A stretch of 64,000 bases of DNA from Rubrivirga sp. SAORIC476 (lineage in GTDB: Bacteria; Bacteroidota; Rhodothermia; Rhodothermales; Rubricoccaceae): assembly GCF_002283555.1 (NCBI RefSeq), contig NZ_MVOI01000006.1, positions 62,001 to 126,000 of the forward strand. Direction: 5' to 3'. Under the pieces are notes generated by a model. It was given only the letters and a program-made list of their open reading frames with translations, had not been told where the DNA came from and did no database searches. A program made the translations under genes and the position numbers. This document shows, piece by piece, positions 1-64,000 of this stretch. Numbering within the stretch: position 1 is the stretch's first letter; each line of letters opens with the position of its first letter.

Positions 1-1
1 G

Positions 2-46
2 ACCGACAACATGATCCTGCGCCGGTGGCCCGGCGAGGACGCCTGA
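2..46 (+). CDS. ilvB: Acetolactate synthase large subunit, C-terminal end only (partial)
   Basis: An open frame enters from the left edge and ends at TGA 44-46, giving the last 14 residues TDNMILRRWPGEDA. The stop lies five bases before the ilvN ATG. The identity is inferred mainly from position, because the large catalytic subunit normally precedes ilvN; the fragment is too short for a family assignment on its own. Confidence 0.5.
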   Translation, partial: TDNMILRRWPGEDA

Positions 47-51
47 TCCCC

Positions 52-627
52 ATGACCACGTTCACCCAGCAGCAGCTCCTGCGCAAGCGCGCCAACGGCG
101 AGACCGTCCTCCACGACGCGCCCGAGGACCCGCAGACGCACGTCCTCTCGATCCTGATCGAGAACCATGCCGGCGCGCTCAACCGCGTCGTCAACCTGTT
201 CTCGGCGCGCAACCTGAACCTCGACAGCGTCTCCGTCGGCACGACCGAGGACCCGACCACGTCGCGGCTGACCGTCGTCACGACGGGCACGCGGCGGCAG
301 GTCCGCCAGGCGGTCCGCCTGGTGCGCCAGCTGCTCGACGTGCTGGCGCTCGACGAGTTCGTGCCTGGCGAGCCGGTCGTCGAGCGCGAGCTGTGCCTCG
401 CCAAGCTGGCCGCGACAGCCGCCGAGCGCTCCGGCCTGCTGGAGCTCGTCCGCGGCCTGGGCGCCAGCGTCGTCCATGCCGACCGCGAGGCGGTGACGGT
501 CGAGGTGACCGGCACGGCCTCCGAGGTCGACGCCTTCATCGAGGTCGTCAGCGAGCACGGCCTCCTCGAGGTCGCCCGCTCGGGTCGCCTCGTCCTCCAT
601 CGACAGCGGCACCTGTCGCTCCCCTGA
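52..627 (+). CDS. ilvN: Acetolactate synthase small (regulatory) subunit
   Basis: The 191-residue product is the regulatory subunit of acetohydroxyacid synthase, which carries valine feedback control in the first shared step of valine, leucine and isoleucine synthesis. An ACT domain starts near residue 29 ([16 protein letters not shown]) and is followed by the C-terminal half typical of IlvN. The ATG at 52 was preferred to an in-frame GTG at 25, because the GTG start would overlap the preceding frame and adds an unconserved leader. It sits directly after the presumed ilvB end and before ilvC, so one operon is likely. Confidence 0.9.
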
Positions 628-730
628 CCGTCGCCGCCTCGGCCCCGAGACGGACCGACACGAGGGCGCGCCACCGGCGCCCCTGCGGGTGCCCTCCCGT
701 CCCCTGATCCTGTACCCCCGACTCTCTAAC

Positions 731-1768
<1,038 letters not shown>

Positions 1769-1849
1769 CCTGACGACCGCCCTTTTGCGTGTCGCGTGTG
1801 CTTCCGCACGAGCGCCCGCCACGCAGCACGTACCACGCCACGAGGCCCC

Positions 1850-3145
1850 ATGACCATCACCGAAGCCATCCTCGCCCAGCACGCCGGGCGGGACCGCGTG
1901 AGCCCGGGCGAGACCGTCTGGATCGACGTCGACACCCTCATGACGCACGATGTCTGCGGGCCGCCGACCATCGAGATCTTCCAGCGCGAGTTCGGCCGCG
2001 ACGCCAAGGTGTGGGACAAGGAGGGACTGGCGATCATCCCCGATCACTACATCTTTACGGCGGACCAGCACGCGCACCGCAACATCCAGATCCTGCGCGC
2101 CTTCGCCGCCGAGCAGGACCTGCCGCACTACTACGACGTGGGCGGCGACCGCTACAAGGGCGTCTGCCACATGGCGCTGGCGGAAGAAGGCTTCAACCGG
2201 CCCGGCACGACGCTCTTCGGCACCGACAGCCACACCTGCACGTCGGGCGCCTTCGGGCTGTTCTCGACCGGCATCGGCAACACCGACGCGGCGCTCATCA
2301 TGGGGACGGGCAAGATCTGGGTCAAGGTGCCCGAGTCGATGCGGTTCGTGTTCGAGGGCGAGCTGCCGCCCTACCTGATGGCCAAGGACCTGATCCTGGC
2401 CGTCATCGGTGACATCGGGACGGACGGCGCGACGTACCGAGCGATGGAGTTCGATGGGCAGGCCGTCTACGACCTCTCGGTCGAGGAGCGGATGACGCTC
2501 TGCAACATGGCCATCGAGGCGGGCGGCAAGAACGGCATCATCCAGCCGGACGCCAAGACGATGGACTACACGCGCGCCCGGACGGACCGCGCCTTCTCGC
2601 CGGTCTACACCTCGCCGGACGCCCGTTTCCACTCCGAGCGCGTCTACGACGTGAGCACGATGGAGCCGCTCGTCGCCAAGCCGCACGCGCCGGACAACAA
2701 GGCGCCCGTCTCCGAGGTCGCCGGAACGAAACTCGACCGCGCCTACATCGGGTCCTGCACCGGCGGCAAGCTGGAGGACTTCGTGGCCGCGGCCAAAATC
2801 CTGAAGGGCCAGGAGGTCAAGGTGGACACGTACGTCGTCCCGGCCACGACCGACGTCCGAAAGGCGCTGTGGACGAAGGAGGTCGACGGCGAGACGCTGG
2901 CAAGCATCTTCGAGGCGGCCGGCGCCAAGATCGGCCTCTCGTCCTGCGCCGCCTGCCTCGGCGGCCCCGTCGACACGTTCGGCCGGACGCACGGCGACGA
3001 GGTCGTGATCTCGACGACCAACCGCAACTACCCCGGCCGGATGGGCTCCAAGCAGTCGGCCGTCTACCTCGCCTCGGCGCTCACGACGGCCGCCTCGGCG
3101 CTGTCCGGCGTCATCACCGATCCCCGCGACGTGCTCGTCGCCTGA
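1850..3145 (+). CDS. leuC: 3-isopropylmalate dehydratase large subunit
   Basis: The 431-residue aconitase-family subunit isomerises isopropylmalate in leucine synthesis and binds a 4Fe-4S cluster. Cluster cysteines are visible at C303 (GSCTGGK) and C366/C369 (SSCAACLGG), and the substrate loop GTDSHTCTSGAFG is at 124-136. Length is closer to the compact LeuC/homoaconitase-like branch than to the ~466-residue enterobacterial form, so activity on homoaconitate-type substrates cannot be excluded. The ATG at 1850 gives the natural start MTITEAIL. leuD follows after 43 bases. Confidence 0.94.
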   Translation: MTITEAILAQHAGRDRVSPGETVWIDVDTLMTHDVCGPPTIEIFQREFGRDAKVWDKEGLAIIPDHYIFTADQHAHRNIQILRAFAAEQDLPHYYDVGGDRYKGVCHMALAEEGFNRPGTTLFGTDSHTCTSGAFGLFSTGIGNTDAALIMGTGKIWVKVPESMRFVFEGELPPYLMAKDLILAVIGDIGTDGATYRAMEFDGQAVYDLSVEERMTLCNMAIEAGGKNGIIQPDAKTMDYTRARTDRAFSPVYTSPDARFHSERVYDVSTMEPLVAKPHAPDNKAPVSEVAGTKLDRAYIGSCTGGKLEDFVAAAKILKGQEVKVDTYVVPATTDVRKALWTKEVDGETLASIFEAAGAKIGLSSCAACLGGPVDTFGRTHGDEVVISTTNRNYPGRMGSKQSAVYLASALTTAASALSGVITDPRDVLVA

Positions 3146-3151
3146 CACCGC

Positions 3152-3177
3152 CCGCCTCGGCGGCGCGCCCGAGGCGG
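3152..3177. repeat. REP-like palindrome (CCGCCTCGG family), leuC-leuD gap
   Basis: CCGCCTCGG and its reverse complement CCGAGGCGG are separated by 8 bases, directly after the leuC stop. It is one of at least nine similar copies in this window. There is no T-run, and leuD continues downstream, so a terminator role is unlikely. Confidence 0.6.
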
Positions 3178-3188
3178 ACACCCCGACC

Positions 3189-3752
3189 ATGAACGACTTC
3201 ATCCGCGGCAAGGCCTACGTGCTCGGCGACCACGTCGACACGGACCAGATCATCCCGGCCCAGCACCTCGTCTACAGCCTCACCGACCCCGAGGAGCGGA
3301 AGCTCTACGGCACCTACGCGCTCTCGTCGGTGCCGCCGGAGCAAGCGGGCCTGCCGGAGGGGAACGTCCCGTTCGTGGCCGAGGGCGAACACCGGAGCGA
3401 GTACGCCGTGATCGTGGGTGGCGGAAACTTTGGCTGCGGCTCCAGCCGCGAGCACGCGCCGTTCGCGCTCCGCGAGGCGGGCATCGAGGCGGTCGTGGCG
3501 GAGAGCTACGCGCGCATCTTCTACCGCAACGCCGTCGACGGCGGCTTCCTGGCGCCGTTCGAGTCGCCGGAGGCCCTGAACGACAAGGTCCGCACCGGCG
3601 ACGAGGTGGAGTTGGACACGAAGGCGGGCACGTTCACGAATGTGACGACCGGCGAGAGCTGGGCGCTCCAGCCGCTCGGCGACGTAGCAGCCATCCTGGA
3701 GGCGGGCGGCGTGTTCGAGTACGCCCGTCAGCAGGGCCTCATCCCAGCCTGA
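3189..3752 (+). CDS. leuD: 3-isopropylmalate dehydratase small subunit
   Basis: The 187-residue swivel-domain partner of LeuC completes the isopropylmalate isomerase. The signature GGGNFGCGSSREHAPFAL is at residues 77-94, and DHVDTDQIIP at 14-23 is the usual N-terminal motif. The gene is adjacent to leuC and in the same orientation; leuA and leuB are not in the window. Confidence 0.95.
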   Translation: MNDFIRGKAYVLGDHVDTDQIIPAQHLVYSLTDPEERKLYGTYALSSVPPEQAGLPEGNVPFVAEGEHRSEYAVIVGGGNFGCGSSREHAPFALREAGIEAVVAESYARIFYRNAVDGGFLAPFESPEALNDKVRTGDEVELDTKAGTFTNVTTGESWALQPLGDVAAILEAGGVFEYARQQGLIPA

Positions 3753-3870
3753 CCGGGCCCTGAAGCGCGATTCGGTGGAGACCCCGTGCGGCCTCTGTAG
3801 AGGGCGTGCGTGGGGGAGACAGAGGCGGCGAGAAGGCGCGGTGGGCCGTGTAGGACGGAAGCGGTTCGGG

Positions 3871-3908
3871 AAGCGCTTCGCTGTTAAGCGGTTGTGAGGC
3901 AAGCGCTT
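3871..3908. promoter_or_regulatory. Paired AAGCGCTT palindromes, possible LacI-family operator
   Basis: The 8-base palindrome AAGCGCTT occurs at 3871-3878 and again at 3901-3908, 30 bases apart (about three helical turns). The outer flanks extend the symmetry (GGAAGCGCTT ... AAGCGCTTCC). LacI/GalR-family operators have this kind of core. No regulator gene is nearby, so function is inference. Confidence 0.3.
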
Positions 3909-3976
3909 CCGGAAGCGAAGGGGGCCAACGGAAGGAGGGGCGAGTCGTTGGAGAGACATCCCAACCCCGCACCCCG

Positions 3977-4111
3977 ATGACCACCCGTCTCCGCTTCCCG
4001 GCCCTCTTCGATTTCTTCGTCCACCCGCCGATGCAGGACCGTCCCGTCCGCGTCGCGCTGGCGACGGGCCTCGCTGCCGTCGTGGCCGTCGTTGGCATCC
4101 TCGCGGTGTAG
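3977..4111 (+). CDS. Small single-span membrane protein, hypothetical
   Basis: This is a 44-residue frame with a polar N-terminal half followed by one clear hydrophobic segment (VALATGLAAVVAVVGILAV) reaching the stop. It lies in an otherwise gene-poor stretch after leuD, downstream of the paired AAGCGCTT sites. No family is recognised. Codon use is GC-rich like its neighbours. Translation is plausible but unproven. Confidence 0.35.
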   Translation: MTTRLRFPALFDFFVHPPMQDRPVRVALATGLAAVVAVVGILAV

Positions 4112-4212
4112 CGTCGCGGCCCTCCGCTCGGCCTGTGGAGGAGACGCAGACGCGCCGTGAATCCGCCGCGCGTCGGTCGGTTCGTGTGCAACGAGCCGGG
4201 ACGAGCGCGTTC

Positions 4213-4389
4213 ATGTCTCCCACCGACATCGATCCCACCCTGATGCTTCGTCTTCCTCTGCTCGCGGGCCTCGGCGCGGCTGCCCACCGTTGGCAGGCCT
4301 CGTTCTGGGGCGCCTCCGCCACGCGCGTCCGCACGACGCCGTGGCACATGGACACGCTCCGCCGCACGGCGCCTCGCCGCGTGGGCTGA
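4213..4389 (+). CDS. Small hypothetical protein
   Basis: A 58-residue frame begins MSPTDIDPTLMLRLPLLAG, is weakly hydrophobic near the start and basic at the C-terminus. No family is recognised. An upstream in-frame start at 4135 would lengthen it with a strongly basic leader, which looks non-coding. The remainder of the leuD-4482 gap shows no further supportable gene. Confidence 0.3.
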   Translation: MSPTDIDPTLMLRLPLLAGLGAAAHRWQASFWGASATRVRTTPWHMDTLRRTAPRRVG

Positions 4390-4448
4390 GCCCTCCCGCC
4401 TCGGGGACGCCGAGGCCGGAATCACGCCGTCCGCACCCGGGCGGGGCC

Positions 4449-4456
4449 TAGCTTTC
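4449..4456 (+). promoter_or_regulatory. Core promoter -7 element, TAGCTTTC
   Basis: It fits the Bacteroidota-type TAnnTTTG element and lies 25 bases before the next ATG. The same motif recurs at similar distance before many genes here. Confidence 0.45.
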
Positions 4457-4481
4457 TGGGCCCCGCCCGTTTTCGTTTCCG

Positions 4482-4877
4482 ATGCCCGCTCCCCTCCCTG
4501 GCGACCTCGCCCGCCTGACCCGTTTCGTCGCCACAGGGGCGGTCGTGGCGACCGTGCTCGTCGTGTTCCTGACGGCGGGCGAGCGGCCGTGGCAGTCCGT
4601 CGCCGCGGTCGTGATGATCGCGCTGCTGCCGTACGTCGCGTTCGTGGCGCTGGCGCGGTGGGTGTCGGGCGTGTTCGAGGCCGAGGCGGTCGTGTTCGGC
4701 GGCCTTGTGCTGGCCATGTTCTTCGCCGTCGGGCTGTACGCGATGGCGTACTGGATCGCGCCGGGGCCGCGGAGCGGCTCGGTGGCACTGGCGGTGCCGC
4801 TCTTCCAGTCGGTCGGCGTGGCGTTGGCGGGCGCGGGCGGGGCGTTCTTCCGGTGGCGCGCCCGCGCGCCTCGGTAG
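4482..4877 (+). CDS. Four-span membrane protein, hypothetical
   Basis: The 131-residue product is mostly hydrophobic, with about four membrane helices (near residues 14-30, 37-57, 68-88 and 98-118) and a basic C-terminus RWRARAPR. No enzyme motif or known family is recognised. It has its own TAGCTTTC promoter-like element, and it is followed by rpe, whose own promoter element lies across the stop of this gene. Confidence 0.65.
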   Translation: MPAPLPGDLARLTRFVATGAVVATVLVVFLTAGERPWQSVAAVVMIALLPYVAFVALARWVSGVFEAEAVVFGGLVLAMFFAVGLYAMAYWIAPGPRSGSVALAVPLFQSVGVALAGAGGAFFRWRARAPR

Positions 4878-4903
4878 CTTCGCCGGACGCCCTCGCTGAG
4901 CCC

Positions 4904-5569
4904 ATGATCCTCGCCCCCTCCGTCCTCGCCGCCGACTTCGGCCGCCTCGCCGCTCACGCCCGCGAGGCCCTCGACGCCGGGGCCGACTGGCTCCACATCG
5001 ATGTGATGGACGGCCACTTCGTGCCCAACATCTCGTTCGGCGCCCCGGTCATGCGCGGCCTCAAGACGCTCGTCGAGGAGACGAACACGCCGTTCGACGT
5101 CCACCTGATGATTGAGGAGCCGGACCGCTACCTGGAAGACTTCGCGGCGGTGGGCGCAGACCTCATCACGGTCCACGAAGAAGCCTGCCCACACCTCCAC
5201 CGGACAGTCCAGGCCATCCACGCGCTCGGCTGCCGAGCGGGCGTCGCCGTCAACCCGGCGACGCCGTTGGTCACGCTTGAGGAGATCGCGCCCGACCTCG
5301 ACCTCGTGCTCATCATGTCGGTCAACCCCGGCTTCGGGGGGCAGGCGTTCATCGAGGGCTCGGTCGGCAAGGTGCGGCGGTGCCGCCAGCTGCTCGCCGG
5401 GAGCGGCAGCCGGGCGCTGATCGAGGTCGACGGCGGCGTCACGCCGGCCAACGTCCGCAGCCTCACCGAGGCGGGGGCGGACGTGATCGTGGCGGGCAGC
5501 GCGGTCTTTCGCGGCGACGTGGCAGACAACGTCGCGGCCTTCCGCGAGGCCACCGTGACGCGAGCGTAG
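4904..5569 (+). CDS. rpe: Ribulose-phosphate 3-epimerase
   Basis: The 221-residue TIM-barrel enzyme interconverts ribulose-5-phosphate and xylulose-5-phosphate in the pentose phosphate pathway. Metal and catalytic signatures are present: APSVLAADF at the start, HIDVMDGHFVPNISFG near 33-48, DVHLMIE, MSVNPGFGGQ, and EVDGGV for phosphate binding. Full length for the family. A TAGCTTCG promoter-like element at 4874-4881 ends 22 bases before the ATG. A longer frame upstream is a shadow. Confidence 0.96.
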   Translation: MILAPSVLAADFGRLAAHAREALDAGADWLHIDVMDGHFVPNISFGAPVMRGLKTLVEETNTPFDVHLMIEEPDRYLEDFAAVGADLITVHEEACPHLHRTVQAIHALGCRAGVAVNPATPLVTLEEIAPDLDLVLIMSVNPGFGGQAFIEGSVGKVRRCRQLLAGSGSRALIEVDGGVTPANVRSLTEAGADVIVAGSAVFRGDVADNVAAFREATVTRA

Positions 5570-5621
5570 GCACCGGCGGCTGGGTGTGTGCGTAGACCCG
5601 ACCCGGAGACCCCACCACACC

Positions 5622-6533
5622 ATGTCGATGATCCCGCCTGCGGGGCGCCTGCTCCTCCTCCCGCTTCTCGTTCTCGCCGCCTGCGCCGCTCCGCCCGACC
5701 TCGGCACTCCGCCCGAGGCGGACGCACCCGCCGCCACCCACGGCCTCGACGCGGACGAACTCGCCGCCCTCCGCGGCCTCGGCTTTCCCGTCCTCATCCC
5801 GGACGACGTGGGCGACTTCGTACTCGACGGCTTCGAGGCCGAGACCGACGGGGCCTACGGCAGCTACACGCTCGACTACCGCCGCGCCGATGGCGCCTGC
5901 TTCGAGCTGACCGGCACCAATGAGGGGCTGGGCGGCCCCGAGTGGCCGCTCGTCTCTGCCCCGGTCCGCATCGCGTCGGTCGGCGTCACGACGCGCGTCT
6001 ACGAGGCCGCCGACGACCCCGGCGCGACGAGCGCGCAGGTCTGGGGATTGGGCACGGTCGTGTCGGACATCATCATGCTGGACGGGACGGGCATCCTGTT
6101 CATCAGCGACACGGACGGCGGGTGCCGCCCGCTGCCGTTCGAGGAGGGCGTGGCGCTGGTCGGCGGCCTCCAGCCGCTGCCCACAGGCCCCGTGCGCGCA
6201 CCGTCGACCGGCGGCGACCTCGGGGTGTTCGCGCCCGCCGAGGATCTGATGGACACGATGAACGCAGGCTCCTCGCCCCGCGTCGCCGCCGAGGCCTTGG
6301 CCGACCGCCTCGACGCGGCCGAGGTCCAGGTCGAGATCCTGTCCGAGACCTCGTACGAGGCCGTGGCCCTGGTGACGGCGCTCCGCCTCCGCGACGACTC
6401 GGTCCGCGACGAGCGGCTCCGTCTGACCTACGCGCCCTACGGCGACACCTGGGAGCTGGTCGCCGCCGGGCGGCAGGTCCGCTGCCAGCCCCGCCGCGGC
6501 GTGCAGGACTGGCACGACGGGCTCTGCCGGTAG
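5622..6533 (+). CDS. Lipoprotein, hypothetical
   Basis: The 303-residue protein opens with a lipoprotein signal (GRLLLLPLLVLAACAAPP; lipobox LAAC), so it is probably anchored in the periplasm. The mature part is acidic, with several cysteines (ACFELTG, GGCRPLP, VRCQPRR, GLCR) that could form disulfides. No domain is recognised. It ends just before the convergent rtcR gene. Confidence 0.75.
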   Translation: MSMIPPAGRLLLLPLLVLAACAAPPDLGTPPEADAPAATHGLDADELAALRGLGFPVLIPDDVGDFVLDGFEAETDGAYGSYTLDYRRADGACFELTGTNEGLGGPEWPLVSAPVRIASVGVTTRVYEAADDPGATSAQVWGLGTVVSDIIMLDGTGILFISDTDGGCRPLPFEEGVALVGGLQPLPTGPVRAPSTGGDLGVFAPAEDLMDTMNAGSSPRVAAEALADRLDAAEVQVEILSETSYEAVALVTALRLRDDSVRDERLRLTYAPYGDTWELVAAGRQVRCQPRRGVQDWHDGLCR

Positions 6534-6542
6534 AGAGGAGGC

Positions 6543-8156
6543 TCAGTCCCCCCGCACGTCGTCCCAGCTCAGGTCGAACGTCGCGAGGTACTTCCGCAGG
6601 CGGTCGGCGTCGTTGACGCGCTTGCGGCGCTTGCGCGACTCGGCGAAGAGCGTCCGGCCGGCGTCGGAGAGCGACCGCGACTGGCGGCACACGCGGACCA
6701 CGTCGGCTAGCTGGACGCAGACGAAGCGGTCGAGTCCGGCCACCGCCTCGGTATCCAGGACCTCGGCCAGGAGGGCGTCGTCCTCGGTGCGGTCGGCCCC
6801 GCGCCAGTGGCGGCGGAGACGGCCCGCCTCGGCGTCGACCGTCTCCTCGGTGATGCGGCCGCCGGGCGCGAGTGTCGCCATGCGGGTCACGGCGGCGTTG
6901 AGGTCGCGGAAGTTGGCCGTCCACGCCGCCTCGGGCGAGAGCGCGAAGCGGAGGAAGCGGGCGCGGGCGGGCGACGAGAAGCGAACCTGCCGACCGTTCT
7001 CCCGCTCGAACCGCGCCAGTTCGTAGTCCAGGTTCGGCTCGATGTCCTCCCGGCGGTCGGCCAGGCCGGGCAGCTCGTAGGTCCACAGGTCGATGCGCGC
7101 GAGCAGGTCGTCGCGGAACGTGCCCGCCGAGACGGCCTCGCGCAGGTCGCGGTTGGTGCCCGCGATCAGCTGGAAGTCGCTCCGGGCGTCGCTGTCGGCG
7201 CCGATGGGGAGGAACGCCTTCTCCTCCAGCGCCCGGAGCAGCATGGCCTGCTCGTCGAGCCCCAGTTCGCCGATCTCGTCCAGGAACAGGATCCCGCCGT
7301 CGGCCGCGCGCAGCAGGCCGGGCCGGGCGGCGACGGCGCCCGTGAACGCGCCCTTGACGTGTCCGAACAACGCCGAGGCCGCGGCGTCGCCACGGAGCGT
7401 GGCGCAGTTGATCTCGACGAACGGCCCCGCCAGCTGGGCGCGCGCCTTGCGCAGCTCGTAGATGCGCCGCGCGAGGCGGCTCTTGCCCGCGCCGGTCGGC
7501 CCGTTGAGCAGGATCGGCGCGCGCGAGTTGAGGGCCACTCGCTCCACCTCGTCGATGAGCGCGTTGAAGGCGCCGTTGCGCGTCTCGATGCCCGACTTCA
7601 GGAACTGCCGCGTGTCCTCGTGCCGCTGCGCCTCGCGTGACGCGATCCGGTCGTAGGTCGACAGGTCGAGGTCGATGATGCGGTGCGTGCCGACGGGGTC
7701 GCGCGGGTCCCCCTTCCGCCTCGGGCGCTTGGCGGGTGCGGTCTGCACGAGCCGCCCCGGCAGGTAGCGCGCCTCGGTGAGCAGGAAGAGGCAAATCTGG
7801 ACCACGTGCGTGCCCGTCGACAGGTGGACGAGGTAGTCCTCGGCCTCGGGGTCGAACGGGTAGTCGGCGACCACGTCGTGGAGCGTGGCGTAGACCTCCT
7901 CGAAGTCCCACGGGTCGGCCAGCGGGACCCGGTGCAGGCGCACCTCGGTCTCGGGCGCGACCATCTGGATGTCCTGGGCGACCAACTCGGCGAGGGCCTG
8001 GACCGGCGGCTGGTAGATCAGCTCGTAGCGGTCGAGGAGCAGGTCAGGCTGCTGCGCGAGGGCGACGCTGGGCCGCCAGCGGTTCCAGCGCGCGGCCTCG
8101 TCCGGGCCGCCCCGGTCGAGCGTGGAGCCGACGAGGCCGAAGGCGACGGTGGGCAT
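6543..8156 (-). CDS. rtcR: RtcR, sigma-54-dependent activator of RNA repair genes
   Basis: The 537-residue protein has an N-terminal CARF-type Rossmann domain (about residues 1-175, with the ligand-loop segment HLSTGTHVVQ at 111-120). An AAA+ sigma-54 interaction domain follows: Walker A GPTGAGKS 219-226, GAFTGA loop 269-274, Walker B ILFLDEIGEL 289-298. The C-terminus is a DNA-binding region. In studied bacteria RtcR senses RNA ends with 2',3'-cyclic phosphate and activates the rtc genes. Here it is divergent from ro60, with a -24/-12 promoter and phased repeats between them. All ATPase motifs needed for activation are intact. Confidence 0.95.
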   Translation of the reverse strand: MPTVAFGLVGSTLDRGGPDEAARWNRWRPSVALAQQPDLLLDRYELIYQPPVQALAELVAQDIQMVAPETEVRLHRVPLADPWDFEEVYATLHDVVADYPFDPEAEDYLVHLSTGTHVVQICLFLLTEARYLPGRLVQTAPAKRPRRKGDPRDPVGTHRIIDLDLSTYDRIASREAQRHEDTRQFLKSGIETRNGAFNALIDEVERVALNSRAPILLNGPTGAGKSRLARRIYELRKARAQLAGPFVEINCATLRGDAAASALFGHVKGAFTGAVAARPGLLRAADGGILFLDEIGELGLDEQAMLLRALEEKAFLPIGADSDARSDFQLIAGTNRDLREAVSAGTFRDDLLARIDLWTYELPGLADRREDIEPNLDYELARFERENGRQVRFSSPARARFLRFALSPEAAWTANFRDLNAAVTRMATLAPGGRITEETVDAEAGRLRRHWRGADRTEDDALLAEVLDTEAVAGLDRFVCVQLADVVRVCRQSRSLSDAGRTLFAESRKRRKRVNDADRLRKYLATFDLSWDDVRGD

Positions 8157-8179
8157 GGAAACGGGCTGGGTGAGGAGAT

Positions 8180-8199
8180 CCGCCTCGGGGCCGAGGCGG
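8180..8199. repeat. REP-like palindrome, rtcR leader
   Basis: CCGCCTCGG and CCGAGGCGG are separated by GG, 24 bases upstream of the rtcR start codon. It belongs to the dispersed family listed elsewhere. In this position it would form a hairpin in the rtcR leader RNA. Confidence 0.55.
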
Positions 8200-8320
8200 G
8201 TGGGGTTGAACGAGAGGACGCTTCCGTCCCGAACGCGGCTCCTCCCTCAGCGGGGGAGGCCGAGAGGGGCGAGTCGCGCATTGGGGGCACCACGAAGCGA
8301 GCTCGACGCAGCTCCATCTG

Positions 8321-8375
8321 ACGCGCGAGAATGATAAACCACGCGCGAGGTGTCGACGCAGCCGGGGCGTCGACA
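8321..8375. promoter_or_regulatory. Putative RtcR enhancer: direct repeats plus perfect inverted repeat
   Basis: ACGCGCGAG occurs at 8321-8329 and 8341-8349, exactly 20 bases apart (two helical turns). It is followed by a perfect 9-base inverted repeat, TGTCGACGC / GCGTCGACA, at 8351-8359 and 8367-8375. The cluster sits 70-125 bases upstream of the sigma-54 promoter, the usual place for enhancer sites of this activator class. Binding by RtcR is inference. Confidence 0.55.
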
Positions 8376-8443
8376 AACGTCCCCGTTCGTCCCAATGCAC
8401 GATTCCTGACTGGGAGGGGCGATTTTCTTCCGCCATCACGATC

Positions 8444-8459
8444 TGGCACGGTGCTTTCA
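8444..8459 (+). promoter_or_regulatory. Sigma-54 (-24/-12) promoter for the ro60 operon
   Basis: TGGCAC at 8444-8449, five spacer bases, then TTTCA at 8455-8459, against the consensus TGGCAC-N5-TTGCA. Only the G of the -12 GC doublet deviates. It lies 44 bases before the ro60 ATG, opposite rtcR, as expected for an RtcR target. Confidence 0.75.
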
Positions 8460-8503
8460 ATGACGGTGAGCGTCCCCGACGACTTCACCAGCCGGGGAAT
8501 GCC

Positions 8504-10084
8504 ATGAACACCACGCTCTTCCAGACGCTGCGCGGCTTGCTGACGCCGCCCGCTGACGCCCGCAACCACGAAGCCGCCCCGGCCTATGCACTGTCGCCCC
8601 GCGCGGCGCTCGCCCAGCTGGCCGCCACCGGCTGCCTCACGCCGACGTTCTACGCGTCGGCCGAGACGCAGCTCGACGAGGTGCTCGCGCTGGCCGCCCA
8701 GGTCGACGTCGAGTACGTCGCCCGGGTCGCCGTCGCGGCGCGGGAGCAGGGCTACATGAAGGACATGCCCGCCTTGCTGGCCGCCCACCTGGCGACCCGC
8801 GACACGGCCCTTCTGGAGCGCGTCTTCCCCCGCGTCATCGACTCGGGCCGGATGCTGCGGACGTTCGTCCAGATCCTGCGCTCCGGCGCGGTCGGGCGGA
8901 AGTCGCTCGGCTCGGCGCCCAAGCGGATGGTCCGGGACTGGCTCGCCGGTCGATCGGACGCGTCGCTCTTCCGGGCGTCGGTCGGCACCACGCCGTCGCT
9001 GGCGGATATCGTCAAGATGGTCCACCCGCGGCCGACGACGGACGCCCGTCGCGCGCTCTACGGCTACCTGATCGGTCGCGACCACGTGGCCGACGACCTG
9101 CCGGAGATCGTCCGGGCGTACGAGGCGACCAAGGCCGACCCGGCCCGGGCCGCCGCCGACGGCACCATCCCGGACGTTCCGTTCCAGATGCTCGCCTCGC
9201 TGCCCTTCGACCCCGCGACGGAGCGGGCCGTCTGGGCCGAGATCGCGCGGACGGCACCCTGGCACGCCACCCGGATGAACCTCAACGCCTTCGCGCGGCA
9301 CGGCGCCTTCGCCGAGCCCGGCGTGGCCGAGACGGTCGCGATGCGGCTGGCCGACCCGGAGTCCGTCCGGCGCGCGCGCGCCTTCCCGTACCAGCTCTTC
9401 ATGGCCTACCGCCAGGTCTCCGCCGACGTGCCCCACGTCGTGAAGGAGGCGCTGCAGGACGCCATGGAGGTCGCCATCGGGAACGTGCCGAGCCTCGGCG
9501 GCCGCGTCGTCGTCTGCCCGGACGTGTCCGGGTCGATGTTGTCGCCGGTCACCGGCTACCGGCGCGGCGCGACCTCGGCGGTGCGGTGCATCGACGTGGC
9601 GGCGCTCGTCGCGGCCTCCGTGCTGCGGACCAACCCGTCTGCCCGCGTGCTGCCCTTCGAGACCCGCGTCGTGGACGTGGCGCTGAACGGCCGGGACTCC
9701 GTCCTGACGAACGCCGCCAAGCTGGCCGCCGTCGGGGGCGGCGGGACCGACTGCTCGGCCCCGCTGGCCCGGCTCAACGCCGAGACCGCCGAGGTCGACC
9801 TCGTCTTCCTGGTCTCCGACAACGAGTCCTGGGTCGACGCGGGCAACCCGCGCTACGGAACGGGCACCATGCGCGAGTGGAACCGGCTGAAGGCCCGCAA
9901 CCCGGGCGCCAAGCTGGTCTGCCTCGACATGCAGCCGCACCGGACGGTCCAGGCCGCGCCCCGCGCGGACGTGCTCCACGTCGGCGGCTTCTCGGACCGC
10001 GTGTTCGAGGTCGTGGCGGCCTTCGCCGCCGGGACGCTCGGCGCCGACCACTGGGTCGGCCAGATCGAGGCGATCTCGATCTGA
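8504..10084 (+). CDS. rsr: Ro60/Rsr ring protein (TROVE-vWA), Y RNA binding
   Basis: The 526-residue orthologue of the Ro60 autoantigen forms a HEAT-repeat ring (TROVE domain, roughly residues 15-330) closed by a von Willebrand A domain. The metal site (MIDAS) is complete: D340-S342-S344 in DVSGSM, T415 in GGGTDCS, D439 in VSDNES. In bacteria Ro60 binds Y RNAs and works with exonucleases such as PNPase in RNA turnover and rRNA maturation. It is first in a sigma-54 operon with eight Y-RNA-like genes, rtcB and rtcA, an arrangement like rsr-yrlBA-rtcBA of Salmonella. Confidence 0.95.
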   Translation: MNTTLFQTLRGLLTPPADARNHEAAPAYALSPRAALAQLAATGCLTPTFYASAETQLDEVLALAAQVDVEYVARVAVAAREQGYMKDMPALLAAHLATRDTALLERVFPRVIDSGRMLRTFVQILRSGAVGRKSLGSAPKRMVRDWLAGRSDASLFRASVGTTPSLADIVKMVHPRPTTDARRALYGYLIGRDHVADDLPEIVRAYEATKADPARAAADGTIPDVPFQMLASLPFDPATERAVWAEIARTAPWHATRMNLNAFARHGAFAEPGVAETVAMRLADPESVRRARAFPYQLFMAYRQVSADVPHVVKEALQDAMEVAIGNVPSLGGRVVVCPDVSGSMLSPVTGYRRGATSAVRCIDVAALVAASVLRTNPSARVLPFETRVVDVALNGRDSVLTNAAKLAAVGGGGTDCSAPLARLNAETAEVDLVFLVSDNESWVDAGNPRYGTGTMREWNRLKARNPGAKLVCLDMQPHRTVQAAPRADVLHVGGFSDRVFEVVAAFAAGTLGADHWVGQIEAISI

Positions 10085-10100
10085 CGCCCGACGATTCCGT

Positions 10101-10132
10101 GGCCCCCTCCTCGTGTGCAGGAGGAGGGGGCC
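10101..10132 (+). other. Perfect 12-bp hairpin between ro60 and the Y RNA array
   Basis: GGCCCCCTCCTC pairs perfectly with GAGGAGGGGGCC around an 8-base loop, 16 bases after the ro60 stop. No T-run follows. It could protect the ro60 mRNA 3' end, be a processing site, or attenuate transcription into the array. Confidence 0.5.
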
Positions 10133-10217
10133 GACCCGAACGCCTCGTCCCCCGCGCCGCCTCGGTCTCCTCCCGGACCCACCCGGCGCTCCCGACTCCT
10201 TCCACAGACTGCCCGAG

Positions 10218-10282
10218 GCGGAATGCCGCCGTGGACTCCATGCTCGCTCGCATGACCACCCGTCCCCGCCCTCCTCGTCCGC
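10218..10282 (+). ncRNA. Y-RNA-like gene 1 (minimal hairpin form)
   Basis: First of eight paralogous units. GCGGA (10218-10222) closes with TCCGC (10278-10282). The conserved 5' box AATGCCG...GGACTCCATG and 3' box CCTCGTC are present. The interior is only a short CATG/CATG hairpin, with no tRNA-like part. It resembles the simple Y RNA type without a tRNA module. Confidence 0.6.
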
Positions 10283-10324
10283 TTCCCTCATTTCCCATCT
10301 TCCCATGACCTGATCCCACGGCCC

Positions 10325-10402
10325 GGCGGAATGCCGCGGCGGACTCCATCGACTGTGAATCGGTGGCCGGCAACGGCTACGTCCCCGCACGCCTCGTCCG
10401 CC
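10325..10402 (+). ncRNA. Y-RNA-like gene 2 (acceptor-stem-like hairpin)
   Basis: GGCGGA closes with TCCGCC. The second helix pairs GCGGcGGAC with GTCCCCGC (one bulge). The interior holds a 7-bp hairpin GTGGCCG-GCAA-CGGCTAC, an acceptor-stem-length helix capped by a GNRA tetraloop. No recognisable T-arm. Confidence 0.62.
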
Positions 10403-10416
10403 TCGGGCCGCCTCTC

Positions 10417-10519
10417 GGCGGAGAATGCCTGCGTGACTCCATGGCAAAGCGCTTCGGCGCGACGGGTTCGAGCCCCGGCCCCGCCCCGCGGGGAGGTCAC
10501 GCATCCCCTCGTCTTCGCC
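10417..10519 (+). ncRNA. Y-RNA-like gene 3 (T-arm plus capped stems)
   Basis: GGCGGAGA closes with TCTTCGCC. The second helix TGCGTGAC/GTCACGCA is perfect. Inside are a GCGC-TTCG-GCGC hairpin in the place of an anticodon arm, a T-arm with loop TTCGAGC, and a GC-rich acceptor-like hairpin (CCCCG/CGGGG). No D-arm. Confidence 0.68.
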
Positions 10520-10526
10520 CCCTTCC

Positions 10527-10629
10527 GCGGTGAATGCCGACGCTGACTACATGGTCAAGGCGCTCCGGCGCTACGGGTTCGAGTCCCGCTCCGCCTCGGC
10601 GGAGATGTCACGTCCCTCCTCGTCACCGC
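10527..10629 (+). ncRNA. Y-RNA-like gene 4 (T-arm, tetraloop-capped acceptor)
   Basis: GCGGTGA closes perfectly with TCACCGC. The second helix is ACGcTGAC/GTCACGT with one bulge. The interior has a GCGC-TCCG-GCGC hairpin, a T-arm with loop TTCGAGT, and a 6-bp acceptor-like stem CTCCGC-CTCG-GCGGAG. No D-arm. Confidence 0.68.
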
Positions 10630-10644
10630 CCTCTTCGATCGCCA

Positions 10645-10768
10645 GCGGCGAATACCGACCGGACTCCACGTTAGAGCGCCACCCTCGGGTGGAGGTCGCG
10701 GGTTCAACTCCCGCCCGCCCCTCGGGGCGAGTAGCTCAGTCCCTCGTCCGGTCATCCCTCGTCGCCGC
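10645..10768 (+). ncRNA. Y-RNA-like gene 5 (permuted tRNA mimic opened in the D-loop)
   Basis: GCGGCGA closes with TCGCCGC; the second helix GACCGGAC/GTCCGGTC is perfect. Inside, in order: D-arm 3' half TTAGAGC, a stem CCACC-CTCG-GGTGG replacing the anticodon arm, variable AGGTC, a perfect T-arm GCGGG-TTCAACT-CCCGC, the acceptor 3' strand joined by CTCG to the 5' strand, then TAGCTCAGT, the 5' half of the D-arm. The break is in the D-loop, and no 7-base anticodon loop exists. Confidence 0.75.
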
Positions 10769-10798
10769 GCGGGCGGTCCTCCTCGTCGAGCACGTCTT

Positions 10799-10921
10799 CG
10801 GGCGAATGCCGACGGGACTCCATGCACCCAAGAGGTCGCGGGTTCGATTCCCGCCTGCGCCCCGGCGCAGTAGCTCAGTGGTAGAGCACTCGGCTCCGTC
10901 CCGTCACTCCCTCGTCGCCCG
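10799..10921 (+). ncRNA. Y-RNA-like gene 6 (permuted tRNA mimic opened at the anticodon)
   Basis: CGGGCGA closes with TCGCCCG; the second helix GACGGGAC/GTCCCGTC is perfect. The interior reads CCAAGAGGTC, T-arm GCGGG-TTCGATT-CCCGC, acceptor CTGCGC-CCCG-GCGCAG, then a full D-arm GCTCAGTGGTAGAGC and CTCGG. Rejoining the halves gives a canonical tRNA body without an anticodon loop. The anticodon stem leads into the Y-RNA helices. Confidence 0.8.
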
Positions 10922-10974
10922 TCGGGCTCGACACGCTTCGCCGCGCGAGCGGCACGATCTCCGAGCACGCCTCC

Positions 10975-11102
10975 GGGCGAATGCCGGTGGGACTCCATGC
11001 CTACGGAGCCGAAGGTCGCCGGTTCGAATCCGGCCATCCCGACTCATCGGGATGTAGCTCAGCGGACAGAGCGTCGTTGGTCCCGCCATCCCCTCGTCGC
11101 CC
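10975..11102 (+). ncRNA. Y-RNA-like gene 7 (permuted tRNA mimic)
   Basis: GGGCGA closes with TCGCCC; the second helix GGTGGGAC/GTCCCGCC uses one G-U. The interior holds CTACGGAGCCGAAGGTC, T-arm GCCGG-TTCGAAT-CCGGC, an 8-bp acceptor CATCCCGA-CTCA-TCGGGATG, and D-arm GCTCAGCGGACAGAGC. The 3' half looks like that of an arginine-type tRNA, but the strands are permuted and no anticodon loop closes. Confidence 0.8.
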
Positions 11103-11130
11103 TCCGGGGTGCTCGGCCCTGTTCCGCGCT

Positions 11131-11247
11131 GGCGAATGCCGGTGAGACTCCATGACGTGCGTCTTCGCGGGTTCGAATCCCGCCGTCTCTTCGGGGACGT
11201 GGCAGAGTGGTCAAATGCGTGACACGTCTCGCTGCCTCCTCGTCGTC
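11131..11247 (+). ncRNA. Y-RNA-like gene 8 (permuted mimic with serine/leucine-like D-arm)
   Basis: GGCGA closes with TCGTC (one G-U); the second helix CGGTGAGAC/GTCTCGCTG pairs over 9 bp. The interior holds T-arm GCGGG-TTCGAAT-CCCGC, acceptor CGTCTC-TTCG-GGGACG with a UUCG cap, then TGGCAGAGTGGTCAAATGC, a D-arm of the kind seen in class II (serine/leucine) tRNAs. It ends about 40 bases before rtcB. Confidence 0.77.
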
Positions 11248-11288
11248 CTCGCGGATATCCGTTTCCTCCCTCCACGATTCCCCCTCCC

Positions 11289-12776
11289 ATGTCCACGCCC
11301 ACGCTCATCCCCACCGGCGACGCGACCGCGATCCTGCCCGCGCGGGACGAGCGGCTCACGCCCATCACCGTCATCGGCAACGAGGCCATCCGCGACGTCT
11401 TCGAGGCCGGCTGCCTCACCCAGGCCCAGAACGCCCGCGAGGTGCCCGGCGTCACGTCGGTCGTCCTCAACCCGGACGCCCACTTCGGCTACGGCGCGCC
11501 GGTCGGCTGCGCGATGGCCTCGCCGACGCACGTCTACCCCGGCCCCGTCGGCGTGGACATCAAGTGCTCGATGAGCCTGCTCCGGCTCGACCTCCCGGCC
11601 GAGGCCGTGGACGACAAGCGGACGCGCCGGGCGCTCATCGACGCCATCCAGGCGCGCACGCCGACGGGCGCGGGGCGCAACCAGCGCTCCGTCCCCAAGG
11701 GCCGCACGATCGATCCGGTCAGTGGCTGGGAGGCCGTCACGCGCGGCGCGACGCCGTCCGTGCTGGACGCCTTCGGCGTTCCGGCCCACTGGGCGACGCG
11801 GTGCGAGGACGCCGTGCACGTCGGCCACGACGGGACGGGCGACGCGCTCATGACGCGCCTCACCGAGCTCCAGGAGACCGGCGCGTTCCCGCACGTCGAC
11901 GCCAAGCTGCGCCAGTTCGGGACGTACGGCGGCGGCAACCACTTCGCCGAGTGCGAAGCGGTGTCGGTCGAGGACGCGGCCACGGCCGACGCCTTCGGGC
12001 TGGTCGACGGCGGCGTGGCATTCCTGTCGCACTGCGGCTCGCGCGGGTTCGGCTACACGCTGGCTCAGCTCGGCTTCCGAATGCTGGAGGACCACTTCGC
12101 GCGCTGGAGCACGCCGTTCCCGGCGGGCGACAAGAACCTCGTCTACGCGCCGCTCGGCTCGCCCGAGGCGGATGCGTACCTCGACTACATGGCGCTCGGC
12201 GCCAACTTCGCCACGCTCAACCACCTGCTCATCAACGCGCTCGTGCTGGAGGCCTTCCAGGAGGTGATCCCGGGCTCGACCGGCGACCTCGTCTACTTCA
12301 TCTCGCACAACATCGCGCGGGAGGAGGAGGTCGGCGGGCAGACGCAGTGGGTCCACCGCAAGGGGGCCACACGCGCCTTCCCGGCCGGTCACCCCGGCCT
12401 GGCCGGAACGCCGTTCGCGGACGTGGGCCACCCGATCCTGCTCCCCGGCAACCCCCAGGCCGGGAGCGCGGTGATGGTGGCCGAGCCCGGCGCGGAGCAG
12501 TCGCTGTACTCCGTCAACCACGGCGCGGGCCGCCAGATGGGCCGCCGCCACGCCAAGCGGACGCTCGACCAGAAGCGGGTGGACGCGTCGTTCGACGCCG
12601 CCGACATCCTGACCAACTGCCGCCGCTACCCGATCGACGAGGCGCCCGCCGCCTACAAGGACTTCGACGAGGTCCTGGCGTCGGTCGAGACGGCCGGGTT
12701 GGCGCGGCCCGTCGCCCGCCTCCGGGCGCGGTTCGTGGTCAAGGACGGCGACACCGAGTACCGCGGCGCCGCCTGA
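11289..12776 (+). CDS. rtcB: RtcB, GTP-dependent RNA ligase
   Basis: The 495-residue ligase joins 2',3'-cyclic phosphate or 3'-phosphate ends to 5'-OH ends through a guanylylated histidine and manganese. Active-site residues are all visible: D90 and C93 (VGVDIKCSM), H218 (GGGNHFAE), H248 (SHCGSRG), H340 (ISHNIAREE), and the nucleotidyl-accepting H411 (SVNHGAGR). VHRKGATRAFP at 355-365 is the family signature. The ATG at 1289 bases past position 10000 gives the usual start. It directly follows the Y RNA array and should share its transcript, so ligase and tRNA mimics would rise together. Confidence 0.97.
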   Translation: MSTPTLIPTGDATAILPARDERLTPITVIGNEAIRDVFEAGCLTQAQNAREVPGVTSVVLNPDAHFGYGAPVGCAMASPTHVYPGPVGVDIKCSMSLLRLDLPAEAVDDKRTRRALIDAIQARTPTGAGRNQRSVPKGRTIDPVSGWEAVTRGATPSVLDAFGVPAHWATRCEDAVHVGHDGTGDALMTRLTELQETGAFPHVDAKLRQFGTYGGGNHFAECEAVSVEDAATADAFGLVDGGVAFLSHCGSRGFGYTLAQLGFRMLEDHFARWSTPFPAGDKNLVYAPLGSPEADAYLDYMALGANFATLNHLLINALVLEAFQEVIPGSTGDLVYFISHNIAREEEVGGQTQWVHRKGATRAFPAGHPGLAGTPFADVGHPILLPGNPQAGSAVMVAEPGAEQSLYSVNHGAGRQMGRRHAKRTLDQKRVDASFDAADILTNCRRYPIDEAPAAYKDFDEVLASVETAGLARPVARLRARFVVKDGDTEYRGAA

Positions 12777-12790
12777 TGCTCTTCGTCGCA

Positions 12791-12828
12791 CCCCGCCCGC
12801 CTCGGTGACCGTGCCGAGGCGGGCGGGG
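12791..12828. repeat. REP-like palindrome, 15-bp perfect stem, after rtcB
   Basis: CCCCGCCCGCCTCGG pairs with CCGAGGCGGGCGGGG around TGACCGTG, 14 bases after the rtcB stop. It is the longest stem of the dispersed family. There is no T-run; it may still attenuate or protect the upstream message before rtcA. Confidence 0.65.
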
Positions 12829-13051
12829 ACAGATGTTCAGATCCCCGGTCCGAGGCGTATCCTCGGTCGTCGCACTCCGCAGTCTCTCGTGCTCTCCGCT
12901 CAGCGCTATTCCATCTGGCCGACCGCCGCCCTCCCGATGCTCCCCGAGCTGTCGGCGAATGGCGATGTCCGCCCCTTTGGTACGAGCTGCGCGAGCACCG
13001 GCTAGACGACCGGCCCGATCGCGCGACAGAACACGCGCGATCCGATCCCCG

Positions 13052-13093
13052 CCACGCCCCGGCGACTCGCGCGTTCGAGTCCCCGGGGCGTGG
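13052..13093 (+). other. Long hairpin with a T-loop-like apex upstream of rtcA
   Basis: CCACGCCCCGG pairs perfectly with CCGGGGCGTGG. Inside, GACTCG/CGAGTC pairs again, with apex sequence containing GTTCGAGTC, the T-arm word of the Y-RNA array. It ends 18 bases before the rtcA ATG. The preceding 335-base rtcB-rtcA gap also contains GGCGAATGGCG near 12954, close to the 5' box of the array. It may be a decayed ninth unit or a translation-control hairpin. Confidence 0.45.
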
Positions 13094-13111
13094 CCGTTTC
13101 TGCCCGGTCCG

Positions 13112-14137
13112 ATGCTCCGCACGGCTGCTGTTCACGTCCCCTCGCACGCGCCCGTCGACGTCGGCGCGGCGTTCCTGCCCACGCTGCTGGCCGCCTCGGT
13201 GGCGACCGGCCAGTCGGTGCGCCTCGATGGGTTCCGGGCCGAGGCCGCGCGCCCGGGCCTGCTGCGTCCTGACCTCGCTGTCGTCCGCGCCGCGGCCGCC
13301 GTGTGTGGGGCCGAGGTCGAGGGCGACACCGTCGGCTCGACGGCGCTGACGTTCCGGCCGGGCGCTGTCCGGTCGGGTGAGATCCGCGTCGCTGTCGGCG
13401 CGGGCGGGAGCGCCGTGCGCGTGATCGAGGCCGTCCTGCCCGCGTTGCTCGTCGCCGACGGCCCCAGCCGGCTGGTGGTCGACGGCGCCACGTTCTCGGT
13501 CGCGTCACTCGGCGCCGAGGCGCTCCGTCAGTCGGTCGCCCCGGTCTTGTGCCGGATGGGCGCGGACGTGCGGGTGACCGTCGAGCGGGTCGGCTTCGCG
13601 CCCGTCGGCGGCGGCCGGGTGGTGGTCGAGATCCGGCCGGGTGCGCTGTCAGCAATCGGCCTGGAGACGCGCGGCCCCGAGGTGGGACGGCGGGTCCGGG
13701 CCGTCGTGTCCGGACTCCCGGTTCGCGTCGCGCGGCGGACGCTGGCCGCGGCGGCGGACGCGCTCGCCGGGTCGTCGTTCGTCGTCGCCCTCGACGCGGT
13801 CGAGGCCTCCGGTCCCGGCATCGCGCTCGTGGCCGAGGTCGTGACGACCGACGGCGTGGCGGTGCAGAGCGCGATCGGCGCCCCCGGCGTGGCGTCGACG
13901 GAGGTCGCGGCCCGCCTCGCGCGGCGCGTGCGGGCGGTCCTCGCGAGCGACGCGCCGGTCGTGCCCGAGGCGGTGCCCGCGCTCGTCGTCCCGCTGGCGC
14001 TGGCCGGCGGCGGTGCGCTGCGGACGTGCGGCCTGGGCACACGCGCTCGGCTCGCCGTCGAGGCCGTCCGCCAGGCCGGGATTGCGGTCCGCGTGCTGGA
14101 CGAGCCCGGTGGTGCGGTCCGCGTCCTCGTTGGCTGA
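13112..14137 (+). CDS. rtcA: RtcA-family RNA 3'-phosphate cyclase homologue, catalytic His replaced
   Basis: The 341-residue protein aligns along its whole length with RtcA (338 residues in E. coli): RPGLLRPDLAVVRAAAAVCGA, VGAGGSAVRVIEAVLPALLVADGPSR, VGFAPVGGGRVVVEI and the C-terminal LALAGGG block. Two features are lost. The N-terminal EGGGQ-type motif is PVDVGAAF here, and the nucleotidyl-accepting histidine of the C-terminal block (His309 in E. coli) falls on R311 in an ungapped alignment. Cyclase activity by the known mechanism therefore seems unlikely; a non-catalytic role, as for eukaryotic Rcl1, is possible. The ATG at 13112 gives family length; longer upstream frame is non-homologous. 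Confidence 0.85.
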   Translation: MLRTAAVHVPSHAPVDVGAAFLPTLLAASVATGQSVRLDGFRAEAARPGLLRPDLAVVRAAAAVCGAEVEGDTVGSTALTFRPGAVRSGEIRVAVGAGGSAVRVIEAVLPALLVADGPSRLVVDGATFSVASLGAEALRQSVAPVLCRMGADVRVTVERVGFAPVGGGRVVVEIRPGALSAIGLETRGPEVGRRVRAVVSGLPVRVARRTLAAAADALAGSSFVVALDAVEASGPGIALVAEVVTTDGVAVQSAIGAPGVASTEVAARLARRVRAVLASDAPVVPEAVPALVVPLALAGGGALRTCGLGTRARLAVEAVRQAGIAVRVLDEPGGAVRVLVG

Positions 14138-14143
14138 CCCCGG

Positions 14144-14181
14144 CCGCCTCGGTGGCTCCCCCGACGGAGTCGCCGAGGCGG
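14144..14181. repeat. REP-like palindrome between rtcA and the RAYT gene
   Basis: CCGCCTCGG (14144-14152) and CCGAGGCGG (14173-14181) flank a 20-base loop that is itself partly self-complementary (CTCC...GGAG). It lies right after the rtcA stop and upstream of the transposase start, a typical place for the element of a REP-associated transposase. Confidence 0.6.
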
Positions 14182-14219
14182 GCGAGGTGGTGTCTCCGTG
14201 GTTGCGGGTCTATGAGGCC

Positions 14220-14762
14220 ATGCGCCGCCATCGCCGCTCGGTTCGCCTGAGGGCCCACGACTACCGGGCTGGGCTCTACTTCGTCACGGTCTGCACGCAC
14301 GGCCGCCAGCGGCTCTTCGGGGACGTTGTGGATGGGGAGGTGGTGCTGTCGGTCGCGGGACGGATCGCGCGGGTTCGGACGGCGGAGGTGCGGCCGAGCG
14401 TGGTTCTGGATGCGTTCGTGGTGATGCCGGACCACGTGCACCTGTTGTTCGGGGTCGTGCCGGACGACACGCCCCGGGCCGATGACGGGTCATCGCGTAG
14501 GGGCGTATTGCAATACGCCCCTACCGACGGGGCACCGCGGTCTTTCCAGTCGCCTTCAGGATCGGTCGGTGCCGTCGTTCGCGGGTACAAGGGTGCTGTC
14601 ACGAATGCGATCAAGAGGCTCTGGCAGGCACCCGATGCGCGCGTCTGGCAGCGCAGCTTCCACGACCGCGTCGTCCGCACCGGCCGGGAGGCCGACGCCA
14701 TCCGCCGCTACATCGCCGACAACCCCGCCCGCTGGGACCCCGACGCCGGCCGCGCCGACTGA
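14220..14762 (+). CDS. REP-associated tyrosine transposase (RAYT, Y1_Tnp domain)
   Basis: The 180-residue product has the IS200-like Y1 domain: RAGLYFVTVCTHGRQRLFG near the start and the metal-binding MPDHVHLLFG (HUH motif). The C-terminal catalytic region includes WQRSFHDRVVR and IRRYIADNPARW, typical of RAYTs. These single-copy transposases act on REP palindromes rather than moving as an insertion sequence. About residues 93-102 (RGVLQYAPTD) are encoded by a perfect 28-base palindrome, so the gene carries a repeat insertion without a frameshift. ATG 14220 chosen because the upstream frame is the REP palindrome. Confidence 0.88.
   Translation: MRRHRRSVRLRAHDYRAGLYFVTVCTHGRQRLFGDVVDGEVVLSVAGRIARVRTAEVRPSVVLDAFVVMPDHVHLLFGVVPDDTPRADDGSSRRGVLQYAPTDGAPRSFQSPSGSVGAVVRGYKGAVTNAIKRLWQAPDARVWQRSFHDRVVRTGREADAIRRYIADNPARWDPDAGRAD
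14497..14524. repeat. Perfect 28-base palindrome inside the RAYT gene
   Basis: GTAGGGGCGTATTG is followed immediately by its exact reverse complement. Palindromes starting GTAGGGGCG are widespread interspersed repeats in several bacterial phyla. It lies in frame, with no stop created. Confidence 0.8.
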
Positions 14763-14835
14763 CACCGCGCCTGACTGGCTCGGCCGGGTGGTCCGCAGAG
14801 TCCCCGAGGTGGGCGGGGACGGTCCCGGCCCTCGG

Positions 14836-14842
14836 TAGCTTG
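14836..14842 (+). promoter_or_regulatory. Core promoter element TAGCTTG immediately before priA
   Basis: It ends only four bases before the priA ATG at 14847. With a start site a few bases after the element, the transcript would begin at or near the ATG, implying a leaderless mRNA. Confidence 0.45.
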
Positions 14843-14846
14843 CAGG

Positions 14847-17312
14847 ATGCCCGCGCTCGCCCACGTCGTCCCGCTCACCCCCGTTGACGGCGTCTACACG
14901 TACCGCGTGCCGGAGGCGATGGCCGACGAGGCCGTGCCCGGTGCCCGCGTGCTCGTCCCATTCGGGCGGCGCCAGATCACCGGCGTCGTCGCCGAGCGGG
15001 TCGAGGGCAGTGACGACAAGCTGAAGCCGCTCCACGACGTGCTCGACGCGCGGCCTGCGCTCACGTCCGAGTTGCTGGGCCTCACGAAGTGGGTCGCCGA
15101 CTACTACCTGTGCGCGTGGGGCGAGGCCGTCAAGGCGGCGCTGCCGAGCGGCACCGGCGTCGAGAGCCACCGCGTCGCCCACGCCCTCGCCCCGGCCGAC
15201 GCCTGGCCGGACGACCCGCGCGGGCGCAAGCTCCTCCGTGCCCTCGCCGAGGCCAACGGCACCGGCCTCCCCGTCGCCGCGCTGGCCGACGTGCTCGGGC
15301 GCAAGTCGGTCCCCCAGAACCTGCTCCGGCGAATGGAGGCGGCTGGTGTGTTGCGCATCGACCACGAGGTGCAGGACGCCGCCGTGACGGCCAAGACCGC
15401 CCGTCACCTCCGCCTCGGCGACGGCGCAGAGGGGGCTGCGCTGCGCGGCGCCAAGCAGCGCGCCCTCCTCGACCACCTCACCGAGGCGGGTGAGGTCGTG
15501 CTCCAGGCCGAGGCGCTCGCGGCGACCGGCGCCACCAGCAGTACGGTCAAGGGGCTGGTCGAGCGAGGGCTCGTGGAGGCGTTCGACGCCGAGGTCGAGC
15601 GCCGAGCGGACGGCATGGACGCGGAGGCGGTCGCCCCGGCGGAGGCGCTGGACCTGCACCCGGCGCAGACAGCCGCGCTGGCGGCCATCGTCAGCGCCAT
15701 CGAGGCGGACCGTGCGGAGACGTTCCTCCTGCACGGCGTCACGGGCTCGGGCAAGACGGAGGTCTACCTCCGCGCCCTCCGCGCCACGCTGGACCGGGGG
15801 GAGACGGCCATCGTGCTCGTCCCCGAGATCGCGCTGACGCCGCAGACGGTCCGCCGCTTCCGCGCCCACTTCGGCGACCGCGTGGCGGTCCTGCACAGCC
15901 GCATGAGCCCGGGCGAGCGGCTCGACGCGTGGACGCGCATCCGCGACGGCGTCTACCCCATCGTCATCGGCCCGCGCTCGGCCGTCTTCGCGCCGCTGGA
16001 GAACCTCGGGTTGATCGTGGTCGACGAGGAGCACGAGTCGAGCTACAAGCAGTTCGACCCGGCGCCGCGCTACCACGCCCGCGACGTGGCGGTCATGCGG
16101 GCCCACCGCGCGGGCGCCGTCTGCGTGCTCGGCTCGGCGACCCCGTCGATGGAGTCCGTCGCCAACGCCAACGCGGGCAAGTACACGCGCCTGGAGATGC
16201 CCGAGCGCGTGCCCGTCCGCGGCCCCGACGGGACCACCCGGGCGCCCGCGCCGCTGCCGCCGGTCCGCGTCCTCGACCTCGCGCGCGAGAAGAAGGTGCG
16301 CCGCCTCAAAGGTGCGCTGTCGCACGAGCTCCGCCTCGCCATCGCCGACCGGCTGGCGAAGGGCGAGCAGACGATCCTGCTCCAGAACCGCCGCGGCTAC
16401 GCGCCGGTCCTGACCTGCGAGGACTGCGGGTGGACCCCGACGTGCCGCGACTGCGCCGTCTCGCTGACGGTCCACAAGACGGGCCGGAACCTCCGCTGTC
16501 ACTACTGCGGACGCGCCGAGCGCATCCCCCGCCCCTGCCCCGAGTGCGGCTCCGACGACCTCCGCCAGCTCGGCGCGGGCACGCAGCGCGTCGAAGAGGA
16601 GATCGCCGAGGTCTTCCCTGCGGCTCGCGTCCTGCGGATGGACCTCGACACGACCTCACGGAAGGGCGCCCACCGCCGCATTCTGGACGCCTTCGGCCGG
16701 GGCGACGCCGACATCCTGCTCGGCACGCAGATGGTCGCGAAGGGGCTCGATTTCCCGCGCGTCACGCTCGTCGGCGTCGTCGAGGCGGACACGGGGATGC
16801 TGCTGCCCGACTTTCGCGCCGCCGAGCGGACGTTCCAGCTGCTCGCGCAGGTCGCGGGCCGCGCCGGGCGCCACGAGCTGGAGGGCGAGGTGCTGATCCA
16901 GACGCGCAACCCGGAGCACCCGGCCCTCCAGTTCGCCCTCCGGCACGACTTCCACGGCTTCGCCCTCGGCGAGCTGGCCGAGCGCCTCGCCCTCGGCTAC
17001 CCGCCCTACGGCCGCCTGATCGGGGTCGAGTTGAAAGGCCCACACGAGGGGTCGACGCGCCAGCTCGCCGGGCGCTGGGGCGACGCACTCGTCACCGAGG
17101 CGGGCAAGGTCGCCGGGGTCGAGGTTCTCGGCCCGGTCCCCGCGCTCATCGGGCGCGTCAAGCGGTGGTGGCGGTTCCAGATCCTCGTCAAGACGCCCCG
17201 CACCCTGCCCGCCTCGGTGCTCGCGTCGATGGTGCGGGCGGCCGAGGCGCGTGTCTCACTTCCTTCCGGCCACCGGGTCAATCTCGACGTGGACCCGGTG
17301 GGGCTGTACTGA
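14847..17312 (+). CDS. priA: Primosomal replication restart helicase PriA
   Basis: The 821-residue superfamily 2 helicase recognises stalled forks and reloads the replicative helicase. The N-terminal 3'-DNA-end binding domain is followed by Walker A GVTGSGKT near 297-304 and the DEEH box in VVDEEHESSYKQ near 393. The paired zinc sites insert as CEDCGWTPTCRDC and CHYCG...CPECG. Motifs V and VI (GTQMVAKGLDFPRVTLV, QVAGRAGR) are intact. Length is slightly above the usual 730-810. The start is set by the conserved MPALAHVVPL and by the abutting promoter element. Confidence 0.96.
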   Translation: MPALAHVVPLTPVDGVYTYRVPEAMADEAVPGARVLVPFGRRQITGVVAERVEGSDDKLKPLHDVLDARPALTSELLGLTKWVADYYLCAWGEAVKAALPSGTGVESHRVAHALAPADAWPDDPRGRKLLRALAEANGTGLPVAALADVLGRKSVPQNLLRRMEAAGVLRIDHEVQDAAVTAKTARHLRLGDGAEGAALRGAKQRALLDHLTEAGEVVLQAEALAATGATSSTVKGLVERGLVEAFDAEVERRADGMDAEAVAPAEALDLHPAQTAALAAIVSAIEADRAETFLLHGVTGSGKTEVYLRALRATLDRGETAIVLVPEIALTPQTVRRFRAHFGDRVAVLHSRMSPGERLDAWTRIRDGVYPIVIGPRSAVFAPLENLGLIVVDEEHESSYKQFDPAPRYHARDVAVMRAHRAGAVCVLGSATPSMESVANANAGKYTRLEMPERVPVRGPDGTTRAPAPLPPVRVLDLAREKKVRRLKGALSHELRLAIADRLAKGEQTILLQNRRGYAPVLTCEDCGWTPTCRDCAVSLTVHKTGRNLRCHYCGRAERIPRPCPECGSDDLRQLGAGTQRVEEEIAEVFPAARVLRMDLDTTSRKGAHRRILDAFGRGDADILLGTQMVAKGLDFPRVTLVGVVEADTGMLLPDFRAAERTFQLLAQVAGRAGRHELEGEVLIQTRNPEHPALQFALRHDFHGFALGELAERLALGYPPYGRLIGVELKGPHEGSTRQLAGRWGDALVTEAGKVAGVEVLGPVPALIGRVKRWWRFQILVKTPRTLPASVLASMVRAAEARVSLPSGHRVNLDVDPVGLY

Positions 17313-17416
17313 GGACGGTTCGAACGTGGGAAGGTCGGCAGGCGCTCTGCCTCGACTCGGCCCACCCCCCGCCGTCCCAACGTGCCAGCCTTCGAACCTG
17401 TCCACCTCCTGACTTC

Positions 17417-17695
17417 ATGCCTCCCTACGCCACCGTCCCCGAGGCCGACCTGACGCTCCGCGACCAGCTGGCCCTCGACCGGACCGTCCTCGCCAACGAG
17501 CGGACCCTGCTCGCCTACCTCCGCACCGCGCTCGCACTGGTGGCGGGCGGCCTGACGCTGCTCCACTTCGTCGACGCGGCCTGGGCGGCTGTGATCGGCG
17601 GCGCGGCGCTCCCGCTCTCCGTCGTCGTCGGGGCCTACGGCGCGTGGCGCTTCACTCGGACGCGGCGGCGCCTTCGAGCCATCGGGGCGAGCTAG
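17417..17695 (+). CDS. DUF202 small membrane protein
   Basis: This 92-residue protein has the DUF202 signature: LALDRTVLANERTLLAYLRTALALVAGG, then a second hydrophobic helix, ending with a basic tail. The family is conserved but of unknown function and is related to the YidH/VTC membrane region. It lies alone between priA and the convergent thrC. The ATG at 17417 gives the standard short form. Confidence 0.82.
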   Translation: MPPYATVPEADLTLRDQLALDRTVLANERTLLAYLRTALALVAGGLTLLHFVDAAWAAVIGGAALPLSVVVGAYGAWRFTRTRRRLRAIGAS

Positions 17696-17738
17696 CCGCA
17701 GGGGGCTATCGCGATGCGCCTCTGCCCGAGTCCGCCCA

Positions 17739-18995
17739 TCAGATGTACCGCCGCAGCGCGTCCAGCTCGGCCGGGATCGTATCGACGGCGGTGGGAGCCT
17801 CCCGCAGGCGCGCGAGCCGAGGCGGGGCCGAGGGCGTGACTCCGGTCGCCTCGGCGACGGCGTCGGGAAACTTGGCCGGGTGCGCGGTCGACAGGACCAC
17901 CATCGGTCCGGAGACGCCGTCGGCGCGGCGGCGGCGGATGGCTTCCAGCCCGACCGCCGTGTGGGGGTCAGCGACGTAGCCCGTCTCGTCGTGGACGCGG
18001 CGCATGGCTGCCAGCGTCTCGTGGTCCGTGACAGTCTCGCCGTGGACGAGCGCGCGGAGGTCGGCGTCGGAGAACAGCGACCGGAGGCGTTCGAGGTTGC
18101 TCGGCACGCCCACGTCCATCGCGTTCGAGAGCGTCGGCACGGACGCCGAGGCGGGCGCGTCGGCGCCGTCGAGGAAGCGGACGAAGCCGTCGTTGGCGTT
18201 GTGCGCGGCCACGAAGCCGGTGACGGGCAGGCCCGCGCGCATTGCCATCGTCGCGGCGGTCAGGTTGCCCAGGTTGCCGCTCGGCACGACCACCGTGCCG
18301 GGCTCGCCGAGCTGGCGGAGCGCCCAGGTGGTGTAGAGCATCTGCGGCAGCAGCCGCCCGATGTTGATCGAGTTGGCCGACGAAAGGCGCCGGTCGCCGG
18401 GCGCGCGCTCGGCGAACGCCGCCTTGACGAGCCGCTGGCAGTCGTCGAAGGTGCCCTCCACCGCGAGCGCCTGCACGCCGTCACGCGCCACGATGAGCTG
18501 GCGCTCCTGCACGTCGCTCACGCCGCCTTTCGGGTAGAGCAGCACGACGCGGACGCCCGGCACGCCCGCGAACCCATCTGCGACCGCGCTGCCGGTGTCG
18601 CCCGACGTGGCGGCCAGGATGGTTACCTCCTCGCCCTGGAGCGCGTCCGCCATCAGCCGCGCCATCGTCCGCGCGCCGACGTCCTTGAACGAGAGCGTCG
18701 GGCCGTGGAAGAGCTCCAGCACGTGCACGCCGTCGCCGAGGGAGACGAGCGGGATCGGGAACGAGAGCGCGTCCTCGACCAGCGCTCCGAGGTCGGTCAC
18801 CTCGGGCAGCCATGCGGACAGGACCGTCGCGCCGAGGGCCGCACGGTCGGACGCACTCGCCCAGTCGTCCGGGAGCACGGGGATCTCGGTGGGAACGTAG
18901 AGGCCGCCGTCGGGCGCGAGGCCATCCAGGAGCGCCTCGCGGAACGGGACGGCGTCGCCGCCGCCGCGCGTGCTGACGTAGAGAGGAGCGGGCAC
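17739..18995 (-). CDS. thrC: Threonine synthase
   Basis: The 418-residue PLP enzyme makes threonine from O-phosphohomoserine. The PLP lysine is K104 in LSFKDVGAR, and the N-terminal segment MPAPLYVSTRGGGDAVPF is the usual substrate-binding start. Length matches the ~420-residue bacterial class. It is last of the thrA-thrB-thrC run, 78 bases after thrB with a REP-like palindrome between. Confidence 0.95.
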   Translation of the reverse strand: MPAPLYVSTRGGGDAVPFREALLDGLAPDGGLYVPTEIPVLPDDWASASDRAALGATVLSAWLPEVTDLGALVEDALSFPIPLVSLGDGVHVLELFHGPTLSFKDVGARTMARLMADALQGEEVTILAATSGDTGSAVADGFAGVPGVRVVLLYPKGGVSDVQERQLIVARDGVQALAVEGTFDDCQRLVKAAFAERAPGDRRLSSANSINIGRLLPQMLYTTWALRQLGEPGTVVVPSGNLGNLTAATMAMRAGLPVTGFVAAHNANDGFVRFLDGADAPASASVPTLSNAMDVGVPSNLERLRSLFSDADLRALVHGETVTDHETLAAMRRVHDETGYVADPHTAVGLEAIRRRRADGVSGPMVVLSTAHPAKFPDAVAEATGVTPSAPPRLARLREAPTAVDTIPAELDALRRYI

Positions 18996-19047
18996 GGAAT
19001 CAGGGATCAGGGATCAGAAATCGGGGGCCAGTGCCGGCCGACCCTGT

Positions 19048-19067
19048 CCGCCTCGGTGCCGAGGCGG
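19048..19067. repeat. REP-like palindrome, thrB-thrC gap
   Basis: CCGCCTCGG-TG-CCGAGGCGG lies just after the thrB stop (minus strand). Same family as the copies near rtcB and the RAYT gene. Confidence 0.6.
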
Positions 19068-19073
19068 GCGGGC

Positions 19074-20003
19074 TCACGGCGCGACCACGCGGACGCCCTG
19101 CGGGTCGACGCGGGCGACCCAGCCGGTCGCGTCCACGCCGCCCGCGCGGCTGGCCGCCACCATCGCGTCGACGATGGCCTGCGGGTCGGCGTCGGTGCCC
19201 GGGATGGCGAAGAGAGCGGGGCCGGAGCCGGTCAGCGCGCAGCCCGCGGCGCCCGCAGCGAGCGCGGCCCGACGGACGGCCTCGTAGACCGGCACCAGGG
19301 GCGCGCGGAACGGCTCGGCGAGGCGGTCGCGCATGATCGCCGCGCCGACGGCATTCCAGTCGCCCTCCAGCAAGGCCCGCATGAGGAACGCGATCTCGGC
19401 GGCCTGCGCGGAGGCGTCGCTGTGGGGGACGGTCGCCGGGAGGACGGCCCGTGCGTCGCGCGTCAGCACCTCCACGTCCGGGAGGACGATGGCGAGCGGC
19501 GGTGGGGCCGGAAGCGTGAGGCGGCGGTAGACGGTCGGGTCGGATGGAGAGACGAGCACGAGGCCGCCGAAGAGCGTCGGCAGGACGTTGTCGCCGTGAT
19601 AGCCGCCCGCGGCGCGCTCGCCTTCGAGGACGGCCTCCACCAGCCCACGCTTGTCGAACGGTCGCCCCAGCACCTCGTTGGCCGCGAACGCCCCCGCCAC
19701 CGCGCTCGCCGACGACCCGCCGACGCCCGAGCCCATCGGGATGCCCTTCTCGATGCGAAGTCCGACGCCGCCCTCGGCGCCGGACTGGCGGAGGACGTGG
19801 CGCGCGGCGCGCCCCGCCGTGTTCGTTTCCGGATCGGTCGGCAGTGACGGCGGCCCCTCGACGGTGACGCCCGGCGCGTCGGTCCGCCACGCAGTCACGC
19901 GGTCGCCCAGGCCGGTGATGCACAGGCCGAGGGCGTCGTAGCCCGGCCCGAGGTTGGACAGGCTGGCAGGACCGAAGACGGTGACGGGGGAGGAGTCGGG
20001 CAT
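19074..20003 (-). CDS. thrB: Homoserine kinase
   Basis: The 309-residue GHMP kinase phosphorylates homoserine with ATP. The glycine-rich ATP motif PMGSGVGGSSASA is at residues 89-101, the N-terminal GPASLSNLGPGYDALG is conserved, and the C-terminal GHMP motif ALTGSGPALFAI is present. It is second in the threonine operon and starts 67 bases after the thrA stop. Confidence 0.95.
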   Translation of the reverse strand: MPDSSPVTVFGPASLSNLGPGYDALGLCITGLGDRVTAWRTDAPGVTVEGPPSLPTDPETNTAGRAARHVLRQSGAEGGVGLRIEKGIPMGSGVGGSSASAVAGAFAANEVLGRPFDKRGLVEAVLEGERAAGGYHGDNVLPTLFGGLVLVSPSDPTVYRRLTLPAPPPLAIVLPDVEVLTRDARAVLPATVPHSDASAQAAEIAFLMRALLEGDWNAVGAAIMRDRLAEPFRAPLVPVYEAVRRAALAAGAAGCALTGSGPALFAIPGTDADPQAIVDAMVAASRAGGVDATGWVARVDPQGVRVVAP

Positions 20004-20070
20004 CAGGAATCAGGAATCGAGCGGCGGGCCGTCCGCATCGGTCGGGCACCGGAGGGAGGAGGCGCGTCGG

Positions 20071-22533
20071 TCACGGCATCAGCTCGGCGGCCTTGACGAG
20101 GTCGGCGAGGAGGCCCGCGGCCGTCACGTCGGGTCCGGCGCCGGGGCCCTGGACCACGAGCGGCGTCTCGCTGTAGCGGTCCGACTGGATGATGATGACG
20201 TTGTCCGTCCCGCGTGAGCCGCCGAACGGCGAGGCGGTGTCCACGGCGCGGACGCCCACGCTCAGGCCGTCGTCCGAGATCACCCCGACGAAGGCGAGAC
20301 GCTTGCCGTCCGCCTCCGCCTCGGCGACGCGGCGGGCCCAGTCGGCGTCGAGGTCGTCGAGCGCGTCCATGAAGGCGTCGACCGAGACATCGGCCAGCTC
20401 GGCGGGAACGAGCGACTCGACGGTCAGGTCGGCGCGCTCGACCTCGCGGCCGGTCTCGCGAGCCAGGATGAGGAGCTTCCGCGCCACGTCCTCGCCCGTC
20501 AGGTCGTCGCGCGGGTCGGGCTCGGTCAGCCCCAGCGCCTTCGCCTCGCGGACGGCCTCGGAGAAGGCCGCGCCCTCAGCGAGCTTGTTGAACAGGAACG
20601 CCAGCGTCCCCGAGAAGACGCCCTCGACGTGCCGGATCTGGTCGCCCGAGCGCAGCAGGTCGCGGACGGTGAACACGACCGGGAGCCCGGCCATGACCGT
20701 CGTCTCGTAGTGGTAGCTCACCTCGCGGCGCCCGGCGGCCTCGCGGAGCGCGCGGTAGTAGTCCATGTCGAGCGTGTTGGCCTTCTTGTTGGGCGTCACC
20801 ACGCCCACGCCGGCCTCCAGCCAGCGCACGTAGCGCCGGGCGACCGCCTCGGACGCGGTCGCGTCGACCACGATGCGGCGCTCCAGGCCGCCGACGAGCA
20901 GCTTCTCGTCGAGCGCATCCAGGTCGGCCTCGGTGGCGGCGTCGCCGTCGAGGAGCGTGATGCCCTCGGCGAGGGGAAGGCCGCCCGCGTCCCACGCCAT
21001 CCGGCGCGAGTTGGCGAGGCCGACCAGCCGCAGGTGGATCCGGTCGCGCTCCATCAGGACCGGCGCGTGCTCGGCCAGGAAGTCGACCAGCTTGCGGCCG
21101 ACCGTGCCGGTCCCGATCACGACCACGTGGACGCGCGCGCGCCGCAGCGGGAACGCCTCGTGGAGCGCGCCGAGTGCCGCCCGCACGTCCTCCTGGCGGA
21201 CGACCAGCGAGATGTTGGTCTCGGCCGCGCCCTGCGCGATGGCGAGCACGTTGACGCCCGCGCGGCCCAGCGTCGCGAACAGACGGCCCGCGAGGCCGGG
21301 CTGATGCCGCATCCCCTCGCCGACCGCCGAAACGACGGCGCAGCCGGGGATGGCAGAGATCGACCGGAGGTCGCCGCGGTCGAGTTCTGTCGCGAACGCC
21401 GCCTGGAGCGCCGCCACGGCGGCCTCGGCGTGGGCGCCGTCGACCACGAAGCAGACGCTCTGTTCGCTCGACGCTTGGCTGGTCATGCGCACGTTAACGC
21501 CCGCGCCCGAGAGCGCCTCAAACAGCCGCGCGCCGACGCCCAGGACCGCCTGGATGCCGCCGCCCTCCACCATCACGATGGCCACGTCGCGGACCGACGA
21601 GATCGCCTTGACGCGCAGGTCGAGGTCGTCGGTCTCGTTCGAGATCACCGTGCCCGGCTCGTCCGGGTCGAGGGTGCTCTTGATGAGGATCGGGATGCCG
21701 CCGCGCTCGGCGGGCAGCATCGTGCGCGGGTGGAGCACCTGGGCACCGAAGTAGGCCAGCTCGGCGGCCTCGCGGTAGCTCAGTCGCGGCAGCGGGACCG
21801 CCTCGGGCACGAGGCGCGGGTCGGCGGTGTAGACGCCTGCCACGTCGGTCCAGATGACGCACTCGGCGGCGTCGAGCGCGCCCGCCAGGATGGTGGCCGT
21901 GTAGTCCGAGCCGGAGCGACCGAGCGTGGTCGTGACGCCCGCGGCGGTCGAGCCGATGAAGCCGGTGACGACGGCGACGGCGTCCGGGTCGAGCGCGTCC
22001 ATCGCCTCGCGCGTCTGGCGGCGCGTGGTCTCGGGGTCGACGGTCGCCGCCCCGAACCGGCCGTCGGTGCGGATGAGCGAGGCCGCGTCGAGGGCGACGG
22101 CGGCGTGCCCGGCGGCGCGGAAGGCGGCGGCCACGATGGGGGCGGAGAGCCGCTCGCCGGTCGCGATGACCGCGTCGCGCGTGCGGTCGGTCGCCTCGCG
22201 CAGCAGCGAGACGCCGTCGAGCAACTCGGTCAGTTCCCCGAGGCGGGCGTCGAGGACGGCCTGGAGCGCGGGGCGGTCGTCGGCGGTCGCCAGGTCGTCG
22301 GCCGCGGCCTCGTGGCGCTGGCGGATGGCGTCGACAGCGTCGGTGTGGCCCGACCGCGCCAGGGCGGCGTCGAGCGCCGCCAGCAGGTCGTCGGTGGTGC
22401 CGCCGAGGGCGGAGACCACGACCACCGTGCGGTCCTCGGCGGCGGTCGCTGTGACCAGCTCGACGACCCGGCGGATGCGCTCGGGGGAGGCGACGGACGT
22501 TCCGCCGAATTTGGAGACGTGGGGGGCGAGCAT
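20071..22533 (-). CDS. thrA: Bifunctional aspartokinase / homoserine dehydrogenase I
   Basis: The 820-residue fusion performs the first and third steps from aspartate to homoserine. The kinase begins at KFGGTSVA (7-14), a central pair of ACT domains ([32 protein letters not shown]) gives end-product control, and the dehydrogenase starts at [15 protein letters not shown] near 460, with NKKANT and the catalytic region following. The start [11 protein letters not shown] was chosen because a TAGCTTCC promoter element lies 24 bases upstream; the frame continues open further upstream across nuoH and nuoG, which is a high-GC artefact, not a fusion. Confidence 0.96.
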
Positions 22534-22557
22534 GGCGACCGGCAGGGGGGAGGACCC

Positions 22558-22565
22558 GGAAGCTA
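22558..22565 (-). promoter_or_regulatory. Core promoter element TAGCTTCC for thrA
   Basis: On the minus strand it reads TAGCTTCC, 24 bases before the thrA start. It fits the recurrent TAnnTT motif of this window and separates thrABC from the nuo genes upstream. Confidence 0.45.
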
Positions 22566-22712
22566 GAAGCCCCATGCGCCCGCCGGCCGGTTCCGATGCG
22601 ATGCAAAGCGCTTCCAGGCCGAAGAAAAGCGGTCGCGTGACGGTCCCGAACCGACATCGGGGGCGCCCCAGCCTGGAGCGCCCCCGAATCAGAGGTCCGC
22701 GAAGGCTCTCGG

Positions 22713-23777
22713 TTAGGAGCCGACGATCAGCTGCCAGCCTGCCACCAGGGCCGCGATCACGAGGATGTTGGCGATGCCGATGGGCAGCATGTACTTCCAG
22801 CCCAGGTTCATCAGCTGGTTGTACTTGAAGCGGGGCAGCGTCCAGCGGATCCAGATGAAGCAGAAGGCGATGAACATCGTCTTCAGGAGCGTCATCGTGA
22901 TCCCGATGAGCGTCAGCGCGACGCCGCCGAGGCCGACGTACTCGACCAGCAGCGCCTGGCCCGGCATCAGGTAGCCGCCCAGGAACAGCACCGTGATCAG
23001 CAGCGACGCGATCCACAGGTTGACGTACTCGGCCAGGAAGAACATCCCGAACTTCATGCCCGAGTACTCGGTGTGGTAGCCGCCGACGAGCTCCTGCTCC
23101 GCCTCGGGCAGGTCGAACGGCGCGCGGTTCGTCTCGGCCAGCGCACAGACGCTGAAGACGACGAAGCCGACCGGGTTGCGGAACAGGTTCCAGCCGAGGA
23201 AGCTGCCCAGGTGGTCCTGGCTCTCGACGATGTCGAACAGGCTCAGGCTGCCCGAGTAGAGCACCACCGAGATGGCCGCCGCGCCCATCGCCAGCTCGTA
23301 CGAGATCATCTGGGCGGACGAGCGCAGCCCGCCCAGCAGCGAGTACTTCGAGTTGGAACTCCAGCCCGCCAGCGTCACGCCGTAGACCGTCACCGAGGTC
23401 ATCGCCAGCACCACCAGCAGGCCGACCCCGATGTCGGCGACGGCGAGCGCGTCGCCCGCGGGCGTCTTGGCCCACGGGATCAGCGCGCCGGTGCTCATCG
23501 CGATCACCACCATCAGGACCGGCGCCAGGCTGTGGATGAACGGGTTGCCCTGCGCCGGAACGATGTTCTCCTTGAACATCAGCTTGAACACGTCCGCGAA
23601 GGACTGGAACAGCCCTGCCGGGCCGACGCGGTTCGGGCCGGAGCGCTCCTGGATGAACGCCGACACCTTGCGCTCGGCGTAGACCAGCAGCGACGCGGTC
23701 ACGAGGAAGAAGTTGAGCAGCAGGAAGATGACGATCGGCAGATCGAGCACTTCCCAGATAGCGAGGAGGACGTCCAT
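22713..23777 (-). CDS. nuoH: NADH-quinone oxidoreductase subunit H
   Basis: The 354-residue membrane subunit of complex I forms much of the quinone chamber, with about eight to nine helices. Conserved loops are seen: [31 protein letters not shown] and [30 protein letters not shown]. It is the last nuo gene in this cluster; nuoI and the antiporter-like subunits do not follow. Confidence 0.96.
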
Positions 23778-23846
23778 GCGGAGCGATAAAAGGGGCGCGG
23801 TGGCACTGTGGTAGCGCCTCAGGCACTACGAGGACACGAGGCGGGG

Positions 23847-25562
23847 TCAGGCGGAGAGCTGCGGCGCGTCGGCCGTTTCGAGGGGGACGCCGAGGGTGGC
23901 CATCGCGCCGTGCGTGGCGCCAGCGAAGGCGGGCCGCTGGGCGATCTCCTTCATCAACGCGGCCGGGCTCTTGACGGCGAGGTCGTGGCCGAGGGCCTTG
24001 GCGATCTGGGGGATCGTGGCCCAGCCCGGCAGGCAGTCGACCTTGTTGTCCTCGTCGTGCCACCGGTCGAAGGGCGTCCCGACGCGGTCGTTGCGGCTCT
24101 GGCCGGTGCCGAGCGCCATCAGCAGCGACCGGTTCATGGCGCGGACCATCTTCGCCGGGCGCAGAAGCTGCGCGCGGCCCGTCTCGTTGACATAGGTGCC
24201 GACGGTCTCGACCGACATCGTGATCGGCAGCTCGACGGTCGCGGGCGTCTGCTGGGTCGTGTGCGTCGTGTGGAGGACGACGGGCGTCCCGGCCAGGTCC
24301 GCCTCCGTGAGGAGGCCGGCGGCCACGGGGTCGTCCTGGAGGATGTAGACGAGGTCGGCCGAGGCGACCGCGCCGGCCAGCAGCGCGGGGTCGACGGGCG
24401 CCATGCCGAGGCGGAGGCACCCGGCGGTGTTCGGAGCGGGGTCGGAGGAGACGAGCCAGTCGTCGCCCTCCTGCGAGCCGCGGCGGTCGATGAAGCGCGG
24501 TGCCTCGGCGCCGACGGCGCTCGCGAGGCGCATCAGCATCTCGTTGTCCTCGACGGTGGCGGTCGCCGAGCCGAGGAAGAGCACGTTGGAGCCTGCGGCC
24601 TTGAGCAGCTCCCCGGCCTCGCGGGCGGCCATGTCCCAGGTGGTCGGGGCGCCGTTGAGGCGCGGGCCGGAGGCGCGGTTCTCGTTGTAGGTGGAGAACA
24701 CGAGCCGGGCCGCATCCGGCATCCAGTACTCGTTCACGTCCAGGTTCTCGCGCGGCGTGATCCGCATGACCTGGTTGTTCTTGGTCCAGACGTCGACGTT
24801 GATGCCGATGCCGCCGAAGTCCGAGACCGTCGGCGTCTTGGCCATCTCCCAGACGCGCGCCTGGAAGCGGAAGTAGTCTTCGGTGAGCGCGCCGACGGGG
24901 CAGATGTCCGTCGTGCACATCGAGTAGGCGTCGTCGAAGACCTCGCCCGGCGCCGTCATCGGGTGGTTCTTGTCGCCCCGGTTGATGATGGTGAGCTGGT
25001 GCGTCTCGGTGATCTCGGCCGTGAAGCGGGTGCAGCGCGTGCAGTTGATGCAGCGCTCGGCGTCGAGGACCACGTTGGGCCCGAGCTGGACGCGCTTCGG
25101 CTTGTGGACCTTCTCGAACTCGAAGCGGCTGCCCTCCGGGCCGTACTTGTAGGCCTGGATCTGGAGCGGGCACTGGCCCGCCTGGTCGCAGATCGGGCAG
25201 TCGAGCGGGTGGTTGGCCAGCATGATCTCCAGGTTGTCGGCCTGGGCCTCGGCTACCTCCGTGGAGCTGAGCTGGGTGTGCACCACCATGCCCTCGGTCA
25301 CGTCCAGCGCGCAGCTGGGCATGAGCTTCGGGAAGTAGTTGATCTTCTGCTCGCCGTTCTCGTCGAGCACCGGCTCCTTCGTCTCCCGGTCGAACAGCGG
25401 CGTGCCCGCCTTGACGAGGCACTGGCGGCAGTTGGCGGGGACGCTCAGCGAGGGGTGGTAGCAGAAGTGCGGGATCTCGGTGCCCGCGTCGAGGCTGAGC
25501 TGGAGGACCTTCTGGCCCGGCTCGAACTCGTGGACGTTCCCGTCGATGGTGACCTGCGGCAT
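23847..25562 (-). CDS. nuoG: NADH-quinone oxidoreductase subunit G (short form)
   Basis: The 571-residue iron-sulfur subunit carries the N-terminal 2Fe-2S ferredoxin domain ([17 protein letters not shown]), the His/Cys-rich cluster ([17 protein letters not shown]), and a second cluster region ([22 protein letters not shown]). The C-terminal molybdopterin-oxidoreductase-like part is shorter than in the ~900-residue enterobacterial form. It transfers electrons from NuoEF toward quinone. Confidence 0.95.
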
Positions 25563-25601
25563 GCTGTCGTGTGCGTCGTGCGTGGAGCGGGGGAGGCCCG
25601 A

Positions 25602-26114
25602 CTAGGCGTCGGCGAGTTCGGCGCCGAGGGCGGTCAGGACGAGCGTGTTCTTGGGCTCGGTGATGGCAGCGACCTCCTCGGGCGAGGCGCCCGCGTCCTC
25701 GGCGTAGTGGCGCTGGTCCTCGACCGACTCGGGCGTCACGTCGAGGATGCCAGTCACGCGGACCGTCCGCCCGGCGGCGTCCTTCGGGAAGGTGTAGACG
25801 TAGCTCTCCGACTCGTCGCGGGGGACGTTGATGCGGACCAACTGGCCTTCGTCGTCCGAGAACGTGAGCCAGCAGCCCGCCTGCTGGCAGACCTCGCGGG
25901 CGACGCCCTCCACCACGACCGTCTTGCCGGCGTACGTCTCGGCCTCGGCGATGAGCGCGTCCGGCGTGAGCGCGTCGCCGTCGGGCACGGCCTCGCCAAA
26001 GGTGCTCGCGGCCACCGAGGCGGCCTCGGTCGTCCCGTCGGAGGCCGCGGGGTCTGCCGGCGCGTCGGCGCAGGCGACCAGGAGGAGGAAGGGGAGAAGC
26101 AGGAGTCGAGTCAT
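25602..26114 (-). CDS. DUF4920 lipoprotein encoded within the nuo operon
   Basis: The 170-residue product has a lipoprotein signal ([16 protein letters not shown]; lipobox LVAC). The C-terminal domain begins [44 protein letters not shown], the DUF4920 pattern, and has an OB-fold-like strand order. The C-x4-C pair (VCQQAGC) is the obvious candidate for metal or redox chemistry, but no activity is known. It lies between nuoF and nuoG in the same direction with short gaps, so it should be co-expressed with complex I. Confidence 0.8.
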
Positions 26115-26178
26115 GGTCAGAGTCGTGCGTCTGGACGGCGGCCGTGGAGCGTCACGGATCGCCCACCGCGCGTCCAGA

Positions 26179-27567
26179 TTACGGTGTGCCGGTCGGGGTG
26201 ATGAGCTTGTCCGCCTCGATCGAGGCGCCGTCGCCGGACACGTCGGCGCCCGGGAAAGCGGACGGCAGGCACTTGGCCTCGAACTCGTCGCGGAAGCGCT
26301 TGATGCCCCAGCGGACCGGCCACGCGGCGGCGTCGGCGAGGGCGCAGACGGTGCGGCCCTCCATCTGGTCGCAGAGGTCGAGCAGCAGGTCGAGGTCGCG
26401 CGTGTAGCCCTGGCCGTCGTCGATGCGGTGGAGCAGCTTCTCCATCCAGCCCGTCCCGTCGCGGCAGGGCGTGCACTGGCCGCAGGACTCGTGGTGGTAG
26501 AAGTGCGCGATGCGGCGCGTGAAGCTCACCATGTCGGTGTCCTCGTCGAGGAAACACAGCCCGGCCGTGCCCATCGACGAGCCCGCCTCGCGGAGCGTCT
26601 CGGCGTCCATCGTGGCGTCCTTCGCCATGGCCCACGTGAGGGGCGGCGTGGACGAGCCGCCGGGGACGACGGCCTTGATCTTCTTGCCGCCGCGGGCGCC
26701 ACCGGCCACCTCCAGCAGGTCCGGGATGAGCATCCCCGCCGGGTACTCGTAGACGCCCGGCCGGTTGACGTGGCCCGAGATGCCGTAGAGCACCGGTCCG
26801 GTGTGCTTCTCGGTGCCGATGCCCGCGAACCAGGCCGCGCCGCGGTTGACGATCAGCGGGACGTCCGCCAGCGTCTCGACGTTGTTGATCGTCGTCGGCA
26901 TGCCGAAGACGCCGACCTGAGCGGGGAAGGGCGGCTTGATGCGCGGGTAGGCGCGGCGGCCCTCCAGCGAGTTCATCAGGCTCGTCTCCTCGCCACAGAT
27001 GTATGCGCCGGCGCCCGCGTGGACCACGAGGTCCGTCGAGAAGTCAGTCCCGAGGATGTTCTTCCCGATGTAGCCCTTCGCGTACGCCTCGTCGACGGCC
27101 GTCTGGACGTGGTCGATGTAGTCCTTGTACTCGCCGCGGATGTAGAGGTAGCAGGTCTTGATCGACATCGCGTAGCACGCGAGCACGATCCCCTCGATCA
27201 TCAGGTGCGGGTTGTACTCGAAGATCTGCCGGTCCTTGAACGTGCCCGGCTCCGACTCGTCGCCGTTGCAGCACAGGTAGCGCGGCTTGTCGGGGTCGAC
27301 GGGCGGCATGAAGCTCCACTTCAGGCCGGTCGGGAAGCCCGCGCCGCCGCGCCCGCGCAGGCCGGACGCCTTGACCTCGTTGGTCAGGCCGACGGGGTCG
27401 TACTTGCCGTTCTTGACGACGTCCTTGAGGGCCTTGTAGCCGTCGGCCTCGGCCTCGTAGACGTCGATCTTGTGGAGGTCCTTGATCGGCGGCAGGATGA
27501 CGCGCTCGTAGCTGCGCCAGTCGCCAGCCTTGGACTGTCCGGTGAGGAGGGTGTCGGTGTCGGCCAT
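26179..27567 (-). CDS. nuoF: NADH-quinone oxidoreductase subunit F (NADH/FMN site)
   Basis: The 462-residue subunit oxidises NADH. FMN and NADH signatures are clear: [29 protein letters not shown] and [19 protein letters not shown]. The 4Fe-4S ligands are [12 protein letters not shown], with a distal cysteine in [15 protein letters not shown]. It forms the NADH-dehydrogenase module with NuoE and NuoG. Confidence 0.96.
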
Positions 27568-27581
27568 GGGATGTCGGGTCG

Positions 27582-27605
27582 GTCTGCCTCGGTGCCGAGG
27601 TGGAC
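27582..27605. repeat. REP-like palindrome, nuoE-nuoF gap
   Basis: GCCTCGG-TG-CCGAGG with imperfect outer arms (GTCT...GGAC) lies right after the nuoE stop. A degenerate member of the dispersed family. Confidence 0.5.
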
Positions 27606-27613
27606 GGGGAGCC

Positions 27614-28303
27614 TTAGTGGATCGTGTCGGAGACCGGCGGGGTGATGTACGTCTCCGTCGCCTCGGCGTCGGAGCGGCGGTTGCCGTTCATCTCGTCCTC
27701 GTCCTGCGGCAGCGTGACCGACTCGAACGGGAGCGCCTTGCCGTCACGGAGGGTGTCGACCATCGCGTCGATCTTCTCCTTCGTCAGGTTGTGGACGTAG
27801 GGGCCGTTGGTGACCTGGAGCATCGGCGCGGAGCCACACGCACCGAGGCACTCGGCCTCCTGGACCGTGAAGAGGCCGTCCTCGGTGGTCTCGCCCTTGG
27901 TCACGCCTAGCTTCTCCTCGAGGTAGTGCAGCATGTCGTAGCCGCCGCAGACCTGGCACGAGAAGCAGGTGCACACGTCGAGGACGTAGGTGCCCTTCTT
28001 CTCCTTGAAGTACTGGGTGTAGAACGTCGCGACGCCGTACACCTTCGCGTACGGCACGCCCAGCGTGTCGGCGACGAGGTGCATCGCCTCGGGCGGGAGC
28101 CAGCCGTACTTGGCCTGCGCCAGCCAGAGCGTCTTCATGACCGCGCCGTCGGGCGTCGGGTACTGGCTGCGGAAGACGTCGATGCGTGCCTGCTCGTCGG
28201 CGGTCCAGACGAGGTCGGCGTCGGCGATCTGGCGCTCGGGCGCCTCGCCGGGCACGTACTGCGGCGTCGGGCTGACGAAGGGGCCGGGGGTTTCTGGCGT
28301 CAT
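27614..28303 (-). CDS. nuoE: NADH-quinone oxidoreductase subunit E
   Basis: The 229-residue thioredoxin-like 2Fe-2S subunit has ligands in VCTCFSC and ECLGACG. A proline-rich N-terminal extension and an acidic C-terminal tail (residues ~195-229) make it longer than the usual ~165 residues. The start METHIONINE at TPETPGPF was chosen over an upstream in-frame start at 28408, which would run into the nuoD stop region. Confidence 0.94.
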   Translation of the reverse strand: MTPETPGPFVSPTPQYVPGEAPERQIADADLVWTADEQARIDVFRSQYPTPDGAVMKTLWLAQAKYGWLPPEAMHLVADTLGVPYAKVYGVATFYTQYFKEKKGTYVLDVCTCFSCQVCGGYDMLHYLEEKLGVTKGETTEDGLFTVQEAECLGACGSAPMLQVTNGPYVHNLTKEKIDAMVDTLRDGKALPFESVTLPQDEDEMNGNRRSDAEATETYITPPVSDTIH

Positions 28304-28367
28304 AACGTTCTGTGTTGAAGGTTGAACGTGGGCAAGGCCGAACCTTCCACGTTCCACGTCGCACGTT

Positions 28368-29765
28368 CTACTTGTCCGAGTCGCCGATGACGGGATCCAC
28401 GGAGCCAATGAGGACGACGGTGTCGGCCACCATGGCGCCCTCCATCATGGTCTCGAGGCCCTGGAGGTTCTTGAAGGAGCCGGTCACGATCTTGGCGCGC
28501 CACGGGCTCCCGGTGCCGTCCGAGACGAGGTGGAAGCCGAGCTCGCCCTTGGGGCTCTCGATGGCGTGGTAGCACTCGGCACCCTTCGGCGGGGCGACGC
28601 CGGTGTCGGTCATCATGAAGTCGTGGATCATGCCCTCCATCGAGTAATAGACCTCGTCCTTGGAGGCGTAGGCCGCCTTCGCGTTGTCGACGCGGATCGG
28701 CCCCTTGGGCAGCTTCTGGAGGCACTGCCGGATAATGCGGACCGACTGCTCCATCTCCTCGACGCGCACGAAGTAGCGGGCGAGCGAGTCGCCCTCGGTG
28801 CGCATCGGGATATCGAAATCGACCTGGTCGTAGACGAGGTAGGGCTCGAAGAGCCGGATATCGTGGGCGACGCCCGAGGCGCGGAGGGTCGGGCCGGTGT
28901 AGCCCTCCCGGAGCACGTCCTCCCGCGTCAGCGTGCCGACGCCCTCGTTGCGGTCGATCCAGATGCGGTTGCGGTTGAGAAGCTTCTTCCAGTCGGCGAT
29001 CTGCTGCTCGAACTCGTCGCAGAAGCGCTCGGTCATGGCGAGGGCCTCGTCCGAGAAGTCGAACGCGAGGCCGCCGATGCGGGAGTGTGAGACGGTGAAG
29101 CGCGCGCCCGCGATCTCGTCGAAGATGGAGTAGATCTCCTCGCGGTACTTGAACGTCCAGAGGAAGACCGACAACGCGCCGGCGTCCATCACCATCGTGC
29201 CCGCCCACAGAAGGTGCGACGAGATGCGGGCGAGCTCGCAGCCGATGGTCCGGAGCCACTGGGCCCGCTCGGGCGCCTCGATGCCGGCCAGTTTCTCGAC
29301 CGCGAGGCACCACGCCACGTTGTTCGAGTAGGGCGACATGTAGTCCATGCGGTCCGTGTAGGGCATGAACTCCTGGTAGGTCTTCACCTCGGCCAGCTTC
29401 TCGATGCCGCGGTGCAGGTACCCGATGTCGAGGAGGCACTTCTCGATGGTCTCGCCGTCGAGCTGGCAGACGACGCGGAGGGCGCCGTGCGTGGCCGGGT
29501 GCTGCGGGCCCAGGTTGAGCACCATGCGGCTCTCCAGCGGGTCCTCCGCGATCATCGGCACGGCCGAGCCGACCGGGGCGCCGTCGCCGCCGAGGTCGAC
29601 GCGCTGCCTGGCGTCCGCCTCGGCCTGGATCTCGACCTGCGTGTGGCGGTCCGCCAGCGCGCGGTAGAGCGCGGCGTTGTGGCGCGGCCAGAACGTGAAG
29701 AGGTCCTCGGACGTGCCGGGGGCCGCGGCGTGGGCGTTGGGGGTGGCCTGGTCGGTGGTCGCCAT
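28368..29765 (-). CDS. nuoD: NADH-quinone oxidoreductase subunit D
   Basis: The 465-residue 49-kDa-type subunit lines the quinone site. NLGPQHPATHGALR, the quinone-site segment DRMDYMSPYSNN and the C-terminal DPVIGDSDK-type tail are visible. An N-terminal extension of about 75 residues rich in Ala/Asp precedes the conserved core. Confidence 0.95.
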   Translation of the reverse strand: MATTDQATPNAHAAAPGTSEDLFTFWPRHNAALYRALADRHTQVEIQAEADARQRVDLGGDGAPVGSAVPMIAEDPLESRMVLNLGPQHPATHGALRVVCQLDGETIEKCLLDIGYLHRGIEKLAEVKTYQEFMPYTDRMDYMSPYSNNVAWCLAVEKLAGIEAPERAQWLRTIGCELARISSHLLWAGTMVMDAGALSVFLWTFKYREEIYSIFDEIAGARFTVSHSRIGGLAFDFSDEALAMTERFCDEFEQQIADWKKLLNRNRIWIDRNEGVGTLTREDVLREGYTGPTLRASGVAHDIRLFEPYLVYDQVDFDIPMRTEGDSLARYFVRVEEMEQSVRIIRQCLQKLPKGPIRVDNAKAAYASKDEVYYSMEGMIHDFMMTDTGVAPPKGAECYHAIESPKGELGFHLVSDGTGSPWRAKIVTGSFKNLQGLETMMEGAMVADTVVLIGSVDPVIGDSDK

Positions 29766-29855
29766 AGAGGGGAGGGTACGGGGTACTACCGGGTACGGGG
29801 TCTGGCAAGACGGCCAGTGCGAGGCACCCTGTACCTCGTACCCCGGACCGTGTAC

Positions 29856-30626
29856 CTAGTCAGAGTCGAGGTCCTTCGGGATCTGGCCGTGGGCACGCGG
29901 GAACGGGTCGGCCTGGAGATCGCCGTCGGGGTGGTTGGCCGGGAGCGGAAGCGAGCCCGGGATGCCGAGGGTCGGGAATTCCTTCCGCAGCGGGTGGTAC
30001 TCGAAGTCCTCCGGCATATAGATGCGCCGGTGGTCGGTGAGGCCCTCGAAGCGGATGCCCATCATGTCCCAGGCCTCGCGCTCGTGCCAGTTGGCGCCCG
30101 GGTGGACGTGCGTGATGGTCGGCACCGTCGGGTCCTCCTCATCCACTCGGACCTTCAGGCGAATCCGCTTCTTGGCCTCCAGCGCGCACAGGTTGTAGAA
30201 CACCTCGAAGCGGTCCTCCTCGGTGAACCGGTCGATGGTGCCGATGTCGGTCAGGTAGTCGAAGCCGACCTCGTCGTAGAGGAACTGCACCACGTCCGCG
30301 AGGCGGGCGGTCTCGACGAAGACCGTCGTCTCGCCCGCGTAGCCGACCGTCTCCAGGATGGCGTCGCCGAACTCCTCGTTCAGGGCGGCGAGCACCTTGG
30401 GGACGATCCAGGTCGCCTTGGCGTGCGGGTTCTCGGTCTGGAGCCGCTCCATCTCGCCCGCCAGCGCGTCGCGCGGCGTGAAGTGGAACTTCAGCGTCTG
30501 GGCCTGCTCGCCGGGGTCGACGAACGGCGCGTCGTCCGGGCCGCCTACCAGCGCGTCGGCGATAGGCATGAGGGCGACTGACGGCTGCGGCGTCGCCTCG
30601 GGAGTCTGCTCGGGGGTGTCGGACAT
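29856..30626 (-). CDS. nuoC: NADH-quinone oxidoreductase subunit C
   Basis: The 256-residue 30-kDa-type subunit has the signature HPGANWHEREAWDMMGIRFEGLTDHRRIYMPEDFEYHPLRK. An N-terminal extension of about 45 residues precedes the core. The start MSDTPEQ was set by homologous length; the same frame continues upstream through nuoB only as a shadow. Confidence 0.94.
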   Translation of the reverse strand: MSDTPEQTPEATPQPSVALMPIADALVGGPDDAPFVDPGEQAQTLKFHFTPRDALAGEMERLQTENPHAKATWIVPKVLAALNEEFGDAILETVGYAGETTVFVETARLADVVQFLYDEVGFDYLTDIGTIDRFTEEDRFEVFYNLCALEAKKRIRLKVRVDEEDPTVPTITHVHPGANWHEREAWDMMGIRFEGLTDHRRIYMPEDFEYHPLRKEFPTLGIPGSLPLPANHPDGDLQADPFPRAHGQIPKDLDSD

Positions 30627-30685
30627 GAGGTCTGGGGCGTGGGGCGTGGATCGTGGGGGACGGCCCACGCTCGACGCGCGGCTCG

Positions 30686-31243
30686 CTACGCGGGGAGGGT
30701 CGCCGGGACCGGCCGGCCGGCGGCGTCGAGCATCCGGCCGTCGATGAGCTGGTTCGGCGCCTCGGTGAAGCGGACGTCCTTGGCGACCGACTCCGTCACG
30801 CGGATCTTCTCCTGGATGTCCATCAGCGCGTGGATGATGGCCTCCGGGCGCGGCGGGCAGCCGGGGATGTAGACATCCACAGGCAGGAAGTTGTCGATGC
30901 CCTGCACGACCCCGTAGCAGCGGTGCATGCCTCCGGTGGAGGCGCAGGCGCCCTGGGCGATGACCCACTTGGGCTCGGCCATCTGGTCCCAGATGCGGCG
31001 GACGGTGTGGGCCATCTTGTGGGAGCACCAGCCCGCGACGATCATCAGGTCCGCCTGACGGGGGCTGAAGCGCATCGCCTCGGAGCCGAAGCGGGCCACG
31101 TCGTACTTCGGCCCGGCGAAGCCCATCATCTCGATCGCGCAGCACGCGAGGCCCATTGGCATGGGCATCAGGGAGTTCGACCGCGCCCAGTTGACGACCG
31201 AGTCGACGGTGGTGGTGAGGAATCCGCCTTCTTCGCTGAACAT
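30686..31243 (-). CDS. nuoB: NADH-quinone oxidoreductase subunit B
   Basis: The 185-residue subunit holds cluster N2, the last iron-sulfur centre before quinone. Ligands are C34-C35 ([10 protein letters not shown]), C100 (QGACAS) and C129 (PGCPPRPE). The ATG opening MFSEEGGF gives normal length; an upstream in-frame start would overlap nuoA. Confidence 0.95.
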
Positions 31244-31328
31244 GGGGGTGGAGGTCGTGCGCAGAGTCAACGGGGAGGAGCCTGCGGTGTTCGCCGGGTG
31301 CCCCGTTTTCAAATCAAACTGAAAGGGC

Positions 31329-31706
31329 TCAGTCCCAGTCGAGGCCGCCCTTCTTGACGTCATAGAGCAGTCCGACGGCGAGGATGGCGATGAATACGCC
31401 GATCACGCTGATGGACGCGAGCGCCGCGCCACCGCCGGCCTCGAGGAACGTCCGGAACGAGACGGCCCACGGGTAGAGGAACACCAGCTCGACGTCGAAC
31501 ACGATGAAGATCATCGCGACGAGGTAGAACTTGACCGAGTAGCGGTCGCGCGCTGAGCCCACGGGGTCCTGGCCGGACTCGTACGGGCTCCCTTTGGTCG
31601 CGTTCGGCTGGTGGGGTCCGAAGTACTCCGCGATCTTGAGCAGGCTCATCGCCAGCCCGAGCGCGAGCAGGACCATGAGGAAGAGGGGCAGGAACTCAGC
31701 GATCAT
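31329..31706 (-). CDS. nuoA: NADH-quinone oxidoreductase subunit A
   Basis: The 125-residue three-helix subunit has the conserved loop [41 protein letters not shown]. It is first in the nuo run and has a TAGCTTCC promoter element 31 bases upstream. Confidence 0.95.
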
Positions 31707-31737
31707 CGGCGGGCGCGGGGCAGGCAGACAGGGCACG

Positions 31738-31745
31738 GGAAGCTA
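31738..31745 (-). promoter_or_regulatory. Core promoter element TAGCTTCC for nuoA
   Basis: Minus-strand TAGCTTCC, 31 bases before the nuoA start, the likely promoter of the nuo operon. Confidence 0.45.
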
Positions 31746-31884
31746 CCACCGGTCCTCAGGGGCGACGCCTGAACGATGCGCTCGGGGCGTGGACATCGCG
31801 GGAAGCCGGGCTGGCGCCGCCTCGGCGCGAAGGCAGGGCTACGTTCTCGGCGTTCTGCCGTGTGCCCCTCCTCCTCCGCATCCT

Positions 31885-33108
31885 GTGGCTCGACCCGACT
31901 CCGCGCCGTCTCGCCGCCCGCGCCGCCGCTGGCTGCGCGGGATCGGGTGGCTGGTGCTCGCCCTCGTGGTCGGCCTCGGCCTCTTCGTGGCCTCGATGCG
32001 CGACGCCTTCGGTGGCGCGCCCGAGGGCGAGCGCCTCGCCCGGATGCAGCGCTCGCCGCAGTACGCCGACGGGCGTTTCGTGAGTCCGCTCCCGACGGTC
32101 TCCGACAGCGCCTCGTGGGGCGGGATCTGGCGGTTCCTTACGGGCGGGAGCGACATCCGCCAGCCGACGGCACCGATACCGGTCGTGGCGCGCTCGGCCG
32201 CCGACTTCGCCGACGCCGCGGCCGATCTGCGGGTGACGTGGTTCGGCCACTCGACGCTGCTCCTAGAGATCGAGGGCGTGCGAATCCTGGTCGACCCGGT
32301 CTGGGGCGAGCACGCGGCGCCGTCGCCGCTGCTGGGCGTCCGCCGGTTCTATGCCCCGCCGCTCGCGCTGGCCGACCTCCCGCCGGTCGACGCCGTGGTG
32401 ATCTCGCACGACCACTACGACCACCTCGACCTGCCGACGGTGCGCGCCCTCGCCGGGACGGTGCCCAAGTGGGTCGTGCCGCTTGGCGTCGGGGCGCACC
32501 TGGAGGCGTGGGGCGTGCTGCCGGACCGGATCACGGAACTGGACTGGTGGGGCGAGGCCGAGGTGGCGGGCATTCGCCTGGTAAGCACGCCCGCGCGTCA
32601 CTTCTCGGGCCGCTTCCTCACCGACCGGGACCGGACGCTCTGGTCGGGCTGGGCGGTCGTCGGCCGGGAGCGGCGGGTCTGGTACAGCGGCGACACGGCG
32701 CTCACGCCGGCGTTCGCAGAGGTCGGCCGCCGCCTCGGGCCGTTCGACGTGACGCTCATCGAGTCCGGCGCCTACGACGCCTCGTGGGCCGACGTGCACC
32801 TCGGTCCAGAGCAGGCCGTGGCCGCCCATCGGATGGTGCAGCGGGGCGACACGACGGGCGTGCTCGTGCCCGTCCACTGGGGGGCGTTCGATCTCGCGCT
32901 GCACGGGTGGACCGAGCCCGCCGAGCGGGTCCGCGTCGCCGCCGAGGCGGCTGGGGTCGCCGTCGCCTTCCCGCGCCCGGGCGAGAGCGTCGCGCCAGAT
33001 GCCTACCCCTCGACGCCGTGGTGGCCGAGCCTCCCGTGGCAGACCGCCGCCGAGGCGCCCGCCGTGTCGACGAGTCTGCCCGACTCCGTCCTCGCGCTGA
33101 TCCCGTGA
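31885..33108 (+). CDS. Metallo-beta-lactamase-fold hydrolase, NAPE-PLD-like
   Basis: The 407-residue product has an N-terminal membrane anchor (WLRGIGWLVLALVVGLGLFVASM) and a metallo-beta-lactamase domain. The metal motif is SHDHYDHLD, with further ligands in ARHFSGR, YSGDTAL and the terminal VHWGAFD. WFGHSTLLLEIEGVRILVDPVW is typical of N-acyl-phosphatidylethanolamine phospholipase D-like proteins; substrate is unknown. The GTG at 31885 was chosen because a TACGTTCT element (31850-31857) ends 28 bases before it, and no suitable ATG precedes the anchor. Confidence 0.82.
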   Translation: MARPDSAPSRRPRRRWLRGIGWLVLALVVGLGLFVASMRDAFGGAPEGERLARMQRSPQYADGRFVSPLPTVSDSASWGGIWRFLTGGSDIRQPTAPIPVVARSAADFADAAADLRVTWFGHSTLLLEIEGVRILVDPVWGEHAAPSPLLGVRRFYAPPLALADLPPVDAVVISHDHYDHLDLPTVRALAGTVPKWVVPLGVGAHLEAWGVLPDRITELDWWGEAEVAGIRLVSTPARHFSGRFLTDRDRTLWSGWAVVGRERRVWYSGDTALTPAFAEVGRRLGPFDVTLIESGAYDASWADVHLGPEQAVAAHRMVQRGDTTGVLVPVHWGAFDLALHGWTEPAERVRVAAEAAGVAVAFPRPGESVAPDAYPSTPWWPSLPWQTAAEAPAVSTSLPDSVLALIP

Positions 33109-33149
33109 CGCGCTCCCAGGGCCGCGTCTCGCCCGACATTCGCGACTCC

Positions 33150-33638
33150 ATGCCGACCTCCAACCGCACCGACCGCCTCGGGCCGAGAGACTACCGGGTC
33201 TACACCGAGATCGACATTGCCGCCCCAGCGCCGGTCGTCTGGGCCACCCTGACCGACTTCGAGCGGCTGTCCGACTGGAGCACCTCGTTCAGGGGGCTGA
33301 CGGGCGACTTCTGGGACGGCGGAGCGGTCACGGCCACGTTCCGCGTCCTCGGCGTCCGCCAGACGTACGAGCACGTGCTGTTCGACGTCGAGGACGGCGT
33401 CCAGTGGGCCTGGTCGGATCCGCTCGGCGCGGGCATCCGGGACCATCACGTCTACCGGGTCGAGCCGACGGGCGAGACGACGGCCCGCTTCGTCCACACG
33501 GATCGGGCGACGGGCGGATACGTCGGCCTCCTCAACCGCCTCGTCGCACGCGTCATCCGGTCGATGTGCGAGCGCTTCAACGAGGAACTGCGGGCCGAGG
33601 CCGAGCGGCGGTACGCGATCTCTCGCGGTGCCGAGTGA
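33150..33638 (+). CDS. SRPBCC (START-like) ligand-binding protein
   Basis: The 162-residue protein has the polyketide-cyclase/START pattern: YTEIDIAAPAPVVWATLTDFERLSDWSTSFRGLTG, later DPLGAGIRDHHVYRVEPTGETTARF, and a C-terminal amphipathic helix LVARVIRSMCERFNEELRAEAERR. Such domains bind hydrophobic ligands in a deep pocket; no ligand can be named. It begins 42 bases after the preceding hydrolase and may be co-transcribed. Confidence 0.8.
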   Translation: MPTSNRTDRLGPRDYRVYTEIDIAAPAPVVWATLTDFERLSDWSTSFRGLTGDFWDGGAVTATFRVLGVRQTYEHVLFDVEDGVQWAWSDPLGAGIRDHHVYRVEPTGETTARFVHTDRATGGYVGLLNRLVARVIRSMCERFNEELRAEAERRYAISRGAE

Positions 33639-33794
33639 CCGGTCTGCGGCTTCCTGTATGAGGCGTCGGCGGCCGTAGGCGACGTGACCTGGCGGGTGTC
33701 CGGCGCGTTCCGCTCGGGCGGACCGCAGGTTCTGCAGATGGCAGGTTGTGGGGAGCCCGGTGGAGCGACCTTGCGTCGTCCCCACCGATCCGTC

Positions 33795-35492
33795 ATGCGT
33801 TTCCTCCTCGTCGCCTCGCTGCTCGCCGTCGCCGCCTCCGCCCAGGCCCCCAACGACTCGGGTCTGCCGCTGGAGCCCGAGCAGGCCGCTTTCGACGCGA
33901 CCTACTACGACCTCGCCCTCGCCGTCGACATCGACACCCGCACCATCGACGGGACGCTGCTGATGGAGGCCCGCATCGTCCAGCCGACGGCTGCCATCCT
34001 GCTCGACCTCGACGCGCCGCTGGAGGTAACCGCGGTGGAGGAGGTCGCGTACGTGGTCGGCTCCGGGGACGAGGTCACGCTGCCGCGCGCCTTCGAGCGG
34101 ACCGGCAACCGGCTCCGCATCCGCCTCGGGCGGACCGCCCAGCCGGGCGAGGGGCTGCGCTTGCGGATCGCCTACGGCGGCGCCCCCCGCGTCGCCCCGC
34201 GCCCGCCGTGGGACGGCGGCTTCACCTGGACCGAGACCGCCGACGGCACGCCGTGGGTCGCCGTCAGCTGCCAGGTCCAGGGCGCCGACCTGTGGTGGCC
34301 GGTCAAGGACCACCCGTCCGACGAGGCCGACTCGGTCCGCGTCGCGCTGACGGTGCCGAGTGAGCTTCGCGCCATCTCGAACGGCGTCTGGGAGGGGCGC
34401 ACCGACCACGGCGACGGCACGGCGACGGAGCGCTGGTTCGTCTCGACGCCCATCAACAACTACGGCGTCTCGTTCGGCATCGGCCCCTACGAGACCGTCG
34501 AGATGGAGTACCAGAGCCCGCTCGGCTACACCGCGACGGTGCCGTTCTTCGTCGTCCCCGAGCGCGTGGACGACGCGCGCCGCCAGATGCCCAGCCTGCT
34601 CGCCGACCTGGACTTCCTGGAGCGGACCTTCGGCCCGTACGCGTGGCGCGGCGACGGCTACAAGATCTTGCACACGCCCTACCTCGGCATGGAGCACCAG
34701 TCGCTCGTGGCCTACGGCTCGACGTTCGAGGACAACGACTATGGCTTCGACTGGCTCCACTTCCACGAGCTGGCGCACGAGTGGTGGGCCAACCTCGGGT
34801 CGGCCCCGGACTGGCGCGACTTCTGGGTCCACGAGTCGTTCGCGAGCTACTCGGAGGCGCTCCGCGCCGAGGACATCGCCCTGCGCGCCGGGGGCCCCGA
34901 GGCGGCCGAGGCGGCCTACCTCGCCTTCATGCAGGGCAAGCGGGGCAACCACCGCAACGCAATCCCGGTCGCGCCCCGCGAGACGCGGACGACCCAGCAG
35001 ATGTACGCGCTGCCCGACGGGCGGAGCAACGGAGACATCTACGTCAAGGGCGCCTGGGTGCTGCACTCGCTGCGGTACCTGATCGACGACGACGCGCGCT
35101 TCCTGGCCGCCATGCGGTCGCTGCTCTACCCGTCCGCCGCGCACGAGGCCGTGACCGACGGGCGGCAGGCGCGCTGGGTCTCCACCGACGACGTGCTCGC
35201 GTCCTTCTCGCGCGCCGCCGACCGCGACCTCTCGGGCCTCTTCGAGGTGTACCTCCGCCAGCCCGAGACGCCGCGCCTCGCCGTCGACCGCGACGGGGCC
35301 GACCTCGTGCTCCGCTGGCTCGTGCCCGAGGCCGCCGCCGGGGCCGTGTTCGACATGCCGGTGCCGGTGGTCGTCGGTGGCGACGAGCGCCGCGTCGCGA
35401 TGCCGGGCGGCGTCGGGCGGACGCCCGTGCCGGAGGGCGTCGAGTGGGCCGTCGACCCGAACGGTCGGATTCTGGTCGACCTCGCCGAGTAG
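33795..35492 (+). CDS. Secreted M1-family metallopeptidase (aminopeptidase N-like)
   Basis: The 565-residue protein has a signal peptide (RFLLVASLLAVAASAQA). The zinc site is H324-E325-x2-H328 (HELAHEWWAN), with the third ligand E347 in HESFASYSEAL, 19 residues later as in gluzincins. LGMEHQSL stands where M1 enzymes have the GAMEN-type substrate motif. The C-terminus is shorter than in ~870-residue PepN, fitting the compact Bacteroidota type. It likely trims peptides in the periplasm. Confidence 0.92.
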   Translation: MRFLLVASLLAVAASAQAPNDSGLPLEPEQAAFDATYYDLALAVDIDTRTIDGTLLMEARIVQPTAAILLDLDAPLEVTAVEEVAYVVGSGDEVTLPRAFERTGNRLRIRLGRTAQPGEGLRLRIAYGGAPRVAPRPPWDGGFTWTETADGTPWVAVSCQVQGADLWWPVKDHPSDEADSVRVALTVPSELRAISNGVWEGRTDHGDGTATERWFVSTPINNYGVSFGIGPYETVEMEYQSPLGYTATVPFFVVPERVDDARRQMPSLLADLDFLERTFGPYAWRGDGYKILHTPYLGMEHQSLVAYGSTFEDNDYGFDWLHFHELAHEWWANLGSAPDWRDFWVHESFASYSEALRAEDIALRAGGPEAAEAAYLAFMQGKRGNHRNAIPVAPRETRTTQQMYALPDGRSNGDIYVKGAWVLHSLRYLIDDDARFLAAMRSLLYPSAAHEAVTDGRQARWVSTDDVLASFSRAADRDLSGLFEVYLRQPETPRLAVDRDGADLVLRWLVPEAAAGAVFDMPVPVVVGGDERRVAMPGGVGRTPVPEGVEWAVDPNGRILVDLAE

Positions 35493-35502
35493 TCCCACTC
35501 GT

Positions 35503-35524
35503 CCCGCCTCGGTGCCGAGGCGGG
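35503..35524. repeat. REP-like palindrome after the M1 peptidase
   Basis: CCCGCCTCGG-TG-CCGAGGCGGG, ten bases per arm, sits between convergent genes. A T-less stem-loop of the dispersed family; here it could also act as a shared 3' end for both transcripts. Confidence 0.62.
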
Positions 35525-35525
35525 G

Positions 35526-36326
35526 TCAGCCGGCCAGCTCCGCTTCGACGCGTCGGCGGAGGGCGCGGGCGTCCTCGGCCATCGCGCGGCGGACCGTGAG
35601 CAGGTTCCGCTTCGCGTTCGCCATCTCGAACGCGTCTTGGAGCGCGTCGGGGTCACGGAGGAACGGGCCGGCGTCGAACGGGAACGGAGCGTTCAGCTCT
35701 GATAGGTCGGTCTCGGGCACGCCCATCTGGGCGAGGTAGCCGCCGAGCGTCGCGGCGTCGTAGAGCCGGAGCGCGCTCTCGGTCGGGTCCACGTGGCGGC
35801 GCATCCGGCGCTCGGCGGCCGCCCACGCCTGGTCGAACTGCTCGTGGTCGTAGAGCCTGCCGCGCGTCCGTTCGAGGTAGGCCGTCACGGCCGTCCGCAG
35901 CGAGTCGTCGCGGATCAGGGCGAGGTCGCCCGTCGCCACCAGCGCCTCGGCGGTCCCGACGACCGGGCGGACAGTCGAGGTCCACATCGCGCGTTCGGCC
36001 CACGCGAGGAGCGAGTCTCGCGGCGGCGCGGCGGTCTCGTAGAACGCCAGCCACAGCAGCGACCCGGCCCGGTCGACGGGGCGGAGGAAGGCGTCGGCCT
36101 CGGTCGCCGCGCGCTCGGTCTCGCGGAGGTCGGCGGCGAGCTGGCGCAGGTAGGCCTGCTCCGACACCGCGTCCTGTCGCCCCTGCCACCAGGCCCCGAC
36201 GGCGAGCGCGACCAGGACGCCGGTCACGACCACCAGGAACTCGGCCCCGAACCACCGCGCGGCGCCGCCCCAGTCCCAGCGCAGACGCGCTCGGGGCGTA
36301 GGGGGAGGGGCGGGGGCGTCGGGCAC
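35526..36326 (-). CDS. DUF6090-like membrane-anchored protein
   Basis: The 266-residue protein has one N-terminal membrane helix (FGAEFLVVVTGVLVALAVGAWW) followed directly by QGRQDAVSEQAYLRQLAADLRET. This matches the layout of DUF6090 proteins, where a helix and a W/Q-rich linker precede a helical periplasmic domain. The rest is helical and rich in Ala, Arg and Asp. Function is unknown. Family assignment is by pattern memory only. Confidence 0.6.
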   Translation of the reverse strand: MPDAPAPPPTPRARLRWDWGGAARWFGAEFLVVVTGVLVALAVGAWWQGRQDAVSEQAYLRQLAADLRETERAATEADAFLRPVDRAGSLLWLAFYETAAPPRDSLLAWAERAMWTSTVRPVVGTAEALVATGDLALIRDDSLRTAVTAYLERTRGRLYDHEQFDQAWAAAERRMRRHVDPTESALRLYDAATLGGYLAQMGVPETDLSELNAPFPFDAGPFLRDPDALQDAFEMANAKRNLLTVRRAMAEDARALRRRVEAELAG

Positions 36327-36410
36327 GGCGGGACAGGAGGGCGCGCGCCAAACCTATCGCGACGCGTCCGGTCGCCGCCTCCGCCGGTCTCGCTGCCAAG
36401 GCCCGCGCGG

Positions 36411-37709
36411 TCAGCCCAGCCCGACGCGCTCGAAGAGGGTGTCCACCTGCGTCTGGTGGTACGCCGGGTCGAAGGCGCCAGCGATCTGCTCGTCCGAGAG
36501 ATGGGCCGTGATGCCCGGTGCGCCCTCGACGAGGCTGCGGAAGTCGCGGCGCTCGCGCCACGCCTGCATCGCGAGCGGCTGGACGGTGTCGTAGGCCACC
36601 TCGCGGCTCAGGCCCGCCTCGATCAGCATCAGCAGCAGGCGCTGGCTGTAAACGAGCCCGTAGGTCCGGCCCAGGTTCTCGAGCATCCGGTCCGGGTTGA
36701 CGGTCAGGTTCTCGACGATGCGCGCCATCCGCGCCAGCGAGTAGTCCAGCGCGATGGTCGCGTCCGGCAGGATGACGCGCTCGACCGACGAGTGGCTGAT
36801 GTCGCGCTCGTGCCACAGCGCCACGTCCTCGTAGGCCGCCACCATGTAGCCGCGGAGCAGCCGCGCCATGCCGGTCAGGTTCTCCGAGCCGATGGGGTTG
36901 CGCTTGTGCGGCATCGCGCTCGACCCCTTCTGGCCGGTGCCGAACGACTCCTCGGCTTCGAGGACCTCGCTCCGCTGGAGGTGCCGGATCTCGACAGCGA
37001 TGGTCTCGATGGTGGTCCCGATGAGCGCGAGCGCGGCGAGGTACTGGGCGTGCAGGTCGCGCGGGAGCACCTGCGTCGAGATGGGCGCGGCGCGCAGGCC
37101 CAGCCGCTCGCACGTCAGCCGTTCCACCTCGGGTGGGATGTTGGCGAACGTGCCGACGGCGCCCGACAGCTTGCCCACGCGGACGGCCTCGGCGGCGGCG
37201 TCAAACCGCTCGATGTCGCGCTGCACCTGGTCGTAGAAGCGCGCCAGCTTGAGCCCGAACGTCGTTGGCTCGGCGTGGACGCCGTGCGTCCGGCCCACGC
37301 AGACGGTGTGCTTGTGCTCGCGGGCCCGCGCCGCCAGCACCTCACCCAGGCGGACCAGACCCTCGCGCAGGATCTTGTTGGCCCGCAGCAGCCGGAGCGA
37401 CTGGGCCGTGTCGACCACGTCGGACGAGGTCAGGCCGTAGTGGACCCACTTGCGCTCCTCGCCCAGCGTCTCGGAGACGGCGCGCGTGAAGGCGACCACG
37501 TCGTGCCGCGTCTCGGCCTCGATCTCGTGGATCCGGGCCACGTCGAACGACGCGTTTTCATACAGCGTCTCGACGTCGGCATGCGGGATCTGGCCGGTCG
37601 CCTCGGCCCAGGCCCAGCAGGCGGCCAACTCCACGTCGAGCCAGGCCTGAAACTGGGCCTCCTCGGTCCAAAGGGCGCCCATCGCGGGGCGGGTGTAGCG
37701 GTCGATCAC
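36411..37709 (-). CDS. purB: Adenylosuccinate lyase
   Basis: The 432-residue fumarase-superfamily enzyme acts twice in purine synthesis, on SAICAR and adenylosuccinate. Signatures include [25 protein letters not shown] and the flexible loop [16 protein letters not shown]. The GTG start opens [14 protein letters not shown], the canonical family N-terminus. The segment [16 protein letters not shown] is duplicated as a stray inverted copy about 700 bases upstream. Confidence 0.96.
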
Positions 37710-37807
37710 GGCAGTCGCGGCGGTGTGCTTCCAACATCGGGCGCGGGCCGCGCGCGGACGCTGAAGCCGCCGCCAAGACGGATCAGCTGTCGCTCCCTGC
37801 GCGCGCG

Positions 37808-38014
37808 TTACGGAGCCGACCCGATCTCGTAGAGCGTGTGGCGTCGGGTGCCGTCGGCACGTTCGCCAACATCCCGCCCGAGGTGGAGCGGCCGAGCGCC
37901 AGCGAGGAGAGCCTGTGGGCATCGGCGTACGCCTGCGCGAGCGAATCGAGCGGGATCCCGTGGGAGGTCGTCGGCCGCCTGCCGAACGGCCTGCAACGTG
38001 TCGAAAGTGCTCAT
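37808..38014 (-). pseudogene. Small frame carrying an inverted 49-base purB fragment
   Basis: A 68-residue minus frame begins MSTFDTLQAVRQAADDLPRD and has no recognised family. Its 3' part (37843-37891) is, on the plus strand, a copy of purB codons for [16 protein letters not shown], matching purB (37120-37168) at 46 of 49 bases. All three differences fall on purB third codon positions, so the plus strand once encoded the same peptide. This suggests a remnant of a second purB-like gene in opposite orientation. The rest of the purB-ffs gap shows no convincing gene. Confidence 0.4.
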
Positions 38015-38147
38015 AAGGGGTTCCGGTCGGAGAGGAGGGGCTTGGCGCGATGGAGCCGGACGGCGCCGGGGTGCGCGGAGCGCCGGGTCTCGAGGGCGAA
38101 CGGCTCCAGATTCCCGGCTGCTTCGCAACCCGGCCCGGCCGACTCAG

Positions 38148-38155
38148 TACATTTG
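38148..38155 (+). promoter_or_regulatory. Core promoter element TACATTTG for the SRP RNA
   Basis: An exact match to TAnnTTTG, 30 bases before the first paired base of the SRP RNA. Confidence 0.6.
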
Positions 38156-38185
38156 CCCCTGCCGGTCGCCCTCGGGCCCGCCGGC

Positions 38186-38302
38186 AGAGTGAGGGCACGT
38201 CCCGTACGGCCAGCTCCCTTCGAACCCCGCCAGGGCCTGACGGCAGCAACGGTAGAAGGTCGATGCGGCGCGATACGGATCGCGTGCCCTCACTCTTTTT
38301 TT
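38186..38302 (+). ncRNA. ffs: Signal recognition particle RNA (4.5S, small type) with terminator
   Basis: AGAGTGAGGGCACG (38186-38199) pairs perfectly with CGTGCCCTCACTCT (38281-38294), forming the closing rod and followed by a T-run to about 38302. The apical SRP54-binding region reads CCGCCAGGGCCTGACGG-CAGCAACGG near 38227-38252, with the asymmetric-loop words CAGG and GCAGCA. Length near 110 fits small bacterial SRP RNA. The 3' closing strand plus T-run also makes the terminator. Confidence 0.88.
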
Positions 38303-38323
38303 GACTCCACCCCGCTCGTCGCG

Positions 38324-38638
38324 ATGCTGACGCTCCCCCTCGCGCAGGCCGCCGCCCCGACAGGCGGCCTCTTCGGCAACCCGCTCCTCCTCCTGGGGCT
38401 GCTCTTCCTCGTGATGTGGTTCACGATGATCCGCCCGCAGGCCAAGCAGGCGAAGGCCCACCGCGAACTGGTCGGCGGCCTCACCAAGGGCGACCGCATC
38501 GTGACCGTCGGCGGCATCCACGGGACCATCCGGCAGGTCGACGAGAAGACCATCCTCGTGGAGGTCGATGGCGGCACCAAGCTGCGGATCGACAAGGGCA
38601 AGGTGGGCTACACGATCTCCTCCACCGACCCCGCCTGA
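38324..38638 (+). CDS. yajC: Preprotein translocase accessory subunit YajC
   Basis: The 104-residue protein has one membrane helix ([16 protein letters not shown]), then the signature [33 protein letters not shown]. It associates with SecDF-YidC. The start lies about 20 bases after the SRP RNA terminator, so two protein-targeting components are adjacent. Confidence 0.95.
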
Positions 38639-38736
38639 GGGGTCCTGGGAGAGCGGCTCCTCCCGTGCCGCACGGGGCGTACGGTTCCGCGCCCGTCCCG
38701 CGTCCAAGAGGCTCTGCCCTCGCACCCGGTACCCGC

Positions 38737-39987
38737 ATGACGCGCTTCGACTCCATTCCCGAGGCCATCGAGGCCATCCGCAACGGCCGCCTCGTGGTGG
38801 TCGTGGACGACGAGGATCGCGAGAACGAGGGCGACCTGATCGGCGCCGCCGAGCTCGTCACGCCCGACCTCGTCAACTTCATGGCGAAGGAGGCGCGCGG
38901 GCTGATGTGCGTCTCGGTGACCCGCGAGCGCGCCGCAGCTCTGGACCTGCCCATGATGGAGCAGGCCAACACGGCGCTCCACGACACCCCGTTCACGGTC
39001 TCCGTCGACTACCGGCACGGCACCACGACGGGCATCTCGGCGGCCGACCGTGCCAAGACGATCCGCGCCCTCGCCGACCCGAGCGCCCGGCCGACCGACT
39101 TCGCGCGGCCCGGCCACATCTTCCCGCTGCGCGCCCAGACGGGCGGCGTGTTGCGGCGCGCGGGCCACACCGAGGCCGCCGTCGATCTCGCGCGGCTGGC
39201 CGGCCTCCGCCCGGCAGGCGTCCTCATCGAGATCATGGACGAGGACGGCACCATGGCGCGCGTGCCGAGCCTCCGCGCCTTCGCCGACAAGCACGGCCTG
39301 CTGCTGGTCACCATCAAGGACCTCATCGCGCACCGCCTCCGCACCGAGACGCTCGTCCAGCAGGTCGTCGAGGTGGACATGCCGACCGACCTCGGCGACT
39401 TCCGCCTCGCGGCCTACGAGGAAGTGCTCACGGGCGACGTGCACCTCGCGCTGAGCAAGGGCGGGCCGTTCTCGCCCGATGAGCCGGTGCTGGTGCGCGT
39501 CCACAGCCAGTGCGTCACGGGCGACATCTTCGGCTCGGCGCGCTGCGACTGCGGCGACCAACTCGCGGCGGCGATGGCACAGATCGAGCGCGAGGGGAAG
39601 GGCGTCGTCCTCTACATGAAGCAGGAGGGGCGCGGCATCGGCCTGCTCAACAAGCTCCGGGCCTACAAGCTGCAGGAGGAGGGCATGGACACGGTCGAGG
39701 CCAACGAGGCGCTCGGGTTCAAGATGGACCACCGCGACTACGGCATCGGCTGTCAGATCCTGCGTGACCTCGGCCTGCGCCAGCTCCGGCTGATGACCAA
39801 CAACCCGCGCAAGCGGATCGCGCTCTCGGGCTACGGCCTGGAGATCGTCGAGCGCGTGCCCGTCGAGATCGCTGCGGGCGAGCACAATGAGCGCTACCTC
39901 AAGACCAAGCGCGACCGGATGGGCCATCTCTTGGACGGGCTCTCGGGCCACGACCGGGACGCGCTCTCGACGGTGCTCGGCGACTGA
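38737..39987 (+). CDS. ribBA: Bifunctional DHBP synthase / GTP cyclohydrolase II
   Basis: The 416-residue fusion makes both precursors of riboflavin. The N-terminal RibB half has [11 protein letters not shown] near 24-34 and the [13 protein letters not shown] loop. The C-terminal RibA half has zinc cysteines in [18 protein letters not shown] (near 258-275) and the GTP-site residues of [14 protein letters not shown]. No FMN riboswitch is recognisable in the 98-base leader. Confidence 0.96.
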
Positions 39988-40064
39988 AAGCATGACGGAC
40001 GTGGCCTCTGTTTGAGGTGGAGCGGCGAGTGGCGATACGTTCGCGCCCTCCCCGGGCACTCGCC

Positions 40065-40478
40065 ATGAGACTGCTGTCTGTCGTCGTCTTTCTCGCCGTC
40101 GCCACGAGCGCGGCGGCGCAAGTCGCTCCCCCGCCGCCGCCGTCGGCTCCGTCGGTCGCGCACGACCGCGAGATGCGGGCGGACCACGTGCGGGGCGTGG
40201 CCCGGGACATCCAGCGGTGGGCCCGGATTCCCGCGGCGTTCCGCGGGGGACGGGAAGGCTTTCAGGGAGCGGCCGACGCGTTCAGCGAGGCGTCCCATGA
40301 CGGCCGCGGCGTGACGGTGGTGCGTTTCAACGGAGGCGCGTGGGTCCACACGTACACGCTGGTCGAGATGGAAGGGGGCGTCGTGATCGAGGGCGCGAGC
40401 GACCAGGACGACCGAGTCGTCCGCGCGGTCGTCTCTGGGCTGGAGCCGGAGGATGTTGCGGTCACCATCGAGCCCTAG
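40065..40478 (+). CDS. Secreted hypothetical protein
   Basis: The 137-residue product has a signal peptide (RLLSVVVFLAVATSAAAQ) and a proline-rich stretch (VAPPPPPSAPSV). The mature part has mixed strand character, with VRFNGGAWVHTYTLVEMEGGVVIEGAS. No family recognised. A TACGTTCG element lies 21 bases before the ATG. Confidence 0.65.
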   Translation: MRLLSVVVFLAVATSAAAQVAPPPPPSAPSVAHDREMRADHVRGVARDIQRWARIPAAFRGGREGFQGAADAFSEASHDGRGVTVVRFNGGAWVHTYTLVEMEGGVVIEGASDQDDRVVRAVVSGLEPEDVAVTIEP

Positions 40479-40601
40479 ACGCCTCTCGTGGGGCGGCCAG
40501 CGCGTGTAGGCCGCCCGCGCATTCGGGGGCGGGGCGCCCGGCCGTGGGGACAACGGGCCGGCTCGTGGGGTAGGAAGGAGACCAGTCTTCCTGCTGCCCC
40601 G

Positions 40602-42395
40602 ATGCGCGTCGTCACTCCCGTCCTCGTCCTGCTCCTCCTCGCCGCCGGAGCGACGGCCCAGACGGCGTTCAGCTACCAGGGCGCGCTCACCGAGGCGGGC
40701 GCGCCTGCGGAGGGGACCTACGACTTCCGCTTCCAACTCTACGCCGGGCCGACCGGCGGCTCCAGCGTGGCGACCACGACCGCGACCGGCGTCGCGGTGG
40801 CCGACGGCGTGTTCGCGACCGTGGTGGACTTCGGGGCGACCGACTGGCGGCGGGCCCGGTGGCTCGGCGTGGAGGTCCGCCCGAGCGGAGGCGCCTACGA
40901 GGCGCTGGGGCCGCGGACGGCCGTCCTGGCGGCGCCGCTGGCCCTCGGCCTGACGGCCCTCGCCATCGACCCGGAGACGGCGGCCGACGGGCCGAACGTC
41001 ATCGGCGGGTACTCGGGCAACGCAGTCGTCTCGGGCATGAGCAGCGCGACCATCGGCGGCGGCGGCGACCCAGACCGCGACGGCTTCGCGCTGACCAACC
41101 AGGTGACCGGCGTGAGCGGAACCGTCGCGGGCGGCTCGGGCAACACGGCCTCGACGGACGCTGCGGTGGGCGGCGGCATCCGCAACCAGGCGACGGGCCG
41201 GAACGCGGTCGTGGCGGGCGGCTCGCGCAATCAGGCGACGAGCATCTCCTCGACGGTCTCCGGCGGGCAGGGCAACGTGGCCTCGGACGAGATCACGACC
41301 ATCGGCGGCGGCATCGGCAACACGGCGGACGGGCTGCACAGCGTGATCGCGGGCGGGCACGGCAACCACGCCGGGCTCGGGATCGCGCACGCGGCCATCG
41401 GCGGCGGGCAGTACAACACCGCGAGCGGCAACGGGGCGACCATCCCGGGCGGGCGCTACAACACCGCCCTCGGCGACGGCGCGACGGTCGGAGGCGGGCG
41501 CGGCAACCGAGCCGAGGGGGTGTACGCGACGGTCGCGGGCGGCGGCGGCATCAACGAGGCGGACGGCAACACGGCGAGCCAGTCGTACGCAGCGGTCGCG
41601 GGCGGGCGCTCCAACACGGCGTCGGGGCTGTACAGCACGGTCCTCGGCGGGCAGGACAACCGGGCGTCGGGCACGCTCTCCGCTGCCGCGGGACGGTCGG
41701 CGCAGGCGCTCCATGACCAAGCCTTCGTGTGGTCCGGCGGCACCGGCACGTCGTCCACCGCCGTCGGCCAGTTCCTGGTCGACGCACCGGGCGGCGTGGG
41801 CGTGGGGACCAACGCGCCCGGCGGCGCGGTCCACGTGACGTACGCGGGGACGGCCTCCCGGCCTCAGCTGGTGCTCACCGAGACGGCGACGACCGGCGAC
41901 GCGCGGCTCCGGCTGGGCAACGCCTCCAATGCGGCCTACTGGGAGATCCGCGGCGGCGGCCCGAGCAACGGCACCCTCCGCCTCGGACACGCGTCGGGCG
42001 ACGTGATGGCGCTCCAGTCTACCGGCAGCCCCATCGTGATGGCCAACGGCGCGTCGCTGACGGCGGGGGGCGCGTGGACGAACGCCTCCAGCCTCTACCT
42101 CAAGCACGACTTCGCGCCCATCGACGGCGACGCCGTGCTGGCGACGCTCGGCACGCTGCCGATCGCGACGTGGACGTACGATGCCGAGCCCGGCGTCCGC
42201 CACCTCGGGCCGACCTCGCAGGACTTCGCGGCGGCCTTCGGCCTGGGTGGCAGCGACGAGGCCATCGCGACCGTCGACGCCGACGGTGTGGCACTGGCGG
42301 CGCTCCAGGCGCTCCTCGCACGTGTCGAGGCGCTGGAGGCGCGCGTGGCGGCGCAGGACGCCGAGATCGAGCGGCTGCGAGCGGGGGGAGAGTAG
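40602..42395 (+). CDS. Secreted protein with YadA-head-like repeats and S74 C-terminal chaperone domain
   Basis: The 597-residue protein has a signal peptide, a strand-rich N-terminal region (FSYQGALTEAGAPAEGTYDFRFQLY), then about a dozen ~15-residue repeats of the form GG-x2-N-x-A (residues ~160-350), as in trimeric adhesin head domains. The C-terminal LKHDFAPIDGDAVLATLGTLPIATWTYD matches the S74 intramolecular chaperone family, which autocleaves after trimer folding, and the last ~25 residues are a coiled coil. A trimeric, self-processing surface fibre is inferred. Confidence 0.82.
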   Translation: MRVVTPVLVLLLLAAGATAQTAFSYQGALTEAGAPAEGTYDFRFQLYAGPTGGSSVATTTATGVAVADGVFATVVDFGATDWRRARWLGVEVRPSGGAYEALGPRTAVLAAPLALGLTALAIDPETAADGPNVIGGYSGNAVVSGMSSATIGGGGDPDRDGFALTNQVTGVSGTVAGGSGNTASTDAAVGGGIRNQATGRNAVVAGGSRNQATSISSTVSGGQGNVASDEITTIGGGIGNTADGLHSVIAGGHGNHAGLGIAHAAIGGGQYNTASGNGATIPGGRYNTALGDGATVGGGRGNRAEGVYATVAGGGGINEADGNTASQSYAAVAGGRSNTASGLYSTVLGGQDNRASGTLSAAAGRSAQALHDQAFVWSGGTGTSSTAVGQFLVDAPGGVGVGTNAPGGAVHVTYAGTASRPQLVLTETATTGDARLRLGNASNAAYWEIRGGGPSNGTLRLGHASGDVMALQSTGSPIVMANGASLTAGGAWTNASSLYLKHDFAPIDGDAVLATLGTLPIATWTYDAEPGVRHLGPTSQDFAAAFGLGGSDEAIATVDADGVALAALQALLARVEALEARVAAQDAEIERLRAGGE

Positions 42396-42543
42396 GGGGA
42401 GCGGAGGCGGCAGCGGCAGACTGCAGGGTCCTGTCCCACCTCGGCATTGGGAGGGTGAGGACGTCGCACGCCGTCGTGACAGGCCGCGGCGGGGGTTCCG
42501 GTTCTCTCATGTGGGGCGACCTCACACTCCCACCACCCGACCC

Positions 42544-43155
42544 ATGAGCCTCCTCCTGTCCACCCTCGCCCTGATCACAGTCGGGGCCGGGCCCGCCGCG
42601 TCGCAGGACGCCCCGTCGTGCGCGACGCTGCTCACCGCGGACGAGATCCGGTCGACCTGCGGCGTCGCCGAGGCGACAGTCGAGGTCTCGACGAGCGGGG
42701 ACGACCGCTGCCGCATCTCGGCGCAGCGGCCGGGGGCTGTCAGCGCGTTCGTCCTGGACGTGTACGCCGAGCGGGACGTGCAGATGGCCGCCGCCACCGT
42801 CGAGATCGCCCGTGCACTCGGCCGGTCCTCCAGCGGATCGGCCGCGCCCGGAGACGCCGACCGGGCTCTCGGGCAGGTGTTCGAGGTTCTCGGCGTGCAG
42901 GATGCCGGGGCGGAGGCTGCGGACGGCGTGTCGGCCGAGGACGCCGCGCTCCGCGAGTTGCCCGACCTAGGAGACGGCGGGGTCCGCTACGTCTCCGACG
43001 CCGCAGGTGGGATCGGGCTCGTCACGCACGCCGTCGTGTTCTCGGACGGGGCGACGGTCGTGAAGCTGGAGTCGGGCATCGTCGCCGGGCGGGCGGGGGT
43101 GTGCACGGTCGACGGACTGGAGGCGCTCGCGCGCCGCGTGGCGGGCCGCCTCTGA
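42544..43155 (+). CDS. Secreted hypothetical protein
   Basis: The 203-residue protein has a signal peptide (LLLSTLALITVGAGPAASQ). The mature domain has a C...C pair early (CATLLTADEIRSTCG) and later RVCTVDG-type cysteine, resembling small DUF3558-like or lipoprotein-type ligand domains only in general pattern. No confident family. Confidence 0.6.
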   Translation: MSLLLSTLALITVGAGPAASQDAPSCATLLTADEIRSTCGVAEATVEVSTSGDDRCRISAQRPGAVSAFVLDVYAERDVQMAAATVEIARALGRSSSGSAAPGDADRALGQVFEVLGVQDAGAEAADGVSAEDAALRELPDLGDGGVRYVSDAAGGIGLVTHAVVFSDGATVVKLESGIVAGRAGVCTVDGLEALARRVAGRL

Positions 43156-43165
43156 TCGCGTGTCG

Positions 43166-43187
43166 CCCACCTCGGCGCCGAGGCGGG
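43166..43187. repeat. REP-like palindrome
   Basis: CCCACCTCGG-CG-CCGAGGCGGG with one mismatched pair, 11 bases after a stop codon. Dispersed family member. Confidence 0.55.
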
Positions 43188-43279
43188 CAGGGGGGAGCGG
43201 ATGAGGTGAAGCGCGAGGACCGACGGAACGACGCGCTCGTTCGGACCCTTCATCCGTCACTCCTCACCTCTCATCCGGC

Positions 43280-44446
43280 ATGCCCCGCGTTCTCCTCTTC
43301 ACCGGCAAAGGTGGCGTCGGCAAGACGACCTGTGCTGCGGCCACGGCCCTCGCCTGTGCGTCGCGCGGTCAGCGCACCCTCGTCCTCTCCACCGACCCCG
43401 CCCACTCGCTCGCCGACGCCGTCGACCGGCCGCTCGGCCCCGAGCCGCGCCAGCTCGCGCCCAACCTGGACGCGATGGAGGTGGACCTGTACTACTCGAT
43501 GCGCAAGTACTGGGGCAACATGCGCGAGCTGGTCCGCGCGGTGCTCCGCTTCCAGGGTGCCGATGCGATCGCGGCCGAGGAACTGGCCGCGCTGCCGGGG
43601 ATGGGCGAGGGGAGCGCGCTCCTGTGGCTCGACGAGTTCGTCCGCTCCGGCGACTACGACGTGATCGTGCTCGACGCCGCGCCGACCGGCGAGACGCTCA
43701 CGCTGCTCACGCTTCCGCAGGTCACCCAGTGGTGGCTCCAGAAGGCGTTCCCGTTGCAGAAGACGGCCATCAAGACCGTCGGCTTCGCGGTCCGCAAGAC
43801 GACCGGCATCCCGCTCGACCGCGGCTACGAGGAGCTCGACAAGCTGTTCGGCAAGCTGGGCGACGTGCAGGAGATCCTGCAGGACCCTGAGGTCACGTCC
43901 GCCCGGCTCGTGATGAACCCGGAGCGGATGGTGATCCAGGAGGCCAAGCGGGCCTACACGTACCTCCAGCTCTACGGCTACGGCGTCGACGCGGCCATCG
44001 TGAACCGCGTCATCCCGGCCGACGACGCGGGTGGTGTGATGGCGAAGTACGTCGAGGCGCAGGCGGGCTACCTCGACGAGATCGAGCGCTCGTTCGCGCC
44101 GCTGCCGACCCTCCAGGTGCCCCACCTCGGCGAGGAGGTGTTCGGGCTGGAACTGCTGGCGCAGATCGCCGAGGGGCTCTACGCCGACCGCGACCCGGCG
44201 GCGGTCTACCACTCGGAGCCGTCGTACAAGGTCGAGAATGAGGGCGAGAGCTACACCGTCTCGCTGCGCGTCCCCGGAGCGGCGCCCGGCGACGTCGAGG
44301 CCGAGCAGTTCGGCGACGACCTCGTGGTCCAGATCGCCAACCAGCGCCGCAATGTGACGTTGCCCGCCTTCCTCGCCTACTACCACCTCACGGAGGCGCG
44401 CGTGGAGGACGGCTGGCTCCAGGCACGCTTCGAGCCCGAAGCCTAG
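43280..44446 (+). CDS. ArsA/Get3-family ATPase with C-terminal HSP20-like domain
   Basis: The 388-residue protein has the deviant Walker A FTGKGGVGKTT at 7-17, switch I STDPAHSLADA, and switch II VLDAAPTGETLTLL. It is a single-ATPase-domain form, unlike the tandem arsenite-pump ArsA, and has no ArsB or ArsR partner nearby. The last ~85 residues (YTVSLRVPGAAPGDVEAEQFGDDLVVQIANQRRNVTLP) form an HSP20-like beta-sandwich. Chaperone or targeting function is more likely than arsenite transport. Confidence 0.85.
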   Translation: MPRVLLFTGKGGVGKTTCAAATALACASRGQRTLVLSTDPAHSLADAVDRPLGPEPRQLAPNLDAMEVDLYYSMRKYWGNMRELVRAVLRFQGADAIAAEELAALPGMGEGSALLWLDEFVRSGDYDVIVLDAAPTGETLTLLTLPQVTQWWLQKAFPLQKTAIKTVGFAVRKTTGIPLDRGYEELDKLFGKLGDVQEILQDPEVTSARLVMNPERMVIQEAKRAYTYLQLYGYGVDAAIVNRVIPADDAGGVMAKYVEAQAGYLDEIERSFAPLPTLQVPHLGEEVFGLELLAQIAEGLYADRDPAAVYHSEPSYKVENEGESYTVSLRVPGAAPGDVEAEQFGDDLVVQIANQRRNVTLPAFLAYYHLTEARVEDGWLQARFEPEA

Positions 44447-44566
44447 CGGATCTTATCATGGGTTTCCATGAGAGGCAGAACGGTGGTGTCCCGTTACGTT
44501 TCCGATCTGCCCGTTTAATGGCGCGAGCGATCGGCCGATCTCTAGGGGGCTCCTCCACCCAACTCC

Positions 44567-44842
44567 ATGGCGCTCTCGAACCTCCCCCTTCCTCCGAACT
44601 TCGGCGGCCTCGGCTTCACCGACCCGACCAACCAGTTCGTGCGCATCACGACGACGGAGGACGACGCGGGCCGTGCGATGGTGGACGGTGTGGTCGTGAT
44701 TCCCGGCCTGCCCGTCTGCCGCGTCCGCATGAAGACGGACGTCGAGCGCATCTACCGCTACGGCCCCGGCCGCCGCGCCTTGCTCGGCTACGTCCGCGCC
44801 GCGCTCCACGAGGACGTGGTGGTGGAGCTGCCGTGGAACTGA
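44567..44842 (+). CDS. Small hypothetical protein
   Basis: The 91-residue soluble protein begins MALSNLPLPPNFGGLGF and ends HEDVVVELPWN. No family or motif recognised. A TACGTTTC promoter-like element lies at 44495-44502. Codon use is like that of its neighbours. Confidence 0.55.
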   Translation: MALSNLPLPPNFGGLGFTDPTNQFVRITTTEDDAGRAMVDGVVVIPGLPVCRVRMKTDVERIYRYGPGRRALLGYVRAALHEDVVVELPWN

Positions 44843-44996
44843 GCGAGCGCTCTCCGTAGGACTCGTCTCTCCGTAGGAATCGTCAGAGACCATCGGCGAA
44901 GACCGGCATCCCGCGCTGCAGCATGAGGGGCGTTTCTGATGCGAGGCGCGCGAGGACCGGCCGGGCAGGGACGCGCGACCGCGGGTGCGGCCCGGA

Positions 44997-46976
44997 TCAG
45001 TCGCGGGCTCCAAGCAGGCGGAGTCCGTTGAGACTGACCAGGACCGTGCTCCCCTCGTGCCCGACGACGGCGAGCGGCAACGCCAGGCCGACGCCCAGAA
45101 TCGTGACCACCATCACTACGATGGCGCCCAGCGAGATCGCAATGTTGACGGCCAGCGTCCGCCGCGTGCGGCGGCTGAGGCGGAGGAGGTAGGGGATCTT
45201 GCCGAGGTCGTCGGCCATGAGAACCACGTCGGCCGTCTCCAGGGCCACGTCGGTCCCGGCGCCGCCCATGGCGATGCCGAGCGTGGCCGCCGCCAGCGCG
45301 GGCGCGTCGTTGACGCCGTCGCCCACCATCGCGACGCCGCCCCAGCGCGCTTCGAGGTCGCGGATGAGCGCCACCTTGGCCTCCGGGAGGAGGTCCGCGT
45401 AGACCGCGTCCACGCCCGCCTCGGCGGCCATCGCAGCGCCGACCTCGGCCGTGTCGCCGGTGAGCATCGCGACGTGCTCGATGCCGAGCGCCTTCAACTG
45501 GGCGACGACCTCGCGGGCGCTCGGGCGGAGCACGTCCGCGAAGGCCAGCACGCCGACGGCGCGCTCGCCGTCCGGGCCGGCCTCGGTCACGACCACGGCC
45601 GTCCGTGCCTGCGCGCGGAGCCGCTCCACCTCGGTCAGCGCGTCCCCGAGGCAGGCGACGTCGCGGTCGGCGAAGAAGGCCGGGTTGCCGATGCGGACCG
45701 TCCGCCCCGCCACCGTGCCCTCGACGCCGCGTCCGGCGACGGCCACGAAGTGCTCGGCCTCGGCGACCGACTGGCCCCGCGCCTCGGCGTCGCGAACGGT
45801 CGCGCGGGCGAGGTGATGCTCGCTCCGGGCCTGGACGGCGGCGGCGAGCGCAACCAGCGCGTCGGCGCCCCCACCGCCGAGGGCGACGGCGTCGGTGAGG
45901 CGCGTCTCACCCGCCGTCAGCGTGCCCGTCTTGTCGAAGGCGACCGCGCGGACGCGCGCGGCCTCTTCCACCGTCACGCCACCCTTGAACAGGACGCCGC
46001 TCCGGGCGGCGGCGGCGATGGCGCTCAGCACCGCTGCGGGCGTCGAGATGACGAGTGCGCACGGGCTGGCGGCCACCATGAGCGTCATGGCGCGGTAGAA
46101 GGTCGGGCGGAAGGGGTCGCCCCAGAGGACGAGGGGGAGGGCGATGGCGGCGAGCGTCATGCCGATCACGGCGAGCGCGTAGGGCTGCTCGAAGCGGTCG
46201 ATGAGGCGCTGCGTGTCGGCCTTCTGCGCCTGCGCGTCCTCCACCATCGTGATGACGCGGGCGATGGCGCTGTCGGCGGCGGTCTTGGTCACGCGCACGT
46301 CGAGCGCGCCGCCGCCGAGGGTTGTCCCGCCGAACACCTCGTCGCCCTCGGCTTTGCCCACGGGCACGCTCTCGCCGGTCAGCGACGCCTGGTCGACCTC
46401 GCTGCGCCCGCTCACGATCACGCCGTCGAGCGGCACCCGGTCGCCCGGCAGCACCCGGAACACGTCGCCGATGGCGACCTGCTCGACGGGTACCTCGACC
46501 CAGGTGCCGTCGCGCTCGACGCGCGCGGCGTCCGGCCGGAGCTCCATCAGCGCGCCGATGGCCCGACGGCTCCGCCCGATGGCGACGTTCTGGAGGACGT
46601 TCGAGAGCGAGAACAGGAACAGCAGCATTGCCCCCTCGAAGGGCGCCCCGATGGCGAGCGCGCCGAGGGCTGCCAGGATCATCAGCAGGTCGATGTCGGC
46701 CGTCAGGTTGCGGAGCGCGGCCAGCCCGGCGCGCAGCCCGAACCACCCGCCGAAGACGTACGCGACGGCGTAGAGCGCCCAACTCGCGGCGGTCCAGTCC
46801 TGCCACTCGGCCACGAGCCCGCCCACGAGGCCGACGAGGGCGAGGGCCACGAAGACGGCCTCCAGCCGCCACGCCGCTGCGTCGTCGGGGCCCTGGCTCG
46901 GTGCGGTCCCACGTAGCCGTGCGTCCGCCTCGGTCGCCGTGTGGAGGGGGAGCGTGTCGGCGTCGGGAGGGGGCAC
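44997..46976 (-). CDS. P1B-4-type metal-transporting ATPase
   Basis: The 659-residue pump has the phosphorylation motif DKTGTLT, TGES in the actuator domain, and GDGVNDAPAL in the hinge. The transmembrane metal motif is SPC (ASPCALVISTP) rather than CPC, and the last helix pair has HEGSTVLVSLNGLRLL; this SPC plus HEG(G/S)T pairing defines the P1B-4 group, associated with cobalt or ferrous iron export. No N-terminal CxxC metal-binding domain is present, also usual for this group. Confidence 0.9.
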   Translation of the reverse strand: MPPPDADTLPLHTATEADARLRGTAPSQGPDDAAAWRLEAVFVALALVGLVGGLVAEWQDWTAASWALYAVAYVFGGWFGLRAGLAALRNLTADIDLLMILAALGALAIGAPFEGAMLLFLFSLSNVLQNVAIGRSRRAIGALMELRPDAARVERDGTWVEVPVEQVAIGDVFRVLPGDRVPLDGVIVSGRSEVDQASLTGESVPVGKAEGDEVFGGTTLGGGALDVRVTKTAADSAIARVITMVEDAQAQKADTQRLIDRFEQPYALAVIGMTLAAIALPLVLWGDPFRPTFYRAMTLMVAASPCALVISTPAAVLSAIAAAARSGVLFKGGVTVEEAARVRAVAFDKTGTLTAGETRLTDAVALGGGGADALVALAAAVQARSEHHLARATVRDAEARGQSVAEAEHFVAVAGRGVEGTVAGRTVRIGNPAFFADRDVACLGDALTEVERLRAQARTAVVVTEAGPDGERAVGVLAFADVLRPSAREVVAQLKALGIEHVAMLTGDTAEVGAAMAAEAGVDAVYADLLPEAKVALIRDLEARWGGVAMVGDGVNDAPALAAATLGIAMGGAGTDVALETADVVLMADDLGKIPYLLRLSRRTRRTLAVNIAISLGAIVVMVVTILGVGLALPLAVVGHEGSTVLVSLNGLRLLGARD

Positions 46977-47183
46977 AGGCGGAGTCAGCGGGGATCTCGT
47001 CTACGCGCTCCGCGACGCGCGTATCCCGCTCCCTCGTAGGGTCGGAGCGCGACGACGTGCGGGGGCGGTGCCCACACGCCGCGCTGGAAGACGGTGCCGA
47101 CGGGACCGGCACGGACCTCGGCCAGGTACGACCATGGCGGCGGCGATGAACCGCGTCCCCGCGGGCGACTGCGAAAAGGCTCC

Positions 47184-47582
47184 CTACCGCACCGCGATGC
47201 AGCTGATCTCGACGCGCGCCTCGCGCGGCAGCTTGCCCACCTCCAGCGCCTCGCGGGCCGGCGTCGCTCCGCTGAAGTAGCGGGCGTAGACCTCGTTGAC
47301 GACCGCATAGTCGTCCATGTCACGGAGGAAGAGCGTCACCTGGGCGACGTGCGCGAAGTCCATGTCGGCCGCCCGGAGCACCGCGCCCACGTTGTCGAGG
47401 ATCTGAGCCGTCTCCTCCTCGATGTCGCCCGTCACCATCTCGCCGGAGCGCGGGTCGAGTGCGATCTGGCCCGACACGTAGAGCGTCTCGCCGACGAGGA
47501 GGCCCTGGCAGTACGGCCCGATGGCCGCCGGGGCGTCGGGGGTCTTGATCCGCTCGCGGCGGGAGGGAGGCTGCGTCGTCAT
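47184..47582 (-). CDS. ridA: RidA-family imine/enamine deaminase
   Basis: The 132-residue YjgF/RidA protein hydrolyses reactive enamines from PLP enzymes such as threonine dehydratase. The signature is complete: AIGPYCQGLLVGETLYVSGQIALDP, NVGAVLRAADMDFAHVAQVTLFLRDMDDYAVVN, and the catalytic arginine in PAREALEVGKLPREARVEI. Confidence 0.93.
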   Translation of the reverse strand: MTTQPPSRRERIKTPDAPAAIGPYCQGLLVGETLYVSGQIALDPRSGEMVTGDIEEETAQILDNVGAVLRAADMDFAHVAQVTLFLRDMDDYAVVNEVYARYFSGATPAREALEVGKLPREARVEISCIAVR

Positions 47583-47722
47583 GGGGGTGGGGGGCGCGAA
47601 CCGTAAGATCCCGGCAGGACCGAGGGCTGACGGCGAAGAAGGAAGAAACTCTAGCCCGCTGCTGGGGCCGGTCGGACCCGGGCGATAGCTTGCCCCGTGC
47701 CAATTCCCTCCCGGATCGTTTT

Positions 47723-48880
47723 ATGAGCCGCCACGGTCGCGTGCTCGTCGCCATGAGCGGCGGCGTCGACTCCTCCGTCACAGCCGGTCTCCTCCACGAG
47801 GCCGGGTACGAGGTCGTGGGCGTGACCATGAAGACGTGGGACTACGAGACGTCGCTGGGCGGCTCCGGCGTGTCCCGCGCAACCTCGGGCTGCTGCTCGC
47901 TGGACGACATGAACGACGCCCGCGCCGTCGCCGTCCGCCTGGGGGCCAGCCACACCGTCGTCGACATCCGGGCGGAGTTCGGGGACTGGGTCATCGACCG
48001 GTTCCAGACCGACTACCTCGCCGGGCGGACGCCCAACCCGTGCGTGCTGTGCAACACGCACATCAAGTGGGCCGCCTTGCTGAAGCGCGCCGACGCGCTC
48101 GGCTGCGAGCACATCGCGACCGGCCACTACGCCAACGTCCGCGAGCACGAGGGGCGGTGGACCGTGAGCCGCGGCCTCGACGCCAGCAAGGACCAGTCGT
48201 ACGTCCTGTGGGGCGTCGCCCAGGCCCACCTCGCGCGGACGCTCTTCCCGCTCGGCGGGCTCGCCAAGACCGAGATCCGCCGGATGGCGGCCGACATGGG
48301 GATGGCGCACGTCGCGGGCAAGAAGGACTCGTACGAGATCTGCTTCGTCCCCAACGACGACTACCGCGGCTTCCTGCGGCGCCGTGTGCCCGCCTCGGCG
48401 GAGCTGTCGGGCGGGCCGTTCGTCCACAGCGAGATGGGCGAGGTCGTGGGGCGGCACGAGGGCTACCCGTTCTATACCGTCGGCCAGCGGAAGCTGGGGA
48501 TCGCCCTCGGCGAGCCGGTCTACGTGATCCGCATCGAGCCCGAGACCAACACCGTCGTCGTCGGGCCCCGGTCCGCGCTCGCGTCGCAGACGCTGACGGC
48601 GCGCGGCGTCGTCTGGGGCAAGTGGGACGGGCTGAACGCCGAGGCGACGCTCCACGGGCAGATCCGCCACCGCGACCCCGGCCTGGCGGCGCTCGTCCGG
48701 CAGACCGCGCCCGACGCCTTCGAGGCCGTCTTCGAGGCGCCCCGTGACGCCATCGCCCCCGGCCAGGCGGCCGTCGTCTACGACGGCGACGACGTGGTCG
48801 CAGGTGGCTGGATCGACCGCACCCGCTCCCCCGAGGTCGCCGCCGAGGCGGACGACTTCATCGCCCTCCCGACGCTGTGA
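47723..48880 (+). CDS. mnmA: tRNA 2-thiouridylase MnmA
   Basis: The 385-residue enzyme thiolates U34 of Lys, Glu and Gln tRNAs. The PP-loop SGGVDSS is at 12-18. The catalytic cysteines are in NPCVLCN near residue 110 and YEICFVP near 207. The ATG at 47723 gives MSRHGRVLVAMSGG; an in-frame TTG at 47690 overlaps the promoter element TAGCTTGC (47686-47693) and was rejected. Confidence 0.95.
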   Translation: MSRHGRVLVAMSGGVDSSVTAGLLHEAGYEVVGVTMKTWDYETSLGGSGVSRATSGCCSLDDMNDARAVAVRLGASHTVVDIRAEFGDWVIDRFQTDYLAGRTPNPCVLCNTHIKWAALLKRADALGCEHIATGHYANVREHEGRWTVSRGLDASKDQSYVLWGVAQAHLARTLFPLGGLAKTEIRRMAADMGMAHVAGKKDSYEICFVPNDDYRGFLRRRVPASAELSGGPFVHSEMGEVVGRHEGYPFYTVGQRKLGIALGEPVYVIRIEPETNTVVVGPRSALASQTLTARGVVWGKWDGLNAEATLHGQIRHRDPGLAALVRQTAPDAFEAVFEAPRDAIAPGQAAVVYDGDDVVAGGWIDRTRSPEVAAEADDFIALPTL

Positions 48881-49080
48881 TCGACGAGATCGGACCCGGA
48901 CAACGCGAGTGCCCGTCGTGTGGCTTTGCCGTCGACGAGGATGCGGAGGTGTGCCCGTTCTGCGCCTACGAGTTTCCGCTCCCGAAGCCGGGCATGAAGG
49001 CCAGCGCGTGGCTGTTCGTCGGGCTGATGGTGCTGTTCGCGTTCCCCGCGCTGCTCTGGCTGCTGGGCTGGTTCGGCTGA
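48877..49080 (+). CDS. Zinc-ribbon small membrane protein
   Basis: This 67-residue protein has a zinc ribbon (CPSCGF...CPFCAYEF) and one C-terminal membrane helix (AWLFVGLMVLFAFPALLWLLGW). Its GTG start overlaps the mnmA stop by GTGA, so translational coupling is likely. Function unknown. Confidence 0.75.
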   Translation: MIDEIGPGQRECPSCGFAVDEDAEVCPFCAYEFPLPKPGMKASAWLFVGLMVLFAFPALLWLLGWFG

Positions 49081-49128
49081 GGCCTGAGGCGCCCTCGGGG
49101 TGGCTGGGAAGGGGTCTCAGGTATTTGG

Positions 49129-49144
49129 TTGTTCAAACGAACAA
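49129..49144. promoter_or_regulatory. Inverted repeat TTGTTC-N4-GAACAA, possible operator
   Basis: A perfect six-base inverted repeat lies 45 bases before the start of the quinone-reductase-like gene. The surroundings are unusually AT-rich for this genome. HxlR or TetR-type regulators often control such genes, but none is encoded nearby. Confidence 0.35.
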
Positions 49145-49188
49145 ATGGGGTGCCGCGGCATTTACCGGGCCGATCCACCTCTGCTGCC

Positions 49189-50040
49189 ATGCCCACCTAC
49201 GCCGTCACCGGCTCCACCGGCCACCTCGGCCGTCTCGTCATCGCCAATCTCCTGGCCCGCGTCCCCTCCGACGAGATCGTTGCCCTCGCCCGCACGCCGT
49301 CGAAGGGGGCAGATCTCGGAGTCACCGTCCGCACGTTCGACTACGACCGTCCAGAGACGCTGCCGCCCGCGCTGGAGGGCGTCGATCGGCTCCTGCTCAT
49401 CTCGGCCAGTGAGGTTGGGAAGCGCGTCCCGCAGCACCAGGCCGTGATCGATGCGGCGAAGGCCGCGGGCGTGAGCCTGATCGTCTACACGAGTGTCCTC
49501 CACGCGCCGGACTCGCTGCTCGGGTTGGCTGACGAACACCGCCAGACCGAGGCGGCGCTGGCCGAGAGCGGCGTGCCCTTCGCGCTCCTCCGCAACGGCT
49601 GGTACACCGAGAACTACACCGGCTCCATCGGCGCTGCCGTCGAGCACGGCGTCGTGTTGGGCAGCGCGGGGGACGCCCGCGTGACGCCCGCCACCCGAGC
49701 CGACTACGCCGCTGCCGCCGCGGTCGTGCTGACGGCCGACGACCCGGCCGGGCAGACGCTGGAGCTGGCCGGCGATGAGGCGTTCACGATGGCCGAGTAC
49801 GCCGCCGAAGTGGCCCGCCAGTCGGGCCGCGAGGTCGCGTACCAGGACCTGCCGGAGGAGGACTACCGGGCCGCGCTGGAGCGCATCGGACTTCCCGGGC
49901 CGGTCGCCGGCATGATCGCTCAGTCGGACGCCGCCGCCGGTCAGGGCGCACTCTACGACGACGGCCGGGCGCTCAGCCGCCTGATCGGTCGTCCGACCAC
50001 GCCGCTGGCGGACGCTGTCGCCGCCGCGCTGGCCGCCTGA
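49189..50040 (+). CDS. NmrA/QOR2-like NAD(P)-binding oxidoreductase
   Basis: The 283-residue atypical short-chain dehydrogenase has the dinucleotide motif VTGSTGHLGRLV at residues 6-17. VYTSVLHAP, ALAESGVPFALLRNGWYTENYTGS and the C-terminal pattern match the QorB/YtfG quinone oxidoreductase group. Likely NADPH-dependent reduction of quinones or a redox-sensing role. Confidence 0.85.
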   Translation: MPTYAVTGSTGHLGRLVIANLLARVPSDEIVALARTPSKGADLGVTVRTFDYDRPETLPPALEGVDRLLLISASEVGKRVPQHQAVIDAAKAAGVSLIVYTSVLHAPDSLLGLADEHRQTEAALAESGVPFALLRNGWYTENYTGSIGAAVEHGVVLGSAGDARVTPATRADYAAAAAVVLTADDPAGQTLELAGDEAFTMAEYAAEVARQSGREVAYQDLPEEDYRAALERIGLPGPVAGMIAQSDAAAGQGALYDDGRALSRLIGRPTTPLADAVAAALAA

Positions 50041-50046
50041 CTCCGC

Positions 50047-50080
50047 CCGCCTCGGCCGCTCCATGGGCGCACCGAGGCGG
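50047..50080. repeat. REP-like palindrome after the QOR2-like gene
   Basis: CCGCCTCGG (50047-50055) and CCGAGGCGG (50072-50080) flank a 16-base loop that is itself partly self-complementary around CCATGG. Seven bases after the stop codon. Confidence 0.55.
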
Positions 50081-50131
50081 AGGCGGCGAACCGTGACGGG
50101 ACTCGGTGGTGAGACACCCACACTCTCCACC

Positions 50132-51190
50132 ATGCCCATGGAATACCGTCAGCTCGGCCGCTCCGGCCTCAAGGTCTCCGAGATCTGTTTCGGCGCGATG
50201 ACCTTCGGCGAGGGCTTCTACGGCATCGGAGAGGTCTCCGACCAGGAGGGCGCCGACCGCCTCGTCCACGCCGCCCTCGACGCGGGCGTCACCTTCTTCG
50301 ACACGGCCGACGTGTACTCGCGGGGACAGTCCGAGACCATCCTCGGGCAGTCGCTCCGGAACAGCTCGGTGCCGCGCGAGCAGGTCGTGATCGCGACCAA
50401 GGTGCGTGGCTCCATGAGCGATGCCGCTGCGCAGGGCACAGGCGACGTCAACAACGTCGGGCTGTCGCGGTCGCACATCTTCGACAGTTGCGACGCCAGC
50501 CTGAAGCGCCTCGGCGTGGACCACATCGACCTGTATCAGGTCCACGGCTGGGACCCGGTGACGCCCATCGAAGAGACCATGGGCGCGCTGGCCGACCTCG
50601 TCCGCATGGGCAAGGTGCGCTACCTGGGCGTGTCCAACTACGCCGTTCGCCACATCATGCGCGCCAACGCCGTTGCCGACCGCGACGGCGGGCCGCGCTT
50701 CGTCAGCCTGCAGGCGTACTACAGCCTCGTCGGGCGCGATCTGGAGCACGAACTGATCGACACGGCCGTGGAGGAGGGGCTGGGCATCATGGTCTGGAGC
50801 CCGCTCGCGGGCGGTTTCCTGACCGGCAAGTACCGTCGCGCCCAGGACGACCCGGAGGGCTCGCGCCGGACGACGTTCGACTTCCCGCCGATCGACAAGG
50901 AAAAGGCCTACGACGCCGTCGAGGCGCTCGACGCGATGGCCGAGGCGAAGGGCGCCACCATCCCGCAGCTCGCGCTGGCGTGGCTGCTCCAGCGGCGCGG
51001 CGTGACAAGTGTCATCATCGGCACCAAGAAGCCCGCCCAGCTGGACGACAACCTGGGCGCCACGCCGGTCGCGTTCACCGCCGACGAGCTGGCGACGCTC
51101 GACGCGATCACCGCGCCGGAGCGGCTCTACCCGCAGTGGATGGTGGACCGCCAGTCGCGCGACCGGCAGGCCGTCTCGGCCAGCGCGTAG
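50132..51190 (+). CDS. Aldo/keto reductase
   Basis: The 352-residue TIM-barrel oxidoreductase has GLKVSEICFGAMTFG, the catalytic Asp/Tyr region FFDTADVYSRGQSE, the Lys of VIATKVRG, and the His of IDLYQVHGWD. VTSVIIGTKKPAQLDDNL is the NADPH-binding end. It belongs to the YajO/AKR12-like group; substrate unknown. Confidence 0.9.
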   Translation: MPMEYRQLGRSGLKVSEICFGAMTFGEGFYGIGEVSDQEGADRLVHAALDAGVTFFDTADVYSRGQSETILGQSLRNSSVPREQVVIATKVRGSMSDAAAQGTGDVNNVGLSRSHIFDSCDASLKRLGVDHIDLYQVHGWDPVTPIEETMGALADLVRMGKVRYLGVSNYAVRHIMRANAVADRDGGPRFVSLQAYYSLVGRDLEHELIDTAVEEGLGIMVWSPLAGGFLTGKYRRAQDDPEGSRRTTFDFPPIDKEKAYDAVEALDAMAEAKGATIPQLALAWLLQRRGVTSVIIGTKKPAQLDDNLGATPVAFTADELATLDAITAPERLYPQWMVDRQSRDRQAVSASA

Positions 51191-51230
51191 CCGCCCGGCC
51201 TGCCTCGGCGGGCGCACCACGACAGGGCGA

Positions 51231-51238
51231 TATGTTGA
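51231..51238 (+). promoter_or_regulatory. Core promoter element TATGTTGA for glpK
   Basis: TAnnTTG-type element 21 bases before the glpK ATG, probably driving glpK-glpD. Confidence 0.4.
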
Positions 51239-51259
51239 GGGCTCGCCGCTTCGTCCGCC

Positions 51260-52759
<1,500 letters not shown>

Positions 52760-52842
52760 GAACGTCGTCCCTCGCCTTGAGCCGGACCCCATGTCGCGTA
52801 TCGCGTGTTGCGTGACCTACGCAACACGCAACACCGCTCGCC

Positions 52843-54411
52843 ATGACCCGCGACACGATGCTCTCCGCGCTCCAGGGCGCGACCGACCCCTGGGACCTCG
52901 TCATCGTCGGCGGTGGCGCGACCGGGCTGGGGTGCGCCATCGAGGCCGCCTCGCGCGGATACCGGACGCTCCTGCTGGAGCAGGACGACTTCGCAAAGGG
53001 CACCTCCAGCCGGTCGACGAAGCTGGTCCATGGCGGCGTGCGGTACCTCCGCCAGGGCAACGTGTCGCTGGTGCTGGAGGCGTTGAAGGAGCGCGGGCGG
53101 CTGCTCCACAACGCGCCGCACCTCGTCCACGACCTCGCGTTCGTCGTTCCCAACTACGCGTGGTGGGAGGGGCCGTTCTACGGCGTCGGAATGCGGGTCT
53201 ACGACCTGATGGCGGGGCGCTCTGGCTTCGGCCGCAGCAAGAACCTGTCGAAGGAGGAGACGCTGGAACGCCTGCCGACCCTCGAACCCGACGGGCTGGA
53301 CGGCGGCGTGGTCTACTACGACGGCCAGTTCGACGACGCGCGGCTGGCGATCAACATGGCGCAAACGGCGGCGGACCAGGGGGCGGTTCTGCTCACGTAC
53401 TGCGAGGTCACGGGGCTGGTGAAGGAGGGGATGGAGGTCGTCGGCGTCGAGGCGCGCGACCGGGAAACGGGCGCCGAGCACACGATCCGGGCTCGCGTGG
53501 TGATCAACGCGACCGGCGTGTGGACCGACACCGTCCGCCGGATGGACGACCCGGCGGTACGGCCGATGATGCAGGCCAGCCAGGGCGTCCATATCGTGCT
53601 CGACAAGAGCTTCCTGCCCGGCGACCACGCGATCATGGTCCCCAAGACCGACGACGGGCGCGTGCTCTTCGCCATCCCGTGGCACGACGTGGTGGTGATC
53701 GGGACGACCGACACGCCGGTCGAGACGGCCGACCTGGAGCCCCGGCCGCAGCAGCAGGAGATCGACTTCCTGCTCCGCCACACGGCGCGCTATCTCACCA
53801 AGGACCCAACTCCGGCCGACGTCAAGAGCGTCTTCGTCGGCCTGCGCCCGCTCGTGGCCGACCCCGATGCCGAGGGAGGCACGGCGGCGCTCTCGCGCGA
53901 CCACGTCCTCCACATCGCCGACTCCGGGCTGGTCACCATCACGGGCGGCAAGTGGACGACGTACCGGAAGATGGCCGAGGACACCATCGACCAGGCGGCG
54001 ATGCTGGCCGGGCTCGACGACCAGCCGTCGGTCACGGCGACGCTCCAACTCCACGGCGCCCACGCGCACGCCGAGGTCTTCGGCGACCTCGCGGCCTACG
54101 GCGCCGACGCGCCCGAACTCCAGGCGTTGATCCGCGAGGATGCTCGCCTCGGGGACCGTCTGCACCCGGACCGCCCCGTCGTCGCCGGCCAGGTGGTGTG
54201 GGCGGCGCGAGAGGAGATGGCGCGGACCGTAGAGGACGTGCTGGCCCGCCGCACGCGCGAACTGTTGCTCGATGCCCGCGCGTCGATCGCGATGGCCCCC
54301 CGCGTCGCGTCGCTCCTGGCCGAGGAGTTGGGCCGTGACGCCGACTGGGAGGCCGCACAGGTGGAGGCGTACAGGGCGATCGCGACCGGCTACCTCCTGG
54401 CCGACGCCTGA
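52843..54411 (+). CDS. glpD: Aerobic glycerol-3-phosphate dehydrogenase
   Basis: The 522-residue FAD enzyme oxidises glycerol-3-phosphate to dihydroxyacetone phosphate, passing electrons to quinone. The FAD motif IVGGGATGLGCAIEAASRG is near residues 19-37. FAKGTSSRSTKLVHGGVRYL and VFVGLRPLV are family signatures. Together with GlpK it completes glycerol entry to glycolysis. Confidence 0.96.
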   Translation: MTRDTMLSALQGATDPWDLVIVGGGATGLGCAIEAASRGYRTLLLEQDDFAKGTSSRSTKLVHGGVRYLRQGNVSLVLEALKERGRLLHNAPHLVHDLAFVVPNYAWWEGPFYGVGMRVYDLMAGRSGFGRSKNLSKEETLERLPTLEPDGLDGGVVYYDGQFDDARLAINMAQTAADQGAVLLTYCEVTGLVKEGMEVVGVEARDRETGAEHTIRARVVINATGVWTDTVRRMDDPAVRPMMQASQGVHIVLDKSFLPGDHAIMVPKTDDGRVLFAIPWHDVVVIGTTDTPVETADLEPRPQQQEIDFLLRHTARYLTKDPTPADVKSVFVGLRPLVADPDAEGGTAALSRDHVLHIADSGLVTITGGKWTTYRKMAEDTIDQAAMLAGLDDQPSVTATLQLHGAHAHAEVFGDLAAYGADAPELQALIREDARLGDRLHPDRPVVAGQVVWAAREEMARTVEDVLARRTRELLLDARASIAMAPRVASLLAEELGRDADWEAAQVEAYRAIATGYLLADA

Positions 54412-54413
54412 CC

Positions 54414-55118
54414 GTGCCGAGCCTCGATGACACGCTCGTCCTCGCCGACCGGTTGATGGACGCCCTCGGTCGCGACCTCCTCGGCGAGCCGCTGCAGGCT
54501 CGTGGCTGGAGCGTGGGCCTGGATCGTGCTCGGCGTCGGCTGGGGGCGTGCCACACAGGCAAGAAGCGGATCACCGTCTCGGCGCACCTGATGCCGTCGC
54601 TGCCGCCGGAGGAGGTGGAGGACACCCTCCGCCACGAGATCGCGCACGCCATCGATCACGAGCGGCGCGGGAGGACCAACCACGACCGCGTCTGGAAAAC
54701 GCTCGCCGTCGCCTGCGGCGCCCGTCCCGAGCGGACGTTCAAGGGGGACCTGCCCGACGACAGCATTGAGGCGGCATACCGAGCCGTCTGCCCGTCGTGT
54801 GGGGCGACCTCAGGGATGCACCGCCAGCCGATCCACGCGTGTCGCTGCCGGGCTTGCTACGCGGCAAGGCGGCCGGCCTACCTCGCGGTGACGCACGCGG
54901 CTTCCGGTAGGGTCATCTGGCCAGGCGGAGCGACGCCGGGCGTCTTCGGAGGCTGGGTCGGCGTCGAGGCGACGTGTCCGGGCTGCGGCGTCACGGTCCG
55001 CCGCGCGCGGACGCCGAGGCGGGCGATGGCATGCGGTGCGTGCTGCCAGCGCCACGCGGGCGGGCGCTTCGACGAGCGGTTCCGGCTGACGTTCAGGGGG
55101 GCGAGGCAGGAACGCTAA
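54414..55118 (+). CDS. SprT-like zinc metalloprotease-fold protein
   Basis: The 234-residue protein has a SprT-type core, HEIAHAID (HExxH) near residue 83, and zinc-ribbon cysteine pairs CPSCGATSG / CRCRAC and CPGCGV / CGACC. SprT/Spartan relatives act on DNA-protein crosslinks, but bacterial SprT function is unsettled. The GTG start is two bases after the glpD stop, suggesting co-transcription. Confidence 0.8.
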   Translation: MPSLDDTLVLADRLMDALGRDLLGEPLQARGWSVGLDRARRRLGACHTGKKRITVSAHLMPSLPPEEVEDTLRHEIAHAIDHERRGRTNHDRVWKTLAVACGARPERTFKGDLPDDSIEAAYRAVCPSCGATSGMHRQPIHACRCRACYAARRPAYLAVTHAASGRVIWPGGATPGVFGGWVGVEATCPGCGVTVRRARTPRRAMACGACCQRHAGGRFDERFRLTFRGARQER

Positions 55119-55256
55119 ATCGGAGACGGGTGCACTTTCACCCCCGCCCGCCGGACGGACAGAACTGATAAGAAAGGCCCGCCCCATCACTGTCCGCGTG
55201 GTCTTGGGCCAGGGGCTCGCCTGCGTCTCGCTCGGCGTCCATGTGAAGGCGGAAGA

Positions 55257-55448
55257 GTGAGCGGGAGGCGTCGCGGATCAACGACCTCACGGCCGGGGGG
55301 CGCCCACGATCTCCGGGACCCGCTCGACTTCGTCACGGGCCTCGGGCTCAGCCTCGCCCACGACATTGTAGACACAGGCCTCGGCGGGGCGCTCGCGGTC
55401 GATCGCGTCGAGGGGGAGGGCTCGACGTCGGTCCTTCGGCTCCCGTAG
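55257..55448 (+). pseudogene. Sensor histidine kinase, C-terminal ATPase remnant
   Basis: The last ~38 residues of this frame (FVTGLGLSLAHDIVDTGLGGALAVDRVEGEGSTSVLRLP, split here only for description) match the G2-box and final strand of histidine kinase HATPase domains, ending at the usual position. The H-box, N-box and D-box are absent upstream. It is a fragment without the rest of a kinase. The surrounding 55119-55714 has no other supportable gene and looks like decayed sequence. Confidence 0.6.
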
Positions 55449-55714
55449 AGCGTCCTGTCCAGGGCGACACCCCGCGCTGAGGCGGTCTCTCGCGTGCTCT
55501 TCCGCGCGGTCTCCGTTTATTCCACCGCAGGACGCTCTCCGCCACGGCACAGTGATCGCGTGGGCCAGACGCATCCACACGCCTTTCGGTCGCATGTCCC
55601 ACCTCGCGTCGCCCCCGCTCTCCCGGTTCCCGAGTCTCTCGGAGCCGTCGTCGCTGTGCTCGTCGCCGCGCGACGCCTTCGACATCTACGCCCACCCCCG
55701 AGAGGCAACGTGAC

Positions 55715-56950
55715 ATGAGCACCTGGCTCTCCCCCAACGCCCGGCGCACGATCCGCCGCGTCGTCCCCTTCGGGGTGATCTGGTTTCTGGTGGACCACGT
55801 GTTCTCGGTCTCGAACTACGCGGCGGTCGGGAGCTTCTCGGCCGATTCCCACGAGGCCATCCAACTCGACGCCGGGATCTACGTCTTCGCCAGCCTGGCG
55901 TCCGTGGCCGTCGGGTGCCTCGTCGGAGTCGTCGAGCTGCTGTTCCTGAACCGGGCTTTCGCCACGAGGAGCCTCGGGGCCAAGCTGGTGGGGAAGACGC
56001 TGTTCTACGTCGCCTTCCTGACCGTCGTCGTCGTCGTCTTGTATCCCATCGCAGCGGCGATGGAGATGGGGACCGGGTTGAGCGACGCCCGCGTCTGGGA
56101 GCGCCTCGGGGCGTTCGCGGTCAGCATGGAGAGCCTGAGCACGGGCGTCCAGATCACGACGTCCCTCGTCGTCTCGCTGTTCTACGCCGAGATCAGCGAG
56201 CACCTGGGCGCCCGCGTCCTCACCAACTTCCTCACGGGGCGGTACCACACGCCGAAGCAGGAGCGGCGCGTGTTCCTCTTCTCGGACATGAAGTCCTCGA
56301 CCGCGATCACGGAGCGGCTGGGGCACGCCCGCTACTTCGAGTTCCTCCGCGCCTACTACGACGCCCTCGCCGACGCGGTCGTCCGGCACGAGGGCGAGGT
56401 GTACCAGTACATCGGCGACGAGATCGTCGTGTCATGGCCGGAGGAGGCCGGGCTCCGCGACGCGAACAGCGTCCGGTGCGCGCTCGCGATGCGGGCGGCA
56501 CTCCGGACGAGAGCGGGCTGGTTCGAGGAGCGGTTCGGCATTGCGCCGGACCTCCGGGCGGGGGTGCAGACCGGGGACGTGACGACGGGCGAGATCGGCG
56601 CCCTGAAGAAGGAGATCGTGTTCACCGGCGACGTGCTCAACCAGACGGCCCGGATCCAGGCGCTGTGCAAACCGCTCGGCGAGGACGTCCTCGTGGGCGA
56701 CGCGCTGGCGGCGCGGCTCAAGGAGGCGGACGGATGGACGCTCCGGCCGGTCGGCGACCAGGTGCTCCGGGGGAAAGAGCAGCCGGTGGCGCTGTTCGCG
56801 GTGGACGTGCCGGAGGCGGAGGACGACGGCGCCCCCGCACCGCGGACCGGGCAGCCCGTGTCCGTGGCTGGGGGGCCCTCGCCTCACTCTCACGCCGCGG
56901 CGACGGCCTTGAGCATCCGGGAGAACGGCCGCGCGGGCTCGTCGAACTGA
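55715..56950 (+). CDS. Membrane-bound class III adenylate/guanylate cyclase
   Basis: The 411-residue protein has about four N-terminal membrane helices (residues ~15-155), then a class III cyclase domain. Metal aspartates are in LFSDMKSSTAI (near 190) and YIGDEIVVSW (near 234). The transition-state Asn/Arg pair is in VLNQTARIQ. The domain is Bacteroidota-like. The final ~60 residues are low-complexity, and the last ~20 are read antisense through a decayed hydrolase gene, so the natural C-terminus may have been extended by a lost stop. Confidence 0.88.
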   Translation: MSTWLSPNARRTIRRVVPFGVIWFLVDHVFSVSNYAAVGSFSADSHEAIQLDAGIYVFASLASVAVGCLVGVVELLFLNRAFATRSLGAKLVGKTLFYVAFLTVVVVVLYPIAAAMEMGTGLSDARVWERLGAFAVSMESLSTGVQITTSLVVSLFYAEISEHLGARVLTNFLTGRYHTPKQERRVFLFSDMKSSTAITERLGHARYFEFLRAYYDALADAVVRHEGEVYQYIGDEIVVSWPEEAGLRDANSVRCALAMRAALRTRAGWFEERFGIAPDLRAGVQTGDVTTGEIGALKKEIVFTGDVLNQTARIQALCKPLGEDVLVGDALAARLKEADGWTLRPVGDQVLRGKEQPVALFAVDVPEAEDDGAPAPRTGQPVSVAGGPSPHSHAAATALSIRENGRAGSSN

Positions 56951-57040
56951 TCGAGCGTCCCCACGACGTACAGGTCGCGTTCGGGGCTGTAGCAGGCCAT
57001 TCGCGCCGTTCGCGCCCGAGTGGCCGATCAACTCGGGGGA
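56890..57040 (-). pseudogene. Serine hydrolase (beta-lactamase family) C-terminal remnant
   Basis: The minus strand encodes LIGHSGANGA and, after one frameshift, MACYSPERDLYVVGTLDQFDEPARPFSRMLKAV plus a stop. The order GHSGA...G, Y-x-PE-x-DLY-x-VGT-x-NQ-like is the end of class C beta-lactamase-type serine hydrolases. The rest of the gene is absent. It overlaps the 3' end of the cyclase gene on the other strand. Confidence 0.55.
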
Positions 57041-57076
57041 CCTTCGGGATACGCGCAACATGTCATCATCGCCGCG

Positions 57077-57754
57077 TCACGTGCGGAGGTCCCGTTCGAA
57101 GGCGGCCGCCTCGTCGGCGTGCTCGCGCGCGCGACGGAGGCTCCGCCCGGCGAGGTGGTCGGCCGTCCGGCGGAGCCACGGCGACGCCGCCACCCACTCG
57201 GGCCGCCGGTGAGCGACCCAGAGGCCGCCGCCGAGCACGGCCACGCCGAGCGCGAGGTTGGCGACGACCCAGGCGAGGCTCGTCCCGGCGACGAGGTCGA
57301 CCCCGGCCGCCCACTCGGCCGCAACGACGAGGACGGGGAGCCAGACGAGCGGGGCCGCCAGCAGGACGTTCCGGACGACCCGGCTCCGGAGCGCGTTCAG
57401 CGCCGCGAGATGGCCCTGCACCTCGACGACCGGCGCGGCGAGGTCGAGCCGTCCCAGCCGTTCGAGCTGGCGGACCGTCGCGACCAGGTACGCGGCGCTC
57501 AGCGCCAGCAGGAGCGCGGCCGACGCGACGGCGGGCCATGGTGACGCCGCGTGCGTCGCGACAAACCAGGCGAGCAGGCCCGTCACGGCGCCGCTCCCGG
57601 CCACCTCCAGCCAGAGCGACCACCGGAGCGGGCCAAGCGCGGAGCGCGAGCGTCGGAGCGAGGCCTCGGCGCGCTGCTCGCGGTCCGCCGCGTCGCTCGC
57701 GTCGAGCCGCCGGTCGATCTCGTCGAGGGCGAGTTTGAGGTCGTCGAGCGTCAT
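57077..57754 (-). CDS. Two-to-four-span membrane protein coupled to an ECF sigma factor
   Basis: The 225-residue protein starts MTLDDLKLALDEIDRRLD, a soluble helical segment, followed by about four hydrophobic helices (around 48-66, 72-91, 127-145, 150-172) and a charged tail. In Bacteroidota such proteins commonly follow ECF sigma genes and may act as anti-sigma or sensor partners. Its start overlaps the sigma stop as ATGA. Confidence 0.65.
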   Translation of the reverse strand: MTLDDLKLALDEIDRRLDASDAADREQRAEASLRRSRSALGPLRWSLWLEVAGSGAVTGLLAWFVATHAASPWPAVASAALLLALSAAYLVATVRQLERLGRLDLAAPVVEVQGHLAALNALRSRVVRNVLLAAPLVWLPVLVVAAEWAAGVDLVAGTSLAWVVANLALGVAVLGGGLWVAHRRPEWVAASPWLRRTADHLAGRSLRRAREHADEAAAFERDLRT

Positions 57755-58314
57755 GGGAGGGGGGGGCGGTCTGTAAGGGAGGGCCCGGGTGCGAGGTCGG
57801 CCCGGATCTGCGTGCGGAGACGGCTCAGGCGCGTGCTCACGTTCGTGGCCGAGAGGCCGAGGACGTCGGCAACCTCGGCGTTGCGGTACCCCTCCAGGTG
57901 GAGCAGGAGGAGCGCGCGGTCGAACGCGCCCAGCCGGTCCACGACGCGGTAGAGGGCGCGGACGCGGTCGTCGTCGTCGGCCGAGAGCGTCGCGGCGTCG
58001 ACGGGCTCGTGGTCGAGGGCGTCGTAGGACTCGACGGTCCGGTCGCGGAGGGCGGCCCGCCGGACGTGGGAGATGGCGACATTGAGGGCGACCCGGTAAG
58101 CCCACGTCGAGAACGGCCGGTCGGGGTCGTAGCGCCCGAAGGCGCGCCACAGGTGCTCGGTGATCTGCTGGGCGAGGTCGCGCTGGTCCTCGGGATGGCG
58201 GCAGTACGTCGCCGCCACCTTGCGAACGATCCCGTGGTGCCGGTCGAGGAGGGCCTCGAACCGGGCCTGCGGCGAGTCGTCCGGAGAGCGAGAGAAAAGC
58301 ACAGAGAGGATCAT
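57751..58314 (-). CDS. ECF-type sigma-70 factor
   Basis: The 187-residue sigma factor has region 2 (FEALLDRHHGIVRKVAATYCRHPEDQRDLAQQITEHLWRAF...FSTWAYRVALNVAI) and region 4 (RALLLLHLEGYRNAEVADVLGLSATNVSTRLSRLRTQIR). The ATG at 58314 overlaps the amidohydrolase stop as ATGA. The frame continues upstream only as a shadow. Confidence 0.9.
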   Translation of the reverse strand: MILSVLFSRSPDDSPQARFEALLDRHHGIVRKVAATYCRHPEDQRDLAQQITEHLWRAFGRYDPDRPFSTWAYRVALNVAISHVRRAALRDRTVESYDALDHEPVDAATLSADDDDRVRALYRVVDRLGAFDRALLLLHLEGYRNAEVADVLGLSATNVSTRLSRLRTQIRADLAPGPSLTDRPPLP

Positions 58315-60158
58315 CGCTCGTCTCGGTACCACTCGATGGACTCTACATCGTACGCCACCTCGGCCGCCTTCATCCCCCCCGACGACAGCGCCACGGCGAG
58401 CACGCGGCGGCCCGTCCACGGGACCTGCGCCGACCAGAGCTGATGGAACCCGGAGAACGGGAGGACCAACTCCTGCGCCGTCGCGCTCGGCTCCAGGACG
58501 ACAGCGTGGTAATCGACGGTGCCGACATCGGCGGTCTGGAGCTTGAGCGCGAGCGGCCCGCTCAGCGCGCGGAGACGGACGCGGACGCCATCCCAGCCGG
58601 ACACGTCGCGCGGAACGCCCGTGGCGTCGAGCGGAAGGACGAGCTCAACGAACCCGATGCCCGCCGGGCCCGGCCGAAGCGACGCCTCGACGCGGAGCAC
58701 ACCGTCCGAGACCGCAGTCTCGATCTCCGAGGTGCCGCCGATCGCCTCGTCGGTCACGACGCGCCACGCGGTCCCGAGCGTGCTCGCGAGGGTCTCCGAG
58801 GCGAAGTCGTCCACGAGGGGGGCGGTCAGCGGCTCCGCCGGGAGCGGGCCGAGCAGGGCCTCGCGGTCGACCACGCGGCCGTTTGACACGACGAACTCGA
58901 CGTCCTGCGTCCGGCGCACGTCGTCGAGCGGTGAGGCCGCGAGGACGACGAGGTCGGCCCGGTCGCCGACCCGGAGCCCGACCCGCCGGCCGAGGAACGC
59001 GCCCGCCTCGGTCGTGGCCGCGGCCAGCGCTTCGCGGGGCGTGAGCCCGGCCTCGACGAGGAGCGCCAGCTCGTGGTGGAGCGAGAACCCCTGGATCGTC
59101 CCGAGGACGCCCGCGTCGGTCCCGGCGAGGACGGGGACGCCCGCCCGGTGCAGCTCCCGGACGGCGGCGAGGCGGCCGGCCCGTTCCTCGCGTTGCCGCT
59201 CGGCGATGGCTTGGAACTCGGGTCCGAGCGGGGCCGAGTACCCCGCGACGACCGAAGGCGAGACGACAGCCGCGAGCAACGGCGCGTCGCGCCACGGGCG
59301 GGTCGTGAGGTCGGAGAGCCCCAACTCGCCCGCCAGGGCGGGGATGGCGACGGTGCCGTGCGTCCGCATCGCCTCCACGACGGCGTCGGGCACGGGTGCG
59401 GGGGGGAGGTGCGTCACGGCCGACGCGTCCGCCCGAACGACGTCGACCACGCCTGCCCACGAGTCGACGTGTACGACCGTCTGGAGCCCGAGCGCGCGGG
59501 CGGCCTCGACGACGGCCTCCATCGTCGGCCGGTCCATCGACACGAACGAGCCGTCTGGGGTCGTGTACGCCAGCTTGACCACGTCCGGGCGGCGCTCGGC
59601 GAGCGCCGCGACGACGCGCCGCGCCTCGTCCGGCGTCGCGACGGTCCGCGTGGGCAGGCCTATCTGGGTGCCGTAGCCTCCGGGCGCGGTGAGCAGCGGC
59701 CCCGCGGCGTGGACGTCGGCGGCGTCTCGTCTCTCAGACCCGGTCGCAGCGCGCTGGCGGTCGCGGAGGGCGAAGATGGCGTCCTCGTCGGCGAACAGGT
59801 CGAGGAACCCGGTCACCCCAGCATAGAGCATCCGCCGGGCGGCCCCCTCGGTGCCGAGCGTCTCGACGCCGGATGGGGAGAGGTTGCCGTAGCTGTGGAC
59901 GTGGAGGTCGACGAGGCCGGGGAGCACGGCGCGCCCCGCGACGTCGAGTCTGGGGCCGTCGTACTCCGCCGGCGGAGCGTCGAGGACGGCGGCGACCGTG
60001 TCCCCTCGGAGCAGGAGCGCCCCCGTCCTGGCCGCGTCGGTGCGGGGATCGACGAGGCGCGCGTTGAAGAGGAGCAGTTCGCCGGAGGGCGGCGGGGGCT
60101 GCGCGGCGAGGGGGCCGGCGAAGAGCAGGAGGGCGAACGCGGTCTGGAGTCGGAGCAC
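58311..60158 (-). CDS. Secreted amidohydrolase with C-terminal CIA30-like domain
   Basis: The 615-residue protein has a signal peptide (LRLQTAFALLLFAGPLAAQ). The amidohydrolase domain has the metal motif GLVDLHVHSYG, later QTVVHVDSWAG and GTDAGVL. The last ~170 residues (FVELVLPLDATGVPRDVSGWDGVRVRLRALSGPLALKLQT) resemble CIA30/CBM11-like sandwiches. The GTG at 60158 places the signal peptide at the N-terminus; a GTG at 60209 would add 17 residues. It heads a coupled operon with the sigma factor and membrane protein. Confidence 0.85.
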   Translation of the reverse strand: MLRLQTAFALLLFAGPLAAQPPPPSGELLLFNARLVDPRTDAARTGALLLRGDTVAAVLDAPPAEYDGPRLDVAGRAVLPGLVDLHVHSYGNLSPSGVETLGTEGAARRMLYAGVTGFLDLFADEDAIFALRDRQRAATGSERRDAADVHAAGPLLTAPGGYGTQIGLPTRTVATPDEARRVVAALAERRPDVVKLAYTTPDGSFVSMDRPTMEAVVEAARALGLQTVVHVDSWAGVVDVVRADASAVTHLPPAPVPDAVVEAMRTHGTVAIPALAGELGLSDLTTRPWRDAPLLAAVVSPSVVAGYSAPLGPEFQAIAERQREERAGRLAAVRELHRAGVPVLAGTDAGVLGTIQGFSLHHELALLVEAGLTPREALAAATTEAGAFLGRRVGLRVGDRADLVVLAASPLDDVRRTQDVEFVVSNGRVVDREALLGPLPAEPLTAPLVDDFASETLASTLGTAWRVVTDEAIGGTSEIETAVSDGVLRVEASLRPGPAGIGFVELVLPLDATGVPRDVSGWDGVRVRLRALSGPLALKLQTADVGTVDYHAVVLEPSATAQELVLPFSGFHQLWSAQVPWTGRRVLAVALSSGGMKAAEVAYDVESIEWYRDER

Positions 60159-60310
60159 GAGAGGGTGGGCGGATGTACCCGTGGTTCGCACGAGGCCCGG
60201 AATCGTCACACGGGCCGACAGCCTGCCTCAGGCAGATGCGCCAACCGACCGCAGGTAGATCGCCCACCGGCTCAGCGCCTGCTTGCCGCTCCCTCGTCTC
60301 TTCCCTCCGA

Positions 60311-60790
60311 TCAACCGTCTCGCTTCGGCAGGGCTTTCGCGAGCCCGACCGCGCCGGCGACAATCAGGATGACCATCCCGACCGCCCACCAGCTGTACGG
60401 CATCTCGAGGAAGACCTCCCCCGTCACCGCTGCGATGACCAGGCCGGCGACGGCCGTCAGAATCGTGGCGAGCGCTCCGGTGATGCGTTGCCAGGGCGGC
60501 AGGCCGTACCCGCTGAACCACCGGTCTACCCAGGCGGTCGCGTCCCGAGTCGGGTCGCCGGAGGTAGGAGGAGGCGGGACTACCTCGCCCGAGTAGCCGT
60601 GTCGGATGCCCCCCCACACCAGGCCCCCCACCGTGACCGCTCCGTACACGACGGGCATCCAGTACCACGCGTCGAAGCGCGCCCCCGCCCGAGCGGCCAG
60701 GACCGCGCCGACGAGGGCGAGACCGGCGCTGACGAGCATCAGAAATGCTCCGATCCGGGCTCGAGTAAACACGGTCACAATGGACATCAT
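60311..60790 (-). CDS. Four-span membrane protein, hypothetical
   Basis: The 159-residue protein has about four hydrophobic helices, with a central soluble loop GYSGEVVPPPPTSGDPTRDATAWVDRWFSG. No family recognised. Confidence 0.6.
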   Translation of the reverse strand: MMSIVTVFTRARIGAFLMLVSAGLALVGAVLAARAGARFDAWYWMPVVYGAVTVGGLVWGGIRHGYSGEVVPPPPTSGDPTRDATAWVDRWFSGYGLPPWQRITGALATILTAVAGLVIAAVTGEVFLEMPYSWWAVGMVILIVAGAVGLAKALPKRDG

Positions 60791-61312
60791 GAGGGGGCTG
60801 TCAACCCGTTCGTGAACGGCACGACGGGCTGGCGTTCAGCGACCTGCGGCCGGTAGCGGTACGATCAAAGCTACGCGGCTGGCGCCGTTGTGGTAGTCGA
60901 TGAGGCGATGCCACCGGGCTCGCGGAGGCCTATATCAGGGACCTGAGGTGGCCGCCCGTTTAGCGGCCCCTTTCGCCAGCAACAGAGCCAACCCCCTGTA
61001 CCCGCGTCGGCGCCGCCGGCTCGACCGAACAGCCCACTTGGGAAACAGCGTCTGACAACCGCGCAGTTGTTAGTTGTCGGAGTCTCAGGCTGAGTGAGGG
61101 GCCGGGCGGCAGGAGGTAGAGCCGTTGACTGGCCCACAGAGGGGCGCACCGCGTCGGCGTATATGAGCCCGACGCCGAATATATTCGCCCGGTGTCATTC
61201 TGTATCTAATAATCTGTATTAAATATTGATTTGATGTATTTGTATGCGCAAATTATATGAAAGGATGTTTCTGTAGGGTTGGATATGCGCGAAGACTATT
61301 AAAACGAAGAAG
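60791..61312. other. Gene-poor stretch with an AT-rich strip next to tmRNA
   Basis: No supportable gene was found. 60950-60968 holds a GGCCGC/GCGGCC hairpin, and 61047-61080 has GACAAC/GTTGTC inverted words. From about 61195 to 61312 the base composition swings to strongly AT-rich, unlike any other part of the window. It abuts the 3' end of tmRNA, a frequent integration site for mobile DNA. Confidence 0.55.
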
Positions 61313-61348
61313 GCCCGTATCCGGTTGCTAGGCAACCAGATACGGGCT
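61313..61348 (-). terminator. Intrinsic terminator of tmRNA
   Basis: GCCCGTATC/GATACGGGC plus GGTTGC/GCAACC, with one mismatched pair between, form a strong hairpin with a 3-base loop. On the minus strand it is followed by a T-rich run. It lies just past the tmRNA 3' end. Confidence 0.8.
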
Positions 61349-61356
61349 TCCGGGGG

Positions 61357-61729
61357 TGGAGATGCCGGGAGTCGAACCCGGGTCCGAGAGACGCTACAGT
61401 CCAGGCGTCTACGAGCGTAGTCAACGCTTTAAGGGTCTTTGTCCGTCCGGCGTGGCCCGCTGACGGGCTTCCGGGTGGACGCAGGCTGATTAGATCTCGT
61501 CCGTCGGGCTCAGCCGGAGCCTTCGGGACCAGCTCACTCTAGTCGGTGCCTCGCGAAGCGATAGTGAGCGTCCGCTCCGCGAGACAGCTAGCGGCGTGTT
61601 TACGCGGCCAGCGAGTAGGAGTAGTCGTTCGCAGCTACAATTGCGGTCCAATGGGTCTTGCGGGCGTATTGGACACCACCCGGCGCGCAGCCTGCCGCAC
61701 ACGTCTCTCGTCGAAACCGTGTCATCCCC
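61357..61729 (-). ncRNA. ssrA: tmRNA (transfer-messenger RNA)
   Basis: The minus strand begins GGGGATGACACGGTTTCGACG and ends with the T-arm GGGTTCGACTCCC and acceptor strand CATCTCC, pairing with GGGGATG. The tag frame reads (A)ANDYSYSLAA then TAA, near 61604-61640, ending in the LAA degradation signal. CCA seems not to be encoded after the discriminator A. It rescues stalled ribosomes together with SmpB, not in the window. Confidence 0.93.
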
Positions 61730-61791
61730 AAAGAACAGTCAGGGCCGAGGCCGCTGAGGAAGAGACAACGTACGCACACTCGGCAGGGTGC

Positions 61792-62235
61792 CTACTCCGT
61801 CGCGTCTTCATCCCGGTCGCGGGGCGTCCCGAGGGGGACCAGGCCGCGCTCGGAGAGGGCTTCGGACAGCGGACCCAGCACCGCCTGGCGGAGCGTGCCG
61901 TCGAGCGCATACACCTTCGTCCGCCCCCCGAAGAGGAGGGACCGGCGCTCCCCCCGGACGTACACCCGGACGAAGCCGCCGTCGAGCGGTACGAGGTCCA
62001 GCGCGGCCTCGGTCTTCGAGAACAGCCCTGTGTCGACGCGGCGTGGCGCAGTGCTCACGATGACCGAGTCGACGGATGGGGTGAGCGTCCAGCCGGCCGC
62101 CTCGGCAGCCTCGCGGAGGTGCGCCGTCACATCGGCCTGGTCTGCGCGGACCTCGTAATCGCGGTACGGCGGGCTGAACCGGGGCGCGCAGGCCGCCAGG
62201 GCGAGGAGGAGAGCGAGGAAGGCGAGTCGAACCAT
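61792..62235 (-). CDS. Lipoprotein, hypothetical
   Basis: The 147-residue product has a lipoprotein signal (RLAFLALLLALAACAPRF; lipobox LAAC). The mature part, with DYEVRADQADVTAHLREAAEAAGW and FVRVYVRGERRSLLFGG, has a mixed alpha/beta pattern. No family assigned. Confidence 0.68.
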   Translation of the reverse strand: MVRLAFLALLLALAACAPRFSPPYRDYEVRADQADVTAHLREAAEAAGWTLTPSVDSVIVSTAPRRVDTGLFSKTEAALDLVPLDGGFVRVYVRGERRSLLFGGRTKVYALDGTLRQAVLGPLSEALSERGLVPLGTPRDRDEDATE

Positions 62236-62278
62236 GACGTTCCGATGCTACCGCTTCCACTCGCCCGGCGCGAGGGAC

Positions 62279-62322
62279 AAAAAAAAGCCGGGCGGACACG
62301 CTCACCCGTACGTGTCCGCCCG
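62279..62322 (-). terminator. Strong intrinsic terminator on the minus strand
   Basis: A perfect 12-bp stem (CGGGCGGACACG / CGTGTCCGCCCG) with a 10-base loop is followed on the minus strand by seven or more T. No annotated minus-strand gene lies upstream of it (62325-62716), which suggests an unannotated transcript. Confidence 0.82.
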
Positions 62323-62324
62323 AC

Positions 62325-62640
62325 GGTGCGCAGGCCGAAGCCGTGACGCGCACTTTGGTATCGCTCTTTCACGCCCCCTGCGTCATGCGCTCGTGGACGT
62401 GCTGGGTTTCCTGACAAGGGGCGTGCCATCCGCAGCCGGACGGCAAAATCTCTTCTCCTGCGAAGCCAGAGGCGGGCTCCTAGCGATAGAAAGCACCGCC
62501 CGTCTACTGTGCTGGACAGGTCTGTATCCGATTCGGTACGACCCTAAGGCTCGCTCTCGTTGCGAGTCGCTCTCAGAGTGCGTCAGAGGAGGCTTGAAGG
62601 GGAGCACGCGTGAAGCCTCGGTCAGAATCCCGCCCATGCG
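62325..62640 (-). ncRNA. Candidate structured RNA of unknown class
   Basis: This gene-free stretch feeds the strong minus-strand terminator. On that strand it has several stable hairpins: GAGGCTT/AAGCCTC, GGGCGG/CCGCC and CACGCCCC/GGGGCGTG. Conserved words of RNase P RNA, SRP RNA or tmRNA are missing. A 6S-like or novel RNA is possible. The 5' end cannot be placed. Confidence 0.35.
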
Positions 62641-62662
62641 CCGTGTACGACCGCGACGGCTT

Positions 62663-62670
62663 TACCTTTG
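62663..62670 (+). promoter_or_regulatory. Core promoter element TACCTTTG
   Basis: An exact TAnnTTTG match 46 bases before the small ribosomal protein start. Confidence 0.55.
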
Positions 62671-62716
62671 CTTTCTACGGCCTGACCAGACCTCATCACC
62701 CAACCCAACGGCCCCT

Positions 62717-62812
62717 ATGCCCTGCGGTAAGAAGCGTAAGCGACACAAGATCGCGACCCACAAGCGGAAGAAGCGGCTCCGGAAGAACCGCCACAAGAAG
62801 AAGAACCGCTAG
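62717..62812 (+). CDS. AURKAIP1/COX24-type small ribosomal subunit protein
   Basis: The 31-residue, extremely basic product MPCGKKRKRHKIATHKRKKR... is the AURKAIP1/COX24-domain protein of Bacteroidota-type ribosomes, related to bS22/mS38 that sits at the small-subunit decoding region. It is too short for most gene finders. It has its own promoter and terminator. Confidence 0.85.
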   Translation: MPCGKKRKRHKIATHKRKKRLRKNRHKKKNR

Positions 62813-62867
62813 CGGTGGGCCGGGCGGGCGCCTCGCGCCTGCCTGCCGACGCGATCGGCACCTCTGT

Positions 62868-62896
62868 CAGGCCGTCCCCAGATCGGGGGCGGCCTG
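62868..62896 (+). terminator. Probable terminator after the small ribosomal protein
   Basis: CAGGCCGTCCCC / GGGGGCGGCCTG hairpin with a 4-5-base loop, followed by a short TTT. Moderate confidence because the T-run is brief. Confidence 0.55.
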
Positions 62897-62933
62897 TTTC
62901 CGGTTGAGTCGGTCGGATCTCACGCCGCCCCGT

Positions 62934-62941
62934 TATCTTGC
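62934..62941 (+). promoter_or_regulatory. Core promoter element TATCTTGC for the YtxH gene
   Basis: TAnnTTG-type element 34 bases before the start codon. Confidence 0.4.
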
Positions 62942-62975
62942 GTTGTCCAACGCCTCGGTCCCCCCACCTCCTCTC

Positions 62976-63296
62976 ATGAGCCAGCGCACTCGAGCGGTCC
63001 GCGCCTCTCTCTTCGGTTTCCTCGTCGGCGGCGCGGCTGGCGTGACAGTCGGCCTTCTACTCGCGCCTGACGAAGGACGCCAACTCCGGCGCCGGGCAGC
63101 CTACCTGCTGGACCGCTGGGCGGGTGATCTCGCGGCGGTCGTGGACCGTCTCGACCGCGACGGGGCCTCCAGCGACGCCCGCGCCCGCGCCGATGCGCTG
63201 GTCGCCGACGCGCGTCAGCAGGCCGAGGACCTCCTCTCGGAGGCCGACGCGCTCATCAGCCAGGCCCGCCTCGGCCGGTCCGGCGACGGCGCCTAG
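62976..63296 (+). CDS. YtxH-domain protein
   Basis: The 106-residue protein has one N-terminal helix with the glycine-rich YtxH motif (FLVGGAAGVTVGLLLAPDEGRQLRRR), then an Ala-rich amphipathic helix probably forming a coiled coil. The family is linked to envelope stress in some bacteria. Confidence 0.8.
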   Translation: MSQRTRAVRASLFGFLVGGAAGVTVGLLLAPDEGRQLRRRAAYLLDRWAGDLAAVVDRLDRDGASSDARARADALVADARQQAEDLLSEADALISQARLGRSGDGA

Positions 63297-63350
63297 CCGA
63301 TCTCTTTTCCTTCTGCGCGTCTACGCGCGACCACTCCGGTACCGGCACTC

Positions 63351-64000
63351 GTGCGTTTTACGATTCTCCTCCCCAGCGCGGAGGGCAAGGCGACCGGGGG
63401 CAACCCCCTCGCCCCCGACATGTTCGACTATCGCTCGTCGAACACGTTCAACTACTTCTCGCAACTCAACCCCGAGCGTCGAGCACTCATCGATGCGCTC
63501 CAGACCCAGGTCCGGGACGGCAGTGATGAGGACCTGGCCAAGCTCTTCGGTGTCAAGGGCGACACGCTCCAGGAGGCCGTCAGCGTAAACCTCGACGTGT
63601 ACCGCAGCCCGCTCATGGCGTCTGTGGACCGCTACGGGCCGGGTGTGATGTACGCCGCGATGGACTTCGCGGGACTGCCGACGGGCTCGCAGCGACGGCT
63701 GTTGGAGAACGGGGTCATCTTCTCGGGCCTCTTCGGTCTGCTCCGGCCCGACGACCTGATCCCGAACTACCGGCTCAAGATGGACGCCAAGGTGGAGGGC
63801 ATCGGGAAGGTGGCGAACTACTGGAAGGTGCCCCTCTCGACAGCGCTCAACGACTTGGTGGCGGGCCATGCGGTCTGGAACCTTCTGCCGGGCTCCCACG
63901 AGGCGGCTTGGGATGACGCGGGCACCTACGGCCGGATGATCCGGGTCAAGTTCTACAAGGAAGATGAGACGGGCGAGCGCACGGCCGTCTCGCATGGCGT
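63351..64000 (+). CDS. yaaA: YaaA/UPF0246 peroxide-stress protein (partial)
   Basis: An open frame from GTG 63351 to the window end gives 216 residues. It opens VRFTILLPSAEGKATGGNPL, and has LDVYRSPLMASVDRYGPGVMYAAMDFAGL, IFSGLFGLLRPDDLIPNYRLKM and YWKVPLSTAL, the YaaA pattern. YaaA limits free iron under peroxide stress in E. coli. The gene continues past the edge. Confidence 0.9.
   Translation, partial: MRFTILLPSAEGKATGGNPLAPDMFDYRSSNTFNYFSQLNPERRALIDALQTQVRDGSDEDLAKLFGVKGDTLQEAVSVNLDVYRSPLMASVDRYGPGVMYAAMDFAGLPTGSQRRLLENGVIFSGLFGLLRPDDLIPNYRLKMDAKVEGIGKVANYWKVPLSTALNDLVAGHAVWNLLPGSHEAAWDDAGTYGRMIRVKFYKEDETGERTAVSHG

Follow-up and report, generated by a model that had tools for sequence, protein, structure and literature searches.

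The locus analysed here raises the question of why the gene for a REP-associated tyrosine transposase (RAYT, or TnpAREP) should carry a perfect palindrome of 28 bp within its own coding sequence. The window of our study, by which we mean the whole 64,000-nucleotide stretch of DNA, belongs to a genome of 4.48 Mb in 19 contigs, and the RAYT gene occupies positions 14220 to 14762 of its forward strand (start codon inferred at 14220, stop codon at 14760-14762), between an RNA 3'-phosphate cyclase gene and priA. It encodes a protein of about 180 amino acids with HUH and single-Tyr motifs. The palindrome, GTAGGGGCGTATTGCAATACGCCCCTAC (14497-14524), proved by direct comparison to be exactly its own reverse complement, and it has the double-foot form (GTAG...CTAC) of a GTAG REP. 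The sequence-only reading had reported such an element, in frame in the RAYT gene and encoding about nine residues between conserved blocks, and our analysis confirms it: ten codons are touched, they are read as RRGVLQYAPT with the RAYT frame remaining open, and this peptide is preceded by the HUH block MPDHVH and followed by the block VGAVVRGYKGAVT...VWQ. The element is the sole match to its sequence within the window, even when three mismatches are allowed, where shuffled sequences predict none, and the runner-up perfect palindrome measures 16 bp. The idea that we are looking at a chance palindrome or an intrinsic terminator was rejected and has a practically negligible probability, given that base composition alone predicts about 0.003 perfect palindromes of at least 28 bp per 64 kb and that a T-run is absent after the element; in addition, other species have palindromes at the equivalent position of the gene.

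The assignment of the gene rests on several comparisons. Its product matches PF01797 (Y1_Tnp) above the cut-off (27.7 vs 23) and NF047646 (REP-associated tyrosine transposase) at 66 bits, which is below the cut-off of 80. The fold is that of an HUH transposase, the closest structures being IS608, ISDra2 and the TnpAREP of 4ER8, with Z values of 10.7-13. The last of these, the E. coli TnpAREP (subclass 2.2), is also the top PDB sequence match and resembles the window protein in fold over 123 aligned residues (VIA-align Z 11.7). The motifs MPDHVH, VWQ and YIADNP are all present, and the residues Y167, N171 and P172 of the Y---NP signature are invariant in a 17-row alignment. The window protein also has a three-residue deletion that includes a Trp common to many relatives. 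A plasmid home for the gene was considered and rejected, since a search of a plasmid collection with it returned no match.

Together, the VWQ motif, the variable linker and the in-frame REP between HUH and Y are traits of subclass 2.4, the counterpart, according to PMC6006769, of RAYT group 4 in Bertels et al. 2017. In-frame REPs at the same place in subclass 2.4 TnpAREP genes were described by Quentin et al. 2018 (PMC6006769); the arrangement is therefore already known, published in 2018 for this transposase subclass, and the window case is a further example of it. What our study adds is quantitative: a broad sample, the use of reading frames, conservation at the DNA level including in a decayed gene, and the relation of palindrome type to RAYT lineage. 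As described there, subclass 2.4 shares with our locus the HUH and single Tyr, the WQ motif and the double-foot GTAG...CTAC REP, and it ranges over Bacteroidetes and various other phyla. Its consensus, NH[IFV]H for HUH and YIxNNP for the Y motif, differs from the DHVH and YIADNP of the window protein, and most of the relatives that we aligned have NHVH or NHIH. According to the sections of PMC8266576 available to us, the E. coli REP shares the GTAG foot with the window palindrome, whereas it has one foot and a bulged stem, and no internal REP is described there for the E. coli TnpAREP gene.

The palindrome lies in a linker that joins the HUH strand to helix C (14478-14555, forward strand; residues 90-115 counted from 14211) and is predicted to be disordered: no other long internal stretch has pLDDT below 50, and the palindrome encodes part of this one. 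The prediction agrees with the earlier suggestion that the element is tolerated in a surface loop. The same reading spoke of a palindrome "inserted" in the gene, and here our results are less favourable. A clean empty site was looked for among relatives and none was found; a neighbour, in G004, lacks a palindrome in a linker of similar length, and the median linker length is 66 residues with a palindrome vs 62 without, a difference of about 4 residues. Because no such site was found among the relatives and linkers of both kinds are similar in length, a discrete insertion event is something that can be inferred but not read from the gene.

With regard to the rest of the genome, pattern searches identified four double-foot elements of the form TAGGGGC...GCCCCTA. 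Beyond the palindrome within the RAYT gene, they comprise one further copy of the same type, intergenic and with one mismatch, and two elements of the sister type GTAGGGGCACACCGGCGGTGTGCCCCTAC. Genomes of the same genus contain 2 (G001), 14 (G002) and 6 (G003) such elements, many of them of the same two types. Dispersed copies, as expected of a REP element, are thus present at low number (4 here and 14 in the sister G002), and the view of the palindrome as a second REP family, represented at further sites of the genome and in the genus, is borne out. The possibility that the extra genomic copy is an ancestral shared insertion is unsupported, because in G002 and G003 the copies with one mismatch are found at different loci. 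In contrast with what PMC6006769 describes for subclass 2.4, copies in the genome are very few and the window locus has no flanking GTAG REP: instead of the REPtron arrangement, in which REPs flank tnpAREP, the only GTAG palindrome of its type near the gene is the internal one. Flanking copies do occur beside the RAYTs of relatives.

The palindrome is also distinct, as had been claimed, from the local repeat family. An inverted repeat of the form CGCCTCGG...CCGAGGCG, which belongs to an unrelated family, has a member just upstream of the RAYT gene (14145-14180) and occurs 8 times in the window (12798-12821, 14145-14180 and six other sites); genome-wide, 253 such pairs were counted, against 1 in the control. 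Membership of the palindrome in this family was rejected on sequence and copy number. Look-alikes of this repeat, CGCCAGCGG and CGCCAGAGG, are found near RAYTs in G002 and G004, and the three sequences are perhaps species versions of one family.

In order to place the palindrome in a wider context, we assembled 162 RAYTs from the same order, from a sample of the phylum and from 80 named contigs that span many phyla. In this collection, gathered with an alignment mostly of palindrome-carrying members, the HUH-to-WQ linkers of 106, 75 and 65 homologues contain inverted repeats whose arms reach at least 9, 12 and 14 bases, respectively, while codon-shuffled linkers give means of 1.9, 0 and 0; in equal-length stretches beside the linker, a control that takes in downstream DNA where flanking REPs may be located, the counts are 37, 14 and 11 of 324. 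The inner sequences between the feet vary, with GACCGGCCGGTC, ACGGCATGCCGT, TTTGATTAATCAAA and ATTCATCGCCGATGAAT among the examples. Perfect symmetry characterizes all 11 copies within RAYTs and 56 of 100 elsewhere (p = 0.003, with copies and sister pairs partly interdependent).

About a third of the homologues lack a palindrome, and it is therefore dispensable for the gene. This absence also weighs against a regulatory hairpin, in which the folding of the mRNA or of single-stranded DNA would let the RAYT protein or the hairpin limit its own expression. The 28-mer does fold strongly as RNA (-20.5 kcal/mol, z -5.9; with flanks -45.9, z -3.8), but such folding is common to any perfect palindrome, and the parts of PMC8266576 available to us document TnpAREP on single-stranded DNA, with no RNA role found there. 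We regard this explanation as quite improbable.

The reading frame of the palindromes bears directly on whether the peptide or the DNA is constrained. Among the linker palindromes, GTAG lies in phase 0 in 44 cases and in phase 1 in 21, whereas the remaining phase, in which TAG would be a stop, is never used; the two frames give unrelated peptides (VGA... vs RGV/RGT...). Selection of the peptide RRGVLQYAPT, with the palindrome as an incidental consequence, could draw on the APT ending that recurs in the phase-1 group. However, the other allowed frame is twice as frequent and yields unrelated peptides (VGA...SPL and others), and very different palindrome sequences all keep perfect pairing. We reject coding constraint because the two frames give unrelated peptides, and its remaining probability is very small. 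The sequence-only reading had stated that finding the same palindrome at the equivalent site of distant RAYTs would argue for coding constraint rather than insertion; a palindrome does recur there, but its sequence and frame vary, which argues for a constraint on DNA and not on the peptide.

Comparisons between close relatives lead in the same direction. In 15 reciprocal-best pairs, picked by protein core alone, palindromes are 92% identical vs 80% for the core DNA (Wilcoxon p = 0.001). The window RAYT and its G002 counterpart, each adjoining priA, agree at 28 of 28 positions in the palindrome and show 68-70% identity outside it, with the adjacent priA genes 84% identical; the G002 gene, with its identical palindrome, has a TGA codon and a Y-to-S change at the catalytic tyrosine. 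The use of both frames, the palindrome's higher conservation than that of the gene and its identity in the decayed G002 RAYT make the constraint look to be on the DNA. These comparisons of sequence suggest that the palindrome is preserved as DNA alongside the transposase and not for its encoded peptide. It would be held, or else renewed, as DNA: selection and repeated replacement by the same REP fit the data alike. As a separate observation on the genus, the RAYT appears to be decaying there: no match was obtained in G001, a short remnant is all that is present in G003 (L026), the G002 gene (L004) has lost its catalytic Tyr and gained a stop codon, and the window copy has the three-residue deletion mentioned above.

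Palindrome type also follows the lineage of the enzyme. On the topology of a FastTree tree, used without branch support, type changes 38 times, vs a mean of 51.4 and a minimum of 47 for shuffled labels. Orthologues in G010 and G024 have types in common, and paralogues within one genome differ: G039 has three RAYTs with three different palindromes; two of these types recur at other places in the genome, where the third is represented by a close variant. A flanking palindrome is present at 21 genes, and in 12 of these it has the same core as the internal one, several of the others being variants of the internal core. In G029, 13 of 38 elements exactly match the type inside its best RAYT. In G050, the GTAGGGGC double-foot element occurs once in the genome, within the RAYT; G010 has three, two of them internal and one located upstream of a RAYT at a distance of about 100 bp. 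When 395 genomes were searched by DNA alone for an exact type, 18 copies were found in 9 genomes, 5 inside a RAYT and 5 within about 100 bp of one. Of the remaining 8 copies, 7 lie near contig ends. The window type, searched with one mismatch allowed, has a looser tie to the gene, with a minority of copies inside or beside a RAYT across 12 genomes.

These results have to be weighed against a neutral passenger, that is, active REPs inserting repeatedly in a permissive linker where they are tolerated and the gene gains nothing. The predicted disorder of the linker, the use of both stop-free frames and the frequent gain and loss on the tree (39 changes, against a mean of 47 and a minimum of 40 in shuffles) are what it would lead one to expect; moreover, a foot-less palindrome also occupies a G004 linker, and REPs have been reported inside many unrelated genes (GTAG- and CGTC-tagged repeats, 2013, PMC3733652). 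Those intragenic GTAG REPs resemble ours in being read through in coding sequence, but they occupy unrelated host genes at mostly differing sites, whereas the window REP lies in a RAYT at a recurrent site. Against the passenger stand the tracking of RAYT lineage by palindrome type, the survival of the palindrome through gene decay with higher conservation than the gene, the sole G050 copy being inside the RAYT and all three G010 copies being inside or beside RAYTs. We consider it a real but lesser possibility.

The explanation that we favour is that the palindrome is a double-foot GTAG REP and, probably, the cognate REP of its host RAYT, a TnpAREP of subclass 2.4. The earlier proposal that it might be the enzyme's own substrate agrees with this, since genes are often flanked by palindromes of the type that they contain, and this type tracks RAYT lineage; the window gene itself has no flanking GTAG REP and only one near-identical genomic copy outside it, which limits the case for a cognate relation. 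TnpAREP recognises and cleaves single-stranded REP, with GTAG involved, as described in PMC8266576. In the window protein, the palindrome occupies the disordered stretch from the HUH strand to helix C, which would tolerate it because it is unstructured; palindromes there stay perfect, track RAYT lineage and persist as DNA in either frame. The enzyme would bind the single-stranded hairpin, perhaps cutting and copying it, and the gene would thus carry its own substrate and could seed REPs in a genome that it enters.

A stronger proposal, which we hold to be doubtful, is that RAYT genes of subclass 2.4 each carry their own recognition site in the form of the internal palindrome, which would be a heritable self-tag under selection. 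If this were true, horizontal transfer could not part gene and substrate, the internal copy would found the REP family of the new host, and genomes with copies only inside or beside a RAYT would represent an early stage. A RAYT-embedded REP that persists as DNA while genes diverge and, apparently, pass between phyla could explain the matching of RAYTs and REPs, and also how REP families start in new genomes. A possible transfer of this kind concerns two RAYTs, one from the window's order (L014) and one from a Nitrospira bin (L060), whose core proteins are 77% identical and whose palindromes are the same; this suggests either that gene and palindrome moved together between phyla or that a contig was misbinned.

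Other linkers show further variation. The G004 palindrome without a GTAG foot (CGCCAGAGGCCTCTGGCG; L028, 1734-1751) also occurs downstream of another RAYT of that genome (L005, 2190-2207). In three RAYT linkers (L015, L023 and L032) we identified tandem peptide repeats, HGGTPQS, VGTHAAA and VGARRRP, respectively, and those of L023 and L032 resemble repeated copies of a REP half.
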